A DNA stretch of 64,000 nucleotides from Bacteroidaceae bacterium (lineage in GTDB: Bacteria > Bacteroidota > Bacteroidia > Bacteroidales > Bacteroidaceae). A program made the translations under genes and the position numbers. The notes under the pieces were generated by a model. That model saw only the letters and a program-made list of their open reading frames with translations. It did not search any database and had not been told where the DNA came from. Below are positions 1 through 64,000 of the stretch, in pieces (position 1 is the first letter of the stretch; the number at the start of each line of letters is the position of its first letter). Location: contig JAGAQY010000049.1 in NCBI GenBank assembly GCA_017622495.1, positions 1 to 64,000 on the forward strand. Direction: 5' to 3'.

Positions 1-27
1 GTTTATATCCTCTATTTGACATGATTA

Positions 28-180
28 TCTCACGCGAAACGTGTTCGCCGCCCGAAGGGGCTAAAGGCAATCTCGCAAATCTCGCAAAATCATACATCGC
101 TATCGCTCGTATGTAGCCGTCCGGATGGCAAACGCGAGTGAAATGATGCGTTTTCGCGTGATTTGCGAGATTCGCGTGAG
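28..180. repeat. Variable-arm inverted-repeat element upstream of gcvT
   Basis: The left side (28-42 and 68-90) carries TCTCACGCGAAAC and repeated TCTCGCAAA words. The right side (about 150-180) carries the inverted complement, with CGCGTGATTTGCGAGATT followed by CGCGTGAG. The middle holds GCCCGAAGGGGC (50-61) and CCGGATGG (121-128), both of which recur in other elements of this window. No gene is visible in bases 1-473. Confidence 0.6.
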
Positions 181-191
181 CCAAGCAAGCA

Positions 192-259
192 CTTGGCTAG
201 TCCAAGAATGCTTGCGCTTGGCTTGTCCAAGAATGCTTGCGCTTGGCTAGTCCAAGAAA
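192..259. repeat. 25-bp tandem repeat, 2.7 copies
   Basis: Units at 192-216 and 217-241 differ at one base; a partial third unit is at 242-259. Each unit contains CTTGGCTAGTCCAAG, which can fold as a small hairpin. The downstream sequence to 290 contains CTTATCATTGCTCT, whose complement recurs in the element between blaI and blaR1. No function is inferred. Confidence 0.75.
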
Positions 260-417
260 CTTATCATTGCTCTAGCTGCGCTGTGCCAATGCCAACCGAT
301 TTATGAACTTTCGCCAATAGAGAAGTGGTAGGAATCTGCCAGCCGATGGCGATTGAGGGCATAGATGGATAGCGGAAAAATAATTTTAAAACAGATTCTT
401 AAAAACAGGTAATAAAT

Positions 418-448
418 TTTGCTTTTTCAATCAACTTAATTACTTTTG
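418..448 (+). promoter_or_regulatory. Promoter of the gcv genes
   Basis: TTTG at 418-421, a 19-nt spacer, then TACTTTTG at 441-448. This is an exact fit to the Bacteroidetes sigma-ABfr pattern TTTG-N19-TAnnTTTG. Transcription would begin near 455, about 20 nt before the gcvT start codon. Confidence 0.8.
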
Positions 449-473
449 CAAAGCAATATTTTAGAAATTTACC

Positions 474-1568
474 ATGGAAGAACTTAAACTTACTTGTCTG
501 CACGACAAACACACTGCCCTCGGAGCCAAGATGAGCCCTTTCGGCGGTTTTGACATGCCTATCGAATATTCAAGCATCAAGGAAGAACACAATGCGGTGC
601 GCAATGCCTGTGGTGTGTTCGACGTATCACACATGGGCGAAATCTTCGTTACCGGCCCCGATGCCGAGAAGTTTGTCAACCACATCTTCACCAACGATAT
701 CACCGGTGCGCCCTACGGCAAAATCTACTACGGCATCATGTGCTACCCCAACGGTGGCAGCGTGGATGACCTGCTCGTGTATGCCATGGGTGAAGGGAAA
801 TATCTGCTTGTGGTGAACGCATCGAACATCGACAAGGACCATGCCTGGATAGTGGAGCAGAGCAAGGGCTACGATGTTGTCATCGACAACCAATCTGACT
901 ACTACGGACAGGTGGCCGTGCAAGGCCCCAAGAGCGAAGAGGTGGTACAACGCTTGTTGGGACTCGAGGTTAGCGACCTTGCCTTCTACACGTTCAAGGA
1001 GATCGAGGTTGATGGCGAGACCATCATTGCAAGCCGCACGGGATATACAGGCGAAGATGGATTCGAACTGTATGGCTCGCACGCTTATATAAATAAGGTA
1101 TGGGACGCGCTCATCGCATCGGGCGAGGTGCTTCCCTGCGGACTCGGCTGCCGCGACACCCTGCGCTTCGAGGTGGCTCTCCCACTCTACGGACACGAGC
1201 TCAGCGATGACATCACTCCGCTCGAAGCCGGACTGGGCATCTTCGTCAAGCTCGACAAGGAGGAATTCATCGGTAAGAGCGCTTTGGCCGAGCAGAAGGC
1301 ACTGGGGCTGAAGAAGAAGATTGTAGGCATCGAACTGCTCGACCGTGCCATCCCTCGTGCCGGATATCCCATCGAGGTGGAGGGCGAAGAGATTGGTACC
1401 GTGACCACGGGCTACCACTGCCTCTCGGTAGACAAGAGCGTATGCATGGCACTCATCGATGCACGCTTCAGTGCGCTGGAGACTCCTGTGGAGATACGTA
1501 TCCGCAAGAAGACCTTTGCCGGCAAGGTGGTGAAGAAGAAGTTCTATCAAAAGAATTATAAAAAGTAA
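474..1568 (+). CDS. gcvT: Glycine cleavage system T protein (aminomethyltransferase)
   Basis: A 364-aa cytoplasmic enzyme of normal family length. It takes the aminomethyl group from the lipoylated H protein, releases ammonia and forms 5,10-methylene-tetrahydrofolate. Recognisable family segments are the N-terminal HTALGAKMSPFGGFDMPIEY, the folate-pocket stretch NGGSVDDLLVY, ASRTGYTGEDGFEL and LGCRDTLRFE. The ATG at 474 follows a clear promoter by about 25 nt and has no obvious Shine-Dalgarno, as is usual in this phylum. It is the first gene of gcvT-gcvH-gcvPA-gcvPB; the L protein gene is not in the window. The gap to gcvH is filled by a repeat element, so co-transcription is likely but passes through a structured spacer. 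Confidence 0.97.
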   Translation: MEELKLTCLHDKHTALGAKMSPFGGFDMPIEYSSIKEEHNAVRNACGVFDVSHMGEIFVTGPDAEKFVNHIFTNDITGAPYGKIYYGIMCYPNGGSVDDLLVYAMGEGKYLLVVNASNIDKDHAWIVEQSKGYDVVIDNQSDYYGQVAVQGPKSEEVVQRLLGLEVSDLAFYTFKEIEVDGETIIASRTGYTGEDGFELYGSHAYINKVWDALIASGEVLPCGLGCRDTLRFEVALPLYGHELSDDITPLEAGLGIFVKLDKEEFIGKSALAEQKALGLKKKIVGIELLDRAIPRAGYPIEVEGEEIGTVTTGYHCLSVDKSVCMALIDARFSALETPVEIRIRKKTFAGKVVKKKFYQKNYKK

Positions 1569-1570
1569 AA

Positions 1571-1746
1571 AGGGCGGCCTCCCCTAACCCCTCACAACCT
1601 TTAGGTCGACGCCCGAAGGGGCCGAAGTCAAGGAGGGGGATTTTCAAAGTATAACTGGATATATTTTAGATAAGAAGAATAATAGTATTAACAACAGCTT
1701 CCTCAAACATAGTCACCCCTCCTTGGGAGGGGAAGGGGGAGGCCGT
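1571..1746. repeat. Variable-arm inverted-repeat element between gcvT and gcvH
   Basis: The left arm GGGCGGCCTCCCCTAACCCC (from 1571) is matched by the inverted arm at 1712-1746, which contains GGGAGGGGAAGGGG and GGAGGCCGTT. The middle has a 29-bp block (1604-1632) starting GGTCGACGCCCGAAGGGGCC. This block recurs with one mismatch at 53612-53640, 52 kb away. Confidence 0.7.
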
Positions 1747-1762
1747 TAAATTTAACAGTTTT

Positions 1763-2140
1763 ATGAGCAAAGTAATCGAAGGCATCAAGTATGCCGACTC
1801 ACACGAATGGGTCAAAGTAGAAGGTAATGTAGGTATCATCGGTATCAGTGACTATGCACAGCACTCACTGGGCGATATCGTGTATGTAGACCTCCCCTCA
1901 GAAGGTGACGAGATCAGCAAGGGCGAAGAGTTTGGCGCCGTAGAGAGCGTGAAGGCTGCCAGCGACCTCTATTCACCCGTCAGCGGCACCATCATCGAGA
2001 TCAACAGCGCACTGGAGAGTGAGCCCGAGCTCATCAACCAGGATGCTTATGAGAACTGGATCATCAAGATTGAACTTGCTGACCCCTCAGAACTCGACAG
2101 CCTGCTTGATGCTGCTGCATACGAGAAGATTTGTGAGTAA
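1763..2140 (+). CDS. gcvH: Glycine cleavage system H protein (lipoyl carrier)
   Basis: A 125-aa protein, the usual size. It carries the methylamine intermediate from the P protein to the T protein on a lipoyl group. The lipoylation site is visible as AVESVKAASDLYSPVSG, with the acceptor lysine at residue 64. The N-terminal SHEWV and the YVDLP strand are typical. It lies 194 bp after gcvT and about 220 bp before gcvPA; both gaps are occupied by inverted-repeat elements rather than genes. Identification is secure. Confidence 0.97.
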   Translation: MSKVIEGIKYADSHEWVKVEGNVGIIGISDYAQHSLGDIVYVDLPSEGDEISKGEEFGAVESVKAASDLYSPVSGTIIEINSALESEPELINQDAYENWIIKIELADPSELDSLLDAAAYEKICE

Positions 2141-2147
2141 TAATTTT

Positions 2148-2350
2148 TAGGAGATAAGGGGAGTTAACAGGAGATAAAGGGAGATAAGAGCCAAATGTAC
2201 ACACACCACAAAACTATTGGCCTTTATCTCCTCCACGAAGCGAAAGCGAAGTGATATCTCCTTCTAACTCCCTTTGACTCCCCCAACATTCCTAAATAAA
2301 TAACACCAAGTCCTCCTACTAATTCCTCCCCCTTGGGGGAGTTAGAGGGG
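2148..2350. repeat. Variable-arm inverted-repeat element between gcvH and gcvPA
   Basis: The left arm (2148-2192) repeats GGAGATAA and GGGAGTTAA words. The right arm (2219-2282) contains TTTATCTCC, TATCTCCTTCTAACTCCC and TTTGACTCCC, their inverted complement. The middle contains CGAAGCGAAAGCGAAG. A further inverted unit at 2309-2350 (ACTAATTCCTCCCCC ... GGGGGAGTTAGAGGG) ends 10 bp before the gcvPA start. Confidence 0.65.
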
Positions 2351-2359
2351 GCCCCTACC

Positions 2360-3706
2360 ATGAACAAATACATTCCCCACACACCTGACGACATCCGTCA
2401 GATGCTCGACAAGATTGGCGTCAACAGTATTGACGACCTCTTTGCCGATATTCCTGAGAGTGTACGTCTGCAGAAAGAGTACGAACTGCCCGAAGCCATG
2501 TCTGAGGAGGAGATACGTGCCTACTTCAAAGCCCTAGGCGAGCAGAACCAGCAACAGGTGATATTCGCCGGTGGCGGTGCTTACGACCACTACACCCCAT
2601 CGGCCATCGACGCACTGCTCTCACGCAGTGAGTTCCTTACCGCCTACACTCCCTACCAACCGGAAATCTCGCAAGGCACCTTGCAGTATATCTTCGAATA
2701 CCAAAGCCACATCTGCGAACTCACAGGCATGGACTGCACCAACGCCTCCATGTATGACGGGGCTACCGCTGCCGTTGAAGCTATCTTCATGGCTGTGGCG
2801 CAGGCCAAGAAGAAAAATCGTGTGCTGGTGTCAGCTACGATAAACCCCACGCTGGTGTCAATCATCCATACTTATGCCAAGTATAAGGGCATCAACGTGG
2901 ATCTCATCCCCGAAGCGAACGGGCACACCGACCGCACAGCCATGCAGACCATGCTGGCCGAAGGTGATGTGGCCGGCGTACTCGTAGGCTCGCCAAACCA
3001 CTACGGCATCATCGAGGACTACACCGGCTTTGCCGACGACATCCATGCCGCCAAGGCACTCATGATCATGCACTGCGACCCCTCGTCGTTGGCCGTGCTG
3101 AAGACACCGGCTGCATGGGGTGCCGATATCGCTTGTGGCGACGGACAGCCCTTGGGTATACCCTTGAGTTTCGGTGGCCCATACGTGGGATTCCTCGCTT
3201 GCAAGAAGGAACTGGTGCGCAAGCTGCCCGGACGTATCGTTGGTGCCACCAAGGATGTAGACGGCAAGCGTGCTTTCGTACTCACCCTGCAGGCTCGCGA
3301 GCAGCATATCCGTCGCGAGAAGGCCAACAGCAACATCTGCTCCAACCAGTCGCTCATGGCACTGCACATCACCATCTACCTTGCACTGATGGGCAAGCAG
3401 GGATTGCGCGAGGTGAACGAGCAGAGCTACGGTGCCGCCCACTATCTGCACGATGAACTGGTGAAGACAGGTCTCTTCACTCCCGCCTTCCCCGATGCAC
3501 CCTTCCTCAAGGAGTTTGCCCTACGCACTACCCTACCCGTCAAGGCCCTGCAGGCACACCTTGCCAAGCACGGCTACATGGCTGGCATCGCTTTGGGTGA
3601 CTATCGTGAAGGCATGGATGACTGCATCCTCTTCTGCGCTACGGAGAAGCGCACCAAAGAGCAGATTGACGAACTTGTAAAATTGGTAAAGGAGGTACAG
3701 CTATGA
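2360..3706 (+). CDS. gcvPA: Glycine dehydrogenase (decarboxylating) subunit 1
   Basis: With the start at 2360 the product begins MNKYIPHTPDDIRQML, the normal N-terminus of the family, and is 448 aa long. An upstream in-frame ATG at 2333 would add nine residues encoded by a repeat element, so it was not used. GcvPA pairs with GcvPB to form the two-subunit P protein, which decarboxylates glycine with PLP and loads the H protein. Family segments include YTPYQPEISQGTLQYIFEYQ, TGMDCTNASMYDGATA, REQHIRREKANSNICSNQ. The last four bases overlap the gcvPB start (ATGA), showing translational coupling. Confidence 0.95.
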   Translation: MNKYIPHTPDDIRQMLDKIGVNSIDDLFADIPESVRLQKEYELPEAMSEEEIRAYFKALGEQNQQQVIFAGGGAYDHYTPSAIDALLSRSEFLTAYTPYQPEISQGTLQYIFEYQSHICELTGMDCTNASMYDGATAAVEAIFMAVAQAKKKNRVLVSATINPTLVSIIHTYAKYKGINVDLIPEANGHTDRTAMQTMLAEGDVAGVLVGSPNHYGIIEDYTGFADDIHAAKALMIMHCDPSSLAVLKTPAAWGADIACGDGQPLGIPLSFGGPYVGFLACKKELVRKLPGRIVGATKDVDGKRAFVLTLQAREQHIRREKANSNICSNQSLMALHITIYLALMGKQGLREVNEQSYGAAHYLHDELVKTGLFTPAFPDAPFLKEFALRTTLPVKALQAHLAKHGYMAGIALGDYREGMDDCILFCATEKRTKEQIDELVKLVKEVQL

Positions 3707-5271
3707 AGTATTATGATAAACTGATATTTGAGATTTCACGCCCTGGTCGCGTAGGCTATAGCCTCCCGAAGAACTGGTCAACGGACAACGGTCAACAGTC
3801 AACGGACAAACCGGATGGCTCATTGTCAATTGTCAATTGTCAATTGTCAATTCCTAAAGTCCTGCTTCGCGAGACACCAGCCGAGCTCCCCGAGGTGAGC
3901 GAACTGGATGTGGTGCGCCACTACACCAACGTGTCGAACAAGAACTTCGGTGTGGAAACAGGCTTCTACCCCTTGGGCAGCTGCACCATGAAGTACAACC
4001 CCAAGATCAACGAAGAGATTGCCCACCACCCCGCCTTCAGCGGTTTGCACCCCTTGCAGAATGAGGAGAGTGTGCAGGGTGCGCTGGCCATCTACTACCA
4101 TACGGCACGCGCACTGAGCGAACTCACCGGATTGGCCGACTTTACCTTGACGCCTTTTGCCGGTGCACATGGCGAGCTCACCGGACTCATGGTGATGCGC
4201 CAATACCACCTATTGCGTGGCGATACCAAGCGTACCCGTGTCATTGTCCCCGACAGTGCCCACGGCACCAACCCTGCCAGTGCTGCGGTGTGCGGACTCG
4301 AGATTGTGGAGGTGAAGTCCACCGCCAATGGCACCGTCGACACTAACGACCTCAAGGGCCTGCTCGACGACACTATTGCAGGTATCATGATGACCAACCC
4401 CAATACCCTTGGCATCTATGAAACTCAGGTAGTGGAGATTGCCCGTCTCGTACACGAGGCCGGTGGCTTGCTCTACTACGACGGAGCCAACCTCAACCCT
4501 ATGCTCGGTGCCTCACGCCCCGGTGACATGGGCTTCGACATCATGCATATCAACCTGCACAAGACATTCTCTACACCTCACGGTGGCGGTGGCCCCGGTA
4601 GCGGTCCCGTAGGCGTGGCAGCCCACTTAGTAGATTGCTTGCCCAATCCACGAGTGAAATTTGCCGACGGCAAATACAGAATTGAAAATGGAAAATGGAA
4701 AATTGAAAGTACCCATCCGGATGGCAATAATTCTCAATTTTCAATTCTCAATTCTCAATTTAACTCTTCCTGCGGAAGAGTAGCCGCCTTCATGGGCAAC
4801 TTCGGCGTAGTGATGAAAGCCTATACCTATATATTAAGTTTGGGCAAGGACATCAAGCACGTAGGCCCCATCGCCACACTCAATGCCAACTACGTGAAGG
4901 AAAGTTTGCGTGATGCCTACTATCTCCCTGTTGATACGGTATGTAAGCACGAGTTTGTATTCGACGGCCTGGCCGACAAGAGCACCGGTGTCACCACACT
5001 CGACATCGCTAAGCGCCTGCTCGACTATGGCTACCACGCTCCTACCATCTACTTCCCGCTGCTCTTCCACCAGAGCATCATGATAGAGCCTACGGAGACC
5101 GAGTCGAAGGAGACACTCGACGACTTTATCGACATCATGCACCGCGTGGCCGAGGAAGCCCTCTCTGATCCCGACATGGTGAAGAGTGCTCCGCACACCA
5201 CGCCTGTGCGCCGACTCGACGAGACTACAGCTGCCAAGAATCCGCTGCTCAAGTATCGCGACCTGATGTAA
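3703..5271 (+). CDS. gcvPB: Glycine dehydrogenase (decarboxylating) subunit 2, with two in-frame repeat inserts
   Basis: The 522-aa PLP-binding subunit of the P protein; homologs are usually about 480-490 aa. The PLP lysine is K287 in HINLHKTFSTPHGGGGPG. GFYPLGSCTMKYNP, GAHGELTGLMVMRQYH and DSAHGTNPASA are family hallmarks. Two low-complexity stretches are not family sequence. One lies near residues 25-50 (bases 3776-3852, containing LSIVNCQLSI). The other is around residues 320-360 (bases 4660-4780, containing IENGKWKIE and NSQFSILNSQF). Both are complete inverted-repeat elements read in frame without a stop. Conserved sequence resumes after each, so the gene is probably functional with surface-loop insertions. 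The subunit overlaps gcvPA by 4 nt. Confidence 0.94.
   Translation: MKYYDKLIFEISRPGRVGYSLPKNWSTDNGQQSTDKPDGSLSIVNCQLSIPKVLLRETPAELPEVSELDVVRHYTNVSNKNFGVETGFYPLGSCTMKYNPKINEEIAHHPAFSGLHPLQNEESVQGALAIYYHTARALSELTGLADFTLTPFAGAHGELTGLMVMRQYHLLRGDTKRTRVIVPDSAHGTNPASAAVCGLEIVEVKSTANGTVDTNDLKGLLDDTIAGIMMTNPNTLGIYETQVVEIARLVHEAGGLLYYDGANLNPMLGASRPGDMGFDIMHINLHKTFSTPHGGGGPGSGPVGVAAHLVDCLPNPRVKFADGKYRIENGKWKIESTHPDGNNSQFSILNSQFNSSCGRVAAFMGNFGVVMKAYTYILSLGKDIKHVGPIATLNANYVKESLRDAYYLPVDTVCKHEFVFDGLADKSTGVTTLDIAKRLLDYGYHAPTIYFPLLFHQSIMIEPTETESKETLDDFIDIMHRVAEEALSDPDMVKSAPHTTPVRRLDETTAAKNPLLKYRDLM
3776..3852. repeat. In-frame inverted-repeat element inside gcvPB (copy 1)
   Basis: The left arm (3776-3809) repeats GTCAACGGACAA-like words. 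The core CCGGATGG is at 3811-3818. The right arm (3822-3852) is four copies of ATTGTCA. The length keeps the gcvPB frame and the read strand has no stop codon. Confidence 0.75.
4660..4780. repeat. In-frame inverted-repeat element inside gcvPB (copy 2)
   Basis: The left arm (4678-4709) repeats ATTGAAAATGG words. The core is at 4710-4727 with CCGGATGG at 4717-4724. The right arm (4728-4762) repeats CAATTCTCAATTT words, the inverted complement of the left. Small hairpins flank it: TTTGCCGACGGCAAA (4661-4675) and CTCTTCCTGCGGAAGAG (4764-4780). Confidence 0.78.
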
Positions 5272-5285
5272 ATAAGCATGATTTG

Positions 5286-5323
5286 TAAACAGTGAGCCAG
5301 TATGTGTACTGGCTCACTGTTTA
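5286..5323 (+). terminator. Terminator after the gcv genes
   Basis: A perfect 17-bp stem (5286-5302 with 5307-5323) around the loop TGTG, 14 nt after the gcvPB stop codon. Its stem reads TAAACAGTGAGCCAGTA. It can act on both strands. Confidence 0.85.
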
Positions 5324-5343
5324 TTACACTTGTCATAAATATA

Positions 5344-5375
5344 AATGGGCATGTCGAAAATACGGCATGCCCATT
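5344..5375 (-). terminator. Terminator after the beta-galactosidase gene
   Basis: AATGGGCATG (5344-5353) pairs with CATGCCCATT (5366-5375). It lies 22 bp past the stop codon of the convergent beta-galactosidase gene, on its 3' side. Confidence 0.75.
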
Positions 5376-5396
5376 CTATATGACGTTTATTATATG

Positions 5397-9527
<4,131 letters not shown>

Positions 9528-9748
9528 CTATTTTGCACACAAGGAAGAAAACATTATTTTTTCTAACTTCATACACACATATACACTCAAGAATTGACTG
9601 GCTCCAACGCATTGATATTGCCCAGCCAAATGCAATCCACACAAGACAAATATACCGATAGCTTACATCTATATATTTATAGACAGTTAAAAGCTGAGAA
9701 AAACAAGAAATACTCATGCGACATTTATGCAAATGCAGAAAAAAGTCG

Positions 9749-9756
9749 TACCTTTG
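9749..9756 (+). promoter_or_regulatory. Probable -7 element of the pflB promoter
   Basis: TACCTTTG fits TAnnTTTG; the -33 position holds only a weak TTAT-like match. It lies 59 nt before the pflB ATG. The 332-bp gap 9483-9814 holds no gene. On the minus strand CGAAGATA (9516-9523, read TATCTTCG) is a possible -7 element for the beta-galactosidase gene. Confidence 0.55.
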
Positions 9757-9814
9757 CAAACGAAAAGAGAAACAGGGATAAAACTAAGAAAAACCCATAT
9801 AAAAATCTATCAGA

Positions 9815-12037
<2,223 letters not shown>

Positions 12038-12044
12038 AAACAAG

Positions 12045-12129
12045 TTTTAATTCTGAATTTTGAATTATGAATTCAGACTTACAAGGTCCGAAGGTAATTC
12101 AGAATTCAGAATTTAGAATTCAGAATTTA
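12045..12129. repeat. Variable-arm inverted-repeat element between pflB and pflA
   Basis: The left arm (12045-12074) repeats AATTCTGAATTTTGAATT words. The middle includes GGTCCGAAGG (12085-12094). The right arm (12096-12129) repeats AATTCAGAATTC words, the inverted complement. It fills nearly the whole intercistronic gap and would form a long hairpin in the pfl mRNA. Confidence 0.75.
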
Positions 12130-12134
12130 TCCGC

Positions 12135-12860
12135 ATGATAAACGTACACTCCTACGAAAGTATGGGGACATTCGACGGGCCGGGTCTCCGGCTCGTCGTT
12201 TTCCTTCAAGGCTGTCCCTTCCGTTGTCTCTACTGTGCCAACCCCGATACCATCGACCTGAATGGCGGCAAGGCTACACGTCCTGAAGAGATTGTCGATA
12301 TGGCCGTGAGCCAGATACCCTTCTTCGGCAAGCGTGGCGGTGTCACCTTCTCGGGTGGCGAGCCCACAGTACAAGCCGAAGCTTTGGTGCCTCTTGTGCG
12401 CGACCTCAAGAGCCACGGCATACACACTTGCATTGACACCAATGGCGGCGTATGGAACAAGCACGTCGAGGAGCTTATGGGCGAGATAGACCTTGTATTG
12501 CTCGACATCAAGCAGTTCAACCCCGAACGCCATCGCCACCTCACGGGCCGCAGCAATGAGCAAACCCTGCGCACCGCCGCCTGGCTCGAAGAGCATGAGC
12601 ATCCCTTCTGGCTTCGTTATGTACTTGTGCCCGGATATAGTGACATGGAAGAAGACATCCGTGCTCTTGGCGAGGCTCTCGGCCACTACAAGCAGATACA
12701 GCGTGTGGAGATACTACCCTACCACCGTTTCGGTGTACACAAATGGGAAGCCATGGGCTGGAAATACGAGCTCGAAGAGGTGAAGGAGAATACCCAAGAG
12801 CAACTCCAGCGTGCCGAGAAGCTGTTCAGTGAATATTTCTCTACGGTTATTGTCAACTAA
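12135..12860 (+). CDS. pflA: Pyruvate formate-lyase activating enzyme
   Basis: A 241-aa radical SAM enzyme that installs the glycyl radical on PflB using a [4Fe-4S] cluster and S-adenosylmethionine. The cluster motif is C27-x3-C31-x2-C34 (GCPFRCLYCANPDT). The N-terminal ESMGTFDGPGLRLVVFLQG and later FSGGEPTVQ are characteristic. Size and position directly after pflB leave little doubt. The extra ferredoxin domain of glycerol-type activases is absent. cutC follows after 14 bp. Confidence 0.96.
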   Translation: MINVHSYESMGTFDGPGLRLVVFLQGCPFRCLYCANPDTIDLNGGKATRPEEIVDMAVSQIPFFGKRGGVTFSGGEPTVQAEALVPLVRDLKSHGIHTCIDTNGGVWNKHVEELMGEIDLVLLDIKQFNPERHRHLTGRSNEQTLRTAAWLEEHEHPFWLRYVLVPGYSDMEEDIRALGEALGHYKQIQRVEILPYHRFGVHKWEAMGWKYELEEVKENTQEQLQRAEKLFSEYFSTVIVN

Positions 12861-12874
12861 CTCCATATCCTGCC

Positions 12875-13618
12875 ATGAAGTGCGAACTTTGCGCCTATTC
12901 TGTCGAGGCTTGTCGTATTGCAGCTCGCTTAGGAGTTGATAGGGTTGAACTTTGTGCTTCGCCAGCCGAAGGTGGAGTAACTCCCTCTTTGGCTACTATC
13001 GAGGAGGCATGTTCCATCCAAGGCATTGATGTCAGTGTCATGATACGTCCTCGTGGAGGTGATTTTCTTTATACAGAAGAGGAGTTCCGTCTAATGCTTC
13101 GCGACATCGAACATGCCCACAAGGCCGGAGCCACGGGTGTCGTATTTGGAATACTAAATGCTGATGGCACAGTAGATATCGAACGTACACGCTTATTAGT
13201 GAAAGCAGCTGGAGGTATGGAGACGACTTTCCACCGTGCTGTAGATATGACGGTCCACTACAAGCAGGCTATCCAAGATGTCATCTTAACAGGTTGCACA
13301 CGTATCCTCACATCCGGAGGATATGACAAAGCCATAGATGGTATACACAATATCAAGAATGCCGTATCCTTATCAGAAGGGCGGATAGAGATAATGGCAG
13401 GTAGCGGTGTGATGGCAGACTGTGTTGCACAACTTGTAGAGACAGGTGTTGACGCTCTCCATTTCAGTGCCAAGAAGATGATTATGGGCGGCATGAGTTA
13501 TCGTAATCCACGCATCTCAATGGGTGGCACTGAGACTGTTGATGAGTTTGCCCTGCGCACAGTTGATGAAGAAGAAGTCAGAAAGATTCTTTTCTTTATA
13601 AAAGAACAAACTCGATAA
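12875..13618 (+). CDS. cutC: CutC family protein (TIM barrel)
   Basis: A 247-aa cytoplasmic TIM-barrel protein, full length for the family. The N-terminal CELCAYSVEACRIAARLGVDRVELCA, IRPRGGDFLYT, VTFHRAVDM-like TTFHRAVDM and LTSGGYDKA are typical CutC segments. CutC was named for copper homeostasis in E. coli, but that role is disputed and the reaction is unknown. It starts 14 bp after pflA and may ride on the pfl transcript. Its codon use is somewhat more AT-rich than pflB. Confidence 0.9.
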   Translation: MKCELCAYSVEACRIAARLGVDRVELCASPAEGGVTPSLATIEEACSIQGIDVSVMIRPRGGDFLYTEEEFRLMLRDIEHAHKAGATGVVFGILNADGTVDIERTRLLVKAAGGMETTFHRAVDMTVHYKQAIQDVILTGCTRILTSGGYDKAIDGIHNIKNAVSLSEGRIEIMAGSGVMADCVAQLVETGVDALHFSAKKMIMGGMSYRNPRISMGGTETVDEFALRTVDEEEVRKILFFIKEQTR

Positions 13619-13667
13619 GCGTATCACATTTAATAGAAATAATATAATAACCATAAGAGTAAAACAC

Positions 13668-14891
13668 ATGAAAAGGAATATCATCCTAGCTATCATCCTC
13701 ATAGCAATGACAGTTGCAGTATTTGTTGCAACAACTCAACTGAATACTGCTTCATCCTCCAACCCCGAACTCAACGGAGCCATAGCTTCGTCTACACGTC
13801 CCGAAGCTCTACAAAAACTGCTAAAAAAGACCGACAAGAAATATCACAACGAACTTGCCTACCTCCTTATTAATATGCCCGAGGCTGACCGCGATACCAT
13901 GTCGTTCGATTTACTTGTAGAGAACGTGCGCCTGGCTCATCAGGTACGTGAACAGTACCCCTGGACACAATCCTTGCCACAGGAGGTGTATCTGACCGAT
14001 GTACTCCCCTACTACGTGGTAGACGAGGTACGCGATGCTTGGCGAGAAGAACTTTACGAACTGTTTGCGCCAGCCGTAGACACCTGCTCTACACTGGAAC
14101 AGGCGATACGCGCAGTCAATAGCAACATACCTGTACTGACAGGTGTTCACTACAACACGTTGAGAGAGAAGACTAACCAGAGTCCGCGCGAATCGATGCG
14201 CCAAGGCATGGCATCTTGTACAGGTCTGTCGATTCTCCTCGTTGATGCCTACCGCGCCGTTGGCATTCCTGCACGCTTTGTGGGTACTGCATCATGGCAT
14301 GACAATCGTGGCAATCACAGTTGGACAGAGGTTTGGCTCGATGGTCAGTGGCGTGTCACCGAGTATTATTTCCCCTCTCAACTCGACCATCTATGGTTTA
14401 TGGCTGATGCCTCAAAGGCCAAACCTGACGACCGTCGCTATGCCATTTATGCTACTCGATTTGGCCAAGCGAACGACTGGTTTCCCATGGTATGGTGCGG
14501 CGAAGACAGTACCGCTATCGAAGATCTTCCGAAAACCATAGGCGCAGAAAATGTCACACATCACTACATCGACCTGGCGCAGAGTCAGCAACGTCAACGC
14601 TTAGAGAGTGGCACACATACCGAGCTGCGTATAGCAGGCTATGCCAAGAAGGGCGCTACGACCCACTCCAGCGACCGTGTTGCCATGGGCGTAGATGTTT
14701 TCTTTGGTACTGAGCAGATGGGTGGTGGACTCACTGCAGGCCCTCACCGCGACATGAACGATATGTTCTCTCTGCTTCTTCCCAAGAACAATTCCTACGA
14801 ACTGCGCTATTACGACATCAAGGGAAAGCTCCACACACAACTTGTAACCTTAGGAGAAGAGCCTATGACTGTATCTATCTACCAAGATTAA
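13668..14891 (+). CDS. Transglutaminase-like domain protein, membrane-anchored or secreted
   Basis: A 407-aa protein with an N-terminal hydrophobic segment (about residues 4-22, NIILAIILIAMTVAVFVATT) acting as signal or anchor. The core holds the cysteine-histidine arrangement of transglutaminase/protease folds: MASCTGLSILLVDAYRAVGIPARFVGT followed by GNHSWTEVWLDGQW. The C-terminal third, after about residue 300, resembles a beta-sandwich and has no catalytic motif I recognise. It probably acts in the periplasm on peptides or proteins; the substrate is unknown. A terminator follows closely. Confidence 0.8.
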   Translation: MKRNIILAIILIAMTVAVFVATTQLNTASSSNPELNGAIASSTRPEALQKLLKKTDKKYHNELAYLLINMPEADRDTMSFDLLVENVRLAHQVREQYPWTQSLPQEVYLTDVLPYYVVDEVRDAWREELYELFAPAVDTCSTLEQAIRAVNSNIPVLTGVHYNTLREKTNQSPRESMRQGMASCTGLSILLVDAYRAVGIPARFVGTASWHDNRGNHSWTEVWLDGQWRVTEYYFPSQLDHLWFMADASKAKPDDRRYAIYATRFGQANDWFPMVWCGEDSTAIEDLPKTIGAENVTHHYIDLAQSQQRQRLESGTHTELRIAGYAKKGATTHSSDRVAMGVDVFFGTEQMGGGLTAGPHRDMNDMFSLLLPKNNSYELRYYDIKGKLHTQLVTLGEEPMTVSIYQD

Positions 14892-14909
14892 TCCATAAGA
14901 GATCCCGAA

Positions 14910-14944
14910 AACAGAATTGTAGAATTGTCTCAATTCTGTTTTTT
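14910..14944 (+). terminator. Terminator after the transglutaminase-like gene
   Basis: ACAGAATTG and CAATTCTGT form a 9-bp stem that runs into a T-rich tract (TTTTTTTCTTT), about 20 nt after the stop codon. Confidence 0.8.
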
Positions 14945-14962
14945 TCTTTAGAATGATAAATA

Positions 14963-14994
14963 TTGAGGCCGCTTGTCGTGACAAGCGGCCTCAA
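14963..14994 (-). terminator. Terminator after the EF-G2 gene
   Basis: TTGAGGCCGCTTGTC (14963-14977) and its exact complement (14980-14994) form a 15-bp GC-rich hairpin with a 2-nt centre. It sits 23 bp past the stop of the convergent EF-G paralog. Confidence 0.75.
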
Positions 14995-15017
14995 TCATAT
15001 TTACACAAAGCTATCCT

Positions 15018-17177
15018 TTAGTCTTCAGCTTGCTGTTTAGCCTCGAACTCCTTAACCAGCTTATCCTGTACATCCATAGGCACGAGTTCATAGCTTGAGA
15101 ACTTCATGTTGAACGATGCACGTCCACCAGTGAGTGAGCTGAGTGCGGTAGAGTATGATGACATCTCCTTCAAGGGCACCTTAGCCTCGAGCTTCTCGTA
15201 ACCCTTCTCACTGCTCATACCCATAATCATACCGCGACGACCCTGGAGATCACTCATTACATCACCCATCTTATCAGACGGAACGAGTACCTCAACGTCA
15301 TAGATAGGTTCGAGAATCTTCGGACCAGCATTCTTGAAGGCCTCGCTGAAGGCATTACGTCCGGCAAGCATGAATGAGATTTCATTAGAGTCTACTGGGT
15401 GCATCTTACCATCGTAAACGATAACGCGTACGTCGCGAGCATAAGAGCCTGTGAGCGGACCCTGCTCCAGACGGCCCATGATACCCTTGAGGATAGCGGG
15501 CATGAAGCGTGCGTCGATGCTACCACCTACAATAGAGTTGATGAAGACGAGCTTGCCGCCCCACTCCAAGGTGTACTCTTCCTGACCCTTCACGTTAATC
15601 TTGAATTCCTGGTTGCCGAAGCGGTATACATCAGGAGTAGGCATACCTTCGTAGTAAGGCTCTACAATAAGGTGTACCTCACCAAACTGTCCTGCACCAC
15701 CCGACTGCTTCTTATGACGGTAGTCTGCACGGGCTGCCTTTGTAATAGTTTCACGATAAGGAATACGTGTCTCCTCAAAGCGGATGGGGAGTTTTTCGTT
15801 ATTCTCGAAACGCCATTTCAAGGTACGCAAGTGGAACTCACCCTGACCATGAACGATTGTCTGGCGCAATTCCTTAGACTGCTCCACAACCCATGTAGGA
15901 TCCTCTTCACGCATACGGTTGAGGATGGTCATCATTTTCTCCATATCAGCCTCGTTCTCAGGACGGATAGCACGTGAGTACTTAGCATTAGGATACTTGA
16001 TGAAGTCGAACTGCCAGTCGCAATCCTTGCCATTCAAGGTATTTCCAGTCTTTACATCCTTGAGCTTAACGGTACAGCCTATATCACCGGCTACGAGTTC
16101 CTCTACGGGGAAGCGGTTGGCACCTGCGCAGCAGAAGAGCTGAGCCATGCGTTCCTTGGAGCCGCGGTCTGCATTAGTAAGGTCATCGCCCTCGCGCACC
16201 TTACCGCTGAGTACCTTGAAGTATTGTACACCACCGATATGGGGTTCTACAGCTGTCTTGAAGAAATAGAGTGATGTGGGACCATTGGGATCGGGCTTCA
16301 CCTCTTCACCCTTGGTATTCACTACTGCGGGCATCTCATCTACGAAGGGAACCACGTTGCCGAGGAACTCCATCAGACGACGAACACCCATGTCCTTACC
16401 TGCACATACGCAGAATACGGGGAATATGCCACGGCTTACCATACCCTTGCGGATACCTTCGCGCATCTCATCCTCGGTGAGCGACTCGGTCTCGAAGAAC
16501 TTCTCCATCAATCCCTCATCATGCTCAGCAGCAGCCTCCACGAGTGCCTTGTGCCATTCCTTGGCCTTCTCCATCTCTGAAGCGGGGATATCCTCAATGA
16601 TAGGAGCACCACCTTCGGGCTTCCAAGAATACTTCTTCATCAAGAGAACGTCGATGAGTTCGTGGAAGTCGGGACCTGTCTGTACGGGATACTGTACGGG
16701 CACTACCTTCGGGCCATAGATGCTCTTGAGCTGCTCTACGATGTTGTCGTAGTCGCACTTCTCATTGTCAAGCTGGTTTACAAGGAAGATGACGGGTTTG
16801 CCCAGCTGCTCGGTGTAGCGGAAGTGTGTCTGTGTACCCACCTCAGAGCCATACTGGCCATTGAGCAGCAAGATGGTGGTATCTGTCACCGTAATAGCCG
16901 ATGTAGCAGCTCCTACAAAGTCGTCACTGCCCGGACAGTCGATGATATTCAATTTCTTGTTATTCCATTCACAGCTGAATACGGTAGAGAAAACCGAGTA
17001 ACCATATTCCTGCTCTACGGGGAAGTAGTCGCTGACGGTGTTCTTCTGAGTGATTCTACCACGGCGTTTTATAATCCCACTCTCATAGAGCAGCGCTTCT
17101 GTGAGGGTGGTTTTACCTGAACCGTCATTGCCAAGAAGGGCAATGTTTTTGATTTCGTTAGTTTTATAAACCTTCAT
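15018..17177 (-). CDS. fusA2: Elongation factor G paralog, EF-G2 type, with altered G motifs
   Basis: A 719-aa protein with all five EF-G domains. The GTPase motifs depart from canonical EF-G. G1 is GNDGSGKT (residues 16-23) instead of AHIDAGKT. The switch I region reads YGYSVFS instead of RGITI. G3 is DCPGSDDF (80-87), so the catalytic histidine of DTPGHVDF is serine at 84. G4 is NQLD (134-137) instead of NKMD. From memory of published work, Bacteroides thetaiotaomicron EF-G2 promotes translocation without GTP hydrolysis and is needed for gut colonisation; this gene fits that paralog. The main fusA, normally in the str ribosomal cluster, is not here. It is monocistronic with its own promoter and terminator. 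Confidence 0.88.
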   Translation of the reverse strand: MKVYKTNEIKNIALLGNDGSGKTTLTEALLYESGIIKRRGRITQKNTVSDYFPVEQEYGYSVFSTVFSCEWNNKKLNIIDCPGSDDFVGAATSAITVTDTTILLLNGQYGSEVGTQTHFRYTEQLGKPVIFLVNQLDNEKCDYDNIVEQLKSIYGPKVVPVQYPVQTGPDFHELIDVLLMKKYSWKPEGGAPIIEDIPASEMEKAKEWHKALVEAAAEHDEGLMEKFFETESLTEDEMREGIRKGMVSRGIFPVFCVCAGKDMGVRRLMEFLGNVVPFVDEMPAVVNTKGEEVKPDPNGPTSLYFFKTAVEPHIGGVQYFKVLSGKVREGDDLTNADRGSKERMAQLFCCAGANRFPVEELVAGDIGCTVKLKDVKTGNTLNGKDCDWQFDFIKYPNAKYSRAIRPENEADMEKMMTILNRMREEDPTWVVEQSKELRQTIVHGQGEFHLRTLKWRFENNEKLPIRFEETRIPYRETITKAARADYRHKKQSGGAGQFGEVHLIVEPYYEGMPTPDVYRFGNQEFKINVKGQEEYTLEWGGKLVFINSIVGGSIDARFMPAILKGIMGRLEQGPLTGSYARDVRVIVYDGKMHPVDSNEISFMLAGRNAFSEAFKNAGPKILEPIYDVEVLVPSDKMGDVMSDLQGRRGMIMGMSSEKGYEKLEAKVPLKEMSSYSTALSSLTGGRASFNMKFSSYELVPMDVQDKLVKEFEAKQQAED

Positions 17178-17237
17178 AGTATTGTATTTTTTAGTTAAAA
17201 CTACATAGTTCCTTGTACACTTTTACGAGAAACGTTG

Positions 17238-17269
17238 CGAAAGTACTAAATATTCATCGGACAGACAAA
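17238..17269 (-). promoter_or_regulatory. Promoter of the EF-G2 gene
   Basis: Read on the minus strand: TTTG (17266-17269), a 20-nt spacer, then TACTTTCG (17238-17245), one mismatch from TAnnTTTG. It leaves a 5' leader of roughly 55 nt before the ATG at 17177. Confidence 0.55.
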
Positions 17270-17466
17270 GAAATCGGCAATTCGTTTTTATGTTATGCAA
17301 CATGTTTTGACCAAATAGGTCTATTTGCAAGCAATAATATCGGTTGATTCATTCGAATAAATACTCTGTTTTCTCGCGCGTACTATTATATATAGTATAC
17401 ATGGCACTCAAAATACGAGTATTTGTAAATAGTATTTCACTTATGTGAAAAAACCTTTTCAAAACC

Positions 17467-17498
17467 TTTCCTTAATTTATAAAAAGAGGGTAACTTTG
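17467..17498 (+). promoter_or_regulatory. Promoter of the AspT/YidE-type transporter gene
   Basis: TTTC (17467-17470), a 20-nt spacer, then TAACTTTG (17491-17498). The 395-bp divergent gap 17178-17572 holds this promoter, the one for EF-G2 and otherwise AT-rich sequence with no gene. Confidence 0.65.
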
Positions 17499-17572
17499 CA
17501 CTCTGAAACGAGCAGGACTCACTTTAAGGTAAGGAATCGCAGTTTAAGAAACATAAAAAATTAGTTATTTTC

Positions 17573-19246
17573 ATGGAATGGTTGGTTAATTTGTTTTCCG
17601 GTAGTGGTGTAGCACACTCCGTATTCATCGTGGCCATAGTCATCGCCATTGGCCTTGGCCTCAATCGCATCAAGTTTGGCAGCGTATCACTGGGTGTTAC
17701 CTGGATACTCTTTGTGGGTATTGTAGCTGGTCACTTCGGTTTTTTGCTCGACCCTACTACCTCACACTTCGTCAAGGAGTTTGGTCTCATCCTCTTCATC
17801 TACTCCATTGGTTTGGAGGTAGGTCCTGGTTTCTTCTCCTCTTTCCGTAAGGGAGGTGTCACACTCAATATGTTAGCCGCTGGCATCGTATTGCTCGGTT
17901 GCTGCACGGCCTATGCAATACACTTAATTACAGGCACCGATCTCATCAGCATGATTGGTGTGCTTAGCGGTGCTGTCACCAACACGCCAGGTATGGGTGC
18001 TGCCCAGCAGACCTTCTATGACATGACAGGACAGACCAACACCACCATCGCTCAAGGTTATGCCGTAGCCTACCCCTTAGGTGTGGTAGGTATTATCCTG
18101 AGCATTATCGTGCTGAAGCGCATCTTCCGCGTCAACTTCGACAATGAGCGCCGCATCATGATGGAGCGCAACAAGGAGAATGCCGAGACGCTCGAAGCCG
18201 TCACCCTCGAGGTACACAACGACTCCGTGTGCGGACACACCATCCGTGAGATACAAGAGGTCTTTGGCCGCAAGTGCGTTATCACCCGTGTGCTTCATGA
18301 GCAAACCCACGATATTGAGCTTGCCGAGTCGAACACAACGCTGGGCCTCGGCGACAAGATATTTCTCGTGGCTGCACCGCTCGAGATCGAGGCGCTTACA
18401 CTGCTCATTGGTCCGCGCATCGACATGAACATGGCCGAGTGGGATGCCATCGAGGCCAACAACCTCACTGCCGAGCGCTTTGTCATCACCAACCCCGCCA
18501 TCAACGGCAAGCGTCTGGGCGACCTCAAGCTGCGTCAGACCTTCAATGTCACCATCTCGCGCATCAGCCGTGCCGGTGTAGACCTCATCGCCGAGCCACA
18601 CCTGCTGCTCCAGCTGGGCGACCGCGTAGTCGTAGTGGGCAAGCCCAAGAGCATCGAGAAGATTTCGCGCCTCATGGGCAACTCGGTGAAGCGTCTCGAA
18701 GAGCCCAACCTCGCAGCCATCTTCCTTGGCATCGCCCTCGGTGTGGTGCTGGGCTCACTGCCCATCTTCATCCCCAACGTGCCCGTGCCCGTGAAGCTCG
18801 GTCTTGCCGGCGGTCCGCTCATCGTATCTATCCTCATCAGTAAGTTTGGCCCGCAGCTGAAGCTGGTCACCTATACCACCTCGTCGGCCAACAAGATGAT
18901 ACGTCAGATTGGTATCACATTGTTCCTCGCCTCGGTGGGTATCGGTGCTGGCGACGGCTTCATCGACACCATCATGAACGGTGGTTATTGGTGGATACTC
19001 TACGGATTCCTCATCACCGTCATTCCCTGCCTCATCATCGGTGTGGTAGCCCGCATGAAGTGCAAGCTCAGCTACTTTACCATTGCCGGACTCATCTCCG
19101 GTGCCATGACCGATCCCCCTGCCCTCGCCTACAGCAATGAGATATGCGGTAACAATCAGGCCTCGGTAGCTTACTCTACTGTATATCCGCTCACCATGTT
19201 CCTGCGTGTGGTAACGGCACAGATACTGGTGCTGATGGCGCTGTAA
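17573..19246 (+). CDS. AspT/YidE-type membrane transporter with two RCK-C (TrkA_C) domains
   Basis: A 557-aa inner-membrane protein. The N- and C-terminal membrane halves flank a cytoplasmic region (about residues 205-385) with two TrkA_C-type domains. Each half carries the duplicated family motif: GAVTNTPGMGAAQQTF in the first and GAMTDPPALAYSNE in the second. The family includes aspartate:alanine antiporter AspT and E. coli YbjL/YidE; in Bacteroidetes the substrate is usually unknown, often presumed a dicarboxylate or amino acid. It has its own promoter and is divergent from the EF-G2 gene. Confidence 0.88.
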   Translation: MEWLVNLFSGSGVAHSVFIVAIVIAIGLGLNRIKFGSVSLGVTWILFVGIVAGHFGFLLDPTTSHFVKEFGLILFIYSIGLEVGPGFFSSFRKGGVTLNMLAAGIVLLGCCTAYAIHLITGTDLISMIGVLSGAVTNTPGMGAAQQTFYDMTGQTNTTIAQGYAVAYPLGVVGIILSIIVLKRIFRVNFDNERRIMMERNKENAETLEAVTLEVHNDSVCGHTIREIQEVFGRKCVITRVLHEQTHDIELAESNTTLGLGDKIFLVAAPLEIEALTLLIGPRIDMNMAEWDAIEANNLTAERFVITNPAINGKRLGDLKLRQTFNVTISRISRAGVDLIAEPHLLLQLGDRVVVVGKPKSIEKISRLMGNSVKRLEEPNLAAIFLGIALGVVLGSLPIFIPNVPVPVKLGLAGGPLIVSILISKFGPQLKLVTYTTSSANKMIRQIGITLFLASVGIGAGDGFIDTIMNGGYWWILYGFLITVIPCLIIGVVARMKCKLSYFTIAGLISGAMTDPPALAYSNEICGNNQASVAYSTVYPLTMFLRVVTAQILVLMAL

Positions 19247-19268
19247 CATAGTTCATCTATCTATAATA

Positions 19269-19302
19269 ATATCCCCTGCGGCAAACATGCTGTAGGGGAT
19301 AT
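19269..19302 (+). terminator. Terminator between transporter and C10 peptidase genes
   Basis: ATATCCCCT (19269-19277) pairs with AGGGGATAT (19294-19302), 23 bp after the transporter stop codon. The convergent peptidase gene ends at 19358. Confidence 0.65.
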
Positions 19303-19357
19303 CATTATACATATATATAATATTTATTGTCCTATTTCATCTGGCATGTGAATTTTT

Positions 19358-20476
19358 CTATTTCATCGGTGCTATCCCCACTATTGCGCTTTGCACATAG
19401 TTGTATGCCGCATCAGTTGAGGTCACCACATCGAAGTCGAAGTAGCCGTCGCAGCTGCCGCCCCACCCCCAGTTCACGTAGTATAGCCCCTGCTCATCCA
19501 TGCCACATACCACGAAGGCATGTCCGTCATATTTCGTGGAGCGGCTACTATAATATATAGGACGGCCGGCAGCCAGTTCCTCGTCCACCATACGGTTCCA
19601 CTGCTCATCGGTATGCTGCCAGCGGTGCATCATCTTCATCTCGGGCGAATAGTTGAAATGCTCCGTCAGCGCCTTCAGTACGTAGGCCGAGTTGGTGCCA
19701 CTGAGCACCGGCGAGTACTTCATATTCACCGCGTGCCCCACATCGCGCATCAGTCGGGCCACATCACTTGTGCGCACCTTGGCCGAGTGGCTATAGCTAT
19801 CCTTCATCTTCTTCCAGTCATACACGTCGCCCAGTGTCACCGTGGTGTAAGTCGTGTCCAGGTTGTGCACCTCGGCCGTGCATTCTCCATGCCCGCTTTG
19901 TGGCCAGGCATGATACTTCATTATCTGTGCCACGGCCGTAGTCACACATCCCGTTATCAGTTTCTCGTCGTTCAGCACAGGGCAATAATAGTTGTACGGA
20001 GCATGCTGTCCCCACTGCGTTGTCAGCAGCGGAGCCACCGCCACCGCTTTCCTTTGCGGTTTGGGCTCTGCTTTCCCCTTGCGCAGCGCATCTATATACT
20101 CGGCATAGCAGTTCAGGTACCCCTGCAAGCTGATCGATAGCCTACGACTGATACTCGCCTCTGTAGAATATCCCACGATGAGCCGTCCTGCACGGTCCTC
20201 GCCCGACACGATGACAAATCCCTTTCCATTCTCAGGGGCAAACACAAAGTACTCGGGCTGTGTGTAGCGCATCTCTCCCCCATGCTGCGGACTATACACG
20301 AGGTCGAGTGCCTTCAGCGCCTTCACCTTCTTGATGTCGTCGCCCATTGTCTTCATATAATAGAATTTCGTAGCCACCGCACACGCCTTCTCCTCAGAGA
20401 TAGGTCGTGCCACGGCATGCCCCACACCGAGAAGCAGCATCAGGCACAGCACGGCACGGGCTTGTATCGTTTTCAT
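19358..20476 (-). CDS. C10 family (streptopain-like) cysteine peptidase
   Basis: A 372-aa secreted protease precursor. The start at 20476 gives a signal peptide (MKTIQARAVLCLMLLLGVGHAVA) directly; the alternative at 20485 adds three residues. Residues about 25-145 form the inhibitory propeptide (Inhibitor_I69/SpeB-propeptide type, with ARPISEEKACAVATKFY). The catalytic cysteine is C177 in LITGCVTTAVAQIMKYH. The histidine is in YDGHAFVVCGMDEQG and the oxyanion/tryptophan region in YVNWGWGGSCDGYFDF. Related Bacteroidetes proteases (interpain, Bfp) cleave host proteins, but that is family knowledge. No propeptide-like inhibitor gene lies beside it. Confidence 0.92.
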   Translation of the reverse strand: MKTIQARAVLCLMLLLGVGHAVARPISEEKACAVATKFYYMKTMGDDIKKVKALKALDLVYSPQHGGEMRYTQPEYFVFAPENGKGFVIVSGEDRAGRLIVGYSTEASISRRLSISLQGYLNCYAEYIDALRKGKAEPKPQRKAVAVAPLLTTQWGQHAPYNYYCPVLNDEKLITGCVTTAVAQIMKYHAWPQSGHGECTAEVHNLDTTYTTVTLGDVYDWKKMKDSYSHSAKVRTSDVARLMRDVGHAVNMKYSPVLSGTNSAYVLKALTEHFNYSPEMKMMHRWQHTDEQWNRMVDEELAAGRPIYYSSRSTKYDGHAFVVCGMDEQGLYYVNWGWGGSCDGYFDFDVVTSTDAAYNYVQSAIVGIAPMK

Positions 20477-20617
20477 ATCAGGCATAGTATGTATATTGCG
20501 AGTTCAATTATCGTGTAAATTTACAACCTTTACCCGATGTATGCAAGTTTGCGATTGATATTCAGCGAACATCTAAATAAACGTAGCGGTCACACCGATA
20601 ATCTCGATTTTATTTCG

Positions 20618-20625
20618 TAGCTTTG
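20618..20625 (+). promoter_or_regulatory. Probable -7 element for the PH-domain gene
   Basis: TAGCTTTG fits TAnnTTTG and lies 54 nt before the ATG at 20680. The -33 region is AT-rich without an exact TTTG. Confidence 0.55.
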
Positions 20626-20679
20626 CAAATGGCGAGGAAGAGCCTCCCGAACATGTATTATTTATAACTATAACACACT

Positions 20680-21057
20680 ATGTCATTACTCAACCACCTA
20701 TTCGGCAACGCCTCAGAAGTCAACATCAACGAACTGAAGAACGAGTTTGGCGACATACTCATCCCCGAAGAAGAGATTGTAGCTGCCTTTCGTATCTTTC
20801 GCGACAAGTGGGTCTTCACCAACAAACGGCTGATTATGCTCGACGTGCAAGGCGTCACGGGAAGCAAGCGCGACTATCACTCCGTGCCCTACAACTCGAT
20901 AAATCATTTCAGCGTAGAGACCTCGGGTACATTTGATGGCGACTGCGAGATGAAACTCTGGATAAAAGGGATGTCCGAACCCTTGAAGAAGGAGTTTAAG
21001 CGTGACGTCGATGTCAAGTCACTGCAACGGATTTTGGCAACTTATGTGCTGAAGTAG
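20680..21057 (+). CDS. Bacterial PH-domain protein (DUF1696/bPH type)
   Basis: A 125-aa soluble protein that is almost entirely one pleckstrin-homology-like domain. The stretch KWVFTNKRLIMLDVQGVTGSK is typical of bPH_1 proteins, with a beta-rich body and a C-terminal helix (VDVKSLQRILATYVLK). Such proteins form oligomeric rings in structural work, but their cellular role is unclear. It is a single-gene transcript, followed by a small hairpin, and marks the left edge of the accessory island. Confidence 0.82.
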   Translation: MSLLNHLFGNASEVNINELKNEFGDILIPEEEIVAAFRIFRDKWVFTNKRLIMLDVQGVTGSKRDYHSVPYNSINHFSVETSGTFDGDCEMKLWIKGMSEPLKKEFKRDVDVKSLQRILATYVLK

Positions 21058-21119
21058 TCGTTTTTGCTGCATCTTTCAGCGAAACGGGAGGAAATCCTGC
21101 ACAAAAATTTTGTAGCATA

Positions 21120-21150
21120 ATGTAAGGTAAATCCTCGGATTTGCTTACAT
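21120..21150 (+). terminator. Hairpin after the PH-domain gene
   Basis: ATGTAAGGTAAATCC and GGATTTGCTTACAT pair with one small bulge. There is no strong T-tract, so termination is possible but not certain. Confidence 0.45.
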
Positions 21151-21198
21151 GGTGTAGAAATCGCAAGTACGCATCTAGAAACTCAAAAACTTTTACGC

Positions 21199-21408
21199 TC
21201 AAGAACTCACGTTTTCGCTTACTTCTTGCATTTCCCTAATGCCCCGTGGCTGCGTTCTTTTCGTCCGCCTTGGGGATTGGGCGGAAAGAGGGGAAGGATG
21301 AGCAGTAGCTGAGATTTTCTCGGTAACTGACTCCTTTCCCAATTCACCACTTGCAAATTCAATGAACTGGCCTTTACCACCAACCCATTTGACAAAAGGT
21401 TTTGCCAT
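21199..21408 (-). pseudogene. Remnant of a DNA adenine methyltransferase (Dam/D12 class)
   Basis: The first 14 residues, MAKPFVKWVGGKGQ, are the SAM-binding N-terminus of Dam-type N6-adenine methyltransferases. After them the frame continues for 55 residues that match nothing in the family (GELGKESVTEK and a basic, proline-rich tail) and then stops. Full Dam proteins are about 270-300 aa and the DPPY motif is absent. The junction falls near base 21365. This is a 5' fragment of a lost restriction-modification or phage methylase gene. Confidence 0.7.
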
Positions 21409-21444
21409 AGTGTCAATATTTCTCTTCTTGGCAAAGGCAAAAGT

Positions 21445-21577
21445 TTTGCAATTTCAAACTAAGTTACTACCTTTGCATTCGACAATAATAAATTGTACCA
21501 TAGCGGGTATTATTATTGTTAATAATTTGAGGTTTGCGAGACGAGTGATAGAAATATCGCCCGTCTCCTTTTTTTAT
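21445..21577 (+). ncRNA. Candidate small RNA with its own promoter and terminator
   Basis: TTTG (21445-21448), exactly 19 nt, then TACCTTTG (21468-21475) is a full Bacteroidetes promoter. About 60 nt downstream a hairpin (21538-21567) with a GAAA loop and a 13-position stem runs into CTTTTTTTAT. The predicted RNA is about 95 nt, from near 21482 to 21577, and has no convincing reading frame. It lies divergent from the dam remnant and 330 bp upstream of the CRISPR effector. No RNA family was recognised. Confidence 0.5.
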
Positions 21578-21616
21578 AACCATTCATATGTCAGTAGGTA
21601 AGTACTCCACTAAATC

Positions 21617-21706
21617 TTACAAGTAACCCTCTCGCTCATCGCCCAAGAGTAGCTCAGCAATGTCGGTGTTGTGCTCGACTTCTATCTTTTCTACATAGTC
21701 GAGCAT
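21617..21706 (-). pseudogene. Fragment of an unidentified gene
   Basis: A minus-strand frame reads MLDYVEKIEVEHNTDIAELL and nine more residues to a stop at 21617. Just upstream, in another frame, bases about 21700-21770 read MRCVIEYNNCCEVARKHKIK, as if one frameshift separates two parts of the same coding sequence. The composition looks like real protein but the family is not recognised. It fits the decayed character of this stretch. Bases 21770-21890 hold nothing else visible. Confidence 0.35.
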
Positions 21707-21896
21707 TTGTCCTTGATTTTGTGTTTACGTGCCACCTCGCAACAATTATTATATTCAATCACACATCGCATTTCCACATCACATGTAGCACAAAAGTACA
21801 CAACAAATAGTAGGTAATCCAATATAAAGCCATAGAAAAACGCACGCAGCCTTTAAGTTTTCTCCATGATTATATAAAAAAACGTATTTTTATTCC

Positions 21897-21904
21897 TATA
21901 TTTG
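21897..21904 (+). promoter_or_regulatory. -7 type element directly before the CRISPR effector
   Basis: TATATTTG fits TAnnTTTG but ends only 4 nt before the ATG at 21909, so a transcript from it would be leaderless or start inside the codon. No TTTG lies at the -33 position. Either the mRNA is leaderless or the true promoter is further upstream. Confidence 0.4.
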
Positions 21905-21908
21905 CACT

Positions 21909-23327
21909 ATGGCTACGATAACTCGTAAGATAGAACTATACATAGACAAAAGCAATCTAACTGATGATGAATATAAAGCACAATGGCAATATATTCGTCA
22001 AATAGATAACACTTTGTTCTTAGCTGCCAATCGTATATCTTCTCATTGTTTGCTAAACGATGAACTAGAAATTAGATTGAAGTTGCAAATGCCTGAATAC
22101 TGCGAGATAGAAAAGTCGCTTCGAAATTCCAAGAAGAACAAATTAAGCAAAGAAGAAATCTCAGAGTTAAAACTGCGAAGAAAAGAATTAGATGCTGTGG
22201 TTAAAAGACAGAAAGAGGAATTTTTGAAGACTTCGCAGAACTCTACTTACCAACTTGTTGCTTATGAGTTCACCAATATACCAACCGAAATACTCACAAA
22301 TCTAAACAATGATATTGTCGGTAAATATGGAAAGGCAAGATTAGATATAATAAAAGGAATAAAGTCCCCCAGCACATACAAAAAAGGAATTCCTATCCCT
22401 TTCTCTGTAAATAAAAAATCCCCATTTGTTTTTATTGATGGAGATTTAGAATGGTTTAAGGGGAAGACCAAAGAGACCACAGGCAAGATCTTACGGTTTA
22501 AGTTGCACTTTGGTAAAGACAAGAGCAACAATCGAGCTATAGTGGAAAGATTGGTAGAAAGCGCAAAGCTCGGTAAGAAAAAAGGTGAAGCCTATATTGT
22601 GAATAACTCGTCAATCCAATTGGTAGAAAAGGAGAATACAACGAAAATATTCCTTCTGTTGAGTTTGGATATTCCCACTACAAAACGGGCATTGGATTCC
22701 AACCTTGTTATGGGCATAGATTTAGGAATTAATTATCCCATATACTATGCAACGAATGGGAATGCATACATCAAGGGACATATTGGAGACCGTGACAGTT
22801 TCCTGAATGAGCGCATGGTTTTCCAACGAAGATTTAGGGAGTTACAGCGATTACAATGTACGCAAGGAGGGCGAGGTAGGCTGAAAAAATTGGCACCACT
22901 GGAGAAGTTGCGTGAGAAAGAGAGGAATTGGGTTAGAACCAAAAATCATATATTTAGCAGAGAGATAATAAAGTGTGCTCTGAAAATAGGGGCAGGCACT
23001 ATTCATTTGGAAAAACTTAAAAATATAGGAAAGGACAAAGATGGCAATATAGAAGATAGCAAGAAATATATCCTTAGAAATTGGTCGTATCATGAACTAC
23101 AAGAAATGATAGAATATAAAGCCGCAATGGAGGGTATAACAGTAAAGTATGTGAATCCTGCATATACAAGCCAGACTTGTAGCTGTTGTGGTAATAGAGG
23201 GGAAAGAATTAGTCAATCTGTATTCAAGTGCTTATGCCCTGAATGTTCGGAGTATGGCAAAGAGGTTAATGCCGATTATAATGCAGCCCGGAACATAGCA
23301 AAGAGCGAAATATTTGTAAAGAAATGA
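21909..23327 (+). CDS. Miniature type V CRISPR effector (Cas12f-like RuvC nuclease)
   Basis: A 472-aa protein. Residues 1-260 form a lysine-rich helical and beta N-terminal part (wedge/REC-like), with coiled-coil character at 70-105. The C-terminal half is a complete RuvC nuclease: D271 in MGIDLGINYP, E368 in TIHLEKLKN and D456 in NADYNAARNIA. The signature NWSYHELQEMIEYKAAMEGI precedes a zinc ribbon with C424-x2-C427 and C443-x2-C446 (TSQTCSCCG...CLCPEC). These features are shared by TnpB and Cas12f/V-U effectors. A repeat-complementary RNA region and a CRISPR array directly follow on the same strand, which points to a Cas12f-like effector rather than a transposon TnpB. Cas12f proteins are about 400-700 aa. 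No tnpA, cas1, cas2 or cas4 is near. The gene is much more AT-rich than the flanking housekeeping genes, suggesting transfer. Confidence 0.85.
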   Translation: MATITRKIELYIDKSNLTDDEYKAQWQYIRQIDNTLFLAANRISSHCLLNDELEIRLKLQMPEYCEIEKSLRNSKKNKLSKEEISELKLRRKELDAVVKRQKEEFLKTSQNSTYQLVAYEFTNIPTEILTNLNNDIVGKYGKARLDIIKGIKSPSTYKKGIPIPFSVNKKSPFVFIDGDLEWFKGKTKETTGKILRFKLHFGKDKSNNRAIVERLVESAKLGKKKGEAYIVNNSSIQLVEKENTTKIFLLLSLDIPTTKRALDSNLVMGIDLGINYPIYYATNGNAYIKGHIGDRDSFLNERMVFQRRFRELQRLQCTQGGRGRLKKLAPLEKLREKERNWVRTKNHIFSREIIKCALKIGAGTIHLEKLKNIGKDKDGNIEDSKKYILRNWSYHELQEMIEYKAAMEGITVKYVNPAYTSQTCSCCGNRGERISQSVFKCLCPECSEYGKEVNADYNAARNIAKSEIFVKK

Positions 23328-23424
23328 TTGGAGTTTCTCCAATGGGGTTGTTGGAAACCCTGAACTTGAGGCTGATATCCAGCACTCAAGAAGTCTTCAA
23401 AACTATGATAATGTCGTAGATGCG
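23327..23424 (+). ncRNA. Predicted tracrRNA with anti-repeat
   Basis: Directly after the effector stop codon come three hairpins. The first is ATTGGAG-TTT-CTCCAAT (23327-23343). The second is GGGTT/AACCC (23345-23360). The third is a 10-bp stem with one bulge, CTTGAGGCTG/CAGC-A-CTCAAG (23365-23390). Then CAAAAC (23398-23403) and ATGTCGTA (23411-23418) are complementary to GTTTTG and TACGACAT of the CRISPR repeat, in the correct order, with a bulge of about 6 nt in between. Hairpins plus anti-repeat between effector and array is the Cas12f arrangement. The 5' end is uncertain and may lie inside the effector gene. Confidence 0.75.
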
Positions 23425-23431
23425 AATTTAG

Positions 23432-23598
23432 GAATGTTTACGACATGGTTTTGAGTAGTACATCCAACGCCGGTTTGTACTTGCTCTCTGGCAAAGGATG
23501 TTTACGACATGGTTTTGAGTAGTACATCCAACTGGATGTAACCAGCGGAACCTCTTGCACTGGATGTTTACGACATGGTTTTGGGTAGTATTCCTATA
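23432..23598 (+). CRISPR. CRISPR array: three 37-nt repeats, two spacers
   Basis: Repeats are at 23432-23468, 23496-23532 and 23562-23598. The first two differ only at position 2 (A versus G). The third matches for about 29 positions with one change and then diverges, as a terminal repeat often does. The repeat starts GGATGTTTACGACATGG and ends GTAGTACATCCAAC; GGATGT and ACATCC at its ends can pair. The 3' end -CAAC resembles Cas12f repeats. Spacers are 27 nt (23469-23495) and 29 nt (23533-23561) and unrelated to each other. The degenerate repeat at the far end and the tracr location imply transcription on the plus strand. Confidence 0.88.
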
Positions 23599-23604
23599 TA
23601 AAAG

Positions 23605-23644
23605 ATATCCTCTTGAAGTCGTAATTGCGACTTCAAGAGGATAT
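23605..23644. terminator. Strong bidirectional terminator after the CRISPR array
   Basis: A perfect 17-bp stem, ATATCCTCTTGAAGTCG (23605-23621) with its complement (23628-23644), around a 6-nt loop. It lies 6 nt past the last repeat and 2 nt past the stop of the convergent gene, so it can end both transcripts. Confidence 0.85.
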
Positions 23645-23646
23645 TC

Positions 23647-23925
23647 TTACTCCAACGACTCCCTAATCATGCGTCGTGTTTCCTTCACGTAGTCTCTACG
23701 ATTGTACTTTTCACCACGACACAGCCAGCAACTACAGGGAGTGCTGCTATCCTTGTACTTCTTGGCCCAGCGCTGTTGGGCAATTTCAAACCAGTGCGCA
23801 TTGTCGATGCGGTTGCCCCCTTCATCGAAAATGGTGTAACCCCAGCTTGAAAACTTCTGCATACGTGCCTTAAACACACGGTCTTGTTGGAATCTTCTCC
23901 AAACCTTGTTTCTTGTTTTTTCCAT
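23647..23925 (-). CDS. Small protein with a CxCxxC motif, function unknown
   Basis: A 92-aa basic protein starting MEKTRNKVWRRFQQDRVF at the ATG 23925; a TTG start at 23937 would add four residues. It has aromatic and basic stretches, then PCSCWLCRGEKYNRRDY near residue 70, a possible metal-binding CxCxxC. Small proteins with a C-S-C-x-x-C core are widespread in bacteria, but I know no function. It points toward the CRISPR array and shares its terminator. A gene fragment ends 8 nt upstream on the same strand, so it may once have been second in an operon. Confidence 0.65.
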   Translation of the reverse strand: MEKTRNKVWRRFQQDRVFKARMQKFSSWGYTIFDEGGNRIDNAHWFEIAQQRWAKKYKDSSTPCSCWLCRGEKYNRRDYVKETRRMIRESLE

Positions 23926-23933
23926 CGTCTCTA

Positions 23934-24068
23934 TCAATTAAGTTGATAATGTACGATGGATTCATTAATGTGCTGTGTGTAGTCTTCATAGTCGTATGCT
24001 TTTAATTCATTTTTCGAGGGTTTATCTACAAACACAATGCCATAAGTGTCGGCAAGCCACTTTGGCAG
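23934..24068 (-). pseudogene. C-terminal fragment of an unidentified gene
   Basis: An open frame of 44 codons without a start reads WLADTYGIVFVDKPSKNELK and ends YEDYTQHINESIVHYQLN, with its stop 8 nt before the small CxCxxC gene. The residue mix looks like real protein. An upstream stop at 24069-24071 cuts it off. Bases 24072-24420 hold no gene that I can support. Confidence 0.4.
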
Positions 24069-24420
24069 TTATGAAAAGAATTTTAGTGTACGCTTGCAGA
24101 AGTATTGATTTATTCTTAACTTCGCCCCCGAAACATCAAGAGCAGTGTAACGCTGCACCAACCGAGCAGGGATGCCACGGTGGTTTTTGAAGTTGTTTGG
24201 TTTTTATCGCTTATGCGTTTATAAAATCTACTTTTCGGTTTATCTAAGGCCGTTTTTGGCATCTTTGCCCTTTCGCCTCTTGCTAATAGACCACTATTCG
24301 CTGCGAAACGATAGGACAAATCTACTCAAAAACAACTCTTAGCTAACTCGAAATAAAAAACAAACAGCTTCTGTGTTACGATGTGGACAGATTTATTAAC
24401 GTCAAAAAAAACATCCGATT

Positions 24421-24702
24421 ATGACAAAGACAGACACTTACGCCCAAGAGCGTATCGGCTTCTATGAAGCACGTTTCGCATGCGAAACAATCCATCAGTT
24501 AGTAACTAACTTCAACAGCCTGGCCTCCTCACGGGGATGGACGGCAGAGCGCTCCTGCTATTCCTCCGCTCTCACTCGTGAGATGCAGCGGCGCGGCATC
24601 GACCTCACGGCCATCATGAGCAATGACACGGGACAGCAGACTATACGCTACGTCCGTGTGGCATACGATAAGGATTCCCATGCGCTGCTACCGATAGCAT
24701 AA
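24421..24702 (+). CDS. Hypothetical small protein
   Basis: A 93-aa soluble protein, MTKTDTYAQERIGFYEARFA at the start, with a middle segment LTREMQRRGIDLTAIMSN and the end VRVAYDKDSHALLPIA. Support for a real gene comes from its balanced composition, codon use like the genomic background and a good terminator 17 nt after the stop. No signal peptide, membrane segment or known motif is visible. It lies in the accessory island between the CRISPR locus and the HU-HIG cassette. Confidence 0.55.
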   Translation: MTKTDTYAQERIGFYEARFACETIHQLVTNFNSLASSRGWTAERSCYSSALTREMQRRGIDLTAIMSNDTGQQTIRYVRVAYDKDSHALLPIA

Positions 24703-24718
24703 GCATCGCAAATAATCG

Positions 24719-24760
24719 CCCCTCACCATCCTACTGCTCGGATGATGAGGGGTGTTTATT
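24719..24760 (+). terminator. Terminator after the 93-aa gene
   Basis: CCCCTCACCATCC (24719-24731) pairs with GGATGATGAGGGG (24740-24752) with one mismatch, followed by TTTATTATTATT. Confidence 0.8.
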
Positions 24761-24821
24761 ATTATTCCGAAAGGAACTAAAACTGTAGAAACATCGCTAT
24801 AAAAGCATCTTTCCCGTTTCT

Positions 24822-24900
24822 ATCTGCCAGTGTCCGCCAATATAGTTTAACTTCAATGTAATCAAGCAACTAATGGCGGACACTGCGTACGATTGTCCAT
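24822..24900 (+). repeat. Left inverted repeat of the HU-HIG cassette
   Basis: About 79 nt that recur in opposite orientation at 26000-26076. The outer 24 bp (24822-24845, beginning ATCTGCCAGTGTCCGCC) are identical between the copies. Each copy is itself a hairpin, with CAGTGTCCGCC near one end and GGCGGACACTG near the other. Confidence 0.8.
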
Positions 24901-24910
24901 ATCTGTTGTT

Positions 24911-24955
24911 TAGTGTGTAGAGTTTAGAGTTTCCTTTCGGATGGTACTTTCCACT
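24911..24955. repeat. Short repeat tract with shared core
   Basis: TAGTGTGTAGAGTTTAGAGT words are followed by TTCGGATGG (24936-24944), close to the CCGGATGG core of other elements here. The same GTAGAGTTTAGAGT words recur at 58080-58135. It looks like a partial variable-arm element inside the HU-HIG cassette. Confidence 0.45.
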
Positions 24956-25064
24956 TTGATTCTGTCTTGAGAATATCTATATCCTTATATTAAACTCACG
25001 ATAAAATAGCACCTCGGAAATTTGGAAAAGGGCAAGGAAATTCGTAACTTCGCCATATAAAAGT

Positions 25065-25156
25065 TATTTGCCGTTCGCGAAGAGCAACGTGACTCTTCAC
25101 GAAGAGCAACGTGGTCGTTCGCGAAGGACAACGTGGCCGTTCGCGAACGGCAAATA
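25065..25156. repeat. Palindrome array upstream of the HU-HIG gene
   Basis: Four units at about 23-nt spacing each hold TTCGCGAA or TTCACGAA, separated by AGCAACGTG-like words. The ends TATTTGCCGTTCGCGAA (25065-25081) and its exact complement (25140-25156) make a 17-bp inverted repeat. It lies 76 bp before the HU-HIG start and could be an operator for that DNA-binding protein. Confidence 0.75.
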
Positions 25157-25231
25157 CAAACGACAAGCAGAAAAAGATAAATCAAACCTAAGAAAAAGAT
25201 TATTCTAACCTACCTTTAACAAGAAAAGCCT

Positions 25232-25879
25232 ATGGCAACACGAAATTTAGTACAGAAGAAAGCAGGCACCATCGCCTATCAGTTGAAAGAGAAGCACGAC
25301 CTCCGTGGCGAGGCCAGCGAAGAGAATCCCGCTATTGCAGTCACCATAGTGGGTAGCCGCACCGTGACCACTAAGGAGCTGGCCAAGGAGATTGCGGCAT
25401 CGTGCACCGTCAAGGAGGCCGACGTGGCCGGTGTACTCACGGCACTGAGCCAGCGCATACAGCGTACATTACTCAATGGCGACCGCGTAGAATTGGGTGA
25501 TATAGGTACACTATCGGTGACGCTCACCTGCGGCAACAAGCACCGCGCCGACAACGTCACTGCACGAGACATCAAGGTGCGCCGCATCGCCTTCGCACCC
25601 TCGAAAGAGTTGACACAGGCCATGCGTGGTGCCGAGATGAAGAGTGCAGGCCCCACATACATCAAGCAGCTCACCATGGAGGAGATCGAGGAGCGACTAA
25701 CCGCCCACTTTGCCACACACGAAGCACTGTACCGCTCCGAGGTGGAGAGCATCTGCGAGTGTACACGCTACCGTGCTGCACAGCTACTCACAACCTTCGT
25801 GGAAGCTGGCAAGCTGCGTGCAGCAGGGCGTAAGAACGTGCGATACTATTTGGCTTTAGAGGGATGTTTCGGGAAATAA
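25232..25879 (+). CDS. HU-HIG family DNA-binding protein with extra C-terminal domain
   Basis: A 215-aa protein. Residues 1-130 match HU-like proteins of the Bacteroidetes HU-HIG type: N-terminal ATRNLVQKKAG, then TTKELAKEIAASCTVKEADV, RVELGDIGTLSVTLTCG and a beta-arm region. Residues about 145-215 (TMEEIEERLTAHFATHEALY...GRKNVRYYLALEG) look like a winged-helix module, absent from ordinary HU proteins. It probably binds DNA; the TTCGCGAA palindromes just upstream are a plausible self-regulatory site (inference). It is the only gene between inverted repeats at 24822 and 26076, and GC-richer than the CRISPR effector. Confidence 0.82.
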   Translation: MATRNLVQKKAGTIAYQLKEKHDLRGEASEENPAIAVTIVGSRTVTTKELAKEIAASCTVKEADVAGVLTALSQRIQRTLLNGDRVELGDIGTLSVTLTCGNKHRADNVTARDIKVRRIAFAPSKELTQAMRGAEMKSAGPTYIKQLTMEEIEERLTAHFATHEALYRSEVESICECTRYRAAQLLTTFVEAGKLRAAGRKNVRYYLALEGCFGK

Positions 25880-25999
25880 CGCTGTTTTTGTAAACCATAA
25901 ATTGTACGTGAATTTGCATGGATATGTCTTTCCTTTACGATGATTTTTAGTAAACATGAATTATCCTAAATTACCCACGAATTTTTCATGAATTGACAT

Positions 26000-26076
26000 G
26001 GATAATTGTACGCAATGTCCGCCGTTAGTTCATTGTAAACCTATGCGTTGACCTATATTGGCGGACACTGGCAGAT
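26000..26076 (-). repeat. Right inverted repeat of the HU-HIG cassette
   Basis: Inverted copy of 24822-24900. The outer 24 bp (26053-26076) are identical and the inner part is about 70 percent alike. The 120 bp before it (25885-26000) have several ATGAATTNNCATGGATAAT-like words. The remainder of the 363-bp gap to 26242 holds no gene. Confidence 0.8.
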
Positions 26077-26242
26077 GAGAACAACAGAATATATTTGACG
26101 ACATATCATTATTTACATTAAAGTGCAAATGATCTTTTAAGGTTTTTCAGAAGAAATATGTATTCTTTTGCAGTTGCATTTCCAGCTATTATGTGTATTT
26201 TTGTGGCGTCAATCTGATTACTAACGAATATTATAAAAATTT

Positions 26243-27526
26243 ATGCGCAAACTTGTTGTATCTTTAATAACCTTCTTAACAATCTCTTCTGCTTATGCTC
26301 AGAATGCAGATATACGAGTAAGCGAATTGATTAATTCTTCCGATTGGTTTACCTTAGAAAAAGAATACACTCTATTAAAGGATTCAATTCAATATGACTA
26401 CGTTCGATTGATGGCAGAGGCTATGTTAGCACAAAACTTCAATCGCGAAGCTGAAGCTGTTGATTTATTTCGTACGCTTATAAACTCATATCAGCAGCAG
26501 ATTGGCGGCAGTAATGTAGCCTTGAGTCTTACAGAGATAATATTAGGTAATTACGAACGATTGGGTATGTACAGCACAGCGGCAGAAAAAGCCGCCAATT
26601 TAATAGAACAAATCAAAGCAAGTAATGCACCGATTGATTATAGCAGATTGGCGGATATTCACAAAAGGAACCTTTCGCTGAAGAAATATGATGCGCCATC
26701 AGTCGTATTTAACAATTCAAAGGATATAAGCATTCCTTTCACAATGGAATGTACCGATACGCTATTGTTTGACAATCAAAATCCAGTATCTAACAGATAT
26801 TACATCCCTGTAACCGTACATGGGAAAGAATATCAGTTTATGTTTGATACGGGAGCAACTACCACCTATTTTTCAAAAAGATTTGCAGACCTCATAGGAG
26901 TTGAATTTGTTGGTTATAGTTCCAAATATGGAGATTATTTCTATTTGGATAGTTTGCAATTAGGTAATATTATATGTAAGAATATTATAGGTCCAGCGCA
27001 TAATGGAACACCTATTGATAGTGTGGCAACAGTAGATGCAGTTATTGGTATGGATATTCTGCAAAGGTTGGGCGAAATACAAATTGATAACAAAAAAAGG
27101 TGCCTTGTGATTCCATCACGCTATACACCAACTCCAAAGTATGGAAAGAATCTACGAAACACTGGTTTTTCATATTATGTAAAGGTTACAGATTCAACAG
27201 GCCTATTGAATGTTTTTCTGGACAGTGGTGCCGAAACGGGCTTTACTTACAACTATTTTGTAAAACATAAAGAAGAGTTCTCACAACTTCGCGGGACAAA
27301 AGAACTCACCATTGGAGGGGTTGATGGTTTCTATTCGACAATGGCAATTAAGGTCCCTTCAGTGAAGTTTGAAGTTTGTGGTATAGATGTGAATATGCAG
27401 GATGTGTATGTCCCCTATATGAATCAACATCACGAGATTAATGATGTCGTTTGGGGAGTAGACTTTTTTCAGCAGTATGATAAGGTTATTCTTAACTTCA
27501 AGAATATGTTTATGATTACAAAATAG
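26243..27526 (+). CDS. Secreted retropepsin-like aspartic protease
   Basis: A 427-aa exported protein with signal peptide MRKLVVSLITFLTISSAYAQ. Residues about 25-170 form an all-helical region. Two aspartic-protease halves follow: FMFDTGATTTYFSKRFADLIG (Asp of DTG near residue 203) and FLDSGAETGFTYNYF (DSG near 329). Two lobes in one chain give a pepsin-like active site, although the family resembles retroviral proteases. VIGMDILQR and VVWGVDFFQQYDKVIL are the typical psi-loop ends. Substrate is unknown. It is clearly AT-rich compared with the flanking rhamnosidase, in keeping with an accessory origin. Confidence 0.85.
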   Translation: MRKLVVSLITFLTISSAYAQNADIRVSELINSSDWFTLEKEYTLLKDSIQYDYVRLMAEAMLAQNFNREAEAVDLFRTLINSYQQQIGGSNVALSLTEIILGNYERLGMYSTAAEKAANLIEQIKASNAPIDYSRLADIHKRNLSLKKYDAPSVVFNNSKDISIPFTMECTDTLLFDNQNPVSNRYYIPVTVHGKEYQFMFDTGATTTYFSKRFADLIGVEFVGYSSKYGDYFYLDSLQLGNIICKNIIGPAHNGTPIDSVATVDAVIGMDILQRLGEIQIDNKKRCLVIPSRYTPTPKYGKNLRNTGFSYYVKVTDSTGLLNVFLDSGAETGFTYNYFVKHKEEFSQLRGTKELTIGGVDGFYSTMAIKVPSVKFEVCGIDVNMQDVYVPYMNQHHEINDVVWGVDFFQQYDKVILNFKNMFMITK

Positions 27527-27598
27527 AACAATATTTATAGTAAAATCAAATTTTACGTCTAACTTTATTGTATAACACAGGATACAGTATAAAGAATA

Positions 27599-28975
27599 AT
27601 GGAGAAAGAGACTCAAAACATAGAATTCAAGGCAAGCTGGCGCGATGAATATCTGAAATGGATATGTGGCTTTGCCAATGCACAAGGCGGCAAACTGTTT
27701 GTGGGTGTGTCTGACGACGGCGAAATATGCGGCGTGCAAGATGCCAAGAAGCTGATGGAGGATATTCCCAATAAAGTAAGAGACTTGCTTGGCATCTTAG
27801 TGGAAGTGAACCTGAAAGAGGAAGAAGGCAAGGAGTATCTTGAGATAGTTACAGAAGAATATCCCTATCCTATAAGCTGTAGGGGACATTACTACCAACG
27901 TAGTGGTGCCACCAATCAGGAGCTGAAGGGAGGTGCTTTGGATCGTTTCCTGCTTCGCAAGCAGGGACGCACATGGGATGGGGTGCTCGTACCTTATCTA
28001 AAAGCAGAGGATTTGGATGGAGCAGTCTTTGACCTCTTTCGTAAATACGCAAAGAAAAGTGGGCGTATGGATGAAGCCGACTTGCAAGACGTCAACGAAG
28101 AGCTGTTAGACAAACTGCGTCTCACTGAAAACGGATATTTGAAACGAGCCGCTGCACTTATTTTCCATCCTGATCCGGAAAGGTTCGTGACAGGGGCATA
28201 TATCAAGATAGCCTATTTCAAGGAGAATGCCAATCTGATATTTCAAGATGAGATACACGGCAATCTCTTCCAACAAGTGAAGGGAACAATGGACTTGCTG
28301 ACTACCAAATACCTTCGCGCAATAGTGAGTTACGAAGGTATACAGCGTGTGGAAACATTGCCCGTACCCCGTGAGGCACTACGTGAAGCTTTACTGAATG
28401 CAATTGTACACAAGGCTTATGAGTCATTGACTCCCATTCAGATAGGCGTATACGAGGACAAACTGGAAATATGGAATTGTGGAACATTGCCAGAGGAGTG
28501 GACTTTGACCAATCTCTTAGGTAGGCACCGTAGCCGTCCGTACAACCCAGACATTGCAAATGTCTTCTTCCGAGCCGGAGAGATTGAGGCGTGGGGGCGC
28601 GGCATCGAACGTATCATTACTGCGTGCAAGAAGGAAGGATTTCCTGAACCCCAATTTGATTATGACGGAGGAGGACTGTGGACTACATTTTATTTCAAAG
28701 AGGAGTATACGAGAAACGCTACCCACACATCTCCAAATAAGGGCGTATTTGGCGAGACGGATGGCGAGACGGATGGCGAGATAAAACTAACAGAACGACA
28801 ACAAGTTGTGTATAGAGAAATCAAAAAAGACACTTCTCATACAGCCAAGAGTTTGGCGAGACAATTAGAGTTATCACAAAGAACTGTCGAGAGAGAAATC
28901 TCATTCCTGAGAAATAATGGATTTATTGATAAGAGTAGCAAAGAGAACAAAAGTAATTGGGTCGTACTGAAATAA
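27599..28975 (+). CDS. AlbA_2/Schlafen-type ATP-binding regulator
   Basis: A 458-aa soluble protein. Residues 1-130 are an AlbA_2 (Schlafen AAA_4-like) DNA-binding domain: IEFKASWRDEYLKWICGFAN, GGKLFVGVSDDGEICGV. Residues about 240-370 match the HATPase_c_4 region common in this family (REALREALLNAIVHKAYES, then ARNIEAWGRGIERI-like GEIEAWGRGIERIITACKK). The C-terminus (TERQQVVYREIKKDTSHTAK...LELSQRTVEREISFLRNN) is a winged HTH. A direct repeat DGETDGE stands before the HTH. Such proteins are often called RecG-like helicases in databases, but helicase motifs are absent. Likely a transcription regulator or defence-linked protein. Confidence 0.85.
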   Translation: MEKETQNIEFKASWRDEYLKWICGFANAQGGKLFVGVSDDGEICGVQDAKKLMEDIPNKVRDLLGILVEVNLKEEEGKEYLEIVTEEYPYPISCRGHYYQRSGATNQELKGGALDRFLLRKQGRTWDGVLVPYLKAEDLDGAVFDLFRKYAKKSGRMDEADLQDVNEELLDKLRLTENGYLKRAAALIFHPDPERFVTGAYIKIAYFKENANLIFQDEIHGNLFQQVKGTMDLLTTKYLRAIVSYEGIQRVETLPVPREALREALLNAIVHKAYESLTPIQIGVYEDKLEIWNCGTLPEEWTLTNLLGRHRSRPYNPDIANVFFRAGEIEAWGRGIERIITACKKEGFPEPQFDYDGGGLWTTFYFKEEYTRNATHTSPNKGVFGETDGETDGEIKLTERQQVVYREIKKDTSHTAKSLARQLELSQRTVEREISFLRNNGFIDKSSKENKSNWVVLK

Positions 28976-28996
28976 GGGAAATTACTTATTAGATTT

Positions 28997-29068
28997 ATGC
29001 CCGAAAACAACCGCATAGAATATAAAAGAGAATTGACCTCGGATTTGGAAACAGAGCCTAAGAAATGA
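28997..29068 (+). pseudogene. 5' remnant of a second AlbA_2/Schlafen-type gene
   Basis: ATG at 28997 opens MPENNRIEYKRELTSDLETE and two lysines more before a proline and a stop at 29066. The N-terminus xxENNRIEYKRELTxxLE is the usual start of Bacteroidetes AlbA_2-domain ATP-binding proteins of about 450 aa. Only 23 codons remain. The fragment lies immediately behind a complete gene of the same class, at the right border of the island. Confidence 0.75.
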
Positions 29069-29096
29069 TTAGCATTGCTATATGACAATAAACGAG

Positions 29097-31583
29097 ATGA
29101 GTACAAATAGGAAACCGACACGATTACTTAAGAGAATCATGCTCGCCATAACGAGCATCGTCGGCTCACTGACGATGACAGCACAGGAGATAGCGCCGCT
29201 GAGCGGAGCGGAGTGGATAACGGGTAGCACGTATGCAGCAATGCCACGCCACAAGATGGCCGAGGGAGTGGCCCTCCCCCTCTTCCGCAAGGTGATAACA
29301 TGCGATGCACCGATAGAGCGGGCCATGCTGACGGCTACGGCACTGGGCGTGTATGACATCATCGTGAACGGACAGCACGTAGAGGGGCACGAACTGAAGC
29401 CGGGATGGACGGACTATCGCAAGGAGGTGACATGCCAGACGATGGACATCACCCCACTGCTGCGCAAGGGCGAGAACGAGATATGTGCGCAGCTGAGCTA
29501 CGGATGGTGGGCAGGAGAGATAAGCCGCGGCGTATATGGGCAGCACACTCCGCTGGCACTGAAGGCCGAAGTGGTGATTGACGGACAATGCGCCACACGC
29601 ACCGACGACACATGGCAGTGCAGCTACGGCGGACCGCTGTTGCTGGGCGAGATATACGATGGCGAGGTGTATGACGCACGCCGCACGCCCACCGAGTGGG
29701 AAGGGGTGACGGTGCTGAAGCACATGCCCATGGCGGTGATTCCCTTCGAGGGCCCCGAGGTGCGCATCCGCGACAAAGCGCTGTGGCGCCATCCGCAGAC
29801 GGTGACCATCTATAGCGAAACGGTGGAGACGGACACCGAATATGGCATGATAAAGGCGGACCGTAGCCTGAAGAACCGCCCCTTCACGCTGAAGAAGGGC
29901 GAGACGGCAGTCATCGATATGGGCCAGAACATGGTGGGATGGGTGTACTTCGAGGCCAAGGCCGAGCGAGGCACCGAGATTACCTTCCGCCACGGCGAGA
30001 TGCTCAACGACAATGGCGACCGCCGAGGACGACTCGACGATGGCCCGGGAGGCAGCGTATGGACATACAATCTGCGCGAGGCCGATGCCACGCTGCGCTA
30101 CACCTTCCGCGGCGACCGCCAAGGCGAGAGCTACCGTCCGCACCACACGTTCATGGGATTCCGCTACGTGTCGGTGACAGCCACCGAGGAGGTGAGGATA
30201 AGCAAGATTATAGGCCAGGTGGTGGGCTCTGAGATTGAGGAGTGGGGCGAGTTTGCCTGCTCCGATGCAAGCATCAACCAGCTATACAATAATATATGGT
30301 GGGGACAGCGCGGCAACTTCCTGAGCGTGCCTACCGACTGTCCGCAACGCGACGAACGCCTCGGTTGGACGGGCGACACACAGATATTTGCCCGCACGGC
30401 ACTCTACAACTCCGACGCCAAGGACTTCTACCGCAAATGGATGCGCGACCTGCGCAACTCGCAACGCGAGGATGGCGCCTACCCCGACATCGCCCCCTAC
30501 AACAACTTTTGGGGCTATGGCACGGCGGCTTGGGGCGATGCAGGCGTGATACTGCCGTGGACAGTGTATGAGATGACGGGCGACCGCACCATACTGGAAG
30601 AGAACTACGCGAGCATGACGCGCTACATGCAGTGGCTGTCGACCCAGGAGGAGACGGTAGAGGGCAAGCGCTACACACACATCGGCGCCGGCACCGCCAC
30701 GGGCGACTGGCTGGCCTACGCGCCCATCGAGAGCCGCTACGTGAGTATGGCCTACTATGCCTATGTGGCGCAACTGATGGACAGCATTTCTGCCACGCTG
30801 GGCAAGCAGCGCGAGGCCGAGAGCTACCGCGCCCTGTACACCGACATACGGCAGGAGTTTCAGCAACGCTACATGCTCCCCGACGGAGCGTTGCGCGAGC
30901 ATACACAGACGGCCTACCTGCTGGCCCTGCGCTTCGACCTCCTACCCGAGCAACACCGCGCAGCAGCACGCCAGGCCCTGCGCTGCCTGATAGAGGAGAA
31001 CGACTACTGCCTCTCCACGGGCTTCGTGGGCACAGGTATCCTATGCTCCACACTGACCGACGAGGGCATGAACGACCTCGCCTATGCCCTGCTCCTGCAA
31101 CGCAAAAACCCCTCGTGGCTATACAGCATAGACCAAGGGGCCACGACCGTGTGGGAGCGGTGGGACTCCTACAAGCGTGAAGAGGGATTCCACAAGCATG
31201 AGTGGAACATGAACTCCTTCAACCACTATGCCTACGGCGCTGTGGCCGAATGGATGTATGCCTATGTAGCTGGCATCCGGCCAGGCAAACCGGGCTTCAG
31301 CCACGTGGTGTTTGCACCGCAAGTGGACAACCGCCCCGACAATCACCCTACCCTCGCCTATCAGCCGCGCATCACCTGGGCCAAGGCCAAGACAGAGACT
31401 CCGCACGGCACGGTATCGGCATCGTGGCGACTGAAGAAGAACGGACACTACGAATACACCCTCACACTGCCCGCCGGAGTGACCTACGAACTGCAGATAC
31501 CCCACTTGACGGAGAAGGACGAGATTAGATTGAAAATTGAAAGTTCCAAGCAAGCGAAAGCAACTTCGACAAAATCAAAGTAG
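29097..31583 (+). CDS. Secreted alpha-L-rhamnosidase (GH78)
   Basis: An 828-aa glycoside hydrolase releasing terminal alpha-L-rhamnose from plant pectins or glycosides. The start at 29097 gives the signal peptide MSTNRKPTRLLKRIMLAITS... ; ATG 29082 is an alternative adding five residues. The order is: N-terminal beta-sandwich (GVYDIIVNGQHVEGHELKPGWTDY), Bac_rhamnosid domain (VIDMGQNMVGWVYFEAKAERG, ITFRHGEML), catalytic (alpha/alpha)6 barrel (PTDCPQRDERLGWTGDTQIF with the acidic residues, GTATGDWLAY, TTVWERWDSY) and C-terminal beta domain. The last codons (RLKIESSKQAKATSTKSK) come from the arm of a repeat element, so the C-terminal tail is not family sequence. No transporter or other glycosidase adjoins. 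Confidence 0.94.
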   Translation: MSTNRKPTRLLKRIMLAITSIVGSLTMTAQEIAPLSGAEWITGSTYAAMPRHKMAEGVALPLFRKVITCDAPIERAMLTATALGVYDIIVNGQHVEGHELKPGWTDYRKEVTCQTMDITPLLRKGENEICAQLSYGWWAGEISRGVYGQHTPLALKAEVVIDGQCATRTDDTWQCSYGGPLLLGEIYDGEVYDARRTPTEWEGVTVLKHMPMAVIPFEGPEVRIRDKALWRHPQTVTIYSETVETDTEYGMIKADRSLKNRPFTLKKGETAVIDMGQNMVGWVYFEAKAERGTEITFRHGEMLNDNGDRRGRLDDGPGGSVWTYNLREADATLRYTFRGDRQGESYRPHHTFMGFRYVSVTATEEVRISKIIGQVVGSEIEEWGEFACSDASINQLYNNIWWGQRGNFLSVPTDCPQRDERLGWTGDTQIFARTALYNSDAKDFYRKWMRDLRNSQREDGAYPDIAPYNNFWGYGTAAWGDAGVILPWTVYEMTGDRTILEENYASMTRYMQWLSTQEETVEGKRYTHIGAGTATGDWLAYAPIESRYVSMAYYAYVAQLMDSISATLGKQREAESYRALYTDIRQEFQQRYMLPDGALREHTQTAYLLALRFDLLPEQHRAAARQALRCLIEENDYCLSTGFVGTGILCSTLTDEGMNDLAYALLLQRKNPSWLYSIDQGATTVWERWDSYKREEGFHKHEWNMNSFNHYAYGAVAEWMYAYVAGIRPGKPGFSHVVFAPQVDNRPDNHPTLAYQPRITWAKAKTETPHGTVSASWRLKKNGHYEYTLTLPAGVTYELQIPHLTEKDEIRLKIESSKQAKATSTKSK

Positions 31584-31650
31584 AAAAATGAATGAGTAAA
31601 CGTATCCATCCGGTTGGAAATTTTCAATTTTCAATTCTCAATTTTCAATT
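31526..31650. repeat. Variable-arm inverted-repeat element, rhamnosidase end to hemW
   Basis: The left arm AGATTGAAAATTGAAAG (from 31528) lies inside the rhamnosidase gene. The middle contains AAGCAAGCGAAAGCAAC and ATCCATCCGGTTGG (CCGGTTGG at 31609-31616). The right arm (31619-31650) repeats TTTTCAATTTTCAATTC words, the inverted complement, and ends 10 bp before hemW. Confidence 0.75.
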
Positions 31651-31659
31651 GAACAAACC

Positions 31660-32796
31660 ATGCCCGGCATATACATCCACGTACCCTTTTGTGAGAGCCG
31701 CTGCGCCTATTGCGACTTCTACTCCACCACGCTGATGCGCCATCGCAGCGCCTATGTCGACATGGTGTGCCGCGAGCTGCAGCTGCGCCTGCCCGAACTG
31801 CAGGGTGCACCCATCGAAACAATCTACCTTGGCGGTGGCACTCCCTCGACATTAACGATAGAGGAGCTTTCCTCTATCCTCACTTCATTACGCAACTTTC
31901 ATCTTTCATCTTTCAACTTTCAACTTGCTGAAATAACATTGGAAGCCAACCCCGACGACCTCATCGAGGAGTATGTGCAGGGCTTGCGCACGCTGCCCTT
32001 CAATAGGGTGAGCATAGGCATACAGTCGTTTCACGACCGCACACTGCGGCTCGTGGGGCGTCGCCACACGGCACAGGAGGCCATAGAGGCTGTGCATCGC
32101 TGCCAGCGGATGGGACTCACCAACATCAGCATCGACCTCATGTATGGCTTGCCGGGCGAGACGCTCGATGACTGGGCCTATAGCCTCGACCAAGCCATTG
32201 CGCTCGGCGTACCCCACATCTCGGCCTACCACCTCACCTATGAGGAGGGCACACGGCTGTGGCGCATGAAGGAGCAGGGCATCGTCAGCCCCATCGACGA
32301 GGAACAGAGCATCCGCGCCTTCGAGCTGCTGCGCGAGAAGCTGCTGGCGGCAGGCTACGAGCACTACGAGATATCCAACTTTGCCCTGCCCGGCTACCAC
32401 TCGCGCCACAACAGCAGCTACTGGCAAGGCATCCCTTATATAGGAATAGGTCCGGGCGCCCACTCCTACAATGGCACCGACCGTCGGTGGAACCTCAGCA
32501 ACCTCGCCGACTACATCGCCACGCCCGAGGGCAAGGATGTGCCGCACGAGGTGGAGCACCTGACCACCGAGGAGCGCTACGACGAGCGCATCATCACCGA
32601 GCTGCGCACGGCACGCGGCATCGACCTCACGAGTCTGCTTGCCGACTTCGGCGAACGCTACCACACCCACTGCCTACGCTGCGCCACTCCTTATATACAT
32701 AGAGGCCAACTCGTGCACACCGCCGACAACCACCTGCGCCTTACCCCCGAGAGCATCTTCATCAGCGATGCCGTAATGCGCGACTTGCTTTATTAG
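31660..32796 (+). CDS. hemW: HemW family radical SAM protein
   Basis: A 378-aa radical SAM protein with the cluster motif C11-x3-C15-x2-C18 (PFCESRCAYCDFYS). YLGGGTPSTL, ITLEANPDDL, NRVSIGIQSFHD, SIDLMYGLPGET and the C-terminal HemN_C-like part (GIDLTSLLADFGE) are typical. HemW is a heme chaperone-like protein related to coproporphyrinogen III dehydrogenase but lacking that activity in tested members. Residues about 79-90 (RNFHLSSFNFQL) are encoded by a CTTTCAT/CTTTCAA direct-repeat tract replacing a variable loop. Identification is firm; HemN itself is less likely because the N-terminal trip-wire region is missing. Confidence 0.9.
   Translation: MPGIYIHVPFCESRCAYCDFYSTTLMRHRSAYVDMVCRELQLRLPELQGAPIETIYLGGGTPSTLTIEELSSILTSLRNFHLSSFNFQLAEITLEANPDDLIEEYVQGLRTLPFNRVSIGIQSFHDRTLRLVGRRHTAQEAIEAVHRCQRMGLTNISIDLMYGLPGETLDDWAYSLDQAIALGVPHISAYHLTYEEGTRLWRMKEQGIVSPIDEEQSIRAFELLREKLLAAGYEHYEISNFALPGYHSRHNSSYWQGIPYIGIGPGAHSYNGTDRRWNLSNLADYIATPEGKDVPHEVEHLTTEERYDERIITELRTARGIDLTSLLADFGERYHTHCLRCATPYIHRGQLVHTADNHLRLTPESIFISDAVMRDLLY
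31893..31926. repeat. In-frame repeat tract inside hemW
   Basis: Four imperfect copies of AACTTTCATCTTTC-type words, resembling one arm of the variable-arm elements but without a partner arm. The reading frame is kept and conserved HemW sequence (ITLEANPDDL) resumes directly after it. Confidence 0.65.
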
Positions 32797-32837
32797 TATA
32801 GGGACATCAGGGTATGTGAGACAGATATGAGATACCC

Positions 32838-34052
32838 TCATCGTCTCAGTTTCCCTATCATCAGGTAGTTATTGTCCTTCGCCACATTGATGCTCTCGGC
32901 CAGTGAGGCTACCTTCTGGTGCATGGCAGGAGTGAGTCCGCCCCGACGAAGAGCCCTTTCCAGTTCCTCTTTCAGCATGTGGGGCGAGAGGTTGCGCACA
33001 TAGTAGCCGTTGCGCGAGTGATTGAGCCAATATACTTCGGTGTTGCCGAGGAAATCATTGTACACGCGGTAAGGGCCACCACGGAGAGTGCGCTTGTCTA
33101 CGATGAAGTTGGTGTGGGCACGGCTCTCGGTCAGCCTCAGTCCTGTTTGCTCCATTCGCCCGATGATGGTGCCTATGAAGCAGGTGGGAAGTTCGTCGTG
33201 GTAGTGAGGCAATAGTTCTCCTTCGGGGAAGTCGAGGGTGAGGACCGGCACCAATCGATTCTTCTGTGTGTGGTAATGGTAGAGTGTGTCTTCGCCTTCA
33301 GGATTGAAGTTCAGGATGGAGAGTTCAAAAGCCTGCGTATTGTGCAGATGCTGGAGCGATGGACTATAATCACGAGGAAGCTGGTAGGGGTTGTATGGGA
33401 GGTTACGCAAGATATGCCCCTCGAAATCCTGCACCCATACCATACGAGGATTCACTCCCCAGGGTAAGGTGGCCACAGTGACCTCGCCCCGCTCTGCATC
33501 GACATGAAAGACCGACTTAGGCAACTTCCACGGCTTTTCCTCGGGACTGTTCAGCGGTATGGAGGGTTGCAAGCGGCCTTGCAGGTCATATACTATCAGC
33601 TCGGTAGCATCCCAGGGAATCAGATAGATGCGGCCCAGCTTCTCGTCGAGCTGAAAGTCGCACACCCGACCGTAATTACCGTGTCCACCACCCGATATGC
33701 CGATGGTGCGGATGAACTGTCCCTTGCGGTCGAACAGCTTGAATGGCATGTTGCGACTGCTGTGGACGAGGATATAGTTATCGGACAGACGCACACTGCT
33801 GGAGCGCACATACGCCTCATCCCTACTCTCCAGGGGGACAATCTCCAGCTCCTCAACGAAGTGGCTGAGGGGTAGCACGATGCTGTCCGCCATTCGTTCG
33901 GGACGACATACGATGAGCGTGTCGCCGCCCACTGCCACCCGCTCCGCAACTATAGGCAGTTGCTCCCATGAGGTAGCCGTCACAGACCTCCTGCGCTCCC
34001 CACACGATGTCATGGCCAGCACGACAGCTATATATAATAAGGTTCGTCTCAT
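32838..34052 (-). CDS. 6-bladed beta-propeller lipoprotein
   Basis: A 404-aa lipoprotein. The start at 34052 gives MRRTLLYIAVVLAMTSCGERR with a lipobox ending at C17; the longer frame upstream overlaps the preceding gene and was not used. The body is a propeller of the Bacteroidetes 6-bladed type (LFDRKGQFIRTIGISGGGHGNYGRV, IYLIPWDATELIVYDLQGRL). It ends with the family motif DNNYLMIGKLRR. It begins 8 bp after the stop codon of the TPR/HTH regulator gene, so the two form one minus-strand unit. It is divergent from three similar lipoproteins with an RND pump. The ligand is unknown. Confidence 0.85.
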   Translation of the reverse strand: MRRTLLYIAVVLAMTSCGERRRSVTATSWEQLPIVAERVAVGGDTLIVCRPERMADSIVLPLSHFVEELEIVPLESRDEAYVRSSSVRLSDNYILVHSSRNMPFKLFDRKGQFIRTIGISGGGHGNYGRVCDFQLDEKLGRIYLIPWDATELIVYDLQGRLQPSIPLNSPEEKPWKLPKSVFHVDAERGEVTVATLPWGVNPRMVWVQDFEGHILRNLPYNPYQLPRDYSPSLQHLHNTQAFELSILNFNPEGEDTLYHYHTQKNRLVPVLTLDFPEGELLPHYHDELPTCFIGTIIGRMEQTGLRLTESRAHTNFIVDKRTLRGGPYRVYNDFLGNTEVYWLNHSRNGYYVRNLSPHMLKEELERALRRGGLTPAMHQKVASLAESINVAKDNNYLMIGKLRR

Positions 34053-34060
34053 GGTGGGTA

Positions 34061-35650
34061 TCAGAATCGTTGCAAGAAATCGTCCAGCGTGAGTCCCAGC
34101 AGCAACTCGTTGCCAATCTTCTCCTTGATACGCTGTTTGCGGCGGCTCACCGAAGCCTTGTTGATGCAATAGATGTTGGCCAAGTCCTGCATACTGACAT
34201 TGAGTTTGAGCAGGCAGCACAGGTTGATGTCGGCCACCGTAAGGGTAGGTGCCATCTTGCGCAACCGTGAGGTAAACTGTTCGTACTCAGCATCGAGCAG
34301 TGTACGAATCTCACTCCACTCCTTGTCGCTGATGGCAATGGCCCTGTTGCTCTCGGGCAGTTCATCGTTCTTTGAGGGTAGTTTCTGGAATATCTCCATC
34401 TTTCGTATCAGCACCTCGCGCAGTTGGTTGGCCTTTTCGTGCAGGCGGCCCAGCTCCTCGGCTTGGCGCAGCAGTCGGTTTTCCTGCTCCACCTGCATCT
34501 GCCGTGCCTCCAGTTCCCGTCGTTTCCTTGCTTGTAGCAGCATGACGATGCTCGCGGCGAGCCCCACAAGCAGCAGCCCCAGCGAGAGGATGACGATGAC
34601 CTGCCGCTGACGGCTTATCTTCAGTGCGTCAATCTCGACTTGCAGTTTCAGTTCGCTGAAGGCATTGCGCTTCGCTTGCGAACGGTAGGCTCCGAACACC
34701 TGATCGATATAGCCCGTAGCGTCCTGATGGTAATGATAGGCTCGCTCCATATCGTCTGCTGCCAAGTAGTATTGCGAGAGGTGATAGAGTGCTTCGGATG
34801 CGAGAAAGAGGTTCTCCGACTCAGCCACCAACCTATAATAATAGCGTGCCGAGTCGTCCCTGTGCATCAGCTCATGCACTTGAGCCTTGTAGAGATTGTG
34901 CGATGCCACGTCCGCCCGCTTCATATATCGCCGCGACTCCTGCAGCAGGCTCATCAGGTCGTCGTATCGGTGCTGCTCGGCATAGAGGCGGCGGTAACGC
35001 TCGGTGAGGTGATACAGATACTCCTCATCACCCACATCCGTGGCTATAGCCTTGGCAGAGTCGAGGTAAGCCTCAGCCTTGTCATAGTCGTGTGCTCCCA
35101 ACAGCACATCGGCCTTCCACGCATATTGATACTTCGCCTGCAGCCTATTCCGCTCCAATCCGATGCGACGGTCTATATAGTATAGTGCCGAGTCGGTCAT
35201 GCCCTGCTGTTCACAGATGCGTGCTCTCATCGCACAGGTCCAGCGGAGTCCGTTGCTGTCGCCACGCAGCGTGTAGTCACGCTCCATCAACTGCAAGAGC
35301 GAGTCGGCCCGGGCATAGCTGTGTCCATAGCGATAATTCTGTACGAGGGCGTTGCGCATGACCTCCAGGTTGGCCGTGTCGCCTCGCTCCTCGTAGTAGG
35401 CTGCCGTCGCATGCATCTGCTGCAAGGCTTCGGGCCCGTCGGCCAGCGTGCAGGAAAATGTCAGTCTATAGAAGGTATGCCTGTCCTCTACAGACAAGCG
35501 ATTCTCGTCGATTCGGTACAGATAGGTCAGTACACTATCCGCCTGCCCAGCCCGGCTGTGCCTCTCGGCCTGTTGCAGCCACTCGGCATTCCGGTTCGGA
35601 GCAGTGCAGGCAACCACAAACAGGAGGAGCAGAAGAGGTGTATATCTCAT
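34061..35650 (-). CDS. Membrane-anchored TPR protein with C-terminal HTH domain
   Basis: A 529-aa protein. The start at 35650 gives MRYTPLLLLLFVVACTAP, a lipoprotein-type signal; 35662 is an alternative. Residues about 20-320 are TPR-like helix pairs in the periplasm. A membrane helix (VIVILSLGLLLVGLAASIVMLL) lies near 350, then a coiled coil (about 375-430) and a cytoplasmic C-terminal HTH (ADINLCCLLKLNVSMQDLAN, ASVSRRKQRIKEKIG), LuxR-like. This layout suggests a one-protein sensor that senses outside and binds DNA inside. It is upstream of a beta-propeller lipoprotein in the same unit and likely controls that and the divergent propeller-RND operon (inference). Confidence 0.82.
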   Translation of the reverse strand: MRYTPLLLLLFVVACTAPNRNAEWLQQAERHSRAGQADSVLTYLYRIDENRLSVEDRHTFYRLTFSCTLADGPEALQQMHATAAYYEERGDTANLEVMRNALVQNYRYGHSYARADSLLQLMERDYTLRGDSNGLRWTCAMRARICEQQGMTDSALYYIDRRIGLERNRLQAKYQYAWKADVLLGAHDYDKAEAYLDSAKAIATDVGDEEYLYHLTERYRRLYAEQHRYDDLMSLLQESRRYMKRADVASHNLYKAQVHELMHRDDSARYYYRLVAESENLFLASEALYHLSQYYLAADDMERAYHYHQDATGYIDQVFGAYRSQAKRNAFSELKLQVEIDALKISRQRQVIVILSLGLLLVGLAASIVMLLQARKRRELEARQMQVEQENRLLRQAEELGRLHEKANQLREVLIRKMEIFQKLPSKNDELPESNRAIAISDKEWSEIRTLLDAEYEQFTSRLRKMAPTLTVADINLCCLLKLNVSMQDLANIYCINKASVSRRKQRIKEKIGNELLLGLTLDDFLQRF

Positions 35651-36131
35651 TGTTCTATTCATGCACACAAATTTACGCAAACTTCCTCAATGCAGCAACG
35701 GTTTTGCAAAATGTACATCGCAACAATTTGCATCACGCTGAGCGACAGCGATTTTCCGAAATCACTTGTACATCATCCACAATCCATCACCATTATCCAT
35801 CAACCAAGAGCCATAGCCCCCAAGGTGAAAAAGGGTAATCGCGCGTGCGAATCATATAATAAAAGGCTGTATCCACCGAGGACATGGTCTTTTGCTTGTA
35901 ATATGCCATACTACAGCTGTTCTCTGCAAAAACGTATAGAATAAAACTGCAACTTATCTCTGCATTTTTTGCAAATGTACATCATCACAAAATCACATAT
36001 ACCTAACAGATAGTGGTTTATGATTAAATTATGTACATCGACGTTTCTTGGACACACCTACAAGTCAGCGTAACTTTGCAGCGTGAATCGACAACGACGT
36101 ATCGCTTATAAACTTAAAGCAAGACACAGCA
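35651..36131. other. AT-rich divergent intergenic region
   Basis: This 481-bp gap lies between the TPR/HTH regulator and the propeller-RND run. Apart from the promoter at 36047-36078, I see no gene, hairpin or repeat that I can support. It is the likely location of operators for the regulator. Confidence 0.5.
36047..36078 (+). promoter_or_regulatory. Promoter of the propeller-RND operon
   Basis: CTTG (36047-36050), a 20-nt spacer, then TAACTTTG (36071-36078). It lies 53 nt before the first lipoprotein gene. Confidence 0.65.
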
Positions 36132-37268
36132 ATGAGACAAACAACCTTGACCCTTGCCCTCGTGGCAACCTGCCTGCTTGCCGGATGCAAGCAGAAAAAC
36201 GGTAATCAGAGTGACGGTACCGCAAGCATCGACAACAGCGGTCTGGTCACGTGTGACTTTGACCAAGTGAAGGACACCATCACCATTCCGTTGAGCGAGT
36301 GGGTGGACGACTTCCAGATCGTGCGTTTCGAGAACCGCGATACGGCACTCTTCAAGATGCAGGGGCCGCTCATCACCGAGCATTATATAGGTATACGCCA
36401 GCGCAGCAAGGGTTCCTACAAGCTGTTCGACCGTCAAGGCCGTTTCCTTTGCGACGTGGGTAGTGTGGGCGGTGGCCCCGGTGAATACGGCTCTCTCAAC
36501 AGTGCAGCCATCGACGAGAAGAACGGGTGGGTCTACCTGGCTCCCTTTGCTTGGAGCGACCATCTGCTGAAGTACGACCTGCAGGGCAAGTATATCGGCG
36601 AGGTAGAGCTGGGCGAGAACCTTAACAAGCCCAAGATACAGATGCTGCCCGATGGCAACCTCGCCCTCGCACATATGTATTTCCACGACAACAAGAGCAC
36701 CATGATGACCGCTACCATCACTCCCGAGGGCAAGGTCATCAAGTGCCCCGATGTGCCCAAGCACCTGCAGGTGGCGTTCAGGGACAAGAAGTTCCCCGGC
36801 TTCAGCCACGAGGTGTGGCACTACGGCAACACCGATGAGCTGAAGTTTGCCTATACCTACTCCGACACGCTCTATGCCTACGACCACAAGACCAACCGCC
36901 TGCGTGCCGACTTTGCAATGAAGAACTTCCGCAAGCGCGACGACATCTACTGCATCTACTTCCCCATGCCCAGCCGCTACATCACTTGGGTGCGCAGCAA
37001 GGGCAGCATCGTGACCGATCTGAAGACGCGGCAGTCACACTTCTTCGAGCTGAAGAACGACTTCGTGGGCGGCCTCCCCATCTACAACCAAAGCTCCAAC
37101 GGTTACATCTATGCCATGTACGAACCCATGCAGCTGATGGAGAAGATTGAGGAGCGACTGGAGCAGAGCGACTGCACCGAGGCCGACAGGAAGGTGCTGA
37201 AGGAGCTGTACAACTCGCTGGACGAGGACGACAACAACATCATGTTTATCGGGCGACTGAAGAGATAA
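36132..37268 (+). CDS. 6-bladed beta-propeller lipoprotein (first of three in tandem)
   Basis: A 378-aa lipoprotein with signal MRQTTLTLALVATCLLAGCKQ and the lipid-modified cysteine at residue 19. It shows propeller motifs YKLFDRQGRFLCDVGSVGGG and PGEYGSLNSA, and the C-terminal signature SLDEDDNNIMFIGRLKR. It heads a plus-strand run of seven genes ending in an RND efflux system. Its strong similarity in plan to the next two genes suggests tandem duplication followed by divergence. Function within the family is not established; a role as a surface or periplasmic binding protein for the exported compound is only inference. Confidence 0.85.
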   Translation: MRQTTLTLALVATCLLAGCKQKNGNQSDGTASIDNSGLVTCDFDQVKDTITIPLSEWVDDFQIVRFENRDTALFKMQGPLITEHYIGIRQRSKGSYKLFDRQGRFLCDVGSVGGGPGEYGSLNSAAIDEKNGWVYLAPFAWSDHLLKYDLQGKYIGEVELGENLNKPKIQMLPDGNLALAHMYFHDNKSTMMTATITPEGKVIKCPDVPKHLQVAFRDKKFPGFSHEVWHYGNTDELKFAYTYSDTLYAYDHKTNRLRADFAMKNFRKRDDIYCIYFPMPSRYITWVRSKGSIVTDLKTRQSHFFELKNDFVGGLPIYNQSSNGYIYAMYEPMQLMEKIEERLEQSDCTEADRKVLKELYNSLDEDDNNIMFIGRLKR

Positions 37269-37271
37269 TTA

Positions 37272-37316
37272 TATTCCAAACCACAGATTACACCGAATTA
37301 CACAGACTACTAATAT
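37272..37316. repeat. Short repeat words between lipoprotein genes
   Basis: ACCACAGATTACACCGAATT followed by ACACAGACTAC: the ACAGATTACAC words also appear at 56079-56166 and 63881-63955. Only one arm is present here. Confidence 0.5.
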
Positions 37317-37332
37317 TAAAAATCAGACAACA

Positions 37333-38601
37333 ATGAAAAAGTTCCACACTTTATGGCTCTGTGCATTCCTCTTTGCTTGTGGAGGCAGTGCCAAGCAACA
37401 GCCATCCCCAAAGATGATAAAGGAGACGATGATACCTCAAACAGCTACCGAAATGGTTGAAGAAGTACCTTCTCCTCAGGCAGTTCCTGAGAAAGAAGAA
37501 ACCTGGTATGACGGAGAGATTCCCATCGTCTTCGATGCCTTCAAGGAGTATCCCATCACCAATATCAAGTTAAGTGAGCTGGCCGATGCTGAATATATCG
37601 CTTTAGAAACGAATGACTCTATAATAGTCCGCTTGATAGGAACCTGCAAGGGAAATGAATTCCTGTTTACCGACAGTCACATCTACTTTGAGGACAGAGG
37701 AACAGAAATCTACATTTTTACCCGAAAGGGCAAGTTCGTTCGAAAAATCAACCGACGAGGGGGAGGCCCGGAAGAGTATGCGTTCATAAGCAGCTTTGCC
37801 GCCGACCCCAAGCATAACGAGCTCTTTGTGCAAGACTGCTATAAAGCAACCGACATCAAGGGTAAGAGTGGGAGGACATACGTGTATGATATGCAAGGGA
37901 AATACAAAAGACACTTCAACAACCGTGCTTCGGAGATTGTCGTCTTGAACGACTCTTTGCTTTTGAATCATTTCCAATACAATCCCGGTGGACCGCGCTA
38001 CTCAGTGGTTCGCAAGAGCAACGGTAGCGAAGTGAAAAAACTGCATATCCGATTCCCGACCAAGCTGCCGCACGACAGTCACGGGAGACTGCAATATGGC
38101 AAACTCATCACCAGCCCGCGTGGAGTATTCATGTCCCACTTGGGCAACGATACTGTATTCGAAATCATGCGGGATGACCTGAGCGTGCGACCGCGTATCA
38201 TCGACAAGAGTGACTATCCCACAACATTTGCCCAAGCGCATCCCACCCTTGAAACGTCCCGCTACTTGATATTCTATATCCTTCGTTGCCACAACTACAA
38301 GCCGCATGTAGACCAGCATTTCTATATCTACGACAAGAAGGAGCGTCAAATCTATCAGATGAAGGACTATGAAGGCAATGACTATTGGGTACTTATGGAC
38401 GACTACCCACATGTCACCAATTGGAATAAGATACAGAACCCCGACATGGCTGTCCGTGTACGATATATATACGCAATACTGCAAGGCGAAGGCAAGCATG
38501 GCGACAAAGCAATCAACGACCTTGCCAATTCTTTGGATGAAGATGACAACCCCATTCTTCAAGTGATGATTTTTCACGATGTGGAGAGCGTAAAGAGATA
38601 A
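37333..38601 (+). CDS. 6-bladed beta-propeller lipoprotein (second)
   Basis: A 422-aa lipoprotein with signal MKKFHTLWLCAFLFACGGSA and the lipobox cysteine at residue 16. A longer linker (about residues 17-60, rich in P, E and T) separates the anchor from the propeller. Blade motifs include IYIFTRKGKFVRKINRRGGG and PEEYAFISSFA. The C-terminus SLDEDDNPILQVMIFHDVES diverges from the usual IMxGKLKR ending. It is more AT-rich than its neighbours. It lies 64 bp after the first and 18 bp before the third lipoprotein gene. Confidence 0.84.
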   Translation: MKKFHTLWLCAFLFACGGSAKQQPSPKMIKETMIPQTATEMVEEVPSPQAVPEKEETWYDGEIPIVFDAFKEYPITNIKLSELADAEYIALETNDSIIVRLIGTCKGNEFLFTDSHIYFEDRGTEIYIFTRKGKFVRKINRRGGGPEEYAFISSFAADPKHNELFVQDCYKATDIKGKSGRTYVYDMQGKYKRHFNNRASEIVVLNDSLLLNHFQYNPGGPRYSVVRKSNGSEVKKLHIRFPTKLPHDSHGRLQYGKLITSPRGVFMSHLGNDTVFEIMRDDLSVRPRIIDKSDYPTTFAQAHPTLETSRYLIFYILRCHNYKPHVDQHFYIYDKKERQIYQMKDYEGNDYWVLMDDYPHVTNWNKIQNPDMAVRVRYIYAILQGEGKHGDKAINDLANSLDEDDNPILQVMIFHDVESVKR

Positions 38602-38619
38602 ACCCTATACATAACCGAA

Positions 38620-39837
38620 ATGAATATGACAAGACACATTCTCGGCTGCATGGCACTGGCGCTGCTGGCAGCCTGCTCGAATGGGAAGACTGATAAAGTT
38701 GAGACGAAAAGCGCCCCAAAGGAGACAGGGGAGCCACTGGCCATGCCCGTGCTCGACCTGGAGAAGGAGTACCCGAAGAAGACCATAGCCCTGCAGGACA
38801 TTGCAGATGTGGAATATATTGTATTGGAGACCCATGATGACGGACTCGTTGGGAGCCACTACACAACGGTTACAGACAGCTTTATAATCACCAGCGACGG
38901 ATACTCCAATGTCGTGTTCTTCCATCGCGATGGCCGCTACTCACACTCCTTCAACCGTAAAGGCGGCAGCGGCGAGGAATACATCTCGTTTGGGCACAAC
39001 CTATGCGTGAACGCCCACTCCCGGGAGGTCTACATATACGACTTCGAGAGGAGCCGCATCCAAGTGTACTCATACGAGGGAGTGTGGAGAAGAACATTGA
39101 AAGTAGAAAGCGACGGCTTCGTATGGGGCACGCTCTACCCCTTCGACGCCAATCACCTGTTGATGGAGGACAAGAACAACGTGGGCAACAGGTACGGCAA
39201 ACCCACCAACCCCCGACCCTACTACAAGGTCGCCGTCAGCGACGGTGAGACGACACGCCTTCCCCTCACTGCCGCAAACAGGATCGGGAACACAGTGAAC
39301 TGGTATGATGAGGACACAGGGCAATCCATATCCATCAGCAGAAGCATCGCCCCCATCTCCACTATAAACGGTGAACCGGTAATTGCACCTTTTGTACTAG
39401 ATACACTATATGCATGCCGAGACGGAAATCTTGTCCCCATAGCCAAGAAGCAGAACTGGATGAAAGAGGACGGCACACCCTGGCTCGTAACCCTCGACGG
39501 TATTTCAGACAAGTACTACCTATGGTATGCCTTAGAGAAAAAGGCCGATGTCGTAGCATGGCGTGAAAGGACCTTCCTGCAGGACAGACACACAGGAGCC
39601 TGCGCACAGATACGATTGGTCGACCGGAACATCACGGACGAGGGCTGGCGGTTCCGCCACAGGGCATCGGCCAGCGAATTCTGCGTTCCTCCAAACAGCC
39701 TCATGCAGTGCTATCCCGCATGGAACCTGGCCGCCCTCCACGAAAGGGGAAAACTGCAAGGAGAACTGAGAGATATCGCATCCCGATTGAACGCAGAAGA
39801 CAACCCCGTAATCATGTTGGCAAAATTCAAGGAATAG
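38620..39837 (+). CDS. 6-bladed beta-propeller lipoprotein (third)
   Basis: A 405-aa lipoprotein. The signal MTRHILGCMALALLAACSNG starts at the second ATG (38626); 38620 adds two residues. Propeller motifs are VVFFHRDGRYSHSFNRKGG and SGEEYISFGHN; the C-terminus RLNAEDNPVIMLAKFKE is the family ending. The first 17 codons are almost the same as those of the next gene, an RND adaptor, though the mature proteins are unrelated. The stop codon is 3 bp from the adaptor start, so the two are co-translated. Confidence 0.85.
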   Translation: MNMTRHILGCMALALLAACSNGKTDKVETKSAPKETGEPLAMPVLDLEKEYPKKTIALQDIADVEYIVLETHDDGLVGSHYTTVTDSFIITSDGYSNVVFFHRDGRYSHSFNRKGGSGEEYISFGHNLCVNAHSREVYIYDFERSRIQVYSYEGVWRRTLKVESDGFVWGTLYPFDANHLLMEDKNNVGNRYGKPTNPRPYYKVAVSDGETTRLPLTAANRIGNTVNWYDEDTGQSISISRSIAPISTINGEPVIAPFVLDTLYACRDGNLVPIAKKQNWMKEDGTPWLVTLDGISDKYYLWYALEKKADVVAWRERTFLQDRHTGACAQIRLVDRNITDEGWRFRHRASASEFCVPPNSLMQCYPAWNLAALHERGKLQGELRDIASRLNAEDNPVIMLAKFKE

Positions 39838-39840
39838 AAT

Positions 39841-40914
39841 ATGAAACGACACATCCTCGGCTGCATGGCACTGGCAGTGCTGGCAGCCTGCACAGAGACG
39901 AAAACAGGAAACAGCGAGAAGTCCGGAGTGACAACCGTGCTCCCCACCCAACAGAACGAGGTGACGGTGATGAAGCTGGAAAAGAAAGAGTTTCAGCACG
40001 AACTGGTGAGTAACGGAAAGATAGTGGCCGGCACATACGCCGACCTCTACTTCCGCACCTCGGAAGTGGTAGCTAAGGTATATGTAAAGAACGGCACCCC
40101 GGTACGCAAGGGGCAGAAGCTGGCCGAGCTTGACCTCTTTGCCCTGAACAACAGCTTGGCACAGAGCAAGAATGCATTGGCACAGGCTACATTAGATATG
40201 CACGATGTACTGATAGGACAAGGATACTCGCCTGACAACCTCGACAACATTCCAGCCGATGTGATGGAGCTGGCCAAGGTGAAGAGCGGCTACGAGCGTG
40301 CCAAGGCACAGTACGAGGCAACACAGCACGCTGTGGAGCAGGCTACGCTGACAGCACCTTTCGATGGCGTGGTGGCCAACCTCTTCGACAAGCAATACAG
40401 CATGGCGAAGAGCGGCACGCCTTTCTGCCGTGTCATCTGCAGTGCGGCCATGGAGGTGGACTTCACCGTACTGGAGAGTGAGCTACCGCTAATCAAAGTG
40501 GGCGACGAGGTGGAGGTGACACCCTATACCACTGGTATCGGGGCATGTCGAGGAAGCATCAGCGAGATAAATCCCATCGTGGACACCAACGGCATGGTAC
40601 GCATCAAAGCACAGGTAACAGGTGATGACAAGCTATATGAAGGAATGAACGTGCGCGTGAGCGTGAAGCGCTCGGTACCAGACCAATTGGTGGTGCCGCG
40701 TACAGCCATCGTGCTACGCTCGGGCAAGCAGGTGCTCTTCACCGTGAAGGACAGTCTTGCAATGTGGAACTATGTGACCACGGGGCTGGAAAATATGACC
40801 GAATACACGCTTGTCAACCAGGAGGGAGGCGACCTACAAGAGGGCATGACGGTGATCACCTCGGGAAATATAAACTTGGCACATGAGACACCGGTGAGGA
40901 TAATTAATAATTGA
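39841..40914 (+). CDS. RND efflux periplasmic adaptor (membrane fusion protein), lipoprotein
   Basis: A 357-aa periplasmic adaptor anchored by a lipid at C17 (MKRHILGCMALAVLAACTET). It has the usual order: beta-barrel/lipoyl half-motifs (AKVYVKNGTPVRKGQKLAEL and ATLTAPFDGVVANLF), a short alpha-hairpin (about residues 95-150), and the C-terminal membrane-proximal domain. It should join the RND permease that follows to the TolC-type channel. It is the only adaptor in the run, although there are two permeases. No substrate can be inferred. Confidence 0.92.
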   Translation: MKRHILGCMALAVLAACTETKTGNSEKSGVTTVLPTQQNEVTVMKLEKKEFQHELVSNGKIVAGTYADLYFRTSEVVAKVYVKNGTPVRKGQKLAELDLFALNNSLAQSKNALAQATLDMHDVLIGQGYSPDNLDNIPADVMELAKVKSGYERAKAQYEATQHAVEQATLTAPFDGVVANLFDKQYSMAKSGTPFCRVICSAAMEVDFTVLESELPLIKVGDEVEVTPYTTGIGACRGSISEINPIVDTNGMVRIKAQVTGDDKLYEGMNVRVSVKRSVPDQLVVPRTAIVLRSGKQVLFTVKDSLAMWNYVTTGLENMTEYTLVNQEGGDLQEGMTVITSGNINLAHETPVRIINN

Positions 40915-40951
40915 AAGTTGACCCTCAGTCCAAATTTCAATTCGAGAAGTT

Positions 40952-43900
40952 ATGATTAAATTCTTGATTCAACGACCTATTGCGGTGCTGATGGCCTTTA
41001 CGGCCTGCTTCATCATCGGGCTGGTGACCTACTTTACGTTGCCAGTATCGTTGTTGCCCGATATTGCCATACCACAGATTACAGTGCAAGTGACGGGCGA
41101 GAACTCTTCGGCACGCGAACTGGAGAATACGGTGGTGGCGCCTGTTCGCCGACAACTGCTACAGGTGGCAGGCCTGCGTGAGATAACGAGCGAGACACGC
41201 GATGGGACGGGCATCATACGTCTGGAGTTTGACTTTGGCGTGAATACCGACCTGGCCTTCATCGAGGTGAATGAGAAGATTGACGCCGCCATGAACAGTC
41301 TGCCCAAGGAGGCCGAGCGCCCCAAGGCCATCAAGGCGAGTGCAACGGATATTCCTGTGCTCTACCTCAACATGACATTGAAGAATGCCTCTCCTTATGA
41401 AGAGATGGACGAACAGCAGTTTCTCACGCTATGTGAGCTGGCCGATAACGTGGTAAAACGCCGCATCGAACAGCTGCCCGAGGTGGCGATGGCCGATATC
41501 ACGGGCATCCCGGGACGCATGTTGCAAATCGTTCCAAATCAGGAGAAGCTGGCTGTCACGGGCATCACGATTGCCGATATAGAGAGTGCTCTGGCGGCCA
41601 ACAACGTGGAGCCGGGCAGTATGCTGGTGCGCGACGGATACTATGAATACAACATACGTATCGCCACCCTGCTGCGAACTCCCGAGGATGTGGAGAATAT
41701 ATATATAAGGAAAGGGGAACGGCTGATGCAACTGAAAGACCTGTGCAGCGTGGCCGTGGTATCGCAGAAGGAACAGGGTCTGTCGGTAGCTGGGGGCAAG
41801 CAGGCGGTGACGCTTGCCATCATCAAGCAGAGCGACGAGAACATGGACGACATGAAGGCGCGGCTGAAAGAGACTACCGACTACTTTGCCGCACTGTACC
41901 CGGAGATTGAATTCGAGGTATGCCGCAATCAGACGGAGCTGCTCGACTATACCATCTCGAACTTGAAGGATAACTTTACCATTGGCTTCCTATTGATATT
42001 CATCGTGGCTATCTACTTCTTGGGCGATGTGCGCTCGCCCATCGTGATAGGACTCACCATGACGGTATCCGTGGTTGTGACCTTTGCACTGTTCTACCTC
42101 TTCGGCGTGTCGCTCAACGTGATTTCGCTCTCGGGCTTGATACTGGCGGTGGGCATGATGATCGACAATTCCATTATTGTGACGGAGAACATTGCACAAT
42201 ATCGCGAGCGGGGCTACTCGCTCCGACGTGCCTGTGTGGCCGGAACCACGGAAGTGATAACACCGATGCTCAGCTCGTCGCTTACCACAGTAGCAGTATT
42301 CGTGCCACTGATATTCATGAGCGGTATTGCCGGAGCCATTTTCATGGATCAGGCCTTCTCCATAGCGGCGGGTCTGCTGGTATCCTATATCACGGGTATC
42401 ATGCTGCTTCCGGTGCTTTACTTGCTGTTCTATAGCATGGGCATTCGCGGCAAGGGACTGCTGGCAAAGCAGTTTGACAATAGTCTAAAAAACGGTTGGC
42501 TGGAGCGTGCCTACAATGTTGGCATTGATTGGGTATTCTCGCACAAGGTCTTGAGCGTGGGAATGACAGTGGCCACGCTGCCGCTGTGTGTCTTCCTCTT
42601 CTTACATATTGATAAGGAGCGTATGCCCGAAATTGAGCAAAGCGAGCTAGTGATGCGCATTGAGTGGAACGAGAATATCCATGTGGACGAGAATCGCCGA
42701 CGAGTGGATGACCTGACGAGGAAGATAGAGTCTCGGGTAGTGGAGCACACAGCGTACGTGGGCATACAGGACTATATATTGAATGGCGGCAGTGAACTGT
42801 CGGCCACTGAGGCGGAACTGTACTTCAAGACCGAGAATCCTGACGACATTGCTCCGCTGCAAGAGGCACTGGCTCGGGAGGTGAAGGCACGCTATCCCTT
42901 GGCCGTGATTGCCTTCTCGCCACCCGAAACGATATTCGAGAAACTCTTTGTGACGGGCGAAGCCGATGTGGTGGCACAGCTGCACCCCGACAACCGCTCG
43001 CAAGCGCCCGACCCTGCAAGGTTGCAGCAGTTGGAGGCGGATATCGTGCTGCGGACGGGATGCACAACCGAGGGCATTGCCTTCCGTAACCAGATAAGCC
43101 TCGTGATAGACAGGGAGCGACTGCTATTATATAATGTGTCGTACAATGAGCTGACGCGTGTGCTGCGCACAGCATTCAAGGAAAACAGGGTGTCGACCTT
43201 ACGGTCGTATCAGCAGTATCTGCCCATCGGCATTGCCGGGGAGGAGCGAAGCATCAACAGTATCTTGCAGACGAGCCTGGTGCAAACACTGCCGAATAGC
43301 CGTGGAGAGACAAGTCATATTCCCCTGAGCAGCTTGGTGAGAGTGGCTTCGTCGGAGGATCTGAAGAGCATTACGGCAGGTAAGAATGGTGAGTATATCC
43401 CCATCAGCTTTTTTGATGTGGAAGATGCACCGCAATTGATGAGCGATGTGGAGCATACGGTGAGGGAGGCCGATGGATGGGAGGTAGAGTTTGCTGGCAG
43501 CTTCTTCTCCAACAAGAAGATGATTGGTGAGTTGACCGTGATACTCCTCGTATCTATCCTGCTGATGTACTTCATCCTGTGTGCACAGTTTGAGAGTTTC
43601 TTGCAGCCGCTCATCGTATTGGTGGAGATACCGATTGACATTGCCTTTGCATTGGCTGCGCTGTGGATGTGTGGGCATACACTGAACCTGATGTCGGCTA
43701 TCGGCATCATCGTGACGTGTGGTATCGTGGTGAACGACTCCATCTTGAAGCTGGACTCCATCAACGAGCTGCGCAAGGCGGGCACTCCGCTGATGGAGGC
43801 CATCCACACGGCAGGCCTGCGCCGTCTACGTGCCATCATCATGACCTCGCTGACGACCATCGTGTCGATGGTGCCGCTGCTCTTCTCCTCGGATATGGGC

Positions 43901-44023
43901 TCGGCGTTGCAGAAGCCGCTTGCCATAGCGATGATAGGCTCGATGCTGCTGGGCACGCTCGTCAGCCTGTTCATTATCCCCTTGATATATTGGTTTATTT
44001 ATCGTAAAAAAGAGAAAGTATGA
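40952..44023 (+). CDS. RND efflux permease (AcrB/HAE type), first
   Basis: A 1023-aa inner-membrane proton-driven pump, full length. It starts MIKFLIQRPIAVLMAFTACF, has two large periplasmic loops and 12 predicted membrane helices. The first half has GLILAVGMMIDNSIIVTENI in helix 4, where AcrB has two aspartates; here only one is kept with asparagine after it. The C-terminal half has MSAIGIIVTCGIVVNDSILKL. It lies 37 bp after the adaptor gene and overlaps the TolC gene by 4 nt (ATGA). Drug or metal specificity cannot be assigned. Confidence 0.93.
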   Translation: MIKFLIQRPIAVLMAFTACFIIGLVTYFTLPVSLLPDIAIPQITVQVTGENSSARELENTVVAPVRRQLLQVAGLREITSETRDGTGIIRLEFDFGVNTDLAFIEVNEKIDAAMNSLPKEAERPKAIKASATDIPVLYLNMTLKNASPYEEMDEQQFLTLCELADNVVKRRIEQLPEVAMADITGIPGRMLQIVPNQEKLAVTGITIADIESALAANNVEPGSMLVRDGYYEYNIRIATLLRTPEDVENIYIRKGERLMQLKDLCSVAVVSQKEQGLSVAGGKQAVTLAIIKQSDENMDDMKARLKETTDYFAALYPEIEFEVCRNQTELLDYTISNLKDNFTIGFLLIFIVAIYFLGDVRSPIVIGLTMTVSVVVTFALFYLFGVSLNVISLSGLILAVGMMIDNSIIVTENIAQYRERGYSLRRACVAGTTEVITPMLSSSLTTVAVFVPLIFMSGIAGAIFMDQAFSIAAGLLVSYITGIMLLPVLYLLFYSMGIRGKGLLAKQFDNSLKNGWLERAYNVGIDWVFSHKVLSVGMTVATLPLCVFLFLHIDKERMPEIEQSELVMRIEWNENIHVDENRRRVDDLTRKIESRVVEHTAYVGIQDYILNGGSELSATEAELYFKTENPDDIAPLQEALAREVKARYPLAVIAFSPPETIFEKLFVTGEADVVAQLHPDNRSQAPDPARLQQLEADIVLRTGCTTEGIAFRNQISLVIDRERLLLYNVSYNELTRVLRTAFKENRVSTLRSYQQYLPIGIAGEERSINSILQTSLVQTLPNSRGETSHIPLSSLVRVASSEDLKSITAGKNGEYIPISFFDVEDAPQLMSDVEHTVREADGWEVEFAGSFFSNKKMIGELTVILLVSILLMYFILCAQFESFLQPLIVLVEIPIDIAFALAALWMCGHTLNLMSAIGIIVTCGIVVNDSILKLDSINELRKAGTPLMEAIHTAGLRRLRAIIMTSLTTIVSMVPLLFSSDMGSALQKPLAIAMIGSMLLGTLVSLFIIPLIYWFIYRKKEKV

Positions 44024-45510
44024 AATGGAGATACTTTTATATAGGAATATGTGTGGTAGCGTTTGCTCTGGCAGGCAAGGCACAAAACGCGGTGAAACTC
44101 GATTTGAAACGTACCATCGAACTGGCCAATGACAGTTCGCTCACGGCATTCCGCTATCAGAACATGTATCTGTCGGGCTATTGGGCCTACCGCACCTATA
44201 AGGCCAACCGCCTGCCCAGCCTGACGATGAACCTGATGCCAGCTCAATACTACCGCTACATCACCCAACGCTACGACTCGAACAAGGACATGGACGTGTA
44301 TCGCGAGCAGCAGATGTTCAGCGCAAGTGGCGGGCTGAGCCTACAGCAGAACTTTGACCTGACGGGCGGTACGTTCTATATCGACTCAGACCTAGAGTAT
44401 ATGCGCAACTTCGGTGAGACGAAATCGACACAATTTGCCAGCGTGCCCTTCCGTATCGGCTATTCACAGAGTCTGTTGGGCTACAATCCCTTCCGGTGGG
44501 AGAGGAAGATTGAGCCGTTGAAGTTCGAGAAGGTGAAGAAGGAGTTTATCTACAACACCGAGGTGGTGGCCGAAGAGGCGGTGGGCTATTTCTTCAGTCT
44601 GGCAATGGCACAGGCCGACTACCAGCTGGCCTTGGAGAATGTGGCATCGACAGATACGCTGTACAGCATCGGGATGCAGCGCCACAGGATTGCCGCCATC
44701 TCACGAGCCGACCTGCTGACCCTACAGCTCGACAAGGTGAACGCTCGCAACACACTGGAGAATGCACAGATAGCCTTGAAACGGGCTATGTTTGCACTGG
44801 CCTCGTACCTCAATATGGACAAGGACACTCAGATTGAGTTAGAGCTGCCGAGCCGCCCCGAGGCGATGGAGATACCTGTGGAGGAGGCGCTGGCCAAGGC
44901 TAAGGCAAACAATCCCGAGTACCTGCAGCAACGGCAGAACGTACTGGAGAGCGAGCGTGAGGTGAACCGTACACGCATTGAGTCGCGATTCAATGCCAGC
45001 GTGAATGCCAGTGTGGGATTCAATCAAGTGGCCGAGAGCCTCAAGCATGCCTATCGGGAGCCGCTGCAGCAGGATGTGGTGAACATCAGCGTATCCATCC
45101 CGCTGATAGACTGGGGCGTGAGGAAGGGGCGGTACAACATGGCGAGGAACAACCTGAATGTGGTGACCATCGCCTCACAGCAGGAGGAACTGAAACTGGA
45201 GGAGGAGGTAACGATGACAGTGAGCGACTTTAACATACAGCAGCATCTGATACGGAGTGCCGAGGAGGCGTTGGAGCTGGCAGTAATGGCCTATGAGCAG
45301 ACACGTCAGCGATTTATCATCGGCAAGGCCGATGTGAACAGTCTGACGCTGTCGCTCAACCGTCAGCAGCAGGCACAGAAGAACTATATCTCGGCCCTGC
45401 AGAACTATTGGCTGAACTACTACAAGATACGCAAGCTGACGTTGCACGATTTTGAGAGCGGCGCATCGCTTTCCGAGAGGTTTGACTTTGAACACGGTAT
45501 GCTGCGATGA
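44020..45510 (+). CDS. TolC family outer-membrane efflux channel
   Basis: A 496-aa outer-membrane protein with signal peptide MKWRYFYIGICVVAFALAGKAQ. Two OEP repeats are visible: the first with RTIELANDSSLTAFRYQN, the second with PVEEALAKAKANNPEYLQQRQNVLE. The long helical stretches contain the alternating polar pattern of the channel tunnel. It overlaps the first permease by 4 nt at its start and the second permease by 4 nt at its end, so translation of the three genes is coupled. Confidence 0.92.
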   Translation: MKWRYFYIGICVVAFALAGKAQNAVKLDLKRTIELANDSSLTAFRYQNMYLSGYWAYRTYKANRLPSLTMNLMPAQYYRYITQRYDSNKDMDVYREQQMFSASGGLSLQQNFDLTGGTFYIDSDLEYMRNFGETKSTQFASVPFRIGYSQSLLGYNPFRWERKIEPLKFEKVKKEFIYNTEVVAEEAVGYFFSLAMAQADYQLALENVASTDTLYSIGMQRHRIAAISRADLLTLQLDKVNARNTLENAQIALKRAMFALASYLNMDKDTQIELELPSRPEAMEIPVEEALAKAKANNPEYLQQRQNVLESEREVNRTRIESRFNASVNASVGFNQVAESLKHAYREPLQQDVVNISVSIPLIDWGVRKGRYNMARNNLNVVTIASQQEELKLEEEVTMTVSDFNIQQHLIRSAEEALELAVMAYEQTRQRFIIGKADVNSLTLSLNRQQQAQKNYISALQNYWLNYYKIRKLTLHDFESGASLSERFDFEHGMLR

Positions 45511-48500
45511 ACAAGATTCGTACCCTTTCGCCCTTTACGCTGATAGTGGCATTCGTATGCCTGTCACTGGTCGGTCTGGCACTGTTGCCGCAGCTGCCGG
45601 TGAAGCTGTCGCCCTCGCACACCCTGCCGCGACTGACGGTGTCGTTTACGATGCCGGGTAACTCGTCGCGTGTCATCGAGGCCGAGGTGACCAGCCGGTT
45701 GGAGGCGATGCTGACGCGTGTGAACGGAGTGAAGAATGTGAGTTCCATCTCGGACAATGGCAGCGGAAGTATCACGCTGGAGATGGATAAATATGCCGAC
45801 ATGGAGGCGGTGCTCTTTGAGGTGTCGACCATCGTGAGACAGACATGGGCGCAGCTGCCCGAAGGAGTGAGCTATCCGCAGATACACGCCAACCGAGCCA
45901 ATGAGAAGGCATCACGGCCATTCATGACCTATACATTGAACGCTCCCGCCAACCCTATCCTTATACAACGATATGCCGAAGAGCATATCAAACCCGTAGT
46001 GGGACAATTGAAAGGGGTGTATAAGGTGGAGCTGACGGGAGCTACCCCTATGGAGTGGAGGCTGGAGTATGACAATACACAGCTGGAACGACTGGGTATC
46101 ACGCTATCCGATATACAGACGGCTATCGCCCGACATTACGAGAAGGAGTTTCTGGGAATCTGCCCCATAGAGAGAGGTGCCGAGGGAAAGGAGTGGATGC
46201 GCCTCATACGTACGACAACAGACGAGGCAACGGAGTTTCATCCCGAGGCAATCCTGTTGGAGGCAGCCGATGGTGCACTCGTAGGGCTGGAAAAACTCAT
46301 CCGGGTGACACATGAGGAAGCTGCGCCTACAAGCTACTACCGCATCAATGGCCTGAACTCCATCTATATGAACATCACAGCCGAGGAGACTGCCAATCAG
46401 TTGGAGCTGGCCAAAGAGGTGAAACAGACGATGTGGGAGCTGGAACAGAAAATGCCGCCTGGCTATGAGATGCATGTCGGCTACGATGCCACGGAGCATA
46501 TACAGAAGGAACTGGACAAAATATATTTTCGCACGGGACTGACGGTATTAATCCTGTTGCTCTTCGTGGCGCTAATTACCTGGAACCTACGGTATCTACT
46601 GCTGATAGTGACCAGTCTGTCGGTCAACTTGGCCATAGCCTTTATCTTCTACTACCTCTTCGGACTGGAACTGCAGCTCTACTCGCTGGCAGGCATCACC
46701 ATCTCGCTGAATCTGGTGATAGACAATACTATCGTGATGACCGACCACATCCGCCGCCGTCATAACCTCGAGGCTTTCATGGCTGTGCTCGCGGCAACCT
46801 TGACCACGGTAGGCGCTTTGGTCATTATCTTCTTCCTCGATGATAGGCTGAGACTCGACTTGCAGGACTTCGCTGCGGTGGTGATTATCAACCTGCTGGT
46901 GTCGCTGGTTGTGGCCCTATTCTTCGTGCCGGCCATGATACAGAAGATAGGGATTGAGGACGGGAAGAAGAAGTCGTCCAAACTCTGGCTGAAACGTCGG
47001 GTTGTGGTCTTCAGTCATGGGTATGTCCGTTGGATTGGCTGGCTCTGTCACCACAGGGTAGCGGCTTGTGTCGTACTGGTGCTGGCCTTCGGTCTGCCGG
47101 TGTTTCTCCTGCCCGAGAAGATGGAGGGCGAGGGAGCGATTGCTTCCTATTATAATAAGGTGTTCGACAATGCCACGTTCAAGGAAAAGGTAAGGCCCAT
47201 CGTAGACAAGGCATTGGGCGGTAGTCTGCGCCTGTTTGCCGAGGAGGTATACGAAGGCAGTTACTTCAATCGTGGCGAGGGAGAGACGGTGCTCTCTGTG
47301 TATGCATCGCTACCGAATGGCAGCACACTGGGACAGATGAACACGCTGGTAGGAAAGATGGAAGCATACCTGAGCGAATTCAAGGAAATCAAGCAGTTCC
47401 AAACCTCTATATATAGTGCTCGGCAGGCCAGCATACGGATATATTTCACGAAAGAGCACCAGCGAAGCGGCTTCCCCTATACACTGAAGGACTGTATCAT
47501 CAGCCGGGCTTTGGAACTGGGCGGTGGCTCTTGGCAGGTCTATGGGTTACAGGACCAAGGCTTCAGCAACAGTACGCAGGAGTATGCCGGACATTTCAGA
47601 GTGAAGATGTACGGATACAACTATGACGAGCTGGCCTACTGGGGCGACAGTCTGAAACGGAAGTTGCTCGGTCATCGACGCATCAAGGAGGTGACGGTAA
47701 GCTCGGACTTCTCTTTCTATAGGGATGATTATAGCGAGTTCTTCCTGGATCTCGACAAGCACCGGTTGGCCAAGGAGAATATTACAGGTATGCAGCTGTT
47801 TGCAGCCTTGAGGCCAGTATTCGGGCGGAATGTCTCGTGTGGCAACATTGTGCATGACGGTCAGCCCGAGATGCTGAAGCTCACCTCACGGCAGAGCAGC
47901 GAATATGATGTGTGGAGCTTGGCGAATATTCCTATCAAAATCAATGGAAACTCCTACAAGCTGTCAGACTTTGCTACGGTGGAGAGGGGGCAGTCGCCTC
48001 AACGGGTAGCAAAGGAGGACCAGCAGTACCGTCTGTGTCTGCAATACGAATACATCGGGGCAGGAAGTCAGGGGCGGAGGCTCTTGACGCGAGACTTGGA
48101 GGAGTTCAACGCCACGCTACCCATGGGCTACACGGCCGAAGATGCACAGGAAGCGTGGTCGTGGGGCGAGGAGGACAACCGCCAGTATGCCCTGCTGCTC
48201 ATCATCGTTGCCATCATTTTCTTCATCGCCAGCATCCTGTTCAACTCGCTGAGGCAGCCGTTGGCCATCATCTTCGTCATACCAGTTTCATACATCGGGG
48301 TGTTCCTCACGTTCTATCTCTTCGGGCTGAACTTCGACCAAGGGGGATTCGCATCGTTCGTCCTCCTGTGTGGCATCACGGTGAATGCCAGCATCTACAT
48401 ACTGAACGAGTACAACGCCGTGCGCCGACGTTTCCCGAAATTGGCCGCGGCACGTGCCTTTGTCAAGGCATGGAATGCCAAGGTAGTGCCCGTCTTCCTC

Positions 48501-48695
48501 ACGGTGGTGTCCACCATCCTCGGCTTTGTCCCCTTCATGGTGGGCACGGGCAAGGAGGCTTTCTGGTTTCCCTTGGCCGCAGGCACCATCGGCGGGTTGG
48601 CGATGTCGGTCGTGGGCCTCTTCGCTTTCCTCCCCATCTTTACGCTGGGAAAGAGCGGCCGAGAGGCAATCTCACAGCATTTTACAAGCATTTAA
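45507..48695 (+). CDS. RND efflux permease, second
   Basis: A 1062-aa RND permease starting MNKIRTLSPFTLIVAFVCLS. It is distinct from the first permease in sequence. Helix 4 has TISLNLVIDNTIVMTDHIRR and the C-terminal half FASFVLLCGITVNASIYILNE, with AFVKAWNAKVVPVFLTVVST. Both permeases would need the single adaptor and channel in this run, so they may form a hetero-complex like MdtBC (inference). It is the last gene; blaI follows after 72 bp with its own promoter. Confidence 0.91.
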   Translation: MNKIRTLSPFTLIVAFVCLSLVGLALLPQLPVKLSPSHTLPRLTVSFTMPGNSSRVIEAEVTSRLEAMLTRVNGVKNVSSISDNGSGSITLEMDKYADMEAVLFEVSTIVRQTWAQLPEGVSYPQIHANRANEKASRPFMTYTLNAPANPILIQRYAEEHIKPVVGQLKGVYKVELTGATPMEWRLEYDNTQLERLGITLSDIQTAIARHYEKEFLGICPIERGAEGKEWMRLIRTTTDEATEFHPEAILLEAADGALVGLEKLIRVTHEEAAPTSYYRINGLNSIYMNITAEETANQLELAKEVKQTMWELEQKMPPGYEMHVGYDATEHIQKELDKIYFRTGLTVLILLLFVALITWNLRYLLLIVTSLSVNLAIAFIFYYLFGLELQLYSLAGITISLNLVIDNTIVMTDHIRRRHNLEAFMAVLAATLTTVGALVIIFFLDDRLRLDLQDFAAVVIINLLVSLVVALFFVPAMIQKIGIEDGKKKSSKLWLKRRVVVFSHGYVRWIGWLCHHRVAACVVLVLAFGLPVFLLPEKMEGEGAIASYYNKVFDNATFKEKVRPIVDKALGGSLRLFAEEVYEGSYFNRGEGETVLSVYASLPNGSTLGQMNTLVGKMEAYLSEFKEIKQFQTSIYSARQASIRIYFTKEHQRSGFPYTLKDCIISRALELGGGSWQVYGLQDQGFSNSTQEYAGHFRVKMYGYNYDELAYWGDSLKRKLLGHRRIKEVTVSSDFSFYRDDYSEFFLDLDKHRLAKENITGMQLFAALRPVFGRNVSCGNIVHDGQPEMLKLTSRQSSEYDVWSLANIPIKINGNSYKLSDFATVERGQSPQRVAKEDQQYRLCLQYEYIGAGSQGRRLLTRDLEEFNATLPMGYTAEDAQEAWSWGEEDNRQYALLLIIVAIIFFIASILFNSLRQPLAIIFVIPVSYIGVFLTFYLFGLNFDQGGFASFVLLCGITVNASIYILNEYNAVRRRFPKLAAARAFVKAWNAKVVPVFLTVVSTILGFVPFMVGTGKEAFWFPLAAGTIGGLAMSVVGLFAFLPIFTLGKSGREAISQHFTSI

Positions 48696-48707
48696 ACTAT
48701 TTTAACC

Positions 48708-48763
48708 ATAAAAATTAGTTCGCGAACGAATCTTTTTAGTTTCTTTGCATAACTAATTTTTAT
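48708..48763 (+). promoter_or_regulatory. Inverted repeat around the blaI promoter (candidate BlaI operator)
   Basis: ATAAAAATTAGTT (48708-48720) and its exact complement AACTAATTTTTAT (48751-48763) flank TTAGTTTCTTTGCAT, a -7-like region, immediately before the blaI ATG at 48768. Paired sites around its own promoter are typical for BlaI-type repressors. Confidence 0.6.
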
Positions 48764-48767
48764 AGTT

Positions 48768-49148
48768 ATGAAAAAACTGGCAAGAAGAGAAGAAGAAATC
48801 ATGGAGATGCTTTGGGAGAAAGGCCCCATGTTTGTAAAGGAAATGCTACTGCTCTGCGACGAGCCGCGCCCACACTTCAACACGATGTCTACCGTGGTGC
48901 GCAACCTTGAGACTCTGGGCTATGTGGGGCACAACGCTTTTGGCAGCACGTATCAGTACTACGCCCTGGTGTCGCGTGAGGAGTACCGCAAGATGACATT
49001 GCGTGGCGTGGTGAGCAAGTACTTCGACAACTCCTATCTGCGCGTAGTTTCCTCACTGGTTCAGGAGGAGGAGATTACCCTCGATGAATTGAAACAGCTT
49101 ATACGCATGGTCGAAGAGGGTGGCGGGGAGAGTATGGTTGAGGGTTGA
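48768..49148 (+). CDS. blaI: BlaI/MecI/CopY family repressor
   Basis: A 126-aa winged-helix repressor: LARREEEIMEMLWEKGPMFV then the recognition helix HFNTMSTVVRNLETLGYVGH. It is expected to be cleaved or released when the membrane protease BlaR1 is activated. It is followed by the M56 peptidase gene, its usual partner. The last codons (SMVEG and the stop) fall in the GGTTGAGGGTTGAGG arm of a repeat element, so the C-terminal end is element-derived. No beta-lactamase gene is nearby, so the controlled genes may be the downstream permease or elsewhere. Confidence 0.92.
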   Translation: MKKLARREEEIMEMLWEKGPMFVKEMLLLCDEPRPHFNTMSTVVRNLETLGYVGHNAFGSTYQYYALVSREEYRKMTLRGVVSKYFDNSYLRVVSSLVQEEEITLDELKQLIRMVEEGGGESMVEG

Positions 49149-49303
49149 GGGATGACAGATGATGGACTTCCATAAACCATAAACCCTCAACTCCGCAGCG
49201 TAGCGAGAGCAATGATAAGCTCGCTTAATCATTGCCAAGCAAACAAGGAGTCTTGATGCAAAGCATCATAACCATAAACCATAAACCCTCAACCATAAAC
49301 CAA
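49134..49303. repeat. Variable-arm inverted-repeat element between blaI and blaR1
   Basis: The left arm ATGGTTGAGGGTTGAGGGA (49134-49152) overlaps the end of blaI. The right arms at 49171-49191 and 49268-49303 repeat CCATAAACCCTCAACC words. The middle contains GCGAGAGCAATGATAAGC, whose complement appears near base 262-275. Confidence 0.72.
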
Positions 49304-49305
49304 AC

Positions 49306-50982
49306 ATGGGAACCTTCCTATCCTACACACTGAAATCGGCCTTCTGCCTCATCCTATTCTATCCGGCTTACCGTCTGCTGCTGAGCCGGGAGACATTCCA
49401 TCGGTTCAACCGCATAGCGCTGCTCGCCCTGTTGGCGCTGTCGGCCCTGCTGCCACTGGTAACCATCTGCAGCGCACTACCTACAAGCAGCATAGCTACT
49501 ACTTTGCCACAGGAGTTCCCTACCCTACAGCCGCAAGACATGGATTCTGTGCAGGAGGTAGCATCGGCACCGCCCACCACACTCAGCTGGGCACATGTCC
49601 TGCTATGGATATACCTCCTTGGTTGCATCGTATATGCTTGCCATCAGCTGATTTCGTTCGTTCGACTGGGCAGTCTCATCCGCAAGGCAAAGCGCGAGCC
49701 GATGCCCGAATATATAAATATAAAGGAGAGAAGGACGCACGTCCGCCTGTACGTACACGACGAGGAGCTTGCCCCATTTAGTTGGATGCATCTGATTGTC
49801 GTGTCGCGCAAGAGCCTCGAGGAGAGTGGCCGTGCCATACTCATACATGAGCTGGCCCACATCGCCCATCGCCACTCGTGGGACCTGTTGCTGGCCGACG
49901 TGTGCCTGCTGTTCCAGTGGTTCAACCCCACGGCATGGCTACTCAAACAGGAGCTGCGCACCCTGCACGAGTACGAGGCCGACGATATGGTGGTGCAGAG
50001 CGGCATCAACGCGAGAGATTATCAAACACTATTAATAAAAAAGGCTGTTGGCACAAGGCTCTACTCTATGGCCAACAACCTCAATCACAGTTCACTAAAA
50101 AAACGTATCACTATGATGTTGAAAAAACGATCAAATCCGTGGGCACGTCTGAAGTATCTCAGCATACTTCCGCTGGCCGCCTTGTCGGTGGCAGTGTTTG
50201 CCCGTCCCGAAGTCTCAAACAAGCTCAACGAGATTTCAAGTGTCAAAGTTAATGATTTAACTTCAATTGCAAAAGCAGATGAGGTTAAAAGTGCTGAAAA
50301 TTCTCCTGCCAAGCTCGTAAAGGTAGCAGGAAAGGTCATCAATGAGCGAACAGGCAAGCCTATTGCAGGTGTAAACATTGTGGTTGAGAATCCTGCAGAC
50401 AGGCGCATCATTGCACATGCAGTATCATCACAAGATGGTAAGTTCTCACTGGAAAGCTACGAAGGTCTTGCCATACGGTTCACGTTCATCTGCATGCATG
50501 AGCAGAAAGTCATCATTCCTCAAGGCGGAAGCAAGTCCATGACTGTAAAAATGAGCGATGTTGCACACAAGTATTCGGAGATAATGGTCGTAGCCTACGC
50601 TCCTGAAAAGAAGTCGTATCCAGTACCTGAGCCGAAGGCTGCAGCCACTAAAAAAGATGAAGGCAAAGTATTTTACGTAGTAGAAGCTGCACCGCTATTC
50701 CCTGGTGGTGACGGTGAGCTGATGAAGTTCCTCCAACGAAACGTCAGATACCCTGCTGCAGCTCAGCAAGCAGGCGTACAGGGCACGGTCGAAGTAGAGT
50801 TCGTGGTCAAGAAAGACGGTAGCGTATCCGACGTCAAGGTTATCCGTAGCGTCAACCCCGAACTCGACGCCGAGGCCGTACGCGTCATCAGCGCTATGCC
50901 GAAGTGGAAGCCTGCCGAGCAGCGCGGTACCACCGTAGATGCACGCTTCGAAATGCCCATCGTATTCCGACTCTCAGAATAG
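49306..50982 (+). CDS. blaR1: BlaR1-type M56 metallopeptidase with TonB C-terminal domain
   Basis: A 558-aa inner-membrane protein. The N-terminal half has four membrane segments and the zinc protease motif HELAH (in ILIHELAHIAHRHSW), with LHEYEADDMVVQSG as the third ligand region. After a final membrane helix near residue 290 come a carboxypeptidase-regulatory-like beta domain (about 345-415, VAGKVINERTGKPIAGVNIV) and a TonB C-terminal domain (about 460-558, LQRNVRYPAAAQQAGVQGTV...AMPKWKPAEQRG). The penicillin-binding sensor domain of staphylococcal BlaR1 is absent. M56-TonB fusions are common in Bacteroidetes; the signal and the transporter served are unknown. Confidence 0.92.
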   Translation: MGTFLSYTLKSAFCLILFYPAYRLLLSRETFHRFNRIALLALLALSALLPLVTICSALPTSSIATTLPQEFPTLQPQDMDSVQEVASAPPTTLSWAHVLLWIYLLGCIVYACHQLISFVRLGSLIRKAKREPMPEYINIKERRTHVRLYVHDEELAPFSWMHLIVVSRKSLEESGRAILIHELAHIAHRHSWDLLLADVCLLFQWFNPTAWLLKQELRTLHEYEADDMVVQSGINARDYQTLLIKKAVGTRLYSMANNLNHSSLKKRITMMLKKRSNPWARLKYLSILPLAALSVAVFARPEVSNKLNEISSVKVNDLTSIAKADEVKSAENSPAKLVKVAGKVINERTGKPIAGVNIVVENPADRRIIAHAVSSQDGKFSLESYEGLAIRFTFICMHEQKVIIPQGGSKSMTVKMSDVAHKYSEIMVVAYAPEKKSYPVPEPKAAATKKDEGKVFYVVEAAPLFPGGDGELMKFLQRNVRYPAAAQQAGVQGTVEVEFVVKKDGSVSDVKVIRSVNPELDAEAVRVISAMPKWKPAEQRGTTVDARFEMPIVFRLSE

Positions 50983-51011
50983 AAGCTCGCATAGAGTCCT
51001 GAATCGCATCG

Positions 51012-51039
51012 TGGCGGCCATAAGTAGAGATGGCCGCCA
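51012..51039 (+). terminator. Hairpin after blaR1
   Basis: TGGCGGCCA (51012-51020) pairs with TGGCCGCCA (51031-51039), a perfect 9-bp GC-rich stem, 29 bp after the stop codon. The T-tract is weak. Confidence 0.6.
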
Positions 51040-51211
51040 TAAGTTGTTTAACTCTACGATGTACTTTTTTAACAAAAAACAGCTCTCATCCGAAAAGAAG
51101 TGTCAAAAAATTGGACAATTTTCACTCAAAAAAACATTTTTCACAAAAATATTACTGCGGAGCTTGGAGGTTTCAATAGTTTTGTATAAGAAATTATAAT
51201 AACGAAAAGCC

Positions 51212-53551
51212 ATGTTAAGACATTACATCAAAGTGGGCATACGTAACCTACGCAAATACCCCGCGCAAAGCATCATCTCAGTGCTCGGCCTCGCTGCCGG
51301 CTTCGTCTGTCTCTCGCTCTCCGCTCTGTGGATGCGCTATGAGAACACCTACGACACCATGCACAAAGACCATGAGCGGATATATACGCTTCAGCTCCCT
51401 GACCTTGCCAAGAGACCTGTGCAAGGGAAAGTGCAATTAGGCGCACGCATTGGCCTCTATGAGGCTTTTGCTACGGACTTTCCCGAAATAGAAGCGGCCA
51501 CGTGTTGTGTATTCTATGACAAGACCTACTCGGTGAACGGATGGCCGGTAGAGGTGATGGCCATCGACAGCACATTCACACGCCTATTCGACCTCCCGCT
51601 GGTGGACGGAGATTACGACTTCCTCTACAACAACCACGAAATTGCGCTCAACGAAAAGATTGTACGCCACATCTTCCCCGATGAGGAGCAGGTGGTGGGA
51701 CGAATGGTCAACTTCCTCGGCAATGAGTACGAGATAGGAGCCATAGTGCGGGACTACGGTACACACAGCATCTTCCAGTACGATGTTTTGGCATTGCGTC
51801 GACCTAGCTATTCGAAGTTAGGAATTATTCCAATCTTTGTCAAACTGCACGCTACGGCCGATGCAGAGGCATTTGCCGATAAGATACTCAACTATGCACT
51901 ATGGGAAAATGAGGTAGAAGGGATACGCACCTACCCTATCCGCCACAGCCATCGCGTGGGTGGCAGCAGGCGTAGCCTCGGTTATGCCCATCTACAGAGC
52001 TTCGTGCTATGCAGCCTGTTGCTCACGGCATGTGCCCTGCTCAACTTCCTGCTGCTCTACCTGATGCGCCTACGCGGCAAGGCACGCGACATGGCTTTGC
52101 GCATCGTACACGGAGCCACACACGGCAGTCTGCTGCGCATGCTACTGGTGGAGGTGCTCATTGTGCTCTTGGCAGCCATGCTGCTGGGGATATTAGGCAT
52201 AGAATGGGTACAAAGCCCCTTCATGCACTTTGCCAGCATTGACGAGCGGCCATACTTCCTGGTAGGGCAAGCCCTCTGGATACTCCCGGCAATAGTGGTG
52301 GCATGCCTTGTGATAAGCACCATACCTGTAGCTATTGTGCGGCGCAACACACTGCGCGGCAATCTGGCACAGTCGCATAAAGGAAATTTCCTACGCAGTG
52401 TCTCGGTAGGCATACAGCTCGCAGCAGCTATCCTTCTCCTGTTCTGCACAGTCACCATGATGCGACAGCTCCACTCGATGCAGAACGACAACTACGGCTA
52501 TAAGATAAAGGACAAGGCACTGTTGTACGTTCGCACCACCGAATCGCTCAGCGCTCGTGAAGAGCAAGTGGCCAACGGACGTGGCACGATGGAACTACGT
52601 GCTGCAATGGCACAAGAGCTACGCCGAATGCCGATGGTCACCCATGTAATGGAACATGACTACGACTTCAATTCGGGAACGGGAGCATTCAGTGCTATGA
52701 AGCTATGCACAGCTCCCGACGAAGAGGCTGTCACGGCATTTGCTTACGTTGGTGTCCGCGACATTGCAAATCCGTCATACGGAATGACAGTCCTCGAAGG
52801 TGCATTGCCAAGCAAAGAGGCGTGGAGCGACAATGAGCTTATCATTACCGAAAGCCTGTGCCATGCGCTGGGTTTAGACTCCGCCGTAGGGCATACACTA
52901 TATAGTGACAATGAAACCTATACGGTAGCGGCAGTCATCAAGGATATACGTCATGCCATGCTTTCAGACAAACCGGAACTGCTGGTATTCCTCAAACAGC
53001 GTTGGGAACATATCAACTATGTCGTCATCGACTATCAGCCCGGGATGCGTGATGAGCTCAGCACAGCCGTTGCCGACATGATGAAGCAGAAGCATGCCGA
53101 TGTGCAGTATACCCTCAAGTTTGCCGAAGACGTGCTTGCCGAGAAGATGGAGAGCGAACGCAACCTAATGCTCATCCTCGGTTTTATCTCGGCCGTCTGC
53201 ATCCTCGTGGCCGTGTTTGGCGTCTACTCCATCGTGACGCTTGCCTGCGCCCAAAGGCGCAAGGAGATAGCCCTGCGCAAGATTCACGGAGCCACGCTGC
53301 GCGACATCCTCTCTATATTTATAAAGGAGTACGGCTTCATCGTCCTTGCCGCCTCGGCCGTCGCTTTCCCCATAGGATATATCTTCATGAAGGAGTGGGT
53401 GGCACAGTACGTGAAGCAAGCACCCTTCGTCTGGTGGATATATGCCGTCATATTCCTTGCCATAGTACTGCTCATCGCCTTCTCTGTAGGCAGTCGCGTA
53501 TGGCAAACGGCACGTGAGAATCCTGCTGAAGTAATAAAGAGGGGTAATTAG
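51212..53551 (+). CDS. FtsX/MacB-type ABC transporter permease
   Basis: A 779-aa inner-membrane protein. It starts MLRHYIKVGIRNLRKYPAQS, then a first membrane helix, a MacB_PCD-like periplasmic domain (about 40-240), three helices with an FtsX core (about 260-400), a second periplasmic domain and a final FtsX core (about 640-779, AQRRKEIALRKIHGATLRDI). The duplicated FtsX layout is common in Bacteroidetes. No ATPase gene is adjacent, so it must use one encoded elsewhere. Such orphan permeases often follow BlaI/BlaR1-like or two-component regulators. Substrate is not known; antimicrobial peptide or lipoprotein export are possibilities. Confidence 0.88.
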   Translation: MLRHYIKVGIRNLRKYPAQSIISVLGLAAGFVCLSLSALWMRYENTYDTMHKDHERIYTLQLPDLAKRPVQGKVQLGARIGLYEAFATDFPEIEAATCCVFYDKTYSVNGWPVEVMAIDSTFTRLFDLPLVDGDYDFLYNNHEIALNEKIVRHIFPDEEQVVGRMVNFLGNEYEIGAIVRDYGTHSIFQYDVLALRRPSYSKLGIIPIFVKLHATADAEAFADKILNYALWENEVEGIRTYPIRHSHRVGGSRRSLGYAHLQSFVLCSLLLTACALLNFLLLYLMRLRGKARDMALRIVHGATHGSLLRMLLVEVLIVLLAAMLLGILGIEWVQSPFMHFASIDERPYFLVGQALWILPAIVVACLVISTIPVAIVRRNTLRGNLAQSHKGNFLRSVSVGIQLAAAILLLFCTVTMMRQLHSMQNDNYGYKIKDKALLYVRTTESLSAREEQVANGRGTMELRAAMAQELRRMPMVTHVMEHDYDFNSGTGAFSAMKLCTAPDEEAVTAFAYVGVRDIANPSYGMTVLEGALPSKEAWSDNELIITESLCHALGLDSAVGHTLYSDNETYTVAAVIKDIRHAMLSDKPELLVFLKQRWEHINYVVIDYQPGMRDELSTAVADMMKQKHADVQYTLKFAEDVLAEKMESERNLMLILGFISAVCILVAVFGVYSIVTLACAQRRKEIALRKIHGATLRDILSIFIKEYGFIVLAASAVAFPIGYIFMKEWVAQYVKQAPFVWWIYAVIFLAIVLLIAFSVGSRVWQTARENPAEVIKRGN

Positions 53552-53560
53552 AAATTGGAA

Positions 53561-53848
53561 TGATATTTCTCGCTCGTTTGTTTGTATCTTTAGGCTACGC
53601 CATGAACCGAAGGTCGACGCCCGTAGGGGCCGAAGTCAAGATACTTTTAAAGGCTGCAAGCAGCACTCCTCGGGGAAGCTAAAGGTAATGGTGCTAAAGC
53701 ACACTCCTCTGGGGGAGATGAACCTCCCCTCCGTCGCAAGCAGCGCTAATGCTCCGCGCTGCCGTCGCAACCGACGCTCATTTCGCGTCGGCGCTGTGAA
53801 AAATATTCAAGCAAGCTTGATATTTCTCGCTCGTTTGTATGTATCTTT
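53561..53848. repeat. Repeat element flanked by 31-bp direct repeats
   Basis: Bases 53561-53591 and 53818-53848 match at 30 of 31 positions (both begin TGATATTTCTCGCTCG). Between them are the GGTCGACGCCC block (53612-53640, shared with the gcvT-gcvH gap), two CACTCCTC(G/T)GGG words, and GCAGCGCTAATGCTCCGCGC-like hairpin sequence. The right copy runs into the promoter of the next gene. No gene is visible in 53552-53865. Confidence 0.7.
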
Positions 53849-53849
53849 G
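53842..53849 (+). promoter_or_regulatory. -7 element of the DUF362 gene promoter
   Basis: TATCTTTG fits TAnnTTTG and lies 16 nt before the ATG at 53866. The equivalent position in the upstream direct-repeat copy reads TATCTTTA, so only the downstream copy has the complete element. Confidence 0.6.
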
Positions 53850-53865
53850 TGAAAAAATAGAAACA

Positions 53866-54993
53866 ATGGAAAAGTCGAAAGTATATTTTGCGGATTTCCG
53901 CACGAAGGCTAATGGTGATAGCCTGATAATAAAGTTGAAGAAACTAATCAAGCGGGCAGGTATTGCCGACCTGGAGCTGGATGGTAAGTTCGTGGCTATC
54001 AAGATGCACTTTGGCGAACTGGGCAACTTGGCGTTTCTGCGTCCAAACTATGCACGCGCTGTGGTGGACGTGGTGAAGGAGCTGGGAGGACGCCCCTACC
54101 TCACAGACTGCAATACGCTGTACCCGGGAAGCCGCAAGAATGCGCTGGAGCATCTGTACTGCGCTTGGGAGAATGGTTTCACTCCACTCACCGTGGGATG
54201 CCCCATTCTCATTGGTGACGGCTTAAAGGGTACCGACGAGGTGGAGGTGCCTGTAGTGGGCGGCGAGTATGTGGAGAAGGCGAAGATAGGACGTGCGGTG
54301 ATGGATGCCGACGTGTTCATCAGCCTAAACCATTTCAAGGGACATGAGATGACGGGATTCGGTGGCGCCATCAAGAACATTGGCATGGGTTGTGGCTCAC
54401 GAGCCGGCAAGTGTGAGCAACACATCAGTGGCAAGACAGAGGTGGATGCGGAACTGTGTCGCGGATGCAAGCGTTGTCTGACACAATGTGCCAACGATGC
54501 GCTGGTATTTGACGAGGAAACCAAGAAGATGAGCGTGGATACTGATCACTGCGTGGGCTGTGGACGCTGCATAGCGGCGTGCAACTTTGACGCCATAGCA
54601 TCGGCGGACTATCATGCGCCACAGCTGCTCAACCGCAAGATGGCTGAGTATGCCAAGGCGGTGATTGACGGAAGACCTCACTTCCATATCTCACTGGTAC
54701 AGGATATTTCGCCCAACTGCGACTGTCACGGTGAGAACGATGCACCCATACTGCCGAATATAGGTATGTTTGTATCGAAAGATCCGTTGGCACTGGACCA
54801 AGCTTGTGTGGATGCTTGCCTGGCGGCTACGCCTCTGCCCGGGAGTCAGCTGTATGACCGCATACATAGCGCTGACTTCTGTGACCATCATGACCACTTC
54901 ACGAACTCAACACCCGAGTCGGAATGGAAATCGTGTCTGGAGCATGCAGCCAAGATAGGTATTGGAAGTAGGGAATATGAGTTGATTAAATAA
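53866..54993 (+). CDS. DUF362 protein with two [4Fe-4S] ferredoxin motifs
   Basis: A 375-aa cytoplasmic protein. The start at 53866 (MEKSKVYFADFRTKANGDSL) is the conserved N-terminus; an upstream ATG would add nine unrelated residues. Residues 1-180 and 240-375 are the DUF362 domain. Between them lie two cluster motifs, CRGCKRCLTQCANDA and CVGCGRCIAACNFDA, of the C-x2-C-x2-C-x3-C type. DUF362-ferredoxin proteins are common in anaerobes; electron transfer is likely but the partner is unknown. It is a single-gene unit with a terminator. Confidence 0.9.
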   Translation: MEKSKVYFADFRTKANGDSLIIKLKKLIKRAGIADLELDGKFVAIKMHFGELGNLAFLRPNYARAVVDVVKELGGRPYLTDCNTLYPGSRKNALEHLYCAWENGFTPLTVGCPILIGDGLKGTDEVEVPVVGGEYVEKAKIGRAVMDADVFISLNHFKGHEMTGFGGAIKNIGMGCGSRAGKCEQHISGKTEVDAELCRGCKRCLTQCANDALVFDEETKKMSVDTDHCVGCGRCIAACNFDAIASADYHAPQLLNRKMAEYAKAVIDGRPHFHISLVQDISPNCDCHGENDAPILPNIGMFVSKDPLALDQACVDACLAATPLPGSQLYDRIHSADFCDHHDHFTNSTPESEWKSCLEHAAKIGIGSREYELIK

Positions 54994-54997
54994 CGAT

Positions 54998-55021
54998 AAA
55001 GGGTAGCAGTAGCTACCCTTT
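54998..55021 (+). terminator. Terminator between DUF362 and glycosyltransferase genes
   Basis: AAAGGGTAGC and GCTACCCTTT form a 10-bp stem around AGTA, ending in TTTTC. It starts 5 nt after the DUF362 stop and lies 12 bp from the convergent gene end, so it may serve both. Confidence 0.8.
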
Positions 55022-55032
55022 TCTCATTGCCA

Positions 55033-56058
55033 TCAGAGTTTATCAAAAGTCTTGCAACCACATACATGGTATTTCCATAGTATAGAGAAGGGTGTGCGCT
55101 CGGCCACATCCATAGTGACGGCTTTGCGCAGATTCTCTTCGCGCGAAGCACGGAACTCACGCTTCAGCTTGCGGTATTCGCGTCGGGCACGAAAAACGGC
55201 CTTGGCACTCCCCCACTCGCCCTTGAGCATAAACATGGCTGCTGCCACGTAGTCGAGCAGTGCACGCACGAAAAGTACGCTACGGAGCTTACCGGCAGGA
55301 AGGTTCTTGTAGAGCATGAGCAAGTTGTTGCGGAAGTTGAGGAAGGTCTTGCGCGGATGACCGGCATTCAAGGTGGCACCGCCCACATGATAGACTACAC
55401 TGGAGGCAACACTGCGTACCTCGTAGCCGCGGCAACGGAGACGCCAGCAGAGGTCTATCTCTTCCATGTGTGCAAAGAAACGGCCATCGAGGCCGCCCAC
55501 CTCTTTATATACGGCAAGGCGCACCATGAGACAGGCTCCTGTGGCCCACAACAGAGGCACATCAGCATCGTATTGGCCATGGTCTTTCTCTACGGTATCG
55601 AAGATGCGGCCACGGCAATAGGGATAGCCATAGCAGTCAATAAAGCCGCCCATCGCACCAGCATACTCAAATGCATCTTTCTGATGATAAGCCATCAGCT
55701 TGGGTTGGCAGGCAGCCACCTGTGGGTGGGCATCCATATACTGCACCAGGGGATGGAGCCATCCAGGGGTAACCTCCACATCGGAGTTGAGCAATATGGC
55801 ATACTCGGCATCAATAGGTTCGAAGGCCTTGTTGTACCCGTCAGCAAAGCCGTAGTTTTGAGAAAAGGCTATTGTGCGCACAGAGGAAAACGAGTCGGCC
55901 AAGAGCCGAAGCGAGTGGTCTGTAGAACCGTTGTCGGCTACGTAAACCACAGCCTCACCCAGCGATTCGGGCAATACCGAGTGGGCAACTACGGAAGGAA
56001 GAAAATCGCGGAGCATCTGCTCGCCATTCCAGTTGAGGATTACTACTGCTACTTTCAT
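55033..56058 (-). CDS. Family 2 glycosyltransferase
   Basis: A 341-aa GT-A fold transferase. It starts MKVAVVILNWNGEQMLRDFL, then VYVADNGSTDHS, SQNYGFADGYN and the metal/nucleotide site AILLNSDVEVTPGW (DxD-like S-D-V). GRFFAHMEEIDLCWRLRCRGY is the typical acceptor-side ED motif of rhamnosyltransferase-like GT2 enzymes. The C-terminal 70 residues hold one amphipathic helix that may bind the membrane. It is isolated from any polysaccharide cluster and lies downstream of mtaB on the same strand, separated by a repeat element. Confidence 0.9.
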   Translation of the reverse strand: MKVAVVILNWNGEQMLRDFLPSVVAHSVLPESLGEAVVYVADNGSTDHSLRLLADSFSSVRTIAFSQNYGFADGYNKAFEPIDAEYAILLNSDVEVTPGWLHPLVQYMDAHPQVAACQPKLMAYHQKDAFEYAGAMGGFIDCYGYPYCRGRIFDTVEKDHGQYDADVPLLWATGACLMVRLAVYKEVGGLDGRFFAHMEEIDLCWRLRCRGYEVRSVASSVVYHVGGATLNAGHPRKTFLNFRNNLLMLYKNLPAGKLRSVLFVRALLDYVAAAMFMLKGEWGSAKAVFRARREYRKLKREFRASREENLRKAVTMDVAERTPFSILWKYHVCGCKTFDKL

Positions 56059-56078
56059 TTGTCTCTTCTTTTATTCAA

Positions 56079-56166
56079 CTACAGATTACACAGGTTTCTC
56101 GGATTCATGTATTTAGAGCTGCTCAACATATAACATAATAACCAATCCGTGGAATCAGAGTAATCC
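56079..56166. repeat. Variable-arm inverted-repeat element between mtaB and the glycosyltransferase
   Basis: The left arm contains ACAGATTACACAGG and CGGATTC. The right arm (56139-56166) contains AATCCGTGGAATC and GTAATCCGTGG, the inverted complement. The same words occur at 37272 and 63881. The element spans most of the 120-bp gap. Confidence 0.6.
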
Positions 56167-56178
56167 GTGGTAAAAAAA

Positions 56179-57495
56179 TTAAATGATTTCACCCACAAGT
56201 GCTGTGCCCTCTTCGTTGAATTGGCCGAGCCGCACGCGCACCAGTTCATTGTCACGGGCTGAGGGGTCGCTGACCTCTACCTTTATATAATTGTCGGTAA
56301 ATCCGTGGAAGGGCTGTCCGGGCTTGGGTTTCTCAAGCAATACCATAGCCTCGGTGCCAATGTGGCGCTGATAGAAAGCTTGGGTCTTGGCATCGGATAG
56401 CGCCAAGAGGCGTTCACTGCGACGATGCTTGTCTTGCGGACTCACCTTATGCTCAATCTTGAGAGCCTGTGTGCCGGGACGTTCAGAATAGCTGAAGACA
56501 TGAAGGGCAGTGATGTCGAGCGACTCGATAAAGCTATAGGCCTGCTCGAAATAGGACTCCTCCTCGCCACGGGTGCCAACAATGACATCAACTCCAATGA
56601 AGGCATCCGGCATAAGGGTGCGTATCTTATGTATCTTGGAGGCAAAGAGGGCGGTATCGTAACGGCGGCGCATGAGCTTGAGCACAGCATCACTACCAGC
56701 TTGCAGAGGAATATGGAAGTGGGGCATGAAGGCGCGCGAGTGGGCTACATACTCTATCACCTCATCGGTGAGCAGATTGGGCTCGATGGATGAGATACGA
56801 TAACGTTCAATACCCTCAACCCCATCCAAAGCACGGATAAGGTCGATGAAGGTCTCGCCTGTGGTCTTGCCAAAGTCGCCGATGTTGACACCGGTAATTA
56901 CAATCTCCTTAGCTCCCTCAACAGCGGCCTGGCGAGCTTGCTCTACCAATGAGGCGATGCTGCCATTGCGGCTACGACCACGAGCGTAGGGGATGGTGCA
57001 GTAGGAGCAGAAGTAGTCGCAGCCATCTTGCACCTTGAGGAAGAAGCGGGTGCGGTCGCCCTGTGAGCACGAGGGGACAAAGGTACGTATGTCTTTGGTG
57101 GGGATAGTGACAACCTCGCCTGCCTCACGCTTGTCAAGTGAGGTGAGGTAGTCGAGCAAGCTACCCTTCTTGTCCATGCCCAACACGAGGTCTACGCCAG
57201 GGATAGCAGCTACCTGTTCGGGCTTGAGCTGTGCGTAGCAGCCCGTGACCACAACAAAGGCACCGGGATGCTGCTTCACCAGTCGGTGTATGGCTTGACG
57301 ACATTTCTTATCGGCCTGCTCGGTTACCGAACAGGTATTGACGACACATATATCGGCTTGTTCGCCACGTCGGGCAGTGCGGAATCCTATATCCTGAAGG
57401 GTGCGACCGATGGTAGAGGTTTCAGAAAAGTTGAGCTTGCAACCCAGCGTATAGTACACTGCCTTTTTATCTTTAAATTGCGTATTGTCTATCAT
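56179..57495 (-). CDS. mtaB: tRNA t6A37 methylthiotransferase MtaB
   Basis: A 438-aa radical SAM methylthiotransferase. The start at 57495 (MIDNTQFKDKKAVYYTLGCK) is preferred to 57504. The N-terminal UPF0004 domain holds three cluster cysteines (TLGCKLN, VVNTCSVT, VVTGCYAQ). The radical SAM motif is GCDYFCSYCTIPYARG, and a TRAM domain closes the protein. It converts t6A at position 37 of certain tRNAs to ms2t6A. The variant cysteine context (GCKLNFSET) separates MtaB from RimO, which is also in this window, and from MiaB. Confidence 0.93.
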   Translation of the reverse strand: MIDNTQFKDKKAVYYTLGCKLNFSETSTIGRTLQDIGFRTARRGEQADICVVNTCSVTEQADKKCRQAIHRLVKQHPGAFVVVTGCYAQLKPEQVAAIPGVDLVLGMDKKGSLLDYLTSLDKREAGEVVTIPTKDIRTFVPSCSQGDRTRFFLKVQDGCDYFCSYCTIPYARGRSRNGSIASLVEQARQAAVEGAKEIVITGVNIGDFGKTTGETFIDLIRALDGVEGIERYRISSIEPNLLTDEVIEYVAHSRAFMPHFHIPLQAGSDAVLKLMRRRYDTALFASKIHKIRTLMPDAFIGVDVIVGTRGEEESYFEQAYSFIESLDITALHVFSYSERPGTQALKIEHKVSPQDKHRRSERLLALSDAKTQAFYQRHIGTEAMVLLEKPKPGQPFHGFTDNYIKVEVSDPSARDNELVRVRLGQFNEEGTALVGEII

Positions 57496-57563
57496 AGAGT
57501 ACAAAATTACACAAATTTCCCAAATTAAATGACAATATCGTGTTGTACAATCAAAAATATTTG

Positions 57564-57571
57564 TACATTTG
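57564..57571 (+). promoter_or_regulatory. -7 element for the cysteine-rich lipoprotein gene
   Basis: TACATTTG fits TAnnTTTG; GTTG (57542-57545) is a rough -33 match at 18 nt. The ATG is 44 nt downstream. Confidence 0.55.
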
Positions 57572-57614
57572 CAAACAACATAACCAAATTGTTCAACTAA
57601 AAAAACAGAAAATC

Positions 57615-58016
57615 ATGAAGAAAGTATTATTGGCTCTTGTAGCTGTAGCAGCACTCACCATCACATCATGCTGCAACAAGAAGGCAAAAGAAACCACTTG
57701 CGATAAGGCAAATACCGAATGTGTTGCCGAAAAAGGCTGCCAGAAAGCTTGCGAGAAGGCTTGCGAAATGCCCGACTCTTGCAAACAGGCCTGCGATAAG
57801 AAGTGTGAGAAGCAATGCGACAAGGCTTGCGACAAGAGCGAGTGCAAGGATAAGTGCGATCAAGCTTGCGATAAGAAATGCGACAAAGCTTGTGAGAAGA
57901 AATGCGACAAGAGCGAATGCAAAGGTGACGCATGCAAGAAAGAATGCGACAAGGCTGAAGCTCAGTGCGAAAAGGCATGCGAGAAGGCTTGTGACAAAGC
58001 TTGCGAGAACAAGTAA
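57615..58016 (+). CDS. Cysteine-rich repetitive lipoprotein
   Basis: A 133-aa lipoprotein: signal MKKVLLALVAVAALTITSCC with the lipobox cysteine at residue 19. I count 25 cysteines. After about residue 28 the protein is a run of degenerate 4-residue steps such as CDKACEKKCDK and CKQACDKKCEKQCDK, almost only C, K, D, E, A and Q. The pattern is low-complexity, charged and likely helical if reduced, or metal-loaded or disulfide-linked if not. The family is not recognised; metal binding or redox buffering are guesses. It is transcribed from its own promoter, divergent from mtaB, and has a strong terminator, so expression as a single small gene seems real. Confidence 0.82.
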   Translation: MKKVLLALVAVAALTITSCCNKKAKETTCDKANTECVAEKGCQKACEKACEMPDSCKQACDKKCEKQCDKACDKSECKDKCDQACDKKCDKACEKKCDKSECKGDACKKECDKAEAQCEKACEKACDKACENK

Positions 58017-58039
58017 GACCTTACAACTATACTTAATAT

Positions 58040-58067
58040 GGGATACCCGATTAGGGTATCCCTTTTT
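58040..58067 (+). terminator. Terminator after the cysteine-rich gene
   Basis: GGGATACCC and GGGTATCCC form a 9-bp stem around GATTA, followed by TTTTT. Confidence 0.88.
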
Positions 58068-58070
58068 ATT

Positions 58071-58212
58071 TGGGTGTAGAGTATTGAGTTTAGTGTGTAG
58101 AGTGTAGAGTGTAGGGGTTAGAGTGTAGAGTTTAGAGTCTTCGTTATCGTGAACATACAGTCAAAGGCAATCTTGCCCCTGTTTTAATTTTTTACTTTTA
58201 ATTTTAAATTCC
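58071..58212. repeat. Variable repeat tract before the ribosomal gene terminator
   Basis: Bases 58074-58138 repeat GTGTAGAGTTTAGAGT words. After a middle with AAAGGCAATCTTGCCCC, bases 58180-58212 repeat TTTTAATTTTTACTTTTAA words. The two sides are not clear complements, so it may be a decayed element. Confidence 0.45.
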
Positions 58213-58236
58213 AAAAGTTTTCGCCTGGCTGCATAT

Positions 58237-58270
58237 AAAAAGGGCCGAATCATAAGATTCAGCCCTTTTT
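58237..58270 (-). terminator. Terminator of the rpsF-rpsR-rplI operon
   Basis: A hairpin with AAAAAGGGCCGAATC on one side and GATTCAGCCCTTTTT on the other, loop ATAA. It is 20 bp past the rplI stop codon on the minus strand and ends in a T-run when read that way. Confidence 0.88.
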
Positions 58271-58289
58271 ATCTTTGAGAATCGGTCTA

Positions 58290-58742
58290 TTAAGCCTCTT
58301 CCTCAGCAACTACCTCGAAAGGAATCTCTACAGAAACCTCCTTGTGGAGCTTTACGGTAGCGGTGTAAGAACCAACTTCCTTTACTGTGTCCTTTACAAC
58401 GATAGTCTTGCGGTCGATCTCATAACCGAGCTTAGCCAAAGCCTCTGCTATCTGGATGTTGCCAACAGCACCAAAGATGGTACCAGTTGCGCTAACCTTA
58501 GTTGCGATTGTCAATGCTACGGGAGCGAGCTTAGCTGCCAATTCCTCAGCATCAGCCTTAATCTTGGCGAGCTTGTGAGCACGCTGCTTGAGGTTCTCAG
58601 CAAGTACCTTGCGAGCGCTCTCTGATGCGATAACAGCCTTACCTTGAGGAATCAAGTAGTTACGGCCATAACCCTTCTTCACTGAAACGATGTCGTTCTT
58701 GTAGCCCAAACCAGCTACGTCTTCAATTAAAATAAGTTCCAT
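58290..58742 (-). CDS. rplI: 50S ribosomal protein L9
   Basis: A 150-aa ribosomal protein, normal length. The N-terminal globular domain is clear (MELILIEDVAGLGYKNDIVSV then GYGRNYLIPQGKA), followed by the long connecting helix and the C-terminal rRNA-binding domain. It is third in rpsF-rpsR-rplI, 19 bp after rpsR, and followed by a strong terminator. Confidence 0.98.
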   Translation of the reverse strand: MELILIEDVAGLGYKNDIVSVKKGYGRNYLIPQGKAVIASESARKVLAENLKQRAHKLAKIKADAEELAAKLAPVALTIATKVSATGTIFGAVGNIQIAEALAKLGYEIDRKTIVVKDTVKEVGSYTATVKLHKEVSVEIPFEVVAEEEA

Positions 58743-58761
58743 GCTAAATTCCTCCTTTTAA

Positions 58762-59031
58762 TTATTTCATCATATCAGTTACAAATGGAAGCAATGCCAA
58801 GTGACGGGCACGCTTTACAGCCTGAGCCACACGACGCTGATACTTCAGTGAAGTACCGGTGATGCGACGGGGAAGGATCTTACCCTGCTCGTTAAGGAAC
58901 TTCTTCAAGAACTCGGGATCCTTGTAGTCTACATACTTGATACCGCTCTTCTTGAAACGGCAGTATTTCTTCTTCTTAACATCTACGGTAGGGGGAGTTA
59001 AGTAACGGATTTCACCATTCTGCTGTGCCAT
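58762..59031 (-). CDS. rpsR: 30S ribosomal protein S18
   Basis: An 89-aa ribosomal protein. [40 protein letters not shown] and [12 protein letters not shown] are the standard S18 segments. It forms a heterodimer with S6 in the 30S platform; the gene lies 2 bp after rpsF. Confidence 0.98.
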
Positions 59032-59033
59032 GA

Positions 59034-59381
59034 TTATGCCTCCTCTGCTTTAGCTTGTTTAACACTTCTTCTCTTAGCTGCGTACTCAGCTGCATACTTG
59101 TCAAGCTTAACAGTGATGTAACGGATTACGCGCTCGTCACGACGGAAGTTCAACTCCAACTTCTCAATTACTGTGGGTTCAGCCTTGAACTCGAGCAACT
59201 GATAAAAGCCTGTTGACTTCTTCTCAATCGGGTATGCCAATTTCTTCATACCCCAGTTCTCTTCATTGATAATCTCGGCGCCTTCGGCAGCAAGAATACC
59301 CTTGAATTTCTCTACCGCTTCCTTCATCTGAACATCAGATAAAACGGGAGTCAAAATGAAAACGGTTTCGTACTGATTCAT
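59034..59381 (-). CDS. rpsF: 30S ribosomal protein S6
   Basis: A 115-aa ribosomal protein. [40 protein letters not shown] and the final [14 protein letters not shown] strand are diagnostic. It is the first gene of the operon. The region upstream has repeated hairpin units (59435-59690) rather than a clear S6:S18-binding leader. Confidence 0.98.
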
Positions 59382-59434
59382 ACTCTGTTTAGTTAATTAA
59401 TAAATTATTTTTTTTGAAATCGGCTGCAAAATTA

Positions 59435-59690
59435 GTGCAAACCGAGCGAAAAAACAAATTTTATTTGATTTTTTCCGAGGTGCAGCCTAATTTCTGCTCA
59501 CGCAGTGAGTTAGAGGTAGTGCAAATCGAACGAAATACCAAATTTCAACGAGTGAAAATAGAGAAAAAGCTTATTTTTTCTTTATTGAGCGAGGCCGAAA
59601 TTCAACGAAGTTAAATTTATTTGGACATTTCTGAGATGCATTCTACTTTCTGCTTGCGAAAGCAAGTTGAAAGGCAGTGCAAACCGAGCG
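59435..59690. repeat. Repeated hairpin units upstream of rpsF
   Basis: GTGCAAACCGAGCG occurs at 59435-59448 and 59677-59690, with a two-mismatch copy at 59519-59532. Before the second and third copies are related units of about 55 nt whose central hairpins differ in sequence but keep pairing: CTCACGCAGTGAG in one and CTTGCGAAAGCAAG in the other. The 327-bp gap has no gene. Similar GTGCAAACCGAGCG units are familiar to me from Bacteroides intergenic regions. Confidence 0.65.
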
Positions 59691-59708
59691 GAAAAACAAA
59701 ATTACGTC

Positions 59709-60512
59709 CTATCCCTTCAACCATGAATACTTGGCTACACTATATATAGGAATAAAGGGAATGATGATTGGAGTCTTCTTGATGTAGGTCTGAAAATCGG
59801 GATCGTCACCATACGCTTCGGCTTGGCGCAACTCGAGACGACGCGCACCGCTGAACATCACGTATACTATGCCAACATAGCCCAACGCCGCGATGAGCCA
59901 CTGCCCTACCGTGCAACAAGATCCTATACATACGATGAAGCTGCCGGTCCACATCAGTACCTCACCGAAGTAATTGGGACAACGCACCAGTCGATACAGA
60001 CCCGTATCTACATATCGGCTGGGATTGACCTTCTTAGCTGCACTCTTCTGCGCATCGGCAACCATCTCTATGACTACGCCGACGGCTGCTATAATAGCAC
60101 CAATCCACATCCAGCACTCACTTACAGGGAGCCCAGCACGAAGGTTGTAGAGATGGAAGGTCACAGGACTCACCTGGCCCACATAGAGCAGGGCACACGA
60201 TATCCATATCATAAACATTACAAACAATGGCTTTTTCGCTGTATTGTCGGGCTGATAAAGAATCTTCTTATAGGAGGCTGAACGCTTTTCCCTGAGAAGG
60301 AGAAAAAGACCGAGCCTGATGCCATAGACGAACAGTACGGCGCATAGCAGCAGTGCAGGCCAAGTGATGACATCGCGGAAGATGATGGCTGCAGCTAACG
60401 AAAGTGCCGAAATAGCAAATCCGTAGCCGATGCTAAAGAAGTAGATGAAATACACCCAACCCACAGCCGAAATAGCAAAGGATATAGCCAATAAAATGTA
60501 AAGATAGTTCAT
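59709..60512 (-). CDS. DUF1295/steroid 5-alpha-reductase-like membrane protein
   Basis: A 267-aa inner-membrane protein with about seven hydrophobic segments. The C-terminal signature NPSRYVDTGLYRLVRCPNYFGEVLMW is typical of DUF1295 proteins, related to steroid 5-alpha-reductases and isoprenylcysteine methyltransferases. SAM- or NADPH-dependent modification of a lipid is a family-based guess. It lies 40 bp after the HU-LysM gene on the same strand and may be co-transcribed. Confidence 0.85.
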   Translation of the reverse strand: MNYLYILLAISFAISAVGWVYFIYFFSIGYGFAISALSLAAAIIFRDVITWPALLLCAVLFVYGIRLGLFLLLREKRSASYKKILYQPDNTAKKPLFVMFMIWISCALLYVGQVSPVTFHLYNLRAGLPVSECWMWIGAIIAAVGVVIEMVADAQKSAAKKVNPSRYVDTGLYRLVRCPNYFGEVLMWTGSFIVCIGSCCTVGQWLIAALGYVGIVYVMFSGARRLELRQAEAYGDDPDFQTYIKKTPIIIPFIPIYSVAKYSWLKG

Positions 60513-60552
60513 AATATTAGTTTTTGTCTATTCATTTTATGTAACGCTTTTT

Positions 60553-62076
60553 TCATTCTGTTGGTTTATCCTTCAAGACTGGAATGTTTATCATCTGCCC
60601 TATGGCTACATTATTATAGTCTTTCATCCAATTGTACTTGACGATATAAGGCCATAGGCGCTTGTCGCCATAATATTTCTTAGCCAATTGGATGATAGTC
60701 TCACCGCTCTTGAGTTGGTGGGTTACCAGTGTGCCTTCGATTCTATAATCAACGGTGTCGGCCGGAGTTATGTCTTTAATGGTTTTGGCCGCAAGTGATT
60801 CGGTGATGGTGACAACACAGAAAAGGGGATCGGCAGCAGGCTTAACCGTAGTTGCAGATTGACCTGAGGGTTTCTCGGGTTGAGATGGCGTAACCTTGGG
60901 TTGGGAAGTCTGCGCTTGGGCCTGCTGTGCATCGGCAGAGTCGATAAGAGGCTTGACAGGCTCCTTCTTCCCGGTTGGCAACTGGGGGGATACTTTCGGC
61001 TCGTCATTCCACTCCATACCCAGTTCTTCCTCAAGATTAGGATTAACCATCATCTCGCCATATTCATCCATATTATTATTAAAGGAACGTTCTTCGGGCG
61101 TATGGAAATAGTAATTCCTCAGGAAGAATACCGCTACTAGAAGAAGTAGTACAAGAATGACTGTCCATAGGAAACCATGCTTTTTCTTTGCCTCGGGCTT
61201 AGAGTGGTTAGGTTTTTTGGCTGTTTCCTCGGCTATAGGAATCGTAGGCTCAGCAGTTTGCTGCTCAACATGTTCTGTCTTGTTTTCCTCTACCGAGTTT
61301 TCTACAGTATCTTTTGACGGTCCTGCGGCAGGTTCAACTATAGGCTCTTCTATGGGTCCTGTCACTGATTCTTCATCAGGACTCGTCTCAGGCTCTTCCA
61401 TTACCGCATTTGCAGGTTCCTCAAGAGCCTCAGAGCCCTTTACCTCTTCTTCACACTCTTCTACAGACACTACGGTGTCGAATGGTTCGGTTGTTTCCGT
61501 TGTTTCCGTTGCCTGCGGCCCAGAGATTATTACAACCTCTTCGGCTATCACCTCACCTGCAGATCGCTCTTCATCTAATTCTTCAATCTCGGGCGATGAG
61601 GGTGAATCGCAGGGTGTAGTTTTTGTTGCAATCTCATGAGGTTCGTCGGCAACCAGAACAGCTATATTGAGAGCGTTCACTTCGGCGTTTTCGACCATAT
61701 CATCGGCCTCGTCGGCAAGGTCGCCAGAAGTAACCGGTTCGTCATCGGAAGGATATCCATCGTTAAGTTCGGTAGGCTCAAAGTGAGCGAACGGACGGTT
61801 AACAAGTTCCTTCATGGCACTCTCGGGCGTAAAGGTCACCTTACGATGTCCCTTGATAGTGATGCGCTCACCTGTATTTACATCTATGCTGCCACGATCG
61901 CTTACTTCTTGGAGCTTAAATGTACCGAGTCCCTTGATCTTTACCAGGTTGTCGTCCTGTAAACCCTTTTCGATGGCTTCGACAAAGGCATGCATAAAGT
62001 TGTCAGCCACATCACGGGGTAATCCGCTCTTTGAAGCCAATTCATCGGCTATATTGCTCAGTGAAATCTTTCGCAT
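60553..62076 (-). CDS. HU domain - membrane helix - LysM fusion protein
   Basis: A 507-aa protein of unusual layout. Residues 1-95 are an HU/IHF-type DNA-binding domain (FVEAIEKGLQDDNLVKIKGL, GTFKLQEVSDRGS, ERITIKGHRKVTF). Residues 100-285 are acidic, rich in E, P, T and S, probably disordered. Residues 286-300 are basic (KKPNHSKPEAKKKH), then a single membrane helix (301-319, FLWTVILVLLLLVAVFF). Residues 325-445 are a linker and 450-500 a LysM domain (HQLKSGETIIQLAKKYYGDK, GQMINIPVL). By the positive-inside rule the HU domain is cytoplasmic and LysM periplasmic, which would connect the nucleoid to peptidoglycan. It follows a normal HU gene by 9 bp. Confidence 0.88.
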   Translation of the reverse strand: MRKISLSNIADELASKSGLPRDVADNFMHAFVEAIEKGLQDDNLVKIKGLGTFKLQEVSDRGSIDVNTGERITIKGHRKVTFTPESAMKELVNRPFAHFEPTELNDGYPSDDEPVTSGDLADEADDMVENAEVNALNIAVLVADEPHEIATKTTPCDSPSSPEIEELDEERSAGEVIAEEVVIISGPQATETTETTEPFDTVVSVEECEEEVKGSEALEEPANAVMEEPETSPDEESVTGPIEEPIVEPAAGPSKDTVENSVEENKTEHVEQQTAEPTIPIAEETAKKPNHSKPEAKKKHGFLWTVILVLLLLVAVFFLRNYYFHTPEERSFNNNMDEYGEMMVNPNLEEELGMEWNDEPKVSPQLPTGKKEPVKPLIDSADAQQAQAQTSQPKVTPSQPEKPSGQSATTVKPAADPLFCVVTITESLAAKTIKDITPADTVDYRIEGTLVTHQLKSGETIIQLAKKYYGDKRLWPYIVKYNWMKDYNNVAIGQMINIPVLKDKPTE

Positions 62077-62085
62077 AGTGTGGGA

Positions 62086-62379
62086 TTATTCGGCATTAAA
62101 CTTCTCTTTCAACACATTGCTTTGCTTGAACGCAAGCACCAGTTTGGGAGGAATGAGGTAGCGCTTCCCCGTCGTAGGATTCACGGAGATGCGTTCCATC
62201 TTTTTCTTCACCTCAAAGGTTCCAAAAGAGGATATGTTGACTACGTCATTCTGTTGAAAATGCTCTTCAAGTATTTTGATAGCATCATTTATCAACTGGG
62301 TAGTAGCACCAGTAGTCTGGTTGGTCTGTTTAGACAACTCATTGACAAATTCCTTGTTGTTCATTGGTTGGTCTTTCAT
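62086..62379 (-). CDS. HU family DNA-binding protein
   Basis: A 97-aa HU/IHF-type protein: MKDQPMNNKEFVNELSKQTN, then VVNISSFGTFEVKKKMERIS and NPTTGKRYLIPPKLVLAFK, where the beta-arm has an unusual YLIPP in place of the common IPA. It is longer by a few N-terminal residues than standard HU; a start at M6 is possible. It precedes the HU-LysM gene by 9 bp on the same strand, so the two HU-domain proteins are probably made together and might pair. Confidence 0.92.
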   Translation of the reverse strand: MKDQPMNNKEFVNELSKQTNQTTGATTQLINDAIKILEEHFQQNDVVNISSFGTFEVKKKMERISVNPTTGKRYLIPPKLVLAFKQSNVLKEKFNAE

Positions 62380-62509
62380 TTATGAGTTCAGAAGTCAGAA
62401 ATTCAGACGTTTCGATTATGCCTATACTTGGATTATCCAAGATCAACGAAGCACTTGGCTTGTTTCGGAGTAGTCTGTTCACTGTTGCTCTGCTCGTAGT
62501 TCATTATAA

Positions 62510-63868
62510 TTACTTTTTGGAGGCTATCTTTCCATACAAGTCAAATTCGTCAGCTCCCGTAATCTCTACCATGTAAAAATGGCCTACCTCCACAGCGTTG
62601 TCATTTTTCAAGAGCAGTACTTCAGGGTCTACCTCAGGGGAATCATACTGGGTGCGGCCGATATAGTACTCGCCTTCTTCGCGGTCGATAACAATCTGCA
62701 TCGTTTGCCCGATGTGCGACGCGCTCACCTCCTCAGCAATACGTTGCTGCACTCGCATCAGGCGATCGAGGCGGGTTTGCTTTACATTATCATCGATATC
62801 GTCTACGTAGTTCTCGGCAGCATATGTACCCTCCTCTTCGGAATAGGCAAAGGCTCCCATGCGTTCGAAACGCATATCCTTGGTAAACTGTAGCAATTCC
62901 TCAAATTCATCTTCGGTCTCTCCTGGGAAACCAACCATGAGCGTGGTGCGAAGATAGATACCCGGAACTTCGCGACGTATGGTGCGAAGTAGTTTGATGG
63001 TCTCCTCCTTATTGATATTACGACGCATGCGCTTGAGCACATTGCTGCTCACATGCTGCAGGGCGATATCGAGGTATTTGCACACATTGTCGCGCTCTCG
63101 CATCACACGGAGAAGATCCATAGGGAAGTGGGTAGGATAGCCATAGTGCAGGCGAACCCATTTTACACCCTCCACATCGGATATACGCTCTACGAGTTGG
63201 GCTATAGACTGGCTCTTGTACAGGTCGACTCCGTAATAGGTGAGATCCTGAGCTATAAGTTGAATCTCTGTGACGCCCTTGCTCACGAGCAGACGAACCT
63301 CATCGACAATCTCATCCATGGGGCGGCTCACATGCCGACCGGTAATGATGGGTATCGCACAATAAGCACAAGTGCGGTCGCATCCCTCGGAAATCTTCAC
63401 GTAAGCATAGTGTCGAGGCGTGGTCTGGACTCTATCAATGAAAGAGGCCTCCCCTATCCCATCACGAAGAGGACAACTTGCCTCAGCAGTGTCTGAATCG
63501 ACTTCAGCGGAACGGGCCAAGTCATCAACCAATTGTGCCCAATCAAACTTACCGTAATACTTGTCTACTTGGGGAATCTCGTCGCTAAGTTCAGCCATGT
63601 AGCGTTCAGAGAGGCATCCCATGACGAACACCTTACGAACTCGCCTGCGAGCTTTCAGATCGCATACCTCGAGAATCATGTTGATGGATTCTTCTTTAGC
63701 ATCGCCGATGAATCCACAGGTATTAATAACGACAATCTCTCCATTCACCTTGTCTGGATTATGACGGAGAGTATACCCGTTTTCCTCAAGGAGTTTCATC
63801 AGTTTCTCCGAATCTACCAGATTCTTGGAACAACCGAGCGTGATAACGTCTATTCTGTTTTTTATCAT
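62510..63868 (-). CDS. rimO: Ribosomal protein S12 methylthiotransferase RimO
   Basis: A 452-aa radical SAM methylthiotransferase. N-terminal cluster cysteines are in TLGCSKNLVDSE, VINTCGFIGDAKEE and VMGCLSERY. The radical SAM motif is GCDRTCAYCAIPIITGRH. The C-terminal TRAM domain ends the protein. It modifies an aspartate of ribosomal protein S12. CSKNLVDSE and GFIGDAKEESI separate RimO from MiaB and MtaB. It lies downstream of ftsY on the same strand, a frequent order in Bacteroidetes. Confidence 0.95.
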   Translation of the reverse strand: MIKNRIDVITLGCSKNLVDSEKLMKLLEENGYTLRHNPDKVNGEIVVINTCGFIGDAKEESINMILEVCDLKARRRVRKVFVMGCLSERYMAELSDEIPQVDKYYGKFDWAQLVDDLARSAEVDSDTAEASCPLRDGIGEASFIDRVQTTPRHYAYVKISEGCDRTCAYCAIPIITGRHVSRPMDEIVDEVRLLVSKGVTEIQLIAQDLTYYGVDLYKSQSIAQLVERISDVEGVKWVRLHYGYPTHFPMDLLRVMRERDNVCKYLDIALQHVSSNVLKRMRRNINKEETIKLLRTIRREVPGIYLRTTLMVGFPGETEDEFEELLQFTKDMRFERMGAFAYSEEEGTYAAENYVDDIDDNVKQTRLDRLMRVQQRIAEEVSASHIGQTMQIVIDREEGEYYIGRTQYDSPEVDPEVLLLKNDNAVEVGHFYMVEITGADEFDLYGKIASKK

Positions 63869-63880
63869 TCTTTAGTTTGT

Positions 63881-63955
63881 CAAGCCACAGACTGGACAGA
63901 ATCACACTGACACTCTTTCAATCCGAGTAATCCGTACAATCTGTAGTCTTTGATT
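63881..63955. repeat. Variable-arm repeat tract between ftsY and rimO
   Basis: CCACAGACTGGACAGAATCACACTG-like words lie on one side, and AATCCGAGTAATCCGTACAATCTGTAG words on the other, partly complementary. The words match those at 56079-56166. Confidence 0.5.
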
Positions 63956-63957
63956 CT

Positions 63958-64000
63958 TTAGAAAAGTGAATCTACAAATTCCTTCTTATTGAAAGGCTGG
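63958..64000 (-). CDS. ftsY: Signal recognition particle receptor FtsY (C-terminal end only)
   Basis: The window edge cuts this gene. The last 13 codons read QPFNKKEFVDSLF and a stop (TAA complement at 63958-63960). FxxxxFVDSLF is the usual end of FtsY in Bacteroidetes, and ftsY is commonly followed by rimO. Only this tail is visible, so the call depends on that and on gene order. Confidence 0.65.
   Translation of the reverse strand, partial: QPFNKKEFVDSLF

Follow-up and report, generated by a model that had tools for sequence, protein, structure and literature searches.

The stretch of DNA analysed here (64,000 nucleotides, hereafter the window), which belongs to a contig (C44) of 120,553 bases, contains a very small array of direct repeats with only two spacers, a degenerate last repeat, and no cas1 or cas2 in the window. 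The question raised by this locus is whether such an array still supplies guides to an intact CRISPR effector or is what remains of a system that has decayed. We consider it highly probable (about 0.9) that the array provides the crRNAs for a complete type V-F (Cas12f) locus of the stand-alone kind, which is composed of cas12f, a tracrRNA, and the two-spacer array, all on the plus strand, as follows.

21897..21904, plus strand: possible promoter element TATATTTG just 5′ of cas12f (sequence; the same word lies 5′ of the gene in locus L011)
21909..23327, plus strand: cas12f, 472 aa, with RuvC residues D271/E368/D456 and a CxxC/CxxC zinc finger (ORF, homology, alignment)
23328..23421, plus strand: predicted tracrRNA, which may start within the 3′ end of the gene (fold z −3.78 with repeat 1)
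23344..23361, plus strand: hairpin whose loop at 23350-23355 (GUUGGA) is predicted to pair with the repeat 3′ end at 23463-23468 (UCCAAC), the pseudoknot AR:R1 (covariation with loci L098, L099, and L012)
23365..23390, plus strand: third tracrRNA hairpin (fold)
23396..23421, plus strand: long anti-repeat, predicted to pair with the repeat at about 23436-23455, with a 6-nt bulge (fold)
23432..23468, plus strand: repeat 1 (repeat search)
23469..23495, plus strand: spacer 1, 27 nt, no target found (protospacer searches)
23496..23532, plus strand: repeat 2 (repeat search)
23533..23561, plus strand: spacer 2, 29 nt, no target found (protospacer searches)
23562..23598, plus strand: repeat 3, terminal, without the ACATCCAAC end required for the pseudoknot (repeat search)
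23605..23644, no strand assigned: near-perfect inverted repeat with 20-nt arms, a probable bidirectional transcription terminator (sequence)

A repeat search of the window found a 35-nt unit three times, at 23434-23468, 23498-23532, and 23564-23598, with starts spaced by 64 and 66 nt; with the two bases 5′ of it, which read GA in repeat 1 and GG in repeats 2 and 3, the repeat reaches 37 nt. Copies 1 and 2 are 100% identical over 35 nt, and copy 3 is 80% identical and diverges over its last ~9 bases: the first 27 nt agree with the other copies except for one A-to-G change, after which ACATCCAAC is gone. Thus, the three 35–37-nt repeats, the spacers of 27 and 29 nt, and the degenerate last repeat, all described in a preceding sequence-only reading, were recovered. 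Moreover, a 20-mer of the repeat, searched with up to three mismatches, has only three sites in the whole 3.18-Mb genome, all within the array, and its reversed control has none, which shows that this regular array is not a chance occurrence. The same reading had called the spacers short; their lengths stand, and the shortness is only relative, because the repeat-spacer unit of 64/66 nt equals that of related loci, namely 65–67 nt in a Clostridium locus (L012) and 66 nt in each of two Bacteroidales loci encoding nuclease-dead Cas12f (dCas12f; L098 and L099). The last repeat of L012 is likewise decayed at its 3′ end, and the third repeat of L098 is altered at its 3′ end, although L012 has seven full repeats and one partial repeat as compared with two and one here. 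In related Cas12f and dCas12f loci, it is therefore not unusual to find a low number of spacers and a terminal repeat that is altered; since loci lacking cas1/cas2 also occur among relatives (PMC7229846), none of these traits is an anomaly.

The element absent from the sequence-only reading is a predicted tracrRNA hairpin just upstream of the array. The 141-nt segment that begins immediately past the stop codon of cas12f and runs through repeat 1 (23328-23468) has a predicted folding energy of −45.2 kcal/mol, against −30.9 kcal/mol (sd 3.8) for shuffled sequences (z −3.78), and three hairpins are predicted in it, 3′ of which 23396-23421 would form a bulged duplex with the repeat. The six-base loop of the second hairpin, GUUGGA, is the exact complement of the six 3′-terminal bases of the repeat. 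Pairs of the same kind, loop with repeat end, occur in the related loci with other sequences: GUUGGA:UCCAAC here, GUUGA:UCAAC in L098, GCUGUA:UACAGC in L099, and AUUUACAU:AUGUAAAU in L012. The required word appeared in a hairpin loop in just 0.17%, 0.10%, 0.03%, and 0.17% of dinucleotide shuffles at the four loci, and one topology realized by four different sequences makes it very unlikely that the pairing arose by chance. The predicted pseudoknot is thus supported by covariation across four loci. The energy of the repeat–tracrRNA duplex taken by itself reached no more than moderate significance (49 of 2000 mononucleotide-shuffled repeats), for which reason we rely on the whole fold and the covariation; no Rfam family matched within the window. 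In the structure of Un1Cas12f1, part of the crRNA repeat is bound by the stem 3 loop as AR:R1 (PMC8053092), and a short repeat/anti-repeat pseudoknot is listed for Cas12f1 (PMC11246509); the predicted GUUGGA pairing is the counterpart of these. The candidate tracrRNA between gene and array accordingly has both a long anti-repeat and a short loop anti-repeat, and the decayed repeat 3 is without exactly the 3′ end used in the pseudoknot. Regarding the repeat itself, the earlier identification of its 3′ -CAAC end as Cas12f-type proved correct, and the suggested pairing between its ends (GGATGT/ACATCC) is possible; the role that the evidence supports for the 3′ end, however, is pairing with the tracrRNA hairpin loop.

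The cas12f open reading frame (472 codons) stops ~105 nt 5′ of the array on the same strand. Of all solved structures, Al3Cas12f (PDB 9NZO) matches its product best, near full length with an E value of 1e-106 and 216 identical residues in 452 aligned (~48%), and the N-terminal region of the product aligns along its length to that protein at the sequence level. It is a compact effector, within the range of ~400–700 aa, with a tri-split RuvC and a TNB zinc finger: it has D271, E368, and D456 along with all four cysteines of the zinc finger, and Pfam detects the TNB domain. The PADLOC models V-U3 (1e-94) and V-F (4e-89) both match over the full length. In NCBIfam, the broad guided_TnpB model passes its cut-off and Cas12f2 falls far short of its own, a pattern expected of a Cas12f outside the curated subfamilies. 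The word TATATTTG in front of the gene, the possible promoter element, resembles the Bacteroidota −7 motif TAnnTTTG. Comparison with the nearest relative, found in a roe-deer Bacteroidaceae genome (L011; gene 85% identical), gave a dN/dS of 0.058, with ~91 synonymous and 35 non-synonymous changes over the N-terminal 272 codons, the L011 contig ending inside the gene. The N-terminal part of Cas12f is thus under strong purifying selection.

The cassette lies in a variable segment of the genome. The GC content of cas12f is 36.7% as compared with 50.4% for the window, and the protein was absent from all 18 congeners searched. In the genome of a related species (G001, locus L092), the sequences flanking the cassette, to 20556 on one side and from 24109 onward on the other, are present at 91–95% identity, and the 3.6 kb between them consists of other genes. 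In L011, cas12f adjoins a phosphoglycerate-kinase-like (pgk) gene, named by reading the sequence. The low GC content, the absence in congeners, and the differing neighbourhoods indicate that the cassette is accessory, and it was probably acquired horizontally and moved as a unit. No convincing transposon ends or target duplications were found around it, and the flanks share no word of more than 12 nt in either direct or inverted orientation.

Several other elements were observed in the surroundings. The segments 21080-21302 and 24184-24372 belong to interspersed repeat families (~220 and 190 bp) with many copies in this genome and in congeners; the former, at the left of the Cas12f segment, ends at the point where homology to two genomes (G010 and G013) breaks off. 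Adjoining the array, 23647-23937 (minus strand) encodes a small protein with the motif CSCWLCRGEKYNRR and no Pfam family, a relative of which (L092, 1714-1992) occurs within the alternative gene content of G001 at the same site. Further downstream, 24421-24702 encodes a member of a 93-aa ORF family that is present several times per genome in congeners. The DNA-binding protein encoded by 25232-25879 is of the HU-HIG type, and the genome has related copies of it at other places.

Models of Cas1 and Cas2 found no match in the genome (87% complete) and did match control genomes; the genes could lie in the missing 13%. Neither an adaptation module nor a further copy of the repeat was thus detected, which extends the absence of cas1/cas2 reported for the window to the whole 87%-complete genome and agrees with the description of a minimal Cas12f-type array devoid of adaptation genes. 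Type V-U3 loci are known to be devoid of adaptation genes (PMC7229846). The proposed comparison of the spacers with phage, plasmid, and metagenome sequences yielded a protospacer in no collection searched. In IMG/VR, exact 24-nt and 22-nt spacer cores had no match. Seeds of 16 nt, taken from the two ends of each spacer and extended to the whole spacer, reached at most 21 matching bases, the number to be expected from the seed alone. Searches by blastn against phages and plasmids gave only E values of at least 0.4. The 24-nt cores, searched with three mismatches in 349 genomes of the family, recovered only the array itself, and neither spacer had another match in its own genome within three mismatches over 24 nt. 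One human-gut phage match (H41) was considered as a protospacer and rejected; it extends into the repeat and looks like chance. No second strain with this array was found. Relatives of the Cas12f protein were also not found in IMG/VR, and the protein matches in phages and plasmids are TnpB-like, all with <60% identity.

Based on the anatomy of the locus and the known behaviour of the family, the transcript of the array would pair with the tracrRNA through the bulged long repeat/anti-repeat duplex and through the short pseudoknot between the repeat 3′ end UCCAAC and the loop GUUGGA, and the resulting guide RNA would be loaded onto a Cas12f dimer. The first ~20 bases of spacer 1 or 2 would then guide PAM-dependent cutting of double-stranded DNA, most likely in mobile elements, if the locus is expressed; by analogy with the family, the benefit would be immunity. 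For the group of Al3Cas12f, T-rich PAMs have been reported, and a 19-nt guide seemed optimal, with 19–21 nt giving similar results at one site (PMC13186708); spacers of 27 and 29 nt are therefore long enough. The terminal repeat, having lost its pairing end, would only close the array. By itself, the locus would be incapable of spacer acquisition, and the array is probably largely static in this genome.

The small number of spacers, the decayed third repeat, the failure to find cas1/cas2 in the 87%-complete genome, and the lack of spacer targets in the searches would also fit a fossil, that is, an acquired cassette that lost acquisition, has been shrinking, and no longer functions. Against this stands an open reading frame with every catalytic residue, and this intactness together with the dN/dS of ~0.06 argues that cas12f is not a fossil, contrary to the loss of effector integrity that the sequence-only reading had associated with one. 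The two working repeats, moreover, are identical and retain a 3′ end that fits the tracrRNA loop, and relatives too show few spacers and altered last repeats. We therefore regard decay of the locus as quite improbable. Still further from the evidence is a TnpB-type transposon nuclease that merely adjoins a chance repeat: the guided_TnpB and TNB matches are compatible with it, but the protein matches a characterised Cas12f, not TnpB, over nearly its full length, and the repeats, the long anti-repeat, and the covarying pseudoknot occur in the right order. The mobile ends and the repeat-less single-piece guide RNA of IS605/IS607 TnpB contrast with the array present here and with the failure to find transposon ends around the cassette, and the probability of this explanation is close to nil.

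Related dCas12f loci with one- or two-spacer arrays and the same pseudoknot design, together with the lack of a phage or plasmid target in the searches, raise the idea that the guides are fixed and serve a purpose other than immunity, for instance in controlling a resident element or host genes, as in the nuclease-dead Cas12f of Bacteroidota. What those relatives have lost, the RuvC residues and the TNB zinc finger, this protein has kept; moreover, neither spacer matches its own genome within three mismatches over 24 nt, and an enzyme able to cut would be harmful if targeted there; hence, we think such a role very improbable. In a wider form of this idea, a nuclease-capable Cas12f with two fixed guides would be a non-immune control device representing a step between the immune and the nuclease-dead Cas12f of Bacteroidota, which we likewise consider improbable. 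The stand-alone type V-F locus supplied with crRNA by the array remains the preferred reading.

Among the Bacteroidota matches inspected in order- and phylum-level samples, most (L013-L015, L108-L113, and L005) are ~360–380 aa long and end before the TNB domain, and the three dead relatives tested have the nuclease-deactivated Cas12f 9N9C as their best match. Full-length nuclease-capable Cas12f was rare among the Bacteroidota sampled, most relatives inspected being catalytically dead, so the present locus may be a useful nuclease-capable comparison for the origin of the dead proteins.

The dead genes have varied surroundings. In L108-L113, a sigma-factor-like ORF lies in front of the dead Cas12f gene (by eye), an arrangement that we take to resemble described RNA-guided transcription systems. 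In L098 (genome G153, contig C4), a dead, TNB-less Cas12f (378 aa) with its own three-repeat, two-spacer array (repeats at 7173, 7239, and 7305), together at 5933-7340, lies ~1 kb from genes (8088-10830) for a TniB/TnsC-like ATPase and a Mu/TnsB-like transposase (Pfam rve and Mu-transpos_C). Transposon ends were not found in L098, and its spacers gave only weak matches in their own genome (18/20 and 17/20), near the control level. In L099 (5426-6676; genome G043, contig C20), the dead gene is in a prophage-like region with RusA, methyltransferase-like, and helicase-like genes, and a tracrRNA-like hairpin with a two-repeat, one-spacer array lies upstream of the gene, not downstream. One further genome (G395) has two dead genes (L096, 5390-6478, and L015/L097), each beside a gene for a ClpV-like type VI secretion ATPase (by eye), and no direct-repeat array was found near either.

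Collectively, the locus is another type V-F Cas12f and no new kind of system. It represents a diverged lineage close to Al3Cas12f, which is a small nuclease under study as a genome-editing tool, and the key pseudoknot of the guide scaffold of the locus is backed by covariation. The locus is otherwise ordinary as a CRISPR observation and of modest value to specialists, as a new ortholog whose guide scaffold is well supported.

Among the known systems, Un1Cas12f1 (Cas14a1; PMC8053092) likewise has the AR:R1 hairpin loop, a second anti-repeat (AR:R2), and the RuvC and zinc finger, but is archaeal and only distantly related (E 1e-24 to 1e-25); cas1, cas2, and cas4 accompany some V-F loci of its kind (PMC7229846). 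The V-U3/Cas12f1 loci of Clostridia and Bacilli, such as that of Syntrophomonas palmitatica (PMC7229846), have no adaptation genes, and none were detected here in the 87%-complete genome. The Clostridium locus L012 shares the cas12f–tracrRNA–array order, a unit within 64–67 nt, the loop/repeat-end pairing, and the decayed last repeat, whereas its protein is only 38% identical. The dCas12f proteins (PDB 9N9C, E 3e-31) are related and, in the Bacteroidales loci L098 and L099, come with mini-arrays of the 66-nt unit and the same pseudoknot design; they are ~365 aa long without the TNB zinc finger and RuvC residues, both of which are intact in the Cas12f of the window. Closest is Al3Cas12f of Alistipes sp. 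(PDB 9NZO/9NZR), a characterised and experimentally active nuclease (PMC13186708), whose lineage features extended REC helices α2/α3; it shares near full-length homology, the phylum, the nuclease residues, and a minimal array with a tracrRNA beside the gene, whereas about half of the aligned residues differ.
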